Shown here piece after piece: positions 1 to 28,693 of a stretch of DNA of 28,693 nt. The stretch is from positions 1 through 28,693 of the IMG/VR virus record IMGVR_UViG_3300049846_000816; one strand, written 5' to 3'. The stretch comes from a virus. The first letter of the stretch is position 1, and each line of letters starts with the position of its first letter. The notes below the pieces were generated by a model that was not told where the DNA came from, searched no databases, and saw only the letters and a list, made by a program, of their open reading frames with translations. The translations under genes and the position numbers were made by a program.

Positions 1-1525
1 CCGTCGGGATGTAGCGCGGGCAGTGGGCGGTCGTGTCGTAGGCGTCGTTCTGCTGCGCGTCGCCGCTGTAGTAGTACTCGCGAACCTGCGAGTAGCGATC
101 CTGCGTCGCCGGGAAGAACACGGACGTCGCCACAGCGACCGGCTTCACGTTTCGATCCGAGTTGTACTCGGTCGTTGGAAGGATCGTCGCGGTCTTCGGC
201 GTCAGCGTCGTCTCGCTGCCAAGCTCGAACTGCGAGCTGTCGGAGAACAACAGCAGGCTCGCCTTGAACGGCGTCGCGTTGTAGATCGTGCTCGCTTTGA
301 CGTGCGAGTTGGCCACGTCGACCGGGTCGTCGTCGAGGAGCGTGGTGACGGTCTTGCGCCAGAAGCGGAAGAAGTCGCCCGACCCCGAGTAGATCGTGTT
401 CTCGCCCGCGACGCACCCGAGGCGGTTGCGGTGAAAGAACACGTCGTTGATCTTGCGGCCGACGAAGCTGGGCTCCGGGTTCGTGTCGGCGTCACCGACG
501 TCGCGGTCGGTCCACGCCGCCTTCTGGAAGGTGAACGTACCGTCGCCGTTGCGCACGAGCTGGTGCGGCATGGTCGTCGCGTTGAGCTTGTACTTGATGC
601 CGGACGCGAGGGTCTCGCGCCATACGCCCGTCGAGTCGCCGGCGTTCTTCTTCACGAGCTTGACGTAGTAGTTGTCTCCGGCCACCCCGCTGTCGCCGGT
701 GATCTCGACGATGATTCCGTCGGGCCCGTGCGGCGGGAGGTCCGTGAAGTTGTCCGTTCGGCCCTTGATGCAGATCATCGCGCTGCCGCCGAAGCCGTCG
801 GTCGTGGAGAACGACACGTCGCCTGCGGTGTTCTTGCGGATGTGGATTGTGTCCTCGTAGAGGTTCACCGCGTAGCCGGACAGCGCACCGGAAGGGGAAC
901 CCATCGTGTCGTTGGCGTTGCCGGTGAGGTGAAGGTAGAGCTGGTTCGCGATGTAGGACGTGGCGACCTTCGCCGAGTGAGCGGACGCGCCGCCGTCGGG
1001 GACGTTGAACTGAGCGTACAGAGTGCCGGCGACGAAGATTTGATACGTGCGCCCGTAATTCCCTTGACGGACGTAGATGAGCGCCTCGGGGTTGACCGCG
1101 GTCGTCGTCGCCGAATCCATCGCGACGGTCGTCGAGCGGTTCCAGATGAACGTGTAGTCCGCCACGGTCAGCGCCCGCAGATCGCTGATTGGGCTGGCGA
1201 CGTTGATGTAGGACGTGCCGTCCGGGGTGGTGACGGTCTTCTCGGCGCCGGTGATCAGATCGAAGACGCGGATAGAGTTCGTCTGGACCAGCACGGCGTA
1301 GCGCTCGGTGCTGTCGCGGTTGATGAAGTGGACGAACCCGCCAGAGGACACGCCCGCGTCGAGAATCTTCGCGACGTGGATCGTTGGCGGGCGCTTGCGC
1401 AGGCCACCGATGAGCGTGGCGTAGGCGTTGCGCTGTGACTCGAACTGGTTGTCGCGTCTGATCGGCGCAGGCTGCTGGCTCACGCCGCCGATCAGGTTCG
1501 GTACGCTGGACGAAACGAGCGACAT
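1..1525 (-). CDS. Tail tubular protein B (T7 gp12-like nozzle), 3' end outside window
   Basis: Structural protein that, in T7, forms the nozzle of the short tail below the gp11 ring. The reading frame is open from the ATG at 1525-1523 to the window edge (about 508 codons). The N-terminus MSLVSSSVPNLIGGVSQQPA matches the start typical of this family (S..PNL..GVSQQ), followed by RRDNQFESQRNAYATLIGGLRKRPP. Beta-rich sequence follows, as expected. The start codon overlaps the stop of tail tubular protein A by one base (TGATG), so the two are translationally coupled, as in the T7 gene 11-12 order. The C-terminus is not in the window. Confidence 0.93.
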   Translation of the reverse strand, partial: MSLVSSSVPNLIGGVSQQPAPIRRDNQFESQRNAYATLIGGLRKRPPTIHVAKILDAGVSSGGFVHFINRDSTERYAVLVQTNSIRVFDLITGAEKTVTTPDGTSYINVASPISDLRALTVADYTFIWNRSTTVAMDSATTTAVNPEALIYVRQGNYGRTYQIFVAGTLYAQFNVPDGGASAHSAKVATSYIANQLYLHLTGNANDTMGSPSGALSGYAVNLYEDTIHIRKNTAGDVSFSTTDGFGGSAMICIKGRTDNFTDLPPHGPDGIIVEITGDSGVAGDNYYVKLVKKNAGDSTGVWRETLASGIKYKLNATTMPHQLVRNGDGTFTFQKAAWTDRDVGDADTNPEPSFVGRKINDVFFHRNRLGCVAGENTIYSGSGDFFRFWRKTVTTLLDDDPVDVANSHVKASTIYNATPFKASLLLFSDSSQFELGSETTLTPKTATILPTTEYNSDRNVKPVAVATSVFFPATQDRYSQVREYYYSGDAQQNDAYDTTAHCPRYIPT

Positions 1526-2121
1526 CAGGAGAAGTGGTCGCGGTTAAGGATTCGCGCGACGCTCCATGAATCGTTGAGGATGTTGTTGTCCTCGGTGTCC
1601 GCCGCCGTCTGCATGAACGTCGCGCGGGCCTCCTCCTCGTCCTCGGTCTGGTACCGGTGGAGGGAGCTGTCGCCGACGGTGTTGTCCTGAAACTGGCGAG
1701 CGGCGCGAACGAAGATGTAGTTGCGGGCCGCCTCTGGAAGCTCCTCGAACGGGAGCATCACGATGAGGTTGACCGTGACGGGATCGGTGAAGACGTAGGT
1801 GTGCTCGACGGGATCGTAGAGACGCGAGCCTCGCTGAACGAGCTTCTTCGTCTCGTCGACAGGATCGACGCTGAGCGTATTCGAGGGAAGCGGGATGTTG
1901 CCGTCGCCGTTGACGACCAGCTCCATCTCGATCTCTGTGTTGAAGTCCCAGCCGCGCACCTGAACCGAGCGACTGACGCTGCGCAGCGTGGTGAGGGCAA
2001 TCTCCGCGTCCTGCACGGCGATGTCGGTGAGCGACGCGATGGGCGACTCGCCGATGGACCGCAGCATCGCGTTGACCGCCTCAAGCTCCGTCGTCGGAGC
2101 GAGGTAGGTGGTGTCGGGCAT
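1525..2121 (-). CDS. Tail tubular protein A (T7 gp11-like gatekeeper)
   Basis: Predicted adaptor ring protein between portal and tail nozzle. It has 198 residues, close to T7 gp11 (196). Supporting segments are LEAVNAMLRSIGESPIASL near the N-terminus (typical of gp11 proteins: AVN.ML..IGE.PV.SL), VRGWDFNTE around residue 75, and AARNYIFVRAARQFQDNTVG near residue 135. It follows the terminator after the capsid gene and precedes tail tubular protein B, matching T7 order. No Shine-Dalgarno sequence is visible before the ATG: the leader is a pyrimidine-rich stretch running straight out of the terminator T-tract. Translation may therefore depend on an unusual initiation region. Confidence 0.93.
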   Translation of the reverse strand: MPDTTYLAPTTELEAVNAMLRSIGESPIASLTDIAVQDAEIALTTLRSVSRSVQVRGWDFNTEIEMELVVNGDGNIPLPSNTLSVDPVDETKKLVQRGSRLYDPVEHTYVFTDPVTVNLIVMLPFEELPEAARNYIFVRAARQFQDNTVGDSSLHRYQTEDEEEARATFMQTAADTEDNNILNDSWSVARILNRDHFS

Positions 2122-2147
2122 GGGTGTGTCCGGGAGAATGAGGAGTG

Positions 2148-2182
2148 AAAAAACAGGAGGCCCCGGTTAAGGAGCCTCCTGT
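2148..2182 (-). terminator. Intrinsic terminator after the capsid gene (Tphi-like position)
   Basis: On the minus strand a 9-bp perfect stem (ACAGGAGGC / GCCTCCTGT, plus-strand 2153-2161 and 2174-2182) is followed by six T residues. It sits between the capsid stop (2203) and the tail tubular A start (2121), the same place as Tphi between genes 10 and 11 in T7. There it lowers expression of tail genes relative to capsid. Confidence 0.9.
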
Positions 2183-2202
2183 CTGTCAGAGGGGGTTGGC
2201 GA

Positions 2203-3132
2203 TTAGGCGACCTTCAGCTCGACGCCGGCCTCGACGCGCAGGACACCGTGGCCCATCGCGTACTTGGAGACCATCAGCGTGCCCTGCCGGCGGATGTCCC
2301 ACTCCATCTCGCTCGACAGGTCGAGGAGCTTGAGGGTGCCGACGGCGGACTTTTGCCACACGACGGCGGCCGTGTTGGTGAAGTTGCCCTGATAGGCCGA
2401 GGGGCCGGTATTGACGTTGGTCTGCGGCAGGTTGTTGGTCTTCACGACCTCGATGCCGCCGATGGGCGCGACCTGACCCTGCGAGAACGAGCCCGCACCG
2501 CCCCAATCGCGGTTCAGGACCTTCGTGGTCTGCGCGAGCAGCCAGTACTGCGCCGGCAGAACGGCGCAGAAGCGGTCGTTGTCGGGGACGTTACCCTCGT
2601 CGAGCGCCTGGGCGCCGCGAGCGATGCCGGCCGCCAGCGCCTCACCGTCGGTGCGGTAGGTGGCGTCGGTGATCACGCGCGTCGGGGCTGTGTACGAGGT
2701 CAGCGGGTGCGCGGTGCGGGCCGCGAGGATCGCGAGCTGCGCGATGTTGGAATCGAACCGCTGCACGAGCGCATAGCCCTGCTCGGTCGAGTACATCGCA
2801 CGGACGTCGTAGTGGTTCTTGGCCTCCTCGATCTTCGCGACGAAGGTGTGCGCGATGAGCAGGTCGTCGATAACGATGACGGTCTCGGCCATCGGCACCG
2901 CCGTACCGAGAATCTCGGCGCCCGGGGTGTGGTAGGAGGCCGAGTTGCGGCCCATGATCGGGAACTGAGCGCTCTTGCCGTGCTCGATGGTGCGGACCAT
3001 GTGGCGCGACAGGAACTTCGACTCCTTCTGGAATAGGGCCATGACCTCGCCAGAGAAGACCTTGAGGAAGAGTGCGTCGGCGGCGCCTGCACCGTTGATG
3101 GTGCCCATCGCCGAAATAGTTGCGGCAGTCAT
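2203..3132 (-). CDS. Major capsid protein (T7 gp10-like)
   Basis: Forms the icosahedral shell. It has 309 residues, somewhat shorter than T7 10A (about 345). The N-terminal segment DALFLKVFSGEVMALFQKES, followed by KFLSRHMVRTIEHGKSAQFPIMGR, is characteristic of T7-like capsid proteins. The rest is consistent with an HK97-type fold, ending in GVLRVEAGVELKVA. It lies after the scaffold (with a holin gene between) and before the tail tubular genes. The ATG at 3132 has only a weak Shine-Dalgarno (AGAG). The preceding 267-nt leader carries two hairpins. No 10B-type frameshift extension is evident, because a terminator follows 20 nt after the stop. Confidence 0.94.
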   Translation of the reverse strand: MTAATISAMGTINGAGAADALFLKVFSGEVMALFQKESKFLSRHMVRTIEHGKSAQFPIMGRNSASYHTPGAEILGTAVPMAETVIVIDDLLIAHTFVAKIEEAKNHYDVRAMYSTEQGYALVQRFDSNIAQLAILAARTAHPLTSYTAPTRVITDATYRTDGEALAAGIARGAQALDEGNVPDNDRFCAVLPAQYWLLAQTTKVLNRDWGGAGSFSQGQVAPIGGIEVVKTNNLPQTNVNTGPSAYQGNFTNTAAVVWQKSAVGTLKLLDLSSEMEWDIRRQGTLMVSKYAMGHGVLRVEAGVELKVA

Positions 3133-3399
3133 TTGATACTCTGTGAGTGCTTGCTGTGGGGTTGCTGCTTGAATGCGCTGTGAAGCGCGTAGGCAGGACC
3201 TGTCAGCCGCGCGCGGTCACGACGAACGCATCCAGGTTGTCCGACGCATCGGGCCTGTGTTCGGTGAAGGCGGGCAGTGGTGCCTGAGCGTCCGTCTAAA
3301 GAGACGCGACACAATGGACAGCAGAGCACAGAGAGACGCGCCTCCGGTCTGCCGCTAGACAGACCAGAGGTGCGGGCCGGCAGCACGCTGCGCGGCGGA
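3133..3399 (-). promoter_or_regulatory. Capsid leader region with two RNA hairpins
   Basis: A gap of 267 nt between holin and capsid, long for this genome. On the minus strand there is a hairpin with 6-bp inner and 4-bp outer stems at 3341-3370 (plus-strand GGTCTG ... CAGACC within CCTC ... GAGG), about 30 nt after the holin stop. A second, CGTCT-ctt(t)-AGACG, lies at 3293-3306. Neither is followed by a T-tract, so they are not simple terminators. T7 late mRNA is cut by RNase III at hairpins between genes; these could act similarly (inference). I found no copy of the phage promoter here. An 85-codon open frame at 3129-3386 lacks family resemblance and is not called. Confidence 0.45.
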
Positions 3400-3804
3400 T
3401 TACTTCTTGTTCTTGATGATCTCGGCGACGGAAGGCAGCGCCTTCTCGACCGAGCGTCCGATGACGTAGCCGCCGATGCCGAGTTCGAGGATCGACCAGA
3501 GCTTCAGCTCGACCGCCTCGGTGATGCCGGCGGTGGTGAAGCCGAACCAGCGGGCGACGATCAATCCGGCGAAGACGAGCATGAGCAGAGGGCGCCAGTT
3601 CGACGCGAGCCAGTGCTCGCTCGCCGCTTCCGTCTTGACGATGTCGGCGGCGGCCTGCTCGATGCGGGCGGCGTCAGCGAGGAGCGCCATTTGAAGCTGC
3701 TGCTGCAGCTCGATACGGCGAAGCTCGTCCTCCGGGTTCGGGAACAAGCTGCTGGCGACGCGGCCGAAGATCGGACCGAGCACGCCTAGGATTGCGGCGA
3801 ACAT
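3400..3804 (-). CDS. Holin, 3-TM GTA type
   Basis: Predicted holin that would permeabilise the inner membrane so the amidase can reach the peptidoglycan. It has 134 residues. The N-terminal half is amphipathic and helical (EDELRRIELQQQLQMALL, then TEAASEHWLASNWRPLLMLV). The C-terminal half has hydrophobic segments at about 76-94 and 105-122, ending in LELGIGGYVIGRSVEKALPS. The W.RP(L/M)L and GGYV.GRS.EK signatures are those of the GTA_holin_3TM family, common in alphaproteobacterial phages and gene transfer agents. It has a strong Shine-Dalgarno (GGAGG, 9 nt before ATG). Its place between scaffold and capsid is unusual: T7 has its holin (17.5) far downstream near the terminase genes. Confidence 0.8.
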   Translation of the reverse strand: MFAAILGVLGPIFGRVASSLFPNPEDELRRIELQQQLQMALLADAARIEQAAADIVKTEAASEHWLASNWRPLLMLVFAGLIVARWFGFTTAGITEAVELKLWSILELGIGGYVIGRSVEKALPSVAEIIKNKK

Positions 3805-3822
3805 GGCGTCGCGCCTCCGTTG

Positions 3823-4590
3823 TTAGATGTTCTTGGAGACCGCGAGCTTGCGTTCGACCTTCAAGCGGAAGGCCGGATCGCTGGCGTACTTCGGGTCCTG
3901 CATGTCGCGGATCATCTCCGCGAGAGATTGGTAGCCCGGCTCGCCACCGGAGGTCTGGCCCGACAGGTTCTTCGGCTCGACCGCACCGGCGCTCTTGGCG
4001 CGTGCGACGAGACCGCTGACGGCCATCTTGATCTTGTCGGCGTCTCCGCTGTCGAGGATAGCGTTGAACGCTTCCTTCTCGCCTTTCGACATGTTCTTCG
4101 CGGCCCACGAGACCGCGCTGTCGTATGCGTCCTTGCCGCCGGCCGCTTCGTGCGCGGCTGCGGTCAGGCGGGAGGTCATGGAATCGATCAGCGCCTTCTG
4201 GCCGGCGATGTAGCTGTCGACGAGGTCCTTCGGGATGCCGCCCTTCGCGAGCTTCTCGTAACTCTCGGCGGACAGCTCGCCCTTCTCGGACCACTCGGCG
4301 GTGAACTCCTCGAACTTCAGGCCGGCGCCTTCGACCGCCTTCCGCGCGGCGTCGCCGTTTGGATCAGGGGCGTTCGGGTCGGGCTGGGCGTTCGGGTCCT
4401 TCTGCTGCTGCTGCTGGCCGCTTCGGGCCTTCTCCAGCTCGACGTAGGACTTCGCCAGCGCCTCGTAGTCCGGCTTGCCGTCCTTCACGAACTTCTCGGG
4501 CAGCCACTCGGGGCGATCCGAGGAAGCCGGGGCCGGCGGGGCGTCGGGGCCGGACACTTGGGCCGGCGCCTGATAGCTAACGGTGGTCAA
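3823..4590 (-). CDS. Capsid assembly scaffolding protein (T7 gp9-like)
   Basis: Internal scaffold guiding procapsid assembly, lost on maturation. It has 255 residues, Pro/Ala-rich at the N-terminus, then RPEWLPEKFVKDGKPDYEAL, the WLPEKF...GKPDYE block seen in podovirus scaffolds, then a Gln/Asp/Asn/Pro-rich low-complexity stretch around residues 58-80. A charged helical remainder ends in a Lys/Arg-rich segment (DPAFRLKVERKLAVSKNI). The only start giving the conserved N-terminus is TTG at 4590, nine bases after the portal stop and with a poor Shine-Dalgarno. Translation is probably coupled to the portal gene. Order portal-scaffold-capsid as in T7, with the holin inserted. Confidence 0.9.
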   Translation of the reverse strand: MTTVSYQAPAQVSGPDAPPAPASSDRPEWLPEKFVKDGKPDYEALAKSYVELEKARSGQQQQQKDPNAQPDPNAPDPNGDAARKAVEGAGLKFEEFTAEWSEKGELSAESYEKLAKGGIPKDLVDSYIAGQKALIDSMTSRLTAAAHEAAGGKDAYDSAVSWAAKNMSKGEKEAFNAILDSGDADKIKMAVSGLVARAKSAGAVEPKNLSGQTSGGEPGYQSLAEMIRDMQDPKYASDPAFRLKVERKLAVSKNI

Positions 4591-4599
4591 TGATCAGTC

Positions 4600-6249
4600 T
4601 CACTGTGACGGGGGTGTGGGTTCCCCCTCGGCGGCCGGCGCGGCGTCCTGCTGCGCTGCTTGCGCTTGGATCGCCATTGCCTCTTTGCCCATGCCGCCAA
4701 GGGCGTTGATAGCTTGCGGGCCGAGCTGCGCCATCATGGCTTGCTGCTGGGCCTGCGCCTGCTCTTGCTGAATCGTCTCGCGCGTCTTCACCAGACCGTC
4801 GGTGTTGAGGCCGACAGCGGCGCCGAGGCGCGTCAGCGCGTCGTTGACGTCGATGAACTGCGCCATCGCCTGCTGACCGAGCATGTCGATGCCGGCCTTC
4901 AGGAACATCTGGAGCTTCGTGAAGTCCTGTCCTCGACCGAGCGCCTCGAGGCCCGTGACGATCGCCGGCTTGACCACGTCCTTCGGGAGGTCGGGGAGCT
5001 TGCCGGCGCGTTCGAGGGTGTAGAGAAGGCGCTGAACGAGCGGGAGCTGGAACTCCGACGATAGCACGGAGTACACGCCGCCGAGGGCGTCCTCCAGCTC
5101 ACGCGCCATGTAGCGAATCTCCTCCGCTGTCACGCGCTCGCCGTTCCGCTGGATCGACGAGTTGAGCAGGAAGGCGAACGACAGGCGCTGGCTGATCGCG
5201 TCGATGGTTTCCTTGGCGATACGGAAGTCGGCGTACTTCTCCATCTGGAGATAGCTGACGTCGTCCTTGTTGCCGGGGATCACCGAGCCCGAGGGCTTCT
5301 GCGCGATCTGCTTCGCGCTGGTCGGCGAGCCTGGCTTCACGAGGACGAGAATCTTCGCCGCCGCTGCGGAGCCCTCGACGATGGCCTTCGACAGCCCTTC
5401 GAGGCTGTAGAGGTCACCGAGGTACTCCTCGATGTAGCTGCGACCGTAGTCCTCGCCATCGACGCGCGTCCAGCGCATCGGGATGTACGGGGACTTGTCG
5501 AGAGGGTACGTGCCCTCGGAGTCCGGCACGATCAAGTCGGCGACTTCTTGGTGCGACGTCCAGTTGGTGTCCGTGCGGCGAACCCACGTATAGACGTCCA
5601 CGTCGTCGCTCGTGTTGCGAATCTCGTTGCCGCGAGCGTCGAACTTCGGCGTCACCTCGGGGAGCATCGCGCGGATGTTGTCGGGCAGCGTTGAACGCGC
5701 CAGCCGCTCACACGTGATGATCTCGATCGCGTTACCCTGAGCGTCGCGCTTGACGACGTACTCGTGGAGCTTGAAGACGCGCGTGCCGCCCTTAGGGTTC
5801 AGGAACGGCATGACGTTGCCGCCGACGATGAGATGCTTGAGGACCTCCGAGGAGGCCACGCGCAGCCCCGAGGACTCGATGTGGTCCTGCACGGCGCGTT
5901 CGATCTTGTTGAGGGCGGCGTCCACCTTGGAGCGCAGGGCTTCGTTGCCGGCCTCGTTGAGCCTGTCGATGGCATAGTCATCCATGACGAGGCGGAAGAA
6001 CGGGGAGTTGGGAGGCAGGAGGGACAGGAGGAGCTTCGACGCCAGGTTGCTCACGCCACGGGCGCCCATCCCTTGGAACGGGACGTACAGGCGCGAGGTT
6101 GTCGTGAAGCCCTCGGGCGGGAACAGCGCCGGGATCGTCACCTTCGCGCAGTCTCGTGCGCGGTCTAGGTGCGGCCGGCGGGTCTCCGCGAGCTGCTCAT
6201 ATCTGCCCGCCGCCTTCACCGCGTCGTTGTTCGCGGATGAAATGGCCAT
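4600..6249 (-). CDS. Portal / head-tail connector (T7 gp8-like)
   Basis: Dodecameric portal vertex through which DNA is packaged and ejected. It has 549 residues, close to T7 gp8 (536). Recognisable segments are YEQLAETRRPHLDRARDCAK at the N-terminus, PFQGMGARGVSNLASKLLLSLLPPNSPFFRL, GNVMPFL, and NSSIQRNGERVTAEEIRYMA, all strongly typical of T7-like connectors. The C-terminal 80 residues are Gln/Ala-rich (QQEQAQAQQQAMMAQLG), as in many homologues. It starts the morphogenesis block after two small pre-portal genes and shares their promoter at 6771-6788. Shine-Dalgarno is weak (AAGAG). Confidence 0.97.
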   Translation of the reverse strand: MAISSANNDAVKAAGRYEQLAETRRPHLDRARDCAKVTIPALFPPEGFTTTSRLYVPFQGMGARGVSNLASKLLLSLLPPNSPFFRLVMDDYAIDRLNEAGNEALRSKVDAALNKIERAVQDHIESSGLRVASSEVLKHLIVGGNVMPFLNPKGGTRVFKLHEYVVKRDAQGNAIEIITCERLARSTLPDNIRAMLPEVTPKFDARGNEIRNTSDDVDVYTWVRRTDTNWTSHQEVADLIVPDSEGTYPLDKSPYIPMRWTRVDGEDYGRSYIEEYLGDLYSLEGLSKAIVEGSAAAAKILVLVKPGSPTSAKQIAQKPSGSVIPGNKDDVSYLQMEKYADFRIAKETIDAISQRLSFAFLLNSSIQRNGERVTAEEIRYMARELEDALGGVYSVLSSEFQLPLVQRLLYTLERAGKLPDLPKDVVKPAIVTGLEALGRGQDFTKLQMFLKAGIDMLGQQAMAQFIDVNDALTRLGAAVGLNTDGLVKTRETIQQEQAQAQQQAMMAQLGPQAINALGGMGKEAMAIQAQAAQQDAAPAAEGEPTPPSQ

Positions 6250-6267
6250 GGGGCTCTTGTGTGGAAG

Positions 6268-6459
6268 TTAGAGGGGGATCGCCAGACCGCTCGAAGACGG
6301 GTTCGACAGAGGGATGGTCAGGGCGGACTTGCCGCGCCGACGGGCTGCGGCAGACTCGGTGGCCGGGTCCTTAGCTCCGATTTCCGGGGCCTTCGGGGAT
6401 TCGGTTGGAGGCGCCGGCGGCGCTGCGGGCTCCTTCGTCTGCGGGGAGGAGAAGCACAT
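6268..6459 (-). CDS. Small pre-portal structural protein (T7 gp7.3-like, tentative)
   Basis: A 63-residue protein starting MCFSSPQTKEPAAPPAPP: a Pro/Ala-rich N-terminus, then a basic RRRGKSALTIPL segment and the C-terminus SSSGLAIPL. Short low-complexity proteins ending in a basic patch plus (S/R)SSGG-LNI-like residues lie directly before the portal gene in many T7-like phages. T7 gp7.3 is a tail-associated host-range or assembly protein. I chose the ATG at 6459 because MC(F/M)..P is a common N-terminus for these proteins; a GTG at 6495 would add 12 residues. It overlaps the 3' end of the preceding gene in another frame by about 90 nt. Family membership is inferred from composition and position. 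Confidence 0.65.
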   Translation of the reverse strand: MCFSSPQTKEPAAPPAPPTESPKAPEIGAKDPATESAAARRRGKSALTIPLSNPSSSGLAIPL

Positions 6460-6736
6460 CGGGTTCTTGGTCCTTGGCGGTGGTGGTGGCTTCACGCTGC
6501 TGCTGGAGCAGCGCCATTCGGAGACCCTCCACGACGTTGGCCGCGCCGGCTGCCATCCAGACGCGCCGCTCGTTCCACGACGGGTCGGGGCAGCGGTTAG
6601 GGAACGCCTCTTGAAGGTATTTGACCAGCTCGGGCGTCACCGCCGGGCAGTCGAACAGGGGCTCAGGCATGAGACCTATAGGGTCTTGGAGGATGGCGGG
6701 CATGGGGCGGAAGTCGGCCGTGTACTTGACCATCAT
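6371..6736 (-). CDS. Small pre-portal protein of unknown function with chimeric N-terminus
   Basis: A 121-residue protein if started at the first ATG after the promoter (6736); 99 residues from ATG 6670. The conserved-looking core is MPEPLFDCPAVTPELVKYLQ, then EAFPNRCPDPSWNERRVWMA, a short acidic/aromatic module seen in small pre-portal proteins of podoviruses. The extra N-terminal part (MVKYTADFRP) is a near-exact in-frame copy of part of endonuclease I, and the start region is duplicated (see repeats). Both ATG codons are preceded by the same CCTATAGGTCTC. ATG 6670 is probably the ancestral start. It is the first gene from the promoter at 6771-6788. Function not known. Confidence 0.6.
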   Translation of the reverse strand: MMVKYTADFRPMPAILQDPIGLMPEPLFDCPAVTPELVKYLQEAFPNRCPDPSWNERRVWMAAGAANVVEGLRMALLQQQREATTTAKDQEPDVLLLPADEGARSAAGASNRIPEGPGNRS

Positions 6737-6762
6737 GAGACCTATAGGAGCTTGGGGGATGG
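6668..6762 (-). repeat. Direct repeat of a start-codon region (two 29-nt copies)
   Basis: Copies at 6668-6696 and 6734-6762 match at 26 of 29 positions. Each ends, on the minus strand, in CCTATAGGTCTC immediately before an ATG. They bracket the endonuclease-derived segment (6706-6734). The arrangement looks like a tandem duplication of the 5' leader with foreign sequence caught between the copies. Confidence 0.9.
6706..6734. repeat. 29-nt copy of endonuclease I coding sequence
   Basis: Positions 6706-6734 match 15307-15335 at 28 of 29 bases, in the same orientation and reading frame. Both encode M(V/A)KYTADFR. At 15307-15335 this is the start of the catalytic segment of endonuclease I. At 6706-6734 it is the N-terminus of the pre-portal protein, so it is a dispersed partial gene duplication. 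Confidence 0.9.
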
Positions 6763-6770
6763 AGGGGATG

Positions 6771-6788
6771 CGATAGTGCAACCTAATC
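6771..6788 (-). promoter_or_regulatory. Phage RNA polymerase promoter, structural operon
   Basis: Minus-strand sequence GATTAGGTTGCACTATCG, with +1 expected at the final G. It matches the other four copies except at the first base and at one base near the start site (T for A). By alignment with SP6 (ATTTAGGTGACACTATAG) it is the most SP6-like copy around -2. A terminator lies directly upstream (6790-6829). It drives the pre-portal, portal, scaffold, holin and capsid genes. Confidence 0.9.
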
Positions 6789-6789
6789 G

Positions 6790-6829
6790 AAAAAAGAAGG
6801 CAGCTCAGGGGGTTAGCCCAAAGCTGCCT
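6790..6829 (-). terminator. Intrinsic terminator after the DUF3310 gene
   Basis: Minus strand: 8-bp perfect stem AGGCAGCT / AGCTGCCT (plus 6798-6805 and 6822-6829), then TTCTTTTTT. It ends the replication operon and stands directly upstream of the structural-gene promoter, separating the two units. Confidence 0.92.
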
Positions 6830-6857
6830 GGAGATCGTCTAGGGTCAGCGGCGGCGA

Positions 6858-7274
6858 TCACAGCATCTTCGTCGTATCCCCGCCCGCCTGCTTCCGCTCG
6901 GCATCCTCGATCATCATGTCGAGGTAGCGCCGGGCCTTCCTGAGGTCCTGCAGGCCGTCCTTGGCGTCCCAGCGCATTACGTACTTGATGACGTTGCCGG
7001 CGGCGAAGCCGATGTTGTTCGCCATGATGAACGTGATGGGTTCGATGGCGAACCGGGCGTAGTGGTCGGGGCGGTGGACAGCGTCCTTCCGGCTCAGCGG
7101 CGTTCCGTCCGATGTGAAGTATCGCGGCGGGCGCCTGGATACGTCCGCGCCGAGATTCGCAGCCCGATCCTCGGTGATTTTACGCAGCCGATTCCAATTC
7201 TCCTGGGCCGCGCCGATGGCCTGCTGGATGTCGTTGTCGCCCCGAACGTCTACAGGTTTTGTGTTGGCGTCCAC
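6858..7274 (-). CDS. DUF3310 family protein
   Basis: 138 residues. The C-terminal half fits the phage DUF3310 pattern: DAVHRPDHYARFAIEPITFI, then NVIKYVMRWDAKDGLQDLRKARRYLD (H-R-P-x-H-Y, G-N-x-x-K-Y-x-x-R, D-L-x-K-A-x-x-Y-L). Such proteins are common in phage replication regions and sometimes annotated as nucleotide-kinase-like, but the reaction is not established. The start is GTG at 7274 with AAGGA nine bases upstream. The first 25 nt overlap the end of the exonuclease gene, implying coupling. Last gene before the terminator at 6790-6829. Confidence 0.85.
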   Translation of the reverse strand: MDANTKPVDVRGDNDIQQAIGAAQENWNRLRKITEDRAANLGADVSRRPPRYFTSDGTPLSRKDAVHRPDHYARFAIEPITFIMANNIGFAAGNVIKYVMRWDAKDGLQDLRKARRYLDMMIEDAERKQAGGDTTKML

Positions 7275-8008
7275 AGTTTCGGTTCCTTCTTCTTGAAGTC
7301 GTAGTCAGAGTGACGGAGGATGCGAGCGACGCGGGCTTGCACCAGCGCCTCGCCCTCGGTGCGCCCCTGCTTCTCGTAGAGGCGGACCACGGTGTTCCAC
7401 GTCGGGTCCTTCTCCAGTTCCTTGCGGGCCTTCACAGCGCCGATGCCGGGGCAGCCGGTATAGCCGTCCGTGGCATCACCTGTGAGCGTCTGCGTGAGGT
7501 GCCAGAGGTCCGCCTCTGCGGGCGTGATCTCGACCTCCTCTTCCATCTTCCCCTGCACGAACAGGTATCCGGGGACCGAGGCCATGTCCTTGTCGATGGA
7601 GCAGATGATCTTCTTGCCCTCGACGATCTTCGGGTGCGTCGCCCAAATACCGAGGACGTCGTCGCCCTCGAGGCCGGGCACGATCTTCGCGCCGTGCTTA
7701 TCGACCATGTAGTCGCGCAGCGGACCGAGCGTCAGCGGCTTGCGGACGTGTGCGCGGTTCGCCTTGTACGTCGGGAGGATCGTCTTGCGGAAGTTCGTCG
7801 GCGAGGACAGGGCGACCTTGTAGCGCGTCGTGTCGAAGCGATCCATGAGCGCCAGTATCCACCCGTCGATCATCTCCTGCCCTTCGCTTTCGTAGGCGTG
7901 AAGGGTCCAGTGGCCGTCGCCCCAGTGGACGGGATTCTCGGAGAGCGTCGCCGCCTTGTAGGCGAAGACGTCGCCGTCAATGAGTAACGTGGTCGGTGTC
8001 GTCGCCAT
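7250..8008 (-). CDS. 5'-3' exonuclease (T7 gp6-like, FEN/5'-nuclease family)
   Basis: Degrades host DNA, removes RNA primers and prepares ends for recombination. It has 252 residues (T7 gp6 is 300). Metal-binding motifs of the 5'-nuclease fold are present: LLIDGDVFAYKAA at residues 8-20, PGLEGDDVLGIWA near 105, CSIDKDMASVPG near 125, and GDATDGYTGCPGIGAVKARK near 175 (the helix-hairpin-helix region with G-D..D...G-..GIG...A). The ATG at 8008 has GGAG upstream. It overlaps a 38-codon gene before it and the DUF3310 gene after it. Position after the DNA polymerase matches T7. Confidence 0.93.
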   Translation of the reverse strand: MATTPTTLLIDGDVFAYKAATLSENPVHWGDGHWTLHAYESEGQEMIDGWILALMDRFDTTRYKVALSSPTNFRKTILPTYKANRAHVRKPLTLGPLRDYMVDKHGAKIVPGLEGDDVLGIWATHPKIVEGKKIICSIDKDMASVPGYLFVQGKMEEEVEITPAEADLWHLTQTLTGDATDGYTGCPGIGAVKARKELEKDPTWNTVVRLYEKQGRTEGEALVQARVARILRHSDYDFKKKEPKLWTPTQNL

Positions 8009-8093
8009 CGTCGGCGCTCTCCTCGGTTGGTTGGGGGATGCCGTACTTCCTCGCGAGGAACGCGGCCCATTCGCAGTAACTGTCGAAGTCCAT
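7977..8093 (-). CDS. Small acidic-tailed protein, 38 residues, unknown
   Basis: Short open frame MDFDSYCEWAAFLARKYGIP, then QPTEESADDGDDTDHVTH. It has an excellent Shine-Dalgarno (GAGGAGG, six bases before ATG) and lies in the gap between the HNH endonuclease and the exonuclease. Its last 32 bases overlap the exonuclease start in another frame, so ribosomes finishing it could re-start on the exonuclease. I do not recognise a family. Its main support is the ribosome binding site, the tight gene packing and the start of a plausible amphipathic helix. Confidence 0.55.
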   Translation of the reverse strand: MDFDSYCEWAAFLARKYGIPQPTEESADDGDDTDHVTH

Positions 8094-8104
8094 GCGCTGC
8101 CTCC

Positions 8105-8809
8105 TCACGTGGAGCGATTGAATCGCGAAGAAGGCACGAGTTGCTGATAAAAGCTCGCGACGCGTGCGATCTCGTCGGGCGTGGCGTTCTGCTTGATCAC
8201 GTTCGCACGAAACGACACCACGATTACGTTCCCTGGAACGTAGCCCAGCTCGGGAACGATGCGATCAATGGACGGGCTGTTCGGGCACACCGTTCCCTTA
8301 CCGAAGACAAGCGGAATACCCAGCACAGGACACAGCTCAGGGATGACCACGTCAGCGGCGGTTAGCGAAAAAGGTACTCCCTTCTTTCGCGCCCGCGACC
8401 TCGCGTCGAGAACCAGCTTGAGTTCTCTGTTGTTTTCCAACCACTCCCTTCTGTAGGCGAGGCGAGCCGCCCTGTTTTTTCGGTACGACTCCCTCCCCTT
8501 GGCGTTTCTTATCTCTTTATGCTTGGCGTGGTACTCTCGACGCCGCTGTAGATGGACCGCACGGTTGAGGCGATACTCAGACGACTTGCAGGCCTTGCAG
8601 TAGATGTAGAACCCGCCCTTTCGGTTGTTGTCCCTCGGGAACTGCGACAAGGGCTTTTCCTCGCCGCAACGCGTACACCGCTTCGCGTCAGTGGGTCTCG
8701 GCCCAATTGGCGCCGACGACGTAGTTGCCGGCGAGTGGACACCTGAATCCGTACCACTCCCCCGCTCGACGAATGGCGTCGGCGGCGGCTTGTCCGATGT
8801 ATTCTGCAT
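8105..8809 (-). CDS. HNH-type homing endonuclease, start unclear
   Basis: Free-standing endonuclease, probably a selfish element. N-terminal zinc-binding part CTRCGEEKPLSQFPRDNNRK, then YIYCKACKSSEYR (C-x2-C...C-x2-C), then a basic Arg/Lys-rich linker. The C-terminal nuclease part has CPVLGIPLVFGKG, PSIDRIVPELGYVPGNVIVV, and FRANVIKQNATPDEIARVASF, a pattern typical of phage HNH proteins. Downstream of the DNA polymerase stop (8688) there is no ATG, GTG or TTG before the first Cys pair. The first usable start in frame is the ATG at 8809, giving 234 residues and a 122-nt overlap with the polymerase gene. The AT-richer wording of this gene compared with its neighbours suggests recent arrival. 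Confidence 0.85.
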   Translation of the reverse strand: MQNTSDKPPPTPFVERGSGTDSGVHSPATTSSAPIGPRPTDAKRCTRCGEEKPLSQFPRDNNRKGGFYIYCKACKSSEYRLNRAVHLQRRREYHAKHKEIRNAKGRESYRKNRAARLAYRREWLENNRELKLVLDARSRARKKGVPFSLTAADVVIPELCPVLGIPLVFGKGTVCPNSPSIDRIVPELGYVPGNVIVVSFRANVIKQNATPDEIARVASFYQQLVPSSRFNRST

Positions 8810-10574
8810 GTTCGGGCTTGCTCTCGATCTGCCACTCGTCGTGGACGTTGGCGACGAACTCGTAGTCGCTCCCCGGGTGGAGGGATCGCTGCAAACGTTC
8901 GTCGAGGATGACCAGCGCTCGCTTCATCAAGATCGCGCCGGCCGACTGGAGCAGCGTGTTGAGCGCCGCGTGCTTGCTTCGGACGCGCAGCACCCGTCCG
9001 TCGAGGCCGTATAGGTAGCCTCGCTTCTCGACCGCGTCGTGCAGCGCCTCGATCAGCGCTTTCAACGCGGGTAGCCCGTTCAGGAATCGACGGCGCATCT
9101 TGCGGCCAAGGGCGCGAGCTTCCTCGCCGGCCTTGCCCATGATGGTGCCGAGCTTCTCGTCACCGGCGCCGTAGATGAAAGCGTAGAAGAACACCTTGGC
9201 GATGTCGCGCCCGGTCATCTCGGTGCCCGCGACGGGGTACTTCTTCTTCGGATCGAGACCGAGCGCACGCGCGTTGACGCTGTGCATGTCGGTGCCGGCG
9301 TCCTTGTTGCCGCTCAGCACGGTCTGGATGTACGCACCGCCGTCGTAGCGAGCCATGTAGGCAGCCAGGCAGCGAAGCTCCAGCGCGTCCGCGTCGCAGC
9401 CGACGAGGACGAACCACTTCCCCGCGATGAACAGGGCGCGACACTCCAAGCCGTAGGGCTTCTTGTTCGATGGCACCTGCGTCATGTTCGGCTGGCGGTG
9501 CGTCATGCGGCCGGTGAACGCGCCGTTGGTGACGACGAGCCCGTAGATGCGCCCGTTCTTCACCGCCTTGAGCCACGCCTCCTTGCCCTCAGCGAGCTGC
9601 CCGAGGCGCTTGGTGACCATCAGGTACTCGCTGAGCAGCTTGGCCTCGGGCCACGGCAGCGTCGCGAACGTCTTCTCGTCGACCTTCGGCTCGCCGCTGT
9701 CGGTGAACTCTGTCGGATTCCAGCCGTAGCGATCCTTCAGGCGATCGGCGATCATCTGCCGACTGCCCGGGTTGAACGCCTCGATGCGCCGCTTCTGGAA
9801 CGGGATGTTCTTGACATATCCGTACTTCGAGTTGGTCGCCTTCGGGATGATCGTGGTAACGATCTCGCGCGGAGGGAACGCGGCCTGTAGCTTGTCCTCC
9901 AGCTCCAGCTTGTGCGCGACCAGCTTGGCGTGCAGCTTGTACGCCGCCGCCTCGTCGAAGGCGAAGCCTCGATCCATCTGGCGGTTCACGATGCTGGCGA
10001 CGGCGTGTTCGAGGGAGACGCAGTCGCCGCGCCACGGGCGCTTGGGGTTCAGCCAGATGCGCATGAAGCGATCGAACAGCGCCGTCAGTGTGTCGACGTC
10101 CTGCTCGCAATACGCCTGCATCTCGGGGCGCCATTCGGACCACGGATCGACGCCGTGCTCCTTGCACCACGTCGTGTATTCGCCCTTGTGGACGCCGAGG
10201 CGGTGGCCCCAGCTCTCCAGCGAGTGGCGGCCCATGAACTGGCCGGGCAACTTGCCCTTCTTCTGGAGGTCGAAGTCGAGCTGCTTCTTGATGTCGGGGA
10301 AGATCAGCCGCGAGAGGATCAGCGTGTCGATCAGGATGCCGACCGGGTTGTACCACGGATAGACCTTCTTGATCGCCGGGTCGTCGAAGCGCTGGCCGTT
10401 GTGGGCGATACGCACCGGCGCACGTTCAAGCTGGCGCACGCCCTCGGCGATGTTCCCGGCCTTCGCCGAGTAGGACCACTGGACGCCGCTGTCGATGTCT
10501 CGGATCACCAGCGAGTGGATGACCGTGAGCACGTCGAGGAACCCATTGGTCTCGATGTCGTATGCTAGGCGCAC
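8688..10574 (-). CDS. DNA polymerase, family A (T7 gp5-like)
   Basis: Replicative polymerase with proofreading. 628 residues (T7 gp5 is 704). 3'-5' exonuclease motifs: AYDIETNG (D6, E8), AHNGQRFDDP (D64/D65), YCEQDVDTL (D159). Polymerase motif A GCDADALELR (D394), motif B RDIAKVFFYAFIYGAG (R456, K460, Y464), motif C NVHDEWQ (H578, D579, E580). Y464 is the position equivalent to T7 Y526. The C-terminus YGFRCPLAGNYVVGANWAETH is complete, so the adjoining HNH gene has not truncated it. Start is GTG at 10574 with AGGAG six bases upstream. It lies between the GNAT gene and the HNH gene. Confidence 0.97.
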   Translation of the reverse strand: MRLAYDIETNGFLDVLTVIHSLVIRDIDSGVQWSYSAKAGNIAEGVRQLERAPVRIAHNGQRFDDPAIKKVYPWYNPVGILIDTLILSRLIFPDIKKQLDFDLQKKGKLPGQFMGRHSLESWGHRLGVHKGEYTTWCKEHGVDPWSEWRPEMQAYCEQDVDTLTALFDRFMRIWLNPKRPWRGDCVSLEHAVASIVNRQMDRGFAFDEAAAYKLHAKLVAHKLELEDKLQAAFPPREIVTTIIPKATNSKYGYVKNIPFQKRRIEAFNPGSRQMIADRLKDRYGWNPTEFTDSGEPKVDEKTFATLPWPEAKLLSEYLMVTKRLGQLAEGKEAWLKAVKNGRIYGLVVTNGAFTGRMTHRQPNMTQVPSNKKPYGLECRALFIAGKWFVLVGCDADALELRCLAAYMARYDGGAYIQTVLSGNKDAGTDMHSVNARALGLDPKKKYPVAGTEMTGRDIAKVFFYAFIYGAGDEKLGTIMGKAGEEARALGRKMRRRFLNGLPALKALIEALHDAVEKRGYLYGLDGRVLRVRSKHAALNTLLQSAGAILMKRALVILDERLQRSLHPGSDYEFVANVHDEWQIESKPEHAEYIGQAAADAIRRAGEWYGFRCPLAGNYVVGANWAETH

Positions 10575-10602
10575 GCTGCGCTCCTCTCATGGAGGGTTGT
10601 GG

Positions 10603-11073
10603 TTAGGGGGCGGGAACGAACTTCTTGCCGCGCTTGCGCAGCAGGAGCTTCCGCCAGTGGACGAAGCCCTTGTACTCGCCTGTTGTGGCCTTGAAGCCGC
10701 AGGCGATCAGGCTGTTCATCGACGCCGCGTTCGACGGCGACGTGTAAGTGGTAGCGACGGCGAGGCCCGCCTTGCGGATAGCCTCGCATCGCGCGTTGAT
10801 CATCAGCTTCTGGAAGCCGCGACCGCGTGCGCTATGCAGCACCCCGGCCTTGGCGAGGAAGCCGACGCGGGCGCCGTCTTCGCCAACCTCCTGCGGGTAC
10901 CAGCCGCAGAACGCGACAGGGACGCCGTCCAGCTCCAGCAGGAACCATTCGGAGTCCTTCGTCGCGAGCGGCGCTGGCGAGTCTTCAGGGAAGCACTCGG
11001 CGTCGAGCCAGCGAACCCAGCGGAGCGCGTCGGGAGATAGCGCCCGCTTGAGATGGAAGTTCTCTCCAGTCAT
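10603..11073 (-). CDS. GNAT-family N-acetyltransferase
   Basis: 156 residues. The acetyl-CoA binding motif is VLHSARGRGFQKLMINARCE (motif A, R-x-x-G-x-G/A type: ARGRGF, residues about 85-95). It is followed by TYTSPSNAASMNSLIACGFK, the usual N-x-x-S-x-x-x-x-x-x-G-F motif B. The substrate cannot be inferred. It overlaps the preceding small gene by ATGA, so it belongs to the same transcript as the primase-helicase. A GNAT between helicase and polymerase is not part of the T7 core; a role in modifying a host protein or a toxin is speculative. Confidence 0.85.
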   Translation of the reverse strand: MTGENFHLKRALSPDALRWVRWLDAECFPEDSPAPLATKDSEWFLLELDGVPVAFCGWYPQEVGEDGARVGFLAKAGVLHSARGRGFQKLMINARCEAIRKAGLAVATTYTSPSNAASMNSLIACGFKATTGEYKGFVHWRKLLLRKRGKKFVPAP

Positions 11074-11291
11074 GGCACGGGCATCTCGGAGAGGATGTAG
11101 ACGTAGACCTTGACCACCTCGCCGTTGTTATATCTGGCGGCCACGGTCGCGTCGCCGACGCGCGTGAACAGGCGGGCGGTCCTGAACGCGGTCGCGTCCG
11201 ACGCGTGCGAGCCGCGACTGTAGTCGAACCGACGGGACCCGACATAACCGTTCGGAGTCTTCACGGCGTACCGGACGTGTGCGTTGCTCAT
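11070..11291 (-). CDS. Hypothetical protein, 73 residues
   Basis: Starts MSNAHVRYAVKTPNGYVGSR and ends EVVKVYVYILSEMPVP. Alternating hydrophobic residues suggest a small beta-rich protein. Its ATG overlaps the stop of the preceding gene (ATGA at 11291-11288), and its own stop overlaps the GNAT start in the same way, which supports all three as one translated chain. No family recognised. Confidence 0.7.
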   Translation of the reverse strand: MSNAHVRYAVKTPNGYVGSRRFDYSRGSHASDATAFRTARLFTRVGDATVAARYNNGEVVKVYVYILSEMPVP

Positions 11292-11473
11292 GCGGTCCTC
11301 CACTTCAGCGTGATCGCGCCGCACTCGAAGGCGGCGGCGAGCTGCGGCGTGAGGCGCCCCTTGTCAAGGAGAGCGAACAGCGCGACGAGACGCCGGACGT
11401 CGTTCGCGGTGATCAGCTCACCCTTGAAGTACACCGCGACGTAGGCGTTCTCGTCAGAAGTCTTGTCCATCAT
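11288..11473 (-). CDS. Hypothetical protein, 61 residues
   Basis: Sequence MMDKTSDENAYVAVYFKGEL, then ITANDVRRLVALFALLDKGR, then LTPQLAAAFECGAITLKWRTA. Two adjacent ATG codons (11473, 11470) follow GGAG; a GTG at 11482 is also possible. The 5' end overlaps the primase-helicase gene by 20 nt. Predicted alpha/beta with a strongly amphipathic central helix. Function unknown. It sits in the helicase-GNAT-polymerase transcript. Confidence 0.7.
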   Translation of the reverse strand: MMDKTSDENAYVAVYFKGELITANDVRRLVALFALLDKGRLTPQLAAAFECGAITLKWRTA

Positions 11474-13097
11474 CGACTCCACCGGTGGAGGGGTTGGGGC
11501 AAACGTCTGGCGCCTCCGTCTCGAACAGCCGCGTGCTGTCCTCGTCGTAGCCCAGGTAGATCACCTTGCCGGTGGCCCGGCCGGTGTAGCGGTCCTTGAG
11601 TACGCGGAAGACCGTGGTCTTCGCGACGCGCTCGTCGTCGGCCTGCTGATCGCGCTCCAGACCGAACATGTAGTGGCACCAGAAGCCGATGGCGCGGGCG
11701 CCCTTGAAGTGGCGGATCATGACGCGCCCTCCTTCCTCGTGCGACTTACCCTCGGGGGTCGCAAGATGGGAGACGAGGATGATCATGATGTCCAGCTCTT
11801 TCACCAGCCCGCCCATCTCGGCCATAATGGCCTCAAGGACTTCGCGCTCACTGCCGCCGTCTTCGCCGCCTGTGGCCAGCGCCGTCAGGTGGTCGAGATA
11901 GAAGATGCGGACGCCGTGGGCCTTGTTCAGGAAGCGGATGCGAGCTTGGATGTTCGACCAGTCGGCGGAACCGAAGTGGTTGAACAGGTACAGCGGCAGC
12001 GCTTCGAGCTTACCCCACGCGTCCATGAGCTGGGCTTCCGTCCACCCCGCGTCGGGGATATGGAACGGCTTGCCGGCGTGCTTGCCCGCGAGGCGGCGCC
12101 CGGTCTCGACCGGCTGCTGCTCAAGGAAGAACACGCCGACTGGCTGGTTCAGCGTCACGAGGTCGTACTCGATCTGCTGGAGAAGGAAGTCGGTCTTACC
12201 GACGCCGGTGCCGGCGCCGACCGCGTAGATTTCGCCGAAGCGCCGCCCGTAGGTGTGCGCATCGAGCGTCGGCGACCACCACGCGAGGCCGCGCTGGATC
12301 GGCTTGAGCACCTCGTCGCGGATGTCTGACGGGGTGACGATGCCGTCGGGGCGGAACGCCTTGGCACCCCACATCGCGTCGATGACCTCGCCGCCTCGCC
12401 CGGCCTGCAGCATTTCGCTGGGGTCCTTGAGCGGTAGCGTGGCGATCTTCGCTTTGCCCATCGGCAGAACCTCGGCGCACGCCTGCGCGGCGGCCCGGCC
12501 TGGCTCGTCGTTGTCGAACATGAAGATGACTTCGTCGAACTTCATGAGCCATTCGAGCTGCGCGGCGACCGCCTTCGCGGCGCCCTGCGCACCGTTCGGC
12601 ACGGACACGACGGGCCATTTGTTGCCCTGCAGTTGCGACACGGTGAGCGCGTCGATCTCGCCCTCGGTGACGACGACCTTCTTCCCGCCGTCACGCCACA
12701 GCCACTGGCCGTAGAGCCCGGCGGACTTGAGATCACCGCGCACCGAGAAGGTCTTGTCAGGGTAGCGCACCTTCTGCGCCACGGGGTTGCCGGCAGCGTC
12801 ACGATAGGTGGCCACCTGCACCGGCTTGCCGCTGTGCGTGCTGGTGAAGTAGCCCCAATGCTTGCACGTGTCCTCGGTCAGCTTACGCTTGGTGAGGGCA
12901 GTGAAGTCGCCGATAGGCAGTAGGTCCTTGCTGGCCACGCGGCGCTCCTGTCGTTGGGGATGTTGGTCGGTTCCGGGTTCGTAGTGACCGCAGCCGAAGC
13001 AGTGGCCGTGGCCGTCGCTGTAGCGCCCGAGGTTGTCCCGGGAGCCGCACGCGGGGCACGGCTCCTTGCGCAGAAATACGCTCTCGCTATCAGTCAT
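11454..13097 (-). CDS. DNA primase-helicase (T7 gp4-like)
   Basis: Bifunctional replication protein that unwinds DNA and makes RNA primers. 547 residues (T7 gp4A is 566). Zinc-binding domain C14-x2-C17 and C33-x2-C36. TOPRIM primase core VVVTEGEIDALT (E145) and MFDNDEPGR (D195, D197). RecA-like helicase with Walker A GAGTGVGKT (294-302), Walker B RIFYLDHL (D402), ILVSHLATPEG (H4-like, around 440-450), and a C-terminal helicase segment up to KVIYLGYDEDS. The extreme C-terminus is acidic and ends in Phe (DDGQDF), like the T7 gp4 tail that contacts the polymerase. Its first 8 nt overlap the nucleotidyltransferase gene. Confidence 0.97.
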   Translation of the reverse strand: MTDSESVFLRKEPCPACGSRDNLGRYSDGHGHCFGCGHYEPGTDQHPQRQERRVASKDLLPIGDFTALTKRKLTEDTCKHWGYFTSTHSGKPVQVATYRDAAGNPVAQKVRYPDKTFSVRGDLKSAGLYGQWLWRDGGKKVVVTEGEIDALTVSQLQGNKWPVVSVPNGAQGAAKAVAAQLEWLMKFDEVIFMFDNDEPGRAAAQACAEVLPMGKAKIATLPLKDPSEMLQAGRGGEVIDAMWGAKAFRPDGIVTPSDIRDEVLKPIQRGLAWWSPTLDAHTYGRRFGEIYAVGAGTGVGKTDFLLQQIEYDLVTLNQPVGVFFLEQQPVETGRRLAGKHAGKPFHIPDAGWTEAQLMDAWGKLEALPLYLFNHFGSADWSNIQARIRFLNKAHGVRIFYLDHLTALATGGEDGGSEREVLEAIMAEMGGLVKELDIMIILVSHLATPEGKSHEEGGRVMIRHFKGARAIGFWCHYMFGLERDQQADDERVAKTTVFRVLKDRYTGRATGKVIYLGYDEDSTRLFETEAPDVCPNPSTGGVDDGQDF

Positions 13098-13719
13098 CGG
13101 CCGGGATCACCGGCTCGTGTGGGCCGATCTTCCAGCCGGGGTACTTCTCGGCGATGCGATCGACGCGTGCCAGCGACTGCTCGCGCTGGCGGTCGGTCTG
13201 CGGGTTGGCGATGCGGATGCGACAATCCATCATATCCAGCGAGGCGTCCGTCGCGAACAGCACGCGGCGCCCGTTGTGGGCGATCTTGCAGATGCCGATG
13301 TCGAAGCGGTCGAGCTGTTCAAGCATGAACGCCTGATCGCCCTCGCTGCCGGCGCAGACGATGATCTGCACAGGGGGACATCCGCAGAACATCCCGCAGA
13401 CGTCTTGGTTCTGACACAGGCCGGGGCCTTGGAGCACCGCCGCGAGGCCGGGCGTCTGGTTCTCGTACTCAGCGAACTGCGCGTCCAGCTTCTCGAAGTG
13501 CATGCTGGTGGCGGCGCGTAGAGACGAGACCAGGCTGTCCACGTCGTTGCGCGTGCGGACGAAGATGTCGACGTCCTTAACCGTCGCGCCGAGATAGTGA
13601 TCGCGAAGGGCGCCGCCGCCGATGATCGCCTCGGGACATACGGTCTGTACCTTGCGGAGCGCATCCAGCCACGCCTGAGGCAGCGGCGCAGCAAGACGAG
13701 CGGAGGGAACATTGCTCAT
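13090..13719 (-). CDS. Nucleotidyltransferase-fold protein (pol-beta superfamily)
   Basis: 209 residues from ATG 13719 (AGGA nine bases upstream; ATG 13725 is too close to it). The diagnostic segment is IIGGGALRDHYLGATVKDVD, then IFVR: GG-x-(L)-R-D ... K-D-V-D-I-F, the active-site signature of pol-beta-type nucleotidyltransferases in the poly(A)/CCA-adding branch. The two Asp residues of KDVDIF would bind metal. A Cys-rich stretch follows (GLCQNQDVCGMFCGCPP). The domain is smaller than a full CCA-adding enzyme, with no obvious RNA-binding C-terminal half. The substrate may be a tRNA end, protein or nucleotide; unknown. It is the first gene after a terminator and is coupled to primase-helicase. 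Confidence 0.8.
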   Translation of the reverse strand: MSNVPSARLAAPLPQAWLDALRKVQTVCPEAIIGGGALRDHYLGATVKDVDIFVRTRNDVDSLVSSLRAATSMHFEKLDAQFAEYENQTPGLAAVLQGPGLCQNQDVCGMFCGCPPVQIIVCAGSEGDQAFMLEQLDRFDIGICKIAHNGRRVLFATDASLDMMDCRIRIANPQTDRQREQSLARVDRIAEKYPGWKIGPHEPVIPADD

Positions 13720-13742
13720 GCACATGGTTCCTCGCGTGTGAG

Positions 13743-13778
13743 AAAAAACAGGCGGCGCCTTTTGAGGGGCACCGCCTG
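13743..13778 (-). terminator. Intrinsic terminator after the HTH gene
   Basis: Minus strand: 11-position stem with one mismatch (plus 13749-13759 with 13768-13778, core CAGGCGG / CCGCCTG), then TTTTTT. It stands 27 nt after the stop of the HTH gene and just before the replication genes, so these need readthrough or another promoter. Confidence 0.9.
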
Positions 13779-13804
13779 CGAGGGAGGGAGGAGATACGTC
13801 TTGT

Positions 13805-14113
13805 TCAGATCACCACGTGCGCCTTGTCGTCGCGCAGGAAGTAGCGGACGTAGCGCTGCCCGGTGTGGTCCTTGCTGTAGACCGACTCGATGCCGAAGCC
13901 GTCGGCGCGAAGCTCGGCGATGCGCTTGGTCAGCGATCGGCAGCGGTACATCGCGGCGGCCTCGACGCCCGAGATGTCGCCCACGGCGCGGAGATGGCCG
14001 AGAATCTTGACGGTCTGCGGGCAGAAGCGCGAGCTGGCCGAGACGGGCTTGGGGGCCTCGCGCGGCGGCAGGGTGAACATGACGTCGGAGTTTGGGGCGA
14101 CGTAGAGAATCAT
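13805..14113 (-). CDS. Small helix-turn-helix DNA-binding protein
   Basis: 102 residues. A winged-helix-type DNA-binding segment spans about 33-92: VKILGHLRAVGDISGVEAAA, then MYRCRSLTKRIAELRADGFG, then IESVYSKDHTGQRYVRYFL. This matches the small phage HTH proteins with G.(I/L)...EA.....C..L..RI.ELR..G..I. Strong Shine-Dalgarno AAAGGA. It has its own phage promoter (14169-14186) 55 nt upstream and a terminator 27 nt downstream, so it forms an independent unit likely to be transcribed heavily once the phage polymerase is made. Target unknown; a regulator of the middle-to-late switch or a host-takeover protein would fit (inference). Confidence 0.75.
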   Translation of the reverse strand: MILYVAPNSDVMFTLPPREAPKPVSASSRFCPQTVKILGHLRAVGDISGVEAAAMYRCRSLTKRIAELRADGFGIESVYSKDHTGQRYVRYFLRDDKAHVVI

Positions 14114-14168
14114 GCTGTGTGTTCCTTTCCCGAAGTGGGATGCTAAGAAGCTGGAAACGGTGGTTAGG

Positions 14169-14186
14169 CGTTAGTGCAACCTAATC
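14169..14186 (-). promoter_or_regulatory. Phage RNA polymerase promoter, HTH / replication unit
   Basis: Minus-strand GATTAGGTTGCACTAACG: identical to the consensus except for the first base. +1 is expected at the last G (14169). An 11-bp hairpin abuts it upstream (14185-14212). Confidence 0.92.
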
Positions 14187-14212
14187 CCCCGCCGGTGGCG
14201 TCCGACGGGGGA
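14185..14212 (-). terminator. Strong hairpin abutting promoter (possible terminator without T-tract)
   Basis: Minus strand: 11-bp stem TCCCCCGTCGG / CCGGCGGGGGA (one G-T pair) with a 6-nt loop. It is followed at once by the promoter sequence TTAGGTTGC rather than a T-tract. It may slow incoming polymerase or protect a 3' end; as a terminator it is only plausible. Confidence 0.5.
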
Positions 14213-14221
14213 TGCTGGAGG

Positions 14222-14374
14222 TCATCTCCAGTGGTCGAAGAAGATGCGAAGGCCGGCGAACACAAGGAACGCCGAGGCTCCGAAGGACAAGAGGCCGCCG
14301 ATGATGCGCCACGTCACCAGCTCGTAGCCGGCCGCCGGCGCCTTGGTGTCGGGCGCGGGGGACAGTAACACCAT
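14222..14374 (-). CDS. Small single-TM membrane protein, 50 residues
   Basis: MVLLSPAPDTKAPAAGYELV, then TWRIIGGLLSFGASAFLVFA, then GLRIFFDHWR. One clear transmembrane segment at about 23-45, with a short positive C-terminal end. Its Shine-Dalgarno AGGAGG overlaps the stop codon of the amidase gene, six bases before the ATG, so it is translated with the amidase. Position next to the amidase suggests a lysis accessory (antiholin- or pinholin-like), but this is inference only. Confidence 0.7.
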   Translation of the reverse strand: MVLLSPAPDTKAPAAGYELVTWRIIGGLLSFGASAFLVFAGLRIFFDHWR

Positions 14375-14376
14375 AA

Positions 14377-14838
14377 TCAACCTCCTATGGCCTTCACGGC
14401 GGCGTCACCGGTCATCCACGCGCCAACGTCGAACGACGGGCAAGCGGTTCCGGGAGTGCCCGGCACATCGCGGTGGCCGATGATGCGGGCGCTGGGGTAG
14501 CGCGTTGAGAGATCGAGCAGCAGCGCCCGTAGGGCGTCCCACTGCGGGTCGGTGAAGTTCGCCTCTGGCGACCTTCCGTCATCGGCCAGCCCGCCGACCA
14601 TGCAGATGCCCACGCTATCGAAGTTGCGCGGGCGTGCGTGTGCGCCGATCTCGTCGATGGCGCGGCCGGTTTCGATGGAGCCGTCGCGGCGGATGACGTA
14701 GTGATAGCCGACCTTCGTGAAGCCCCGTCGGCGGTGCCACACGTCGATCTCCTTCACGCCGATGTCCATCTTCGCCATGGTGGCGGAAGAGTGGACGACG
14801 ATCAGGTTCGTTGCTTTGCGTTTATCGATGATGCTCAC
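14377..14838 (-). CDS. N-acetylmuramoyl-L-alanine amidase (T7 lysozyme, gp3.5-like)
   Basis: Zinc amidase that cleaves peptidoglycan; in T7 it also binds and inhibits the phage RNA polymerase. 153 residues (T7 151). Conserved: IVVHSSAT (zinc ligand H16), GYHYVIRRDGSIETGR (Y45), GICMVGG, NFTDPQWDALRALL, IIGHRDV (H122) and ACPSFDV (C133, third zinc ligand). The loop between H122 and C133 is longer than in T7, and the catalytic Lys of the T7 sequence APKACPSF is replaced by Thr (PGTACPSF). Its mechanism may thus resemble cellular amidases more. ATGA overlap with the upstream membrane-protein gene. Confidence 0.94.
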   Translation of the reverse strand: MSIIDKRKATNLIVVHSSATMAKMDIGVKEIDVWHRRRGFTKVGYHYVIRRDGSIETGRAIDEIGAHARPRNFDSVGICMVGGLADDGRSPEANFTDPQWDALRALLLDLSTRYPSARIIGHRDVPGTPGTACPSFDVGAWMTGDAAVKAIGG

Positions 14839-15074
14839 GGTTCTTCTCCGACCGCGATCCTGCGAAGGGACAGGAAGAAGCCGATGACCTCCCAGCGAGC
14901 GTTGCGGTACAGTCGCACGCGGATCATCGCAGCCCCGGTGAAGTCGAGGAACAGCAGGTAGATGATCACGGCGATCATGCCGAACAGCAGCTCAAGGATC
15001 AGGAAGGCTAGCCCGATGGGCATCACGACGCAGATGCGCCAAACGAGGCGCAATGCACGCTCGGTGTGGCTCAT
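14835..15074 (-). CDS. Small membrane protein, 79 residues, next to amidase
   Basis: MSHTERALRLVWRICVVMPI, then GLAFLILELLFGMIAVIIYL, then LFLDFTGAAMIRV and a charged tail. Two hydrophobic stretches (about 11-30 and 31-50) are nearly fused, so one long or two short transmembrane helices are possible. The ATG overlaps the endonuclease stop (ATGA), and its stop overlaps the amidase start (ATGA). A lysis role is possible from position, but a recognisable holin already exists at 3400-3804. Confidence 0.75.
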   Translation of the reverse strand: MSHTERALRLVWRICVVMPIGLAFLILELLFGMIAVIIYLLFLDFTGAAMIRVRLYRNARWEVIGFFLSLRRIAVGEEP

Positions 15075-15529
15075 CGCTTTGGCTCCTTGAACCACGCGGA
15101 GGGTATCGGCGCCTTCGCATAGGGGATGCCATGCGTCTCGCACCACTTCGCGTAGGTGGTCTTCGACGTCTTGCTGATGCGGGCGTTGGGGTTGTTGAAG
15201 ACGATCCGAATGTCCAGATCGGGACGCTGCTCCTTGATGAGCTTGTGCTTCTTCCGGTCTGCGGTGACGAAGCGCCCCTTGGTCTCGACGATGATCCCGT
15301 TGGGCAGGCGGAAGTCGGCCGTGTACTTGGCCATCCGCGCCGGCACTTCGTACTCAATGAGGCAGCCGCCGTCGTCGACTGGCGTCTTGTCCTCGTACGC
15401 GACAGGCAGCCCGGTGGCCGCCTCGATCTGCGCTGCGATCTCTTTCTCAAGACCACTGCGGAAACCGAGGCGGCGGGCTACGTCGCGGACCTTAGAAGTC
15501 CGCACCGTCGTCGTTCTTGGAGGAGTCAT
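15071..15529 (-). CDS. Endonuclease I, Holliday junction resolvase (T7 gp3-like)
   Basis: Resolves branched DNA and degrades host DNA. Catalytic segment KYTADFRLPNGIIVETKGRF has the D...E-x-K triad of T7 gp3 (D55, E65, K67). DRKKHKLIKEQRPDLDIRIV and the C-terminal IPSAWFKEPKR also match T7. ATG at 15529 gives 152 residues. GTG at 15505 gives 144 residues and puts FRSGLE at exactly the T7 position (residue 15), but has no Shine-Dalgarno. The gene overlaps the 3' end of the SSB gene by 14 to 38 nt. Part of its coding sequence (15307-15335) is copied at 6706-6734. Confidence 0.95.
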   Translation of the reverse strand: MTPPRTTTVRTSKVRDVARRLGFRSGLEKEIAAQIEAATGLPVAYEDKTPVDDGGCLIEYEVPARMAKYTADFRLPNGIIVETKGRFVTADRKKHKLIKEQRPDLDIRIVFNNPNARISKTSKTTYAKWCETHGIPYAKAPIPSAWFKEPKR

Positions 15530-16226
15530 CGCCGCCAGTCGCCTGGTCAGCGCCATCGACGGCGTCGTCCGTGCCGTCGACCGGCTCGCCCGCCGCACTG
15601 CTGGCGTCGAAGCCGTCCTCGTCGTTGGTGTCGTCGCCGAAGCCGTACTCGTCGGCGCCGCGCTCGCTACCCGAGACGAGCTTCACGACCTTCACCGCTT
15701 CGAGGTACAGCTTAACGCCGGCGCCCACGCTGGGCGTCTGGCCGTAGCCGTCCATGGTGAACGTCGCGTAGCCCTCGGAGCCGCCCCACACCGCGACGGC
15801 GCAGGTCTTGTCGGCCTTGCGCGGCAGCGGCTTGCCCTTCGCGTCGAACAGCGGGACGTAGCGCTTCCACTCCTTGCCGGTCTTCTTCGACTTGCCCGAG
15901 TGGGTGGCCTTCAGGGTGAAGATCGTGTAGCCCGTCTCGTTGCCGTCGTCGTCGGTCTCGGCCTTGTACGGGCAGTTCTTGATCGACCAGCTCTTGGCGA
16001 TGGCGGGCGTCTTCGCGGCCGTACGGAGGGACTTGAGGGTCTCCTCGCCGAGCGCGTCGATGCGCTTGATGAACTCCTGCGTCTTAGGATTGTCGTTGGG
16101 CAGGCGCACCTTGAGAGTGAACTCGCCCTGATCCTTGTACTTGAAGTCCGGGGCGCTGATCTTCGGATAGCCCACGAACACGCACTTCGGCGTCGTGAAC
16201 TGTTCCTTCTTCGGTTTGTCGCTCAT
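15492..16226 (-). CDS. Single-stranded DNA-binding protein (T7 gp2.5-like)
   Basis: Coats ssDNA and coordinates the replisome. 244 residues from ATG 16226 (T7 gp2.5 has 232). An OB-fold-type core includes KCVFVGYPKISAPDFKYKDQ, GEFTLKVRLP, and YTIFTLKATHSGKSKKTGKE. The last 60 residues are Asp/Gly/Ala-rich and acidic, ending NDDGADF. An acidic tail ending in Phe is the hallmark of gp2.5, where it contacts polymerase and helicase. The upstream gene stops 4 nt before this ATG; endonuclease I overlaps its end. Order SSB-endonuclease-amidase is as in T7 2.5-3-3.5. Confidence 0.93.
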   Translation of the reverse strand: MSDKPKKEQFTTPKCVFVGYPKISAPDFKYKDQGEFTLKVRLPNDNPKTQEFIKRIDALGEETLKSLRTAAKTPAIAKSWSIKNCPYKAETDDDGNETGYTIFTLKATHSGKSKKTGKEWKRYVPLFDAKGKPLPRKADKTCAVAVWGGSEGYATFTMDGYGQTPSVGAGVKLYLEAVKVVKLVSGSERGADEYGFGDDTNDEDGFDASSAAGEPVDGTDDAVDGADQATGGDDSSKNDDGADF

Positions 16227-16230
16227 GCGA

Positions 16231-16410
16231 TCAGTGATCCGTGTTGATTGCGGTGTCGGTGGAGAACGAACGCGGGTCGATGCCCTCTTGCAGCAGGGCT
16301 GCCTCCAGATCGGTAGGGAGGGCGAGATCGCGTCGTGCGTAGAGACGGGCCTGCGCAGCGAGGCGCTGAGCGGCACGCGATAGGTGGGCTTCCTGAGCGT
16401 CGATGCGCAT
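16231..16410 (-). CDS. Hypothetical protein, 59 residues
   Basis: MRIDAQEAHLSRAAQRLAAQ, then ARLYARRDLALPTDLEAALL, then QEGIDPRSFSTDTAINTDH. It fills the gap between two genes, with GAAGGA about ten bases before ATG and a stop 4 nt before the SSB ATG. The first half is Ala/Arg-rich and should form one long helix. Family not recognised. Confidence 0.65.
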   Translation of the reverse strand: MRIDAQEAHLSRAAQRLAAQARLYARRDLALPTDLEAALLQEGIDPRSFSTDTAINTDH

Positions 16411-16437
16411 GCGTAGTGGTTCCTTCGTTGGTGTGGA

Positions 16438-16806
16438 TCAGTGCAGGTTGAAGGCGTAGATGCGGCGGCGCTCGGCCTCTCGCTCGGTCTCGCCCGGGAG
16501 GAGGAAACCTTTGATCACGCAGAGGTCGTTGAGTGGCGCGTCGGTGGCGAGGCCGTACTCGGTGATCCGCTTCCAGCCCTTCATCGTCTCGCGGACAGGC
16601 ACGATCTCCATGCGGATCGACGCGACGCCGTCGTGAGGCTTGAAGGGGTCCGGCATCTCGTCCGTGCTGCGCCACGGAACGATGTGCGCGGGGCGCATGA
16701 TCGGGTAGACGCGGCCTCGGCCTTCCATCTCGGCGGGCGCCGGGATCGTTCCCAGCACCCGCTCGTGGTTCTTCACGTCAACCACGGTGACGCGATGTTG
16801 CGCCAT
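16438..16806 (-). CDS. Hypothetical protein, 122 residues
   Basis: MAQHRVTVVDVKNHERVLGT ... ETEREAERRRIYAFNLH. The sequence shows a mixed alpha/beta protein with a WRSTDEMPDPFKPHD segment in the middle; I recognise no domain. Its ATG overlaps the stop of the preceding gene (TGATG). Middle gene region downstream of the promoter at 18266-18283. Confidence 0.75.
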   Translation of the reverse strand: MAQHRVTVVDVKNHERVLGTIPAPAEMEGRGRVYPIMRPAHIVPWRSTDEMPDPFKPHDGVASIRMEIVPVRETMKGWKRITEYGLATDAPLNDLCVIKGFLLPGETEREAERRRIYAFNLH

Positions 16807-17066
16807 CAGAGGGCGTGCTTGCCCTTCGACGCCTCGCCCTTGCCCTGCACCAGCACGGCCGGCAGCGGGACGAAGACCAGTGCGTTCGCCACGCTCTGCT
16901 GGTCACCAATGATAAGCGTCTGGTTCGTGCGGTAGAGCCAACCGCCGGGAACGCGCAGGCGATCGGTGATGTCGGACGCCGCGAAGCCTTTATCGGCCTC
17001 GCTGTCGCTGCAGACCGGCTCCCAACCGTGGTTGCCGTTTCCCTTGTACGTCTGTTGCTTTGCCAT
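16806..17066 (-). CDS. Hypothetical protein, 86 residues
   Basis: MAKQQTYKGNGNHGWEPVCS ... LVQGKGEASKGKHAL. The second ATG (17066) was chosen because AGGAG lies eight bases upstream; the first (17072) would be only three bases from it. GWLYRTNQTLIIGD and ANALVFVPLP look like beta strands. Coupled to the next gene by TGATG. No family recognised. Confidence 0.75.
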   Translation of the reverse strand: MAKQQTYKGNGNHGWEPVCSDSEADKGFAASDITDRLRVPGGWLYRTNQTLIIGDQQSVANALVFVPLPAVLVQGKGEASKGKHAL

Positions 17067-17093
17067 GTGCATGTGCTCCTGTGGTGGAGTGGA

Positions 17094-17324
17094 TCAGACG
17101 AGCTGATCGGCGGCGATGAACGCAGCCATGGACGACGCGGCGCGGTCCAGCGCGTCGGCGCGATCGAACGACAGCTTGATCAGCTTGGCGACCGCCTCGT
17201 AGGCTTCGCCGCGCGTGTTGAACTGGACGAACTCGCCGTTGCGGGTGACGAAGCCGTCGCCGTTCGAGGCGTGGACGCGCGGCTGGCCGGGGAGGGTCTC
17301 GTCGATGGTGATGATGATCTTCAT
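17094..17324 (-). CDS. Hypothetical protein, 76 residues
   Basis: MKIIITIDETLPGQPRVHAS, then NGDGFVTRNGEFVQFNTRGE, then a helical end AYEAVAKLIKLSFDRADALD. It reads as a small beta-beta-alpha protein. AGGAG lies 11 bases before the ATG. Function unknown; part of the middle operon. Confidence 0.7.
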   Translation of the reverse strand: MKIIITIDETLPGQPRVHASNGDGFVTRNGEFVQFNTRGEAYEAVAKLIKLSFDRADALDRAASSMAAFIAADQLV

Positions 17325-17338
17325 GATGTGTGTGTCTC

Positions 17339-17569
17339 CTATTCGTTGCGTTCGGCCTTGAGGTTGCTGACAACCTCCTCGGCGTCGTGGATGGCGACCT
17401 CGCGGCTGATGATCTCGGTCACCGCATTGGTCAGCTCGGTGCGGGTGTCATAGAGCTTCGGCTCTACGTAGCGACCGAGTTCACGGCGGGCGTCGCCGGT
17501 GTTCAGGGTGTATCGTCCGTCGAGCTTGCCGACGATGAGGACGATGTCCAGGCGGGGCTTCGCGATCAG
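17339..17569 (-). CDS. Hypothetical protein, 76 residues, apparent CTG start
   Basis: LIAKPRLDIVLIVGKLDGRY, then TLNTGDARRELGRYVEPKLY, then a helical end TELTNAVTEIISREVAIHDAE. The coding frame has no ATG, GTG or TTG near its 5' end. The CTG at 17569-17567 follows AAGGAGG with a 7-nt spacer and overlaps the stop of the upstream gene as CTGA, the same layout as the ATGA overlaps elsewhere in this operon. A TTG at 17683 would extend it through the upstream gene in another frame and is less likely. Function unknown. Confidence 0.65.
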   Translation of the reverse strand: MIAKPRLDIVLIVGKLDGRYTLNTGDARRELGRYVEPKLYDTRTELTNAVTEIISREVAIHDAEEVVSNLKAERNE

Positions 17570-17826
17570 CGCAGCTCCTCCTTCATGTAGCGGGCGACGG
17601 CACCGAACTCGGGGCGCTTGCCGTCCTGATCGTTCATGATGTTGGTGACTGCACGGAACGCGTCCTGCGCCGGCATACCCCAATGCTCGGCAAGCATCAG
17701 GAAGGCGGCAGCCATCGCGAGCATCTGCTCGTGCGGCTGGAAGCCTCGCTGCGTCGCGTCGATCACCGCCATGGTGGCGTTGGCGACCCGGCGCGGGTTG
17801 GCGTTGTTCATCAGATCGCGGTTCAT
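17566..17826 (-). CDS. Hypothetical helical protein, 86 residues
   Basis: MNRDLMNNANPRRVANATMA ... FGAVARYMKEELR. Almost entirely helical by composition, with a segment HEQMLAMAAAFLMLAEHWG resembling short helical proteins found in podovirus middle regions. The ATG overlaps the stop of the preceding gene (ATGA). The AAGGAGG near its 3' end serves the next gene. Confidence 0.75.
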   Translation of the reverse strand: MNRDLMNNANPRRVANATMAVIDATQRGFQPHEQMLAMAAAFLMLAEHWGMPAQDAFRAVTNIMNDQDGKRPEFGAVARYMKEELR

Positions 17827-18233
17827 TTCACCTCTCTCGGCGGGTTGACGGAGTAGCTGGTGTAGAGGACCTCAGACACCGACAGCCCGGGGACGCGGGC
17901 GTAGCTCTCGTGGTACCGGATCGCTTTCTCCTCGGTGTCGGCTGAAACGAGCTGCGAGCTGCCCGTCGGCGTGACCACCACGAACGACCAGCGCTCGACC
18001 GGCGGGTGGCGCTCGACGCAGTCGCACTCGACGGAGCCGCCGCGCATCAGCATCAGCTCCCGGCCCTCGTGCGGACCGTCGACCCAGCGGACGAAGTAGT
18101 TGCGCTCGGTGGCGAAGAGGACCTCGAAGGTCGCGTGCAGCGGCCTGCCGATGAAGTAGCGCCTGCCGACGGCGAGGGTCTTCGAGCGGCCCGGGGCGCC
18201 GCGTTCCATTGCCGTGTCGAACATCGTGCCCAT
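17823..18233 (-). CDS. Hypothetical protein, 136 residues, first middle gene
   Basis: MGTMFDTAMERGAPGRSKTL ... LYTSYSVNPPREVK. Beta-rich middle (YFIGRPLHATFEVLFATERN, then YFVRWVDGPHEGRELMLMRG), with a CDCVERHPP motif containing two Cys. AGGAGG lies five bases before the ATG. It is the first gene downstream of the promoter at 18266-18283, with a 5' leader of only about 33 nt, so it should be among the first products of the phage polymerase. No family recognised. Confidence 0.75.
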   Translation of the reverse strand: MGTMFDTAMERGAPGRSKTLAVGRRYFIGRPLHATFEVLFATERNYFVRWVDGPHEGRELMLMRGGSVECDCVERHPPVERWSFVVVTPTGSSQLVSADTEEKAIRYHESYARVPGLSVSEVLYTSYSVNPPREVK

Positions 18234-18265
18234 ACGGGCCTCCTGTGTGAGCGTTTAGGGATAGG

Positions 18266-18283
18266 CGTTAGTGCAACCTAATT
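18266..18283 (-). promoter_or_regulatory. Phage RNA polymerase promoter, middle genes
   Basis: Exact consensus AATTAGGTTGCACTAACG on the minus strand. The stop codon TAG of the small upstream gene (18278-18469) lies inside it. Drives the operon from 18233 to 14222, including SSB, endonuclease I and amidase. Confidence 0.95.
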
Positions 18284-18469
18284 GGGTCGCCGGGCCGTCC
18301 TCGACGCGACGTCGAGCCTCTTAGCCAGCTCTCTAAGCAGGGCGGCCAAGCGCGTCTGTCCCAGCGTGTCGACGAGAGCGGCGTGCTGATGCGCGACGCG
18401 GATGAGAGAGGCCGTAGGGAACTCGGCGGGGTGAGGAGCGACGGTCTCGGGTTTTATCACACGCTTCAT
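18278..18469 (-). CDS. Hypothetical protein, 63 residues, after RNA polymerase
   Basis: MKRVIKPETVAPHPAEFPTA, then SLIRVAHQHAALVDTLGQTR, then LAALLRELAKRLDVASRTAR. A GGAG element lies about ten bases before the ATG, 27 nt after the polymerase stop. Mostly helical and basic. Its final codons Asn-stop (AAT TAG) are the first bases of the next promoter. Function unknown. Confidence 0.65.
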   Translation of the reverse strand: MKRVIKPETVAPHPAEFPTASLIRVAHQHAALVDTLGQTRLAALLRELAKRLDVASRTARRPN

Positions 18470-18495
18470 GCGGAATGGCTCCGATAGTGGAGGGG

Positions 18496-20967
18496 TTAGG
18501 CGAAGAAGAAATCGCTCCGGAGAACCTGGCTCAGGTCCAGATCGCCAGAAGCGGGGACAGGCGCGAGCTTCTTGCGAGCGGCGTCGTCGAGCATCTCCTC
18601 GATCCCGGCGCGGAATTGCGAGAGCACGTCGTGCTCGCTGTAGAGGTCCACGAAGGCGTGGCGCAGGCACTTCCCGAGCATCTCGGTGTCGGCGGCCAGC
18701 GTGCCGTAGCTGTCGTGGATCATGGCGAACGACGTGATGCCGTTCTCCGTGGCGATGTTGACGCAGGACTGAAGCGCCGACGCGTCCATCGAGTGGACGA
18801 AGTTCGGAGCGATGGCGGTCACCTGCCTGGCCGCGTCGATCTTAGTCGTCTCAGGGCGCAGCGTGAGGTAGACCAACTCGCCGAATATCTTCGTCTTGAT
18901 GCGGACGGTGTCGACCTCCTTGTACGCCTGCTGCACACGGAAGCCCGTGGGCGTGCGCCAGTTGATCGGCAGGCCCGTCTTGCCGGCGAGCCGGGCGCAG
19001 CCTTGCAGCCACGCCATGGCTTCCTTGGCCTTCACCACGACGTCGCTGATCGAGGACCAGACGTGCTTCGCGAGGAAGTGGAGCGCGGCGTTGTGCGCCT
19101 TGCGGTCCCCCTCCCACGGGTCCTTGGCCCCCGTCTCGATCGCCTCACGCACCGCCTCGCCGACGTACTCCTTGCAGCTCATGTACGTACCGCCGTAGGG
19201 CAGCACCATGACCGAGCGCTTCGTGATCTTGCGCGTGACGCCGAAGTCGATCCACCGCTGCGCCGTGTCCGCACCGTCTCCACCTGAGGAGGCGATAAGA
19301 CGCAGCTTGTCCAGAGCCACCCTCGCGACCTCGCCGTAGATGTCGCTGGGCTTGTCGCTGGGGATCAGGTTGACCGCCTTGCCGCCGACCGGGTCGCGCA
19401 GCATGGCGCTGTAGTGCTGGATGCCGTTGCACGAACCGTCGAGCGCGATGGCGAGCCGCGACACGAAGTCGAAGCCCTGCTCGACGAAGCCCAGCCACTC
19501 GAAACAGAACGCGAGGAAACACCACGGGCTATCTGCGTCCTGCCAGAAGTTGCACGACAGAGGATCGCGTGCGCACGCGAGGATCAGCCCTTGGTTGGCC
19601 TCGACCCACGCGATGCGATCTTCGAGGCTCGCCTTGTCGTAGCCGTAGGTGTTCGCGCCGTGGATCGCCAGCCAGCCGGCGGCCATCTCGTCGCCCAGCG
19701 GCTTGCCCTCGGCGAAGTGCAGGAGACCCTTGGCGAGGTCGCCTCCCTGCGGGCTGAGGAACGACGGGATCGAATAGATGCGACCCCGGAAGTCCATGCT
19801 GTGCGGGAAGTAGATCGCCTTCTCAGGGGCGAACCGCTCGGCGGTCTGCAGGATCGAGCAGGTCAGGTGCCGGCGGCTCTCGCTGCGGGCGTTGCGGGCG
19901 TGGGCTTCCGAGGTCGCTCCCTTCCACTCCTTGAACTCGGCCTTCTGCGCCTCGGTCATCTCGCCGGGCTTCAGTTCAGGCGTCAGCCACGCCGGCTTCG
20001 GCGGAAGCTCCGCGCCAACGCGGGAGGGAAGCACGGAGCCGAGGCCCAGCTCCTTCTTCCACATGCAGTCGGCGACCTCCAGCACGCGACGATTCACCGC
20101 CCACGCTGTGGCCTGCACCGCGTTGATCGCGGCGTAGACCTCGGGCATCTCGGTGTTGAATAGCTCGTCGATGTAGCCGGTCGAGCGGGTCTTCACCAGC
20201 GGCTCGCGCCGCACAGCGTTCGTCCAGTAGCCGCCACTCAGCGGGGACGTCCAAGGCTTCGGCGGGATGACGCAAGGGAGGTACACAGGGCACAGCAGGG
20301 CGTGCCTGGCGTGCGCCTTCTCGAACCACTCCAGCGTCTTCGCGGTGCCGCGAACGATCAGCCTTGAGCTCGCGCTCGGGACCACCTCCGACAGTCCCGT
20401 CGCCTCGACGAACAGCTCGATCAGCTTGACGCCCAGGTTGATCGTGTCGGCCACGGGCCACTGCTCCCACGCCAAGCCGTTGCGGTTCATCTGGAACACG
20501 AGCACGCGCCGCCGGTGGCGGGTGTTCGTCGTCTTCTCCAGCGACCGCTCGGTCATCTTGTAGCCGTCCGCAGCGACCTGCTCGAAGGTGCGGAAGCGGA
20601 CCTCGTCCTCGATCGCCATGCCAACACGGTTCGCCAAGGTCTGCAGCATGATCGAACTCGACATCTTGTCGAGGATCACGCGGGCGGTCAGGTAGGCGGC
20701 GGTCTCAGGGTCGACGCCCTCAAGGTACTTCACGGCCTTGTGCCGGCGCCCGGCCTTGCCCGTGTTGGCCGCCTCGACGAACTCGCGGATGGCCTTGGCG
20801 GTCGGCTCGATGGCGGCCTTGAGCATGCGAAGGCCGGCGGGAACCCGGGACTCCTGCCCGTTCTCCTGCGCCTTGAGGAGAGCCTTCTTGTAGCTCTCGA
20901 CGCCCTTCGAGGTCATCTCGCGCTCCAGCTCTGCCTGTCTCTCGAACTCGGGGTGCTGCTGCTGCAT
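18496..20967 (-). CDS. Single-subunit DNA-dependent RNA polymerase (T7 gp1-like)
   Basis: Transcribes phage genes from the specific promoters listed here. 823 residues (T7 883). Catalytic residues: D510 in ALDGSCNGIQHYSAMLRD (motif A), K583 and Y591 in KITKRSVMVLPYGG (motif B; T7 K631, Y639), H751-D752 in AMIHDSYG (motif C). The C-terminus ends FFFA, compared with FAFA in T7. The specificity loop, about residues 686-706 (VRIKTKIFGELVYLTLR), differs from T7 as expected for a different promoter. AGGAG lies six bases before the ATG. A phage promoter 46 nt upstream and a terminator behind that mean the gene is at least partly self-transcribed. Confidence 0.98.
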   Translation of the reverse strand: MQQQHPEFERQAELEREMTSKGVESYKKALLKAQENGQESRVPAGLRMLKAAIEPTAKAIREFVEAANTGKAGRRHKAVKYLEGVDPETAAYLTARVILDKMSSSIMLQTLANRVGMAIEDEVRFRTFEQVAADGYKMTERSLEKTTNTRHRRRVLVFQMNRNGLAWEQWPVADTINLGVKLIELFVEATGLSEVVPSASSRLIVRGTAKTLEWFEKAHARHALLCPVYLPCVIPPKPWTSPLSGGYWTNAVRREPLVKTRSTGYIDELFNTEMPEVYAAINAVQATAWAVNRRVLEVADCMWKKELGLGSVLPSRVGAELPPKPAWLTPELKPGEMTEAQKAEFKEWKGATSEAHARNARSESRRHLTCSILQTAERFAPEKAIYFPHSMDFRGRIYSIPSFLSPQGGDLAKGLLHFAEGKPLGDEMAAGWLAIHGANTYGYDKASLEDRIAWVEANQGLILACARDPLSCNFWQDADSPWCFLAFCFEWLGFVEQGFDFVSRLAIALDGSCNGIQHYSAMLRDPVGGKAVNLIPSDKPSDIYGEVARVALDKLRLIASSGGDGADTAQRWIDFGVTRKITKRSVMVLPYGGTYMSCKEYVGEAVREAIETGAKDPWEGDRKAHNAALHFLAKHVWSSISDVVVKAKEAMAWLQGCARLAGKTGLPINWRTPTGFRVQQAYKEVDTVRIKTKIFGELVYLTLRPETTKIDAARQVTAIAPNFVHSMDASALQSCVNIATENGITSFAMIHDSYGTLAADTEMLGKCLRHAFVDLYSEHDVLSQFRAGIEEMLDDAARKKLAPVPASGDLDLSQVLRSDFFFA

Positions 20968-20985
20968 CGATTGCTCCTAGGTGAA

Positions 20986-21031
20986 CCTATAGGGAGGCAG
21001 GGGGCGCATAGGCGTTAGTGCAACCTAATTG
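20986..21031 (-). repeat. Promoter-leader repeat, copy 1
   Basis: About 46 nt nearly identical to 27907-27953, with about three substitutions and one inserted G. It covers the promoter, a GCGCCCCC run and the palindromic CCTATAGG. A related CCTATAGG also follows the promoter at 6771-6788. Confidence 0.9.
21013..21030 (-). promoter_or_regulatory. Phage RNA polymerase promoter upstream of its own polymerase gene
   Basis: Exact consensus AATTAGGTTGCACTAACG on the minus strand, +1 at 21013. The polymerase ATG is at 20967. The transcribed leader contains CCTATAGGT and the gene's AGGAG. The promoter plus leader (20986-21031) is nearly repeated at 27907-27953. Confidence 0.95.
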
Positions 21032-21093
21032 GTCACGCCTTTGGGCACGCCCGCCTGTCGGGCACACAATCCCCTCCGATGGTGGAGAGGCCG

Positions 21094-21123
21094 TGAAAAA
21101 GGAAAGGCCCCTCTCGGGGGCCT
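21094..21123 (-). terminator. Intrinsic terminator after integrase/att
   Basis: Minus strand: 7-bp perfect stem AGGCCCC / GGGGCCT with a 5-nt loop (plus 21105-21111 and 21117-21123), then TTTCCTTTTT. It should stop transcripts from the integrase operon before the polymerase promoter. Confidence 0.9.
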
Positions 21124-21173
21124 AGGAATTTCCGCGACTTAGGGGGCGTCTCCGGTATCGGAGCGGGTTCCTA

Positions 21174-21217
21174 GCGGATTTTAAGTCCGCCACGTCTACC
21201 TGTTTCGTCAAGCCCCT
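21174..21217 (-). other. attP-like fragment of tRNA-Leu(UAA)
   Basis: Minus strand: a D-arm ACG-AAACAGGTAGA-CGT (21208-21192), one linking base, then a perfect anticodon arm GCGGA-CTTAAAA-TCCGC (21190-21174) with anticodon TAA, the leucine UUA-reading tRNA. GGTAGACG is the typical Leu D-loop. The downstream half does not fold into a normal variable arm and T-arm (no GTTCGA-type loop), so this is a fragment, not a working tRNA gene. Integrase-bearing T7-like phages such as cyanophage P-SSP7 carry a comparable tRNA-Leu-matching stretch beside int; the integrase gene ends 25 nt upstream here. The anticodon-arm inverted repeat is the likely crossover core. Confidence 0.8.
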
Positions 21218-21241
21218 CAAGCGTTCTTCGCGGGCACGCGG

Positions 21242-22276
21242 TCACGCCGCGACCAGTTTGGGCACAGGTTTGGGCACAACGCCAGCCCCGGGCTCCAGAA
21301 GGGACGCCATACCCTCCAGATCGGTCGGCGACAGGTGCCGGTAGCGCAGCGTGGTGGTGAACGAGCGGTGGCCCATCCAGATCATCACGCGCGACAGGTC
21401 GACGCCGGCCCGCACGAGGCGGGTGCAGCAGGTGTGCCTGAGGGTGTGGATCACCACGTCCTCGATCCCGGTGTGGGCGCACGCCTTGGTGAAGCTGTCG
21501 CGGAAGCGCCACGAGTTGATGCCATGCCACGGCCCGCCGGCCTGGCCGCGCTGTCGCTCGACGGCGGCGTGCGCCCGATCGGTGAGCGGGATCGTGCGCG
21601 GCTTGCCGCCCTTGGTGAACCAGTAGGTCACCTTGCGCCCGTTGTAGGCGGTCCACAGGGACGCGTGGCCCTCGCTCTCCCAGCGGCAGCCGGTGTCGAT
21701 CAGGTACTCGACGAAGTCGGCGTAGAGGTGCTCGCCCCATAGGCGCAGCGTGGCGAGGATCGCCCGCTCCTCGGCAGGCGAGACCTCGCGCTCCCTGCCC
21801 TGCGGCTCGGTGCGCCGGGAGAAGTGCGGCACGGTCTCGATCAGCCCGCGCTTGTGCGCGTAGCGGAGCAGCTTCGACAGCGCCGCCAGCTTGCGGTTGA
21901 TGGTGCCGTTCGCGTTTCCGGCGTCGATCAGGGCGCGGATGTAGCGGTCGACCTCGCTCGTGGTGATCGCCGAGGCGAGCACGTTCGCGCCGAAGAAGTC
22001 CACCGCGCACTGCCCGTTGCGGATCAGCGAGGCGCTGGCCCGCGCGTCGCGCCATTCCATGGTGGCGACCTGCCGCTGCAAGGCGCCCATGGTGATGCCC
22101 TTGGCGGCCTGGCCGGGCGCGGCCGAGGGAAGGGGCCTGCCTTCCTCGTCGGCTAGCTTCATCGCCGCCTCCCACGCGAGGGCTTGGGCCTCGGTAGGGA
22201 AGCCGCCGCGCCTTTTGCGGCTGCCGTCTCGCAGGCGCACGTCGCCCTGCCAGCCGTCGCCACGAAGTCTCGCCAT
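21242..22276 (-). CDS. Tyrosine integrase (site-specific recombinase)
   Basis: Catalyses integration between attP and a host attB. 344 residues. N-terminal arm/SAM-like region with GALQRQVATMEWRDARASASL and TINRKLAALSKLLRYAHKRG. The catalytic domain has all expected residues: R198 (DTGCRWES), K222/K225 (TKGGKPRTIPL), H277-x2-R280 (HTLRHTCCTRL), H303 (MGHRSF) and nucleophile Y312 (TLRYRHL). It appears complete and active. The Shine-Dalgarno AGAGGAGG lies six bases before the ATG, 13 nt after the MarR-like gene. Lytic T7-like phages lack an integrase; its presence implies a temperate or recently temperate phage. Confidence 0.95.
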   Translation of the reverse strand: MARLRGDGWQGDVRLRDGSRKRRGGFPTEAQALAWEAAMKLADEEGRPLPSAAPGQAAKGITMGALQRQVATMEWRDARASASLIRNGQCAVDFFGANVLASAITTSEVDRYIRALIDAGNANGTINRKLAALSKLLRYAHKRGLIETVPHFSRRTEPQGREREVSPAEERAILATLRLWGEHLYADFVEYLIDTGCRWESEGHASLWTAYNGRKVTYWFTKGGKPRTIPLTDRAHAAVERQRGQAGGPWHGINSWRFRDSFTKACAHTGIEDVVIHTLRHTCCTRLVRAGVDLSRVMIWMGHRSFTTTLRYRHLSPTDLEGMASLLEPGAGVVPKPVPKLVAA

Positions 22277-22289
22277 GCTGCGCCTCCTC

Positions 22290-22616
22290 TCAGTTCACCA
22301 GTTGCGAGATGCGCCGCGTGAGTGCGGCACCCTTGCCGGTCAACCGTACGCGCTTGTAGCGCCGATCGGCCGGGTCCTCGTACGCCTCGACCACGTCGGC
22401 CCCGTCCTTGCCGAGGCGGTGGTGCTTCGACAAGGCGGCGACGTTGCGCGACGTGCTCGACGATGCGAGGCCCAGCCTGTTCTGCAGGTCTCGCATCGAG
22501 ATGTCGGGCTCGTCCGCGATGATCAGGAACGTCAGCACGGTCTGTGCCGGCATCTCCGGGTCAATCGCGCGGAGCATTTCCATCAGTTGGATCAGCCTCC
22601 CTAATCCTTTGGGCAT
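22290..22616 (-). CDS. MarR-like winged-helix transcriptional regulator
   Basis: 108 residues. Winged-helix core: TVLTFLIIADEPDISMRDLQ, then NRLGLASSSTSRNVAALSKH (recognition helix around SSSTSRNVAAL), then a wing ending DRRYKRVRLTGKGAALTRRI (the D-x-R...V.LT.KG signature of MarR proteins). AAGGAG lies seven bases before the ATG. It is transcribed directly ahead of the integrase, and no CI- or Cro-like repressor is visible, so it is the best candidate for control of integration or lysogeny (inference). Known MarR proteins usually bind palindromes near their own promoter; no operator can be fixed here. Confidence 0.85.
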   Translation of the reverse strand: MPKGLGRLIQLMEMLRAIDPEMPAQTVLTFLIIADEPDISMRDLQNRLGLASSSTSRNVAALSKHHRLGKDGADVVEAYEDPADRRYKRVRLTGKGAALTRRISQLVN

Positions 22617-22800
22617 CGTCGTTCTCCTTCCCGCGCCGCGCCCGTGGCCCCACCCACGACGCGATCACCTGTAACCGCCAGAAGGCGGCCTCGAAATCGC
22701 GCCCGTCCCGTAGCATATACGCAAGGGGAGCGCCATCGACACACCGGCGGGTCTCGATCACCAGATCGAGCCGCCCTACCGCAACGCTAAACAGGATCAT
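22561..22800 (-). CDS. Hypothetical protein, 79 residues, upstream of MarR-like gene
   Basis: MILFSVAVGRLDLVIETRRC ... ADPTDGNAPRD. The first two thirds have normal protein character (FSVAVGRLDLVIETRR, FEAAFWRLQVIASW); the C-terminus is charged and overlaps the MarR-like gene by 56 nt. AGGAG is rather far upstream (about 15 bases). Possibly the first gene of the MarR-integrase operon. Not recognised. Confidence 0.5.
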   Translation of the reverse strand: MILFSVAVGRLDLVIETRRCVDGAPLAYMLRDGRDFEAAFWRLQVIASWVGPRARRGKENDDAQRIREADPTDGNAPRD

Positions 22801-22889
22801 GATGAAACAGCTTTCTCCTATGGGAGTAAATAGGCCACGCCCTCTACCAAAACGGCGGTAGGAAGGTCAACGGGTTCGTCAGCCTCGCG
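22801..22889 (-). promoter_or_regulatory. Gap upstream of MarR-integrase operon with small hairpins
   Basis: An 89-nt gap, AT-richer than its surroundings. It contains CTACC-(8 nt)-GGTAG at 22844-22861 and a 4-bp CTCC/GGAG repeat at 22815-22826. It is the natural place for a promoter and operator of the integrase operon, but no clear -35/-10 pair or MarR-type palindrome can be named. Confidence 0.3.
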
Positions 22890-23285
22890 TCAGTCGCCGA
22901 GTCGCAGCCGAAGCAAGCTGATCGGGTAAGCGTTAACCTCGGTGATGCCCCTCTCCTGCAGGATCGGCGGCGCTGCCACCTTGACGACGCGGCAGCCGCG
23001 CTGACCGGCCATGTGGCACAGCTTGAAGCCGTCGCGCTTCGTGTCCTCAGCGGGGTCCTCGATCAGCTCCAGCGCCTCGGGGTTGCGCTTCACGAGATAG
23101 CCGAGGACCGTGTCATAGCCGGGAGGGCAGGCCGAGGTGTGGCGATAGAGGCGCTCGACCTCTTTGCGGATCGGCGCATCATCCGGCGTGTGCGTCTGAT
23201 GCGGCACGCCGAGGCGCTGCAGCAGATCACGGATGAAGGCGTCTTCGGCGGCGCTGCGCGAGCGCACGATGAATGTCTTGGGCAT
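22890..23285 (-). CDS. Hypothetical protein, 131 residues
   Basis: MPKTFIVRSRSAAEDAFIRD ... YPISLLRLRLGD. Mixed alpha/beta. It has three Cys (SACPPGYD, KLCHM, RGCRVVK) and no known motif. GGGAG lies 10-13 bases before the ATG, within the end of the previous small gene. Early-region gene of unknown role. Confidence 0.75.
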   Translation of the reverse strand: MPKTFIVRSRSAAEDAFIRDLLQRLGVPHQTHTPDDAPIRKEVERLYRHTSACPPGYDTVLGYLVKRNPEALELIEDPAEDTKRDGFKLCHMAGQRGCRVVKVAAPPILQERGITEVNAYPISLLRLRLGD

Positions 23286-23290
23286 GGTGT

Positions 23291-23428
23291 CTAGTCTCCC
23301 TTGGATGTGCGCGGTCTGCGCTTGAACGATCCCTTGCCCTTGCGCGGGCGGACGATGCGAGGCGCCTGCAGCTTCGAGCGCAGCGCCTTCGCGTGCGGGT
23401 TCCCCGCTCTAAACCCCGGGCCGCGCAC
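23291..23428 (-). CDS. Small basic phage protein, 45 residues
   Basis: Starts at GTG 23428: VRGPGFRAGNPHAKALRSKL, then QAPRIVRPRKGKGSFKRRPR, then TSKGD. The pattern N-P-x-A-K-A-L-R ... R-I-V-x-x-(R/K)-K-G-x-G-S-(F/Y) recurs in very small basic proteins of many podo- and siphophages; their function is not known. It overlaps the end of the preceding gene by 20 nt and has only a weak ribosome binding site, so the exact start is uncertain. Confidence 0.6.
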   Translation of the reverse strand: MRGPGFRAGNPHAKALRSKLQAPRIVRPRKGKGSFKRRPRTSKGD

Positions 23429-23729
23429 GGCGAGCCCGGAACGGGGCGGCGAACTTACTGCGCCGCTTGCCCATAAAGTTCTCGATGCGGTCGATGCTCC
23501 AACCTTTCGCGAGGCGCGACAGGATAACCGCGGTGGCGGCGCCGAAGTTCCACCAGCCGTGCTGGATCAGGTGGAACTCGTCGCCGATGCGCACTCCGGT
23601 CTCGGGCCGGCCGCTGCTCAGATCACCCTCGCGGCGCCACACGCAGTTGGTGATCGTTATGCCGGAGACGGGCAGGACGAGGTACGAGACCGCGTCCATG
23701 CGCGGTGCGTAGGGGTCACGGTGGGTCAC
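23409..23729 (-). CDS. Hypothetical protein, about 106 residues
   Basis: Core MDAVSYLVLPVSGITITNCV ... RIENFMGKRRSKFAAPFRAR, beta-rich with GVRIGDEFHLIQHGWWNFGA. Start choices are GTG 23729 (GGAG eight bases upstream, used here), GTG 23735 (overlapping the upstream stop as GTGA) and ATG 23699 (96 residues). Very basic C-terminus. Unknown function. Confidence 0.65.
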   Translation of the reverse strand: MTHRDPYAPRMDAVSYLVLPVSGITITNCVWRREGDLSSGRPETGVRIGDEFHLIQHGWWNFGAATAVILSRLAKGWSIDRIENFMGKRRSKFAAPFRARRARPGV

Positions 23730-23731
23730 GG

Positions 23732-23959
23732 TCACGGCTCCAAGTTCAGGATTTCTAGCAGGGACGCGTAGTCGCGCAGCAGCGCATCGAGTGCGCTCTT
23801 CTCGACCGTCACTGTCTTCGACGTGCTGCGCACCTTGGCGAGTGCTTCGTGCAGCTTGTCGAACTGCGCCGACGTGGCGATCAACCTCGCCTTGCGACGC
23901 TCGCGGTGCGTCAGGGTAATCACGGCGCGGCCCTCCAGAGGTTCGTGTTGTAGCTCCAC
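23732..23959 (-). CDS. Hypothetical helical protein, 75 residues
   Basis: MELQHEPLEGRAVITLTHRE, then RRKARLIATSAQFDKLHEAL, ending SALDALLRDYASLLEILNLEP. Start is GTG 23959 with GAGG upstream; the first 40 nt overlap the methyltransferase gene. The C-terminal part looks like a short coiled-coil helix. No family recognised. Confidence 0.65.
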   Translation of the reverse strand: MELQHEPLEGRAVITLTHRERRKARLIATSAQFDKLHEALAKVRSTSKTVTVEKSALDALLRDYASLLEILNLEP

Positions 23960-24726
23960 GTGGCCTCACTCTGTCCGAAGCGCGGCGGCTGGTTAGCCAC
24001 GAACACCGCCTCCGCGAAGCCACGCGGCGTCGCGCTGCGGATGTTCTTCGTCTTCATCGACTTCCCGCCCAGCTTCATCATCGGCTTGGCGTAGCGGTCG
24101 CCGTTGCTGGCGACGTAGTCCTGCGCCGGCGGAACCGGGAGAGGCATGGGCATGACGAAGCCGTCGCCGCACCAGATGCCGGTGCGCTTGCGGTACGCGT
24201 CGCGGGCCGGGATGTACTCGGGCCACGTCGGGTGCTGATCGTCGGCCGGCAGGTAGCCGCCGAAGTCGCACGGGTTAAACCAGCAGTCAGCGGGGCGCCA
24301 CAGGCGGGACAGGGCGCCGCTCGGGTTCTCGACCATGTAGGGCACGCGGCCGAGCGCGGCGGCGATGCGCTCGACTGACTGCGCCCGAGCGGCTGCGCGA
24401 TCTTGGAAGCCCGGATCGGCGGCCCGCTTGGCGGCCCAATGGCGAGCGCCGCTGGCGGCAAGATCAGTGCAAGGCGGGAAGCCGAAGACCATCCGCACAT
24501 CGCTCCAGTGGTGGCCGGCCAAGGCGATGGACGCGAGCACGCTGTGATAGCTGTCGGGTGCGTCCGCGTCCCAACGGCAGAACACGGTGCAGCCCCTGCC
24601 GTGCGCCTCGACGCGGCACTCACCGGCCGGATGTTGTAGATCGAAGCACAGCACGGTGTACCCAGCCTCGGCCCATGGGCGGCCCATGATGCCGGTGTAG
24701 TCGAACAGGGAAAGAACGACGCGCAT
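23920..24726 (-). CDS. Dcm-like DNA cytosine methyltransferase family protein
   Basis: 268 residues from ATG 24726. The SAM-binding start is VVLSLFDYTGIMGRPWAEAG, then YTVLCFDLQH (motif I F-D-x-T-G and the acidic residue closing strand 2). The catalytic-loop region is GFPPCTDLAASGARHW (motif IV, P-C), and VENPSGALS corresponds to motif VI (E-N-P rather than E-N-V). CWFNPCDFGGYLP follows. The expected Cys and Glu are present, but the substitution of T for Q after PC and the short C-terminal target-recognition part are atypical. Likely role: modifying phage DNA against restriction. In the early region, where anti-restriction genes are expected. GGAG lies ten bases upstream. Confidence 0.8.
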   Translation of the reverse strand: MRVVLSLFDYTGIMGRPWAEAGYTVLCFDLQHPAGECRVEAHGRGCTVFCRWDADAPDSYHSVLASIALAGHHWSDVRMVFGFPPCTDLAASGARHWAAKRAADPGFQDRAAARAQSVERIAAALGRVPYMVENPSGALSRLWRPADCWFNPCDFGGYLPADDQHPTWPEYIPARDAYRKRTGIWCGDGFVMPMPLPVPPAQDYVASNGDRYAKPMMKLGGKSMKTKNIRSATPRGFAEAVFVANQPPRFGQSEATWSYNTNLWRAAP

Positions 24727-24733
24727 AGCGGGA

Positions 24734-25000
24734 TTACTCCGAAGGTGTAGGGGTTGAGCCGCGCGAAGGCGCACGGCGCTTGATCATCGGCCGCAGGTAG
24801 GCGGCAGAGCGAAGAGCCTCGGCGCGTGCTCGCTTGAAGCGGGCCGCCTCGGCAATCATATCGATCAGCACTGCGAGCGGCGCGTTTCTGGCCCGCGCGT
24901 CGCGCCACCGACGCATCGTGTCGCGATACGCGAAGGCGTTGAGGGCGGCGCGGCGCAAGGCGCCCACCATGGCGGCCCTGTAAGCGTTATCGCTGCTCAT
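24734..25000 (-). CDS. Hypothetical helical protein, 88 residues
   Basis: MSSDNAYRAAMVGALRRAAL ... KRRAPSRGSTPTPSE. Ala/Arg-rich, almost wholly helical, with a basic Ser/Pro tail. The ATG overlaps the stop of the preceding gene (ATGA) and the stop lies 7 nt before the methyltransferase ATG, so it is part of an operon. Function unknown. Confidence 0.65.
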   Translation of the reverse strand: MSSDNAYRAAMVGALRRAALNAFAYRDTMRRWRDARARNAPLAVLIDMIAEAARFKRARAEALRSAAYLRPMIKRRAPSRGSTPTPSE

Positions 25001-25458
25001 GACGGCACCTTGTGGCGGCGGGTGGCAGGGACAGCCTCAGGCGCGGCCTGATGCAGTTCGGCGTAGGTGGGCACGTGCGGTAGTCCGCGCTTGAACGACA
25101 GAGACGCCAGCGGGACGCGCGGCGGGATGGTGCCGCAAATCTCGGCCAGCGCATCGCCCACGCGCTTCGCGACCACAGCTCGCGTCAACGGGATGTCCCC
25201 GGCACGCGCGAGGCTGTCGAGCAGGCGGGTATGGTGCGCCTTGTTCGCCTTGCTGGGCGGCTTGAGACTGCTACCCGAGCCGCGCACGGCGGCGGCAGCC
25301 AGCCGGCCGTACTCGTAGCCGCCCAAGCCGATGGCATCCGCGTCGCGACGCGGTTCGGCACCTAGGATACCGTCTCGGAAGCCCGCCTTGTAGGATGCGC
25401 TGCCGCTGATGGCAGTACCACCGACACGCTTGAGCTTAGGCAGGTTAACGATAGGCAT
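24997..25458 (-). CDS. Hypothetical protein, 153 residues
   Basis: MPIVNLPKLKRVGGTAISGS ... PEAVPATRRHKVPS. ASYKAGFRDGILGAEPRRDA and GGYEYGRLAAAAVRGS resemble the Y-x-x-G-F-x-D-G/Y-x-x-G repeats of small phage proteins that begin with a Gly/Tyr-rich helix. GAGGGG lies nine bases before the ATG. No assigned function. Confidence 0.7.
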   Translation of the reverse strand: MPIVNLPKLKRVGGTAISGSASYKAGFRDGILGAEPRRDADAIGLGGYEYGRLAAAAVRGSGSSLKPPSKANKAHHTRLLDSLARAGDIPLTRAVVAKRVGDALAEICGTIPPRVPLASLSFKRGLPHVPTYAELHQAAPEAVPATRRHKVPS

Positions 25459-25461
25459 GGT

Positions 25462-25632
25462 TCAGCACCCCTCAATACGAACGCGGGCGATGCGCTCGGG
25501 CTTCACGGAGGCGCAGCGAGCGCCGGCAGCGGCGCGGGCGGCAGCCCGAGCGCGGGAGGGCGACAGACCGAAGCCTGAAGCGAGTAGGCGCGTACCGTCG
25601 CGCAGGTAGATGGTCGCGATTGCCTGAAACAT
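25462..25632 (-). CDS. Hypothetical protein, 56 residues
   Basis: MFQAIATIYLRDGTRLLASG, then FGLSPSRARAAARAAAGARC, then ASVKPERIARVRIEGC. A strong Shine-Dalgarno (GGAGG, seven bases before ATG) lies in a leader TTCGGAGGCGTTCCC that closely resembles that of the gene at 25700-25942. A small beta-alpha-beta fold is plausible: strand, Ala-rich helix, strand. Confidence 0.65.
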   Translation of the reverse strand: MFQAIATIYLRDGTRLLASGFGLSPSRARAAARAAAGARCASVKPERIARVRIEGC

Positions 25633-25699
25633 GGGAACGCCTCCGAAAGAGGATTGATAGGCTCGTCAGGCGTGGCTTCACCACGCGACAGAGAGAGGG

Positions 25700-25942
25700 C
25701 TAGGCGCCCGCTCCCTGTTTCGCCTTGTCGTCAAGCCAGCGCCCAGCCTTGATAGCGAGCGCGGCGTTTTCCTCGCTGCAGTTCAAGAACTGTGCGGTGT
25801 CCGCGATCAGTTCCCCGAGCAAGTGCCGCGCGTAGGCGTCACGGCACGCCTGCGACCCGTGTAGACCAATGGTCGACCAGACGTAGGGCGGCACGATGCG
25901 CCGCGCGGGGCCGCGATAGCGGCGAGAGACGTTGCTACGCAT
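25700..25942 (-). CDS. Hypothetical protein, 80 residues
   Basis: MRSNVSRRYRGPARRIVPPY ... AIKAGRWLDDKAKQGAGA. Basic N-terminus, then a helical C-terminal part (AYARHLLGELIADTAQFLNC, SEENAALAIKAGRWLDDKAK). GGAGG lies eight bases before the ATG. Second gene of the early region. Function not recognised. Confidence 0.7.
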   Translation of the reverse strand: MRSNVSRRYRGPARRIVPPYVWSTIGLHGSQACRDAYARHLLGELIADTAQFLNCSEENAALAIKAGRWLDDKAKQGAGA

Positions 25943-25968
25943 TGGGAAGCCCTCCGAATAGGGAGCGA

Positions 25969-26742
25969 TCAGCGCACAAAGCCAGACGTGTCGCGCTTCG
26001 CGTTGCCTTTCGCCTTCAAGCCGACGATGACGCCGCGAGGATCGAGGAAACGGAGGTCATGTGCGTCGCCGTCGATCACAGACACGCTGTTGAGCGGCCC
26101 GACGGTGTACGCCAGCGGCACCTTGTGGAATACCGCCGCGACGTTCATCCCGTTCGCCAGCGCTTGCGCCGCGTCGCGATCGTTCCCCTCAGCGAGCGAG
26201 AACGTCAGCGTGTAGTTTTCCGGCAGGTCGCGGCGGTTCGGTCGCTTTGTGTAGTCGTAGAACTGCACGGTTGGGAACACGGCCATGATGTTCGCGGCGT
26301 TAAGCGTGGCCCCGCTGGGTGTCGGGATAGGACACACGACACGCTCCCACGGAATGTCGCTGGTGCCGTTGAGGCGGATCGCGGGCTTGAGCCCGAGCGA
26401 GGCCGCCAGTTTGATCACCTTGCGAACATCCGCGACCAGCGCCAGCATAAACCCGTGGCGATCCTCGAAATACCAGCGGGTGCGGCGGATGCGGGCCGCC
26501 TGAATGGTGTTGACCTTGCCCGCAGCGACGTCAGCGTGTGTCAAGCGCGGCGCACCGGCCATCAGGCCACCACGGCCGGCAGTATTGAGGCAGGCAGCGA
26601 GGCAGCCCTCAGTCGCCTTGGGGCACACATTGAAGCCAGAGAGAGACCCGGGCGCAAGGTGCAATACGGCAGTGAGATAGCCGTGCGCGGTGCCTTTGGC
26701 GATCTTGGGGTTACCAACGGTCAAGAGCTTGAACGCGGACAT
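25969..26742 (-). CDS. Gp88-like phage protein, first early gene
   Basis: 257 residues. The N-terminus has LLTVGNPKIAKGTAHGYLTA, then VLHLAPGSLSGFNVCPKATE, then GCLAACLNTAGRGGLMAG. This C-P-x-A-x-x-G-C-x-x-x-C-L-x-x-(A/S)-G-R-G block with the upstream G-N-x-K...YLTA..(Y/H)LAP is the signature of the widespread phage Gp88 family. Three clustered Cys could hold a metal or iron-sulphur cluster, but I know of no established biochemical function. As the gene nearest the presumed left genome end it should be expressed very early by host RNA polymerase. AGGTGA precedes the ATG. Confidence 0.85.
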   Translation of the reverse strand: MSAFKLLTVGNPKIAKGTAHGYLTAVLHLAPGSLSGFNVCPKATEGCLAACLNTAGRGGLMAGAPRLTHADVAAGKVNTIQAARIRRTRWYFEDRHGFMLALVADVRKVIKLAASLGLKPAIRLNGTSDIPWERVVCPIPTPSGATLNAANIMAVFPTVQFYDYTKRPNRRDLPENYTLTFSLAEGNDRDAAQALANGMNVAAVFHKVPLAYTVGPLNSVSVIDGDAHDLRFLDPRGVIVGLKAKGNAKRDTSGFVR

Positions 26743-26866
26743 GGCGTCACCTAGAGCTAGTGGTGAGAGACGTTTCGGCCGTAGCTGCGGCCATCGTCAG
26801 GCAAGGCGCGGCCCCGTGGCAGGGACAGCCTCGCGACGTCTTAGGCGTGGTCTAGTGCGCGGCCCT

Positions 26867-27124
26867 CTAATCCCCGCACGTCACCTTGCCCGGTTCCGAC
26901 CCCTCCGCATGACGCCTTGTGTCGCGTGGCGTTCTTGGCTGTTTCGGACAAAGCGCTACGCGCCAGCCGCTATCAGGGTCGGTCGAGTACCTATGCAGCG
27001 ACTTACACTCGCACCGCACCGGCCCAACCGGAACCCGCTCTCTATCCTTGGCGGCGGGTTCTTTACCGTATCGCCGTCGGGTTGCCCCGTTGCGATGGAC
27101 GAAACCTAGTCGATCCGTAGCCAC
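26867..27124 (-). CDS. Possible early small protein, 85 residues (doubtful)
   Basis: From GTG 27124: VATDRLGFVHRNGATRRRYG ... PRDTRRHAEGSEPGKVTCGD, with RCECKSLHRYSTDPDSGWRV in the middle (C-x-C, then ALC). Basic and Cys-containing, as small early phage proteins can be. Against it: no convincing ribosome binding site, and frequent AGA, AGG, CTA and TAG-like words that are rare in the neighbouring genes. It is the only minus-strand frame of note in the repeat-rich region. Confidence 0.3.
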   Translation of the reverse strand: MATDRLGFVHRNGATRRRYGKEPAAKDRERVPVGPVRCECKSLHRYSTDPDSGWRVALCPKQPRTPRDTRRHAEGSEPGKVTCGD

Positions 27125-27827
27125 TCCACAAGAGGAATGTTTCCCGAAGCGGAGGAATTAGCCTCTGTCGCATCCCCTGCGGCGGCGCTAGGCGATTGAT
27201 CGGACTCGAGGATTAGCTCTAGGTGCGACGGGCTGCCGCACCCTGCGAAAAACACTGATCAGCGGTCTATTCGGTGCCTGGTAGCGCACCCTGCGGCCTC
27301 TCTGAGGCGATCCTGTCGCATGTATCAGGCGGCCCGCTTGATCAGGCGCTGTAGATCGCCCCGGGCTGCCTGAGGCGGCGCCCCGGGAGGCTCTAGGCGT
27401 GCTCTAGGGGCCGGGCCGCGATTACTGATCATGACGAACGAACAAGCGAACATCCCGGGCCGCCGCTCGGCGCGTCCCTAGGGAACGCCTCGGGCGCCGC
27501 CATGGCGAGGGATAGGACCCTATATCCGTTGCGGCGCGAGGAACATCAATGGGTTAGACCCTCGGCGTGCCTAGGCGCGTGCCAATGGGTGCTAATGGCC
27601 GGCCTAATGGGTGGCGACCAGGGCACGGGGGGTAGCGCAGCGAGCGCCAGCGCTGGGGCGGGTCTCGCGGTCGTAGACCAAACATCCGACCCCCCTTCCG
27701 AGGGAAACCCCTCAGAACCCCCGCAGGAGCCCCTAGGATCGCTCAGGATCGCCAAAGGCGACCTCCAGGGTCCTAGGGTAGCTCCCCGCCGGGGTGGCGC
27801 TCCTAGAGCGTCCTAGGGGCCCCTAGA

Positions 27828-27852
27828 GAGGAGGGTGTGTGGTCCCCTCCTC
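27828..27852. other. 8-bp hairpin in the terminal region
   Basis: GAGGAGGG (27828-27835) and CCCTCCTC (27845-27852) pair perfectly around a 9-nt loop, in either strand. No T-tract follows, so termination is unlikely. It lies about 85 nt into the transcript from the promoter at 27935-27952, where a concatemer-processing or packaging structure would be expected in a T7-like phage (inference). Confidence 0.5.
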
Positions 27853-27906
27853 CCGGGCTAACCTGTGGCACTCCTGCAACACAATTGAGCACAAGCCTAG
27901 CCTATA

Positions 27907-27953
27907 CCTATAGGGATGCAGGGGGGCGCTTATGCGTTAGTGCAACCTAATTG
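27907..27953 (-). repeat. Promoter-leader repeat, copy 2
   Basis: Nearly identical to 20986-21031; see that entry. The shared part runs from the palindrome CCTATAGG through GCGCCCCC to the promoter. Confidence 0.9.
27935..27952 (-). promoter_or_regulatory. Phage RNA polymerase promoter after terminase (phiOR-like)
   Basis: Exact consensus AATTAGGTTGCACTAACG on the minus strand. It reads from the terminase end into the gene-poor region, as phiOR does next to the right end of T7, where transcription is linked to replication and packaging. It could also carry phage-polymerase transcription into the early genes on concatemers. Confidence 0.93.
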
Positions 27954-27958
27954 ACAGC

Positions 27959-27973
27959 CCCTGCGGCACAGGG
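27959..27973 (-). terminator. Hairpin between terminase and promoter (no T-tract)
   Basis: CCCTG-CGGCA-CAGGG, 5-bp stem and 5-nt loop, ending 10 nt after the terminase stop and 7 nt before the promoter. It lacks a T-tract, so it is at best a weak terminator or a pause site. Confidence 0.4.
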
Positions 27974-27982
27974 ACTTCTCCG

Positions 27983-28693
27983 CTATCGCAGGAAGTTCCC
28001 TTCGTAGGCGTCCTCGCGGTGACCAAAGACGTTCTCGCGGAAGCGCTCAAGCTCCGCGTCGAGTAGGGCCTCCTTGCGCTCCTTGTGGGCCTTTGCGGTG
28101 TCCCTGTTCATGTATTCGACCCAATAGGCCACCGCCCCGGCCAGCGCATCTAGCCGGTCGTCGCGCACAAGGGCGCCCCTATCGCGGGTGATGCGGGTGA
28201 GCTGGTGGATCAGCCGGTACCTGGGGGCGTCCTCGCCGGCCCTGCTGGTGACCGAGGCGAAGTCCTGCTGGATCACCTTGGGGTCGATCACGAGCTTGTG
28301 CTGCATCAGCACGGGCTCCAGCGTGTCGATGATCCGCAGCTCCTTCTGGGCCTTCGCCCTGTCCGCGTCCTCGACGGAGCACGGGTGGATGCGGGCGATC
28401 ACGGGCTCCAGCAGCTTGCGGAACATGCCGTCGCCGAAGTTGGGCTCGATCAGCACGGTGTTCACGTCGTGCAGCTTGGCGACCACCGAGAGGGCCTTGA
28501 GGGTCTCGTCGTCGTAGCCGCCGAGGAAGCCGCCGGCTGCGGGGCACCAGAGCGTGCCTTGGCAGTACTTCACGATCGCGTAGCCGGTCTCGTCCTTGCC
28601 GCGCCCCGAGGGGTCGATGAACATGACCGTGCCGTCCCAAGGCGCCCAATGGGACTCCTGCGAGACGAACGCGGGGCGGTAGAATCGATCGCC
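27983..28693 (-). CDS. Terminase large subunit (T7 gp19-like), C-terminal part
   Basis: DNA packaging motor; the window holds the nuclease half. The frame is open to the window edge: DRFYRPAFVSQESHWAPWDG, then TVMFIDPSGRGKDETGYAIV. The first Asp of FIDPSGRGKDET is the first metal ligand of the RNase H-like nuclease, VLIEPNFGDGMF holds the second acidic residue, and VRDDRLDALAGAVAYW the third. This wording is nearly that of T7 gp19. The ATPase half lies beyond 28693. It ends just before the phiOR-like promoter, the expected right genome end. Confidence 0.96.
   Translation of the reverse strand, partial: GDRFYRPAFVSQESHWAPWDGTVMFIDPSGRGKDETGYAIVKYCQGTLWCPAAGGFLGGYDDETLKALSVVAKLHDVNTVLIEPNFGDGMFRKLLEPVIARIHPCSVEDADRAKAQKELRIIDTLEPVLMQHKLVIDPKVIQQDFASVTSRAGEDAPRYRLIHQLTRITRDRGALVRDDRLDALAGAVAYWVEYMNRDTAKAHKERKEALLDAELERFRENVFGHREDAYEGNFLR

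Follow-up and report, generated by a model that had tools for sequence, protein, structure and literature searches.

A MarR-like gene, an integrase and a tRNA-Leu(UAA) attP as a probable integration and lysogeny module beside the RNA polymerase gene of a T7-like phage

How could a T7-like phage integrate at a host tRNA gene and keep its own RNA polymerase silent afterward? The question is raised by a 28,693-base virus record, IMGVR_UViG_3300049846_000816, which we analyzed over its whole length (the window) and which has a GC content of 65%. Its portal, scaffold, capsid, tail, DNA polymerase, primase-helicase, ssDNA-binding, endonuclease and terminase families, together with a single-subunit RNA polymerase, mark the window by gene content as a T7-like phage. 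On the minus strand, it carries in order a MarR-like gene, an integrase, the 5′ half of a tRNA-Leu(UAA), a terminator-like hairpin, a phage promoter and the RNA polymerase gene. A preliminary description had recognized this region as a temperate-type module in a T7-like phage, with a tRNA-Leu(UAA) attP that separates the integrase gene from that of the RNA polymerase, and we arrive at the same assignment. Of the limits it gave, the end at 22616 stands, whereas the start at 21031 falls inside the phage promoter and the full module extends from ~ 21009 to 22616. The left end of the contig (position 1) lies inside a tail protein (profile positions 1–503 of 793), and at the right end (28693), the terminase large subunit is represented by its C-terminal part alone, followed by early genes. 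Part of the phage genome is thus missing from the window. In the T7 gene order, the missing segment is the one between the tail protein and the terminase. Because the contig crosses from the terminase into the early genes, its assembly probably drew on circular or concatemeric DNA, and since integrase, core and RNA polymerase are contiguous, this copy of the phage was not integrated at this site.

The tyrosine integrase (21242–22276, minus strand) is complete, as previously described, with 344 aa and matches to PF00589 (E = 5e-16) and phrog_1 (E = 8e-50), and it starts 13 nt past the MarR stop codon. Beyond its 3′ end lie 44 nt (21174–21217, minus strand) that form the 5′ half of a tRNA-Leu(UAA), composed of an acceptor-like strand AGGGGCT, the dinucleotide TG, a D-arm (21192–21208) and an anticodon arm (21174–21190). 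The fragment had been noted before as a D-arm plus anticodon arm; it covers the whole 5′ half. A 34-nt string spanning the D-arm and anticodon arm matched true tRNA-Leu(UAA) genes in 10 of 563 genomes with 2–3 mismatches, and the reversed string had no match in the same 563 genomes. ARAGORN called a tRNA-Leu(UAA) when the 5′ half was completed by an artificial 3′ half whose acceptor is complementary to it; with the 3′ halves of two example hosts, it called no tRNA, and the acceptor strand AGGGGCT is unusual. Neither ARAGORN nor Rfam found a complete tRNA in the 28.7-kb window, from which part of the genome is missing. The core of strand exchange is probably the anticodon loop, CTTAAAATC.

Repeats of the kind expected for integrase arm-type sites flank this core on both sides. 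The sequence GTGCCCAAA occurs in three exact copies in the window where 0.10 are expected. Two of them make up the P arm within the 3′ end of the integrase gene (21257–21277, minus strand; single sites at 21269–21277 and 21257–21265). The third belongs to the P′ arm (21028–21065, minus strand), which with weaker copies included comprises GTGCCCGAC at 21057–21065, GTGCCCAAA at 21040–21048 and GTGACCAAT at 21028–21036, located +123, +140 and +152 from the core, respectively. The +152 site overlaps the phage promoter of the RNA polymerase gene by 4 nt. In the closest relative (locus L165), a repeat of its own stands at +124, +140 and +151, and in two further relatives (L038 and L056), a different repeat stands at +126, +142 and +155. 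The repeat sequence therefore varies between phages and the spacing is kept, as expected of Int arm sites. On the integrase side, the sites are at −89 and −77 in the window vs. −144 to −122 in L165, where a complete tRNA intervenes. Because arm-type repeats flank the tRNA core and the spacing on the polymerase side is common to relatives, the attP of this phage very probably works, as far as can be judged from sequence comparison. We infer that a host tRNA-Leu(UAA) is the partner with which its Int recombines the core in the anticodon loop, and the module is, with little doubt, real and probably functional for integration.

On the other side of the core is the gene for a T7-like single-subunit RNA polymerase of 823 aa (18496–20967, minus strand; PF00940, E = 4e-105), whose start is 206 nt downstream of the tRNA fragment. 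Directly before it is a promoter of the T3/T7 type, CAATTAGGTTGCACTAACGCCTA (21009–21031, minus strand), so that the polymerase gene has its own phage promoter. Four copies of this sequence were found with up to three mismatches, the other three at 18262–18284, 14165–14187 and 27931–27953, and none in shuffled sequence; there is a weaker copy at 6770–6786, and one of these further copies lies between the terminase and the early genes. In its length and its CACTAA element, the promoter resembles that of T3. The interval between core and RNA polymerase also contains an intrinsic terminator-like hairpin (21105–21123, minus strand; z = −2.45), found in a scan that by itself is at chance level (1 found vs. 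1.1 expected). An 8-bp palindrome, CCTATAGG (20986–20993, no strand assigned), lies ~ 20 nt downstream of the presumed start of the RNA polymerase promoter. It occurs four times in the window (at 6675, 6741, 20986 and 27907) where 0.06 copies are expected, and three of the four are 20–25 nt downstream of phage promoters; because two of the four are at or in a coding start, we regard it as a candidate operator only. A near-copy, CTCCCATAGGAG, lies shortly before the MarR operon, around 22817–22828.

The gene at the head of the module (22290–22616, minus strand) encodes a protein of 108 aa that is homologous to P-SSP7 gp0.7 and LUZ100 gp10. It matches phrog_9665, annotated as "transcriptional regulator" (E = 3e-31), with HTH_27 above and MarR_2 below the cut-off, and a profile search of the PDB matched it to MarR/SlyA proteins. 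Its AlphaFold model has a pLDDT of 92.5, and the top 50 PDB entries in the fold comparison are mostly MarR-family proteins. The protein is thus, as modeled, a winged helix-turn-helix protein of the MarR fold, in line with its first description as a MarR-type regulator upstream of the integrase. It is shorter than a usual MarR protein, which has ~ 140 aa and dimerization helices at both the N- and the C-terminus, and of these its model has a final helix only (residues 94–107). The family is present in 46 phage records, chiefly those of pelagiphages and cyanophages, LUZ100 and a Mesorhizobium phage. Upstream of the MarR-like gene, the ORF list has a small ORF of 79 aa (22561–22800, minus strand) that family searches assigned to no known family, and directly upstream of this ORF is the presumed promoter region (22801–22889). 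A sigma-70 promoter scan for the MarR-integrase operon gave no hit.

That the MarR-like protein represses the polymerase promoter is plausible, and we would give it even odds. A search for an operator common to the upstream regions of MarR and RNA polymerase found none beyond shuffles in any of 27 loci. The preliminary description had suggested that the protein could be a repressor-like switch; a MarR protein as lysis/lysogeny repressor had already been proposed in the passage of PMC10134795 that cites Boeckman 2022, and for the protein of the window, such a role stays an inferred one. The view that a MarR gene in the operon is less usual did not hold up. An integrase is located upstream of the RNA polymerase in 38 of 89 loci, and in 34 of these 38, a MarR gene stands directly before it, mostly overlapping it or a few nt away; two of the four loci without MarR are cut by a contig end, and the loci are partly non-independent, several contigs being near-identical. 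The same arrangement is seen in P-SSP7, HTVC109P, HTVC019P and LUZ100.

Nine genomes have the RNA polymerase and a MarR homologue ~ 40 kb apart on one contig, at opposite ends of a prophage. In most of them, att repeats fall within genes for tRNA-Leu(UAG), -Cys, -His, -Lys or -Leu(UAA), and throughout the group this puts the attP on the stretch that links integrase and RNA polymerase. Integration at such an attP parts the polymerase from the MarR-integrase operon. It also sets the polymerase behind the 5′ half of the host tRNA, with a terminator-like hairpin between the two in 20 of 30 loci (a raw count with no shuffle baseline).

We estimate at about 0.7 the probability that the locus serves a T7-like phage, temperate now or in the past, as its module for integration and lysogeny, and that the MarR-like protein holds the polymerase promoter off. 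Int would join the anticodon-loop core to the host tRNA-Leu(UAA), and directly behind the integrase gene, a tRNA would be reassembled from the phage 5′ half and the host 3′ half. The same crossover would take the RNA polymerase gene out of read-through from the MarR-integrase operon, leaving it behind the host tRNA promoter and insulated by the terminator, and the MarR-like protein, co-transcribed with the integrase, would silence the phage promoter that belongs to the polymerase gene itself. On excision, read-through would resume and set off the self-amplifying polymerase loop. Co-transcription of MarR and integrase has been shown in LUZ100, where the phage promoter before the RNA polymerase has also been mapped experimentally (PMC10134795), and according to the literature, integration of S-TIP37 needs both int and attP. 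Rebuilding of the tRNA next to the integrase gene from a phage half and a host 3′ half is the likeliest reading for this phage; the alternative is a complementing tRNA-Leu within the missing genome segment. A bolder version, which we think less likely than not, would make the attP itself the lysis-lysogeny switch: The crossover would cut the polymerase off from the MarR-integrase operon, the polymerase promoter shares 4 nt with an Int arm site, and the integrase locus would provide the tRNA-Leu(UAA) that is essential to the lysogen, rebuilt in this phage or complete in its relatives, so that the host would depend on the prophage.

The module might instead give occasional integration and not lysogeny, with a working integrase and attP and a MarR-like protein that serves in lytic growth only, as reported for T7-like cyanophages. 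P-SSP7 has been shown to integrate at tRNA-Leu and S-TIP37 integrates there as well, and no stable lysogens were found for S-TIP37 or obtained for LUZ100 (PMC10134795). The attP of the window is moreover closest in type to that of P-SSP7. Related modules are, however, present in ~ 40-kb prophages of Alphaproteobacteria, Stenotrophomonas and Paraburkholderia, which indicates that this type of module supports stable integration elsewhere, and we consider integration without lysogeny unlikely.

In three of the related prophages, the junctions could be resolved. They lie inside the host tRNA-Leu(UAA) gene of Xanthobacter sp. YC-JY1 (L092/L135; G009 C1, ~ 3060500–3104300), Rhodopseudomonas palustris XCP and Rhizobiales AFS048116 (L082/L137 and L093/L136 for the latter two genomes), and in each, the gene is cut at the anticodon loop CTTAAAATC. 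Joining the two flanks yields an intact tRNA-Leu(UAA), which is restored at neither of the two junctions and by neither host half alone, and in all three a complete tRNA-Leu(UAA) is located on the phage side. The preliminary description had suggested looking at tRNA-Leu(UAA) junctions in prophages; they could be resolved in these three relatives, but no prophage of the phage itself was found in searches of genomes and viral contigs with the tRNA fragment or in an integrase scan. For UAA, the hits of the pattern search in each genome were limited to the broken half and the tRNA on the phage side, plus one CAA tRNA. Allowing one mismatch, which a divergent copy could escape, it found no other intact UAA tRNA in the three genomes, of which only that of YC-JY1 is complete. 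A 24-bp repeat in R. palustris, considered as a core restored from the 5′ end of the phage, was rejected; it reflects how similar the phage tRNA is to the host tRNA that was split, and the anticodon loop is where the true core lies.

It therefore looks, from the junctions, as if some relatives break the host's only copy of an essential tRNA-Leu(UAA) and supply their own. Temperate T7-like phages of Alphaproteobacteria would then appear to use tRNA-dependent lysogeny, a mode defined in actinobacteriophages; how far it extends beyond them called for investigation, according to its authors (Guerrero-Bustamante and Hatfull, 2024, PMC10865867). As in the actinobacteriophages, the core in the window's relatives is an anticodon-loop sequence of ~ 9 bp, the host tRNA is not rebuilt, and the phage carries a tRNA of the same isotype; the mode was described, however, for actinobacteriophages and not for T7-like phages, and the window itself is without a complete tRNA. 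Since one Lactobacillus prophage has already been cited for it (PMC10865867), the T7-like case is an extension and not the first. The wider interest lies in this mode of lysogeny in the relatives. It would directly explain the tRNA-Leu beside the integrase in LUZ100, which its authors ascribed to imprecise excision (PMC10134795). If it holds, integration should kill the host once the phage tRNA-Leu is deleted, and curing of the prophage should require a spare tRNA-Leu(UAA).

In all 17 phage-like loci with a complete tRNA-Leu (among them L165, L004, L009, L013, L038, L056, L079, L111 from Pasto and L113 from LUZ100), the 7-nt anticodon loop of this tRNA recurs separately downstream of it, before the RNA polymerase. 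Recombination between the anticodon arm of such a tRNA and the adjacent core would give the arrangement of the window, and the tRNA half could thus be the remnant of a complete phage tRNA-Leu. Integration would in that case destroy the host tRNA, and lysogeny would be lost or would rely on a tRNA encoded in the segment missing from the sequence. The odd acceptor strand AGGGGCT and the missing part of the genome fit with such an origin, but the half is structurally intact, P-SSP7 and HTVC109P have a 5′ half of the same type, and P-SSP7 integrates with it, so we regard a remnant as improbable.

We also doubt that the MarR-like protein is an excisionase (recombination directionality factor) that binds attP and steers Int to excision, or that it combines both roles like proteins of the Cox/Apl type: Small winged-helix proteins beside an integrase are often excisionases, the pairing with the integrase is tight (34 of 38 loci) and the two genes move as a unit (in cyanophage SS120-1, L175, the pair is downstream of the RNA polymerase and not upstream), yet P-SSP2 has an intact MarR gene despite an integrase split over two frames, the fold comparison returns MarR repressors, and in Mesorhizobium escarrei (L138:3166–4277), the MarR homologue stays with the T7-like RNA polymerase although a serine recombinase (PF00239), placed between the two, replaces the tyrosine integrase, which favors a regulator.

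An integration and lysogeny module with MarR-like control, our preferred reading, can be set beside several known systems, and cassettes for tRNA-Leu integration with a regulator beside the integrase are already known in T7-like phages. LUZ100 (PMC10134795) is, like the window, T7-like, with a MarR-like gene followed by a tyrosine integrase, a terminator and a phage promoter of its own before the RNA polymerase, and its integrase gene is followed by a core formed by the anticodon loop of tRNA-Leu(UAA). Unlike the window, it carries a complete tRNA-Leu(UAA) on the opposite strand between MarR and integrase and has a different promoter sequence, and the proteins are 31–44% identical. Rhizobium phage Pasto has the closest integrase among phage records (39%) and the same order of MarR, integrase and RNA polymerase, but several genes and a complete tRNA-Leu(UAA) lie between its integrase and RNA polymerase. 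That order is also the one given for the temperate T7-like phages of Boeckman et al (2022, Virology 568:86), as cited in PMC10134795. P-SSP7 and HTVC109P share with the window the order of MarR (gp0.7) and integrase, a 5′ half and anticodon loop of tRNA-Leu(UAA) in the orientation of the integrase, and no complete tRNA near it, and the integrase of S-TIP37 likewise goes with a tRNA-Leu attP, according to the published description. P-SSP7, S-TIP37 and HTVC109P are marine and AT-rich, in contrast to the window with its 65% GC and diverged sequence.

A plausible host with a tRNA-Leu(UAA) that matches the core exactly, as anticipated earlier, did not emerge. The exact 36-mer of the tRNA fragment had no match in the genome contigs of 84,980 species; its final T may lie outside the core, so the pattern was possibly one base too strict. 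The best host tRNA has 2 mismatches in 37 nt, and nothing better was found in 289 alphaproteobacteria, 274 gammaproteobacteria, the order of the best match or 398 Pseudomonadota. Viral contigs gave no match to a 29-mer of the fragment and no relative in an integrase scan. As a separate observation on gene content, the early region of the window includes a GP88-like gene (PF17338; 25969–26742), and a protein encoded upstream of MarR in the Mesorhizobium element (L138:733–1749) resembles it when the two are compared by eye.
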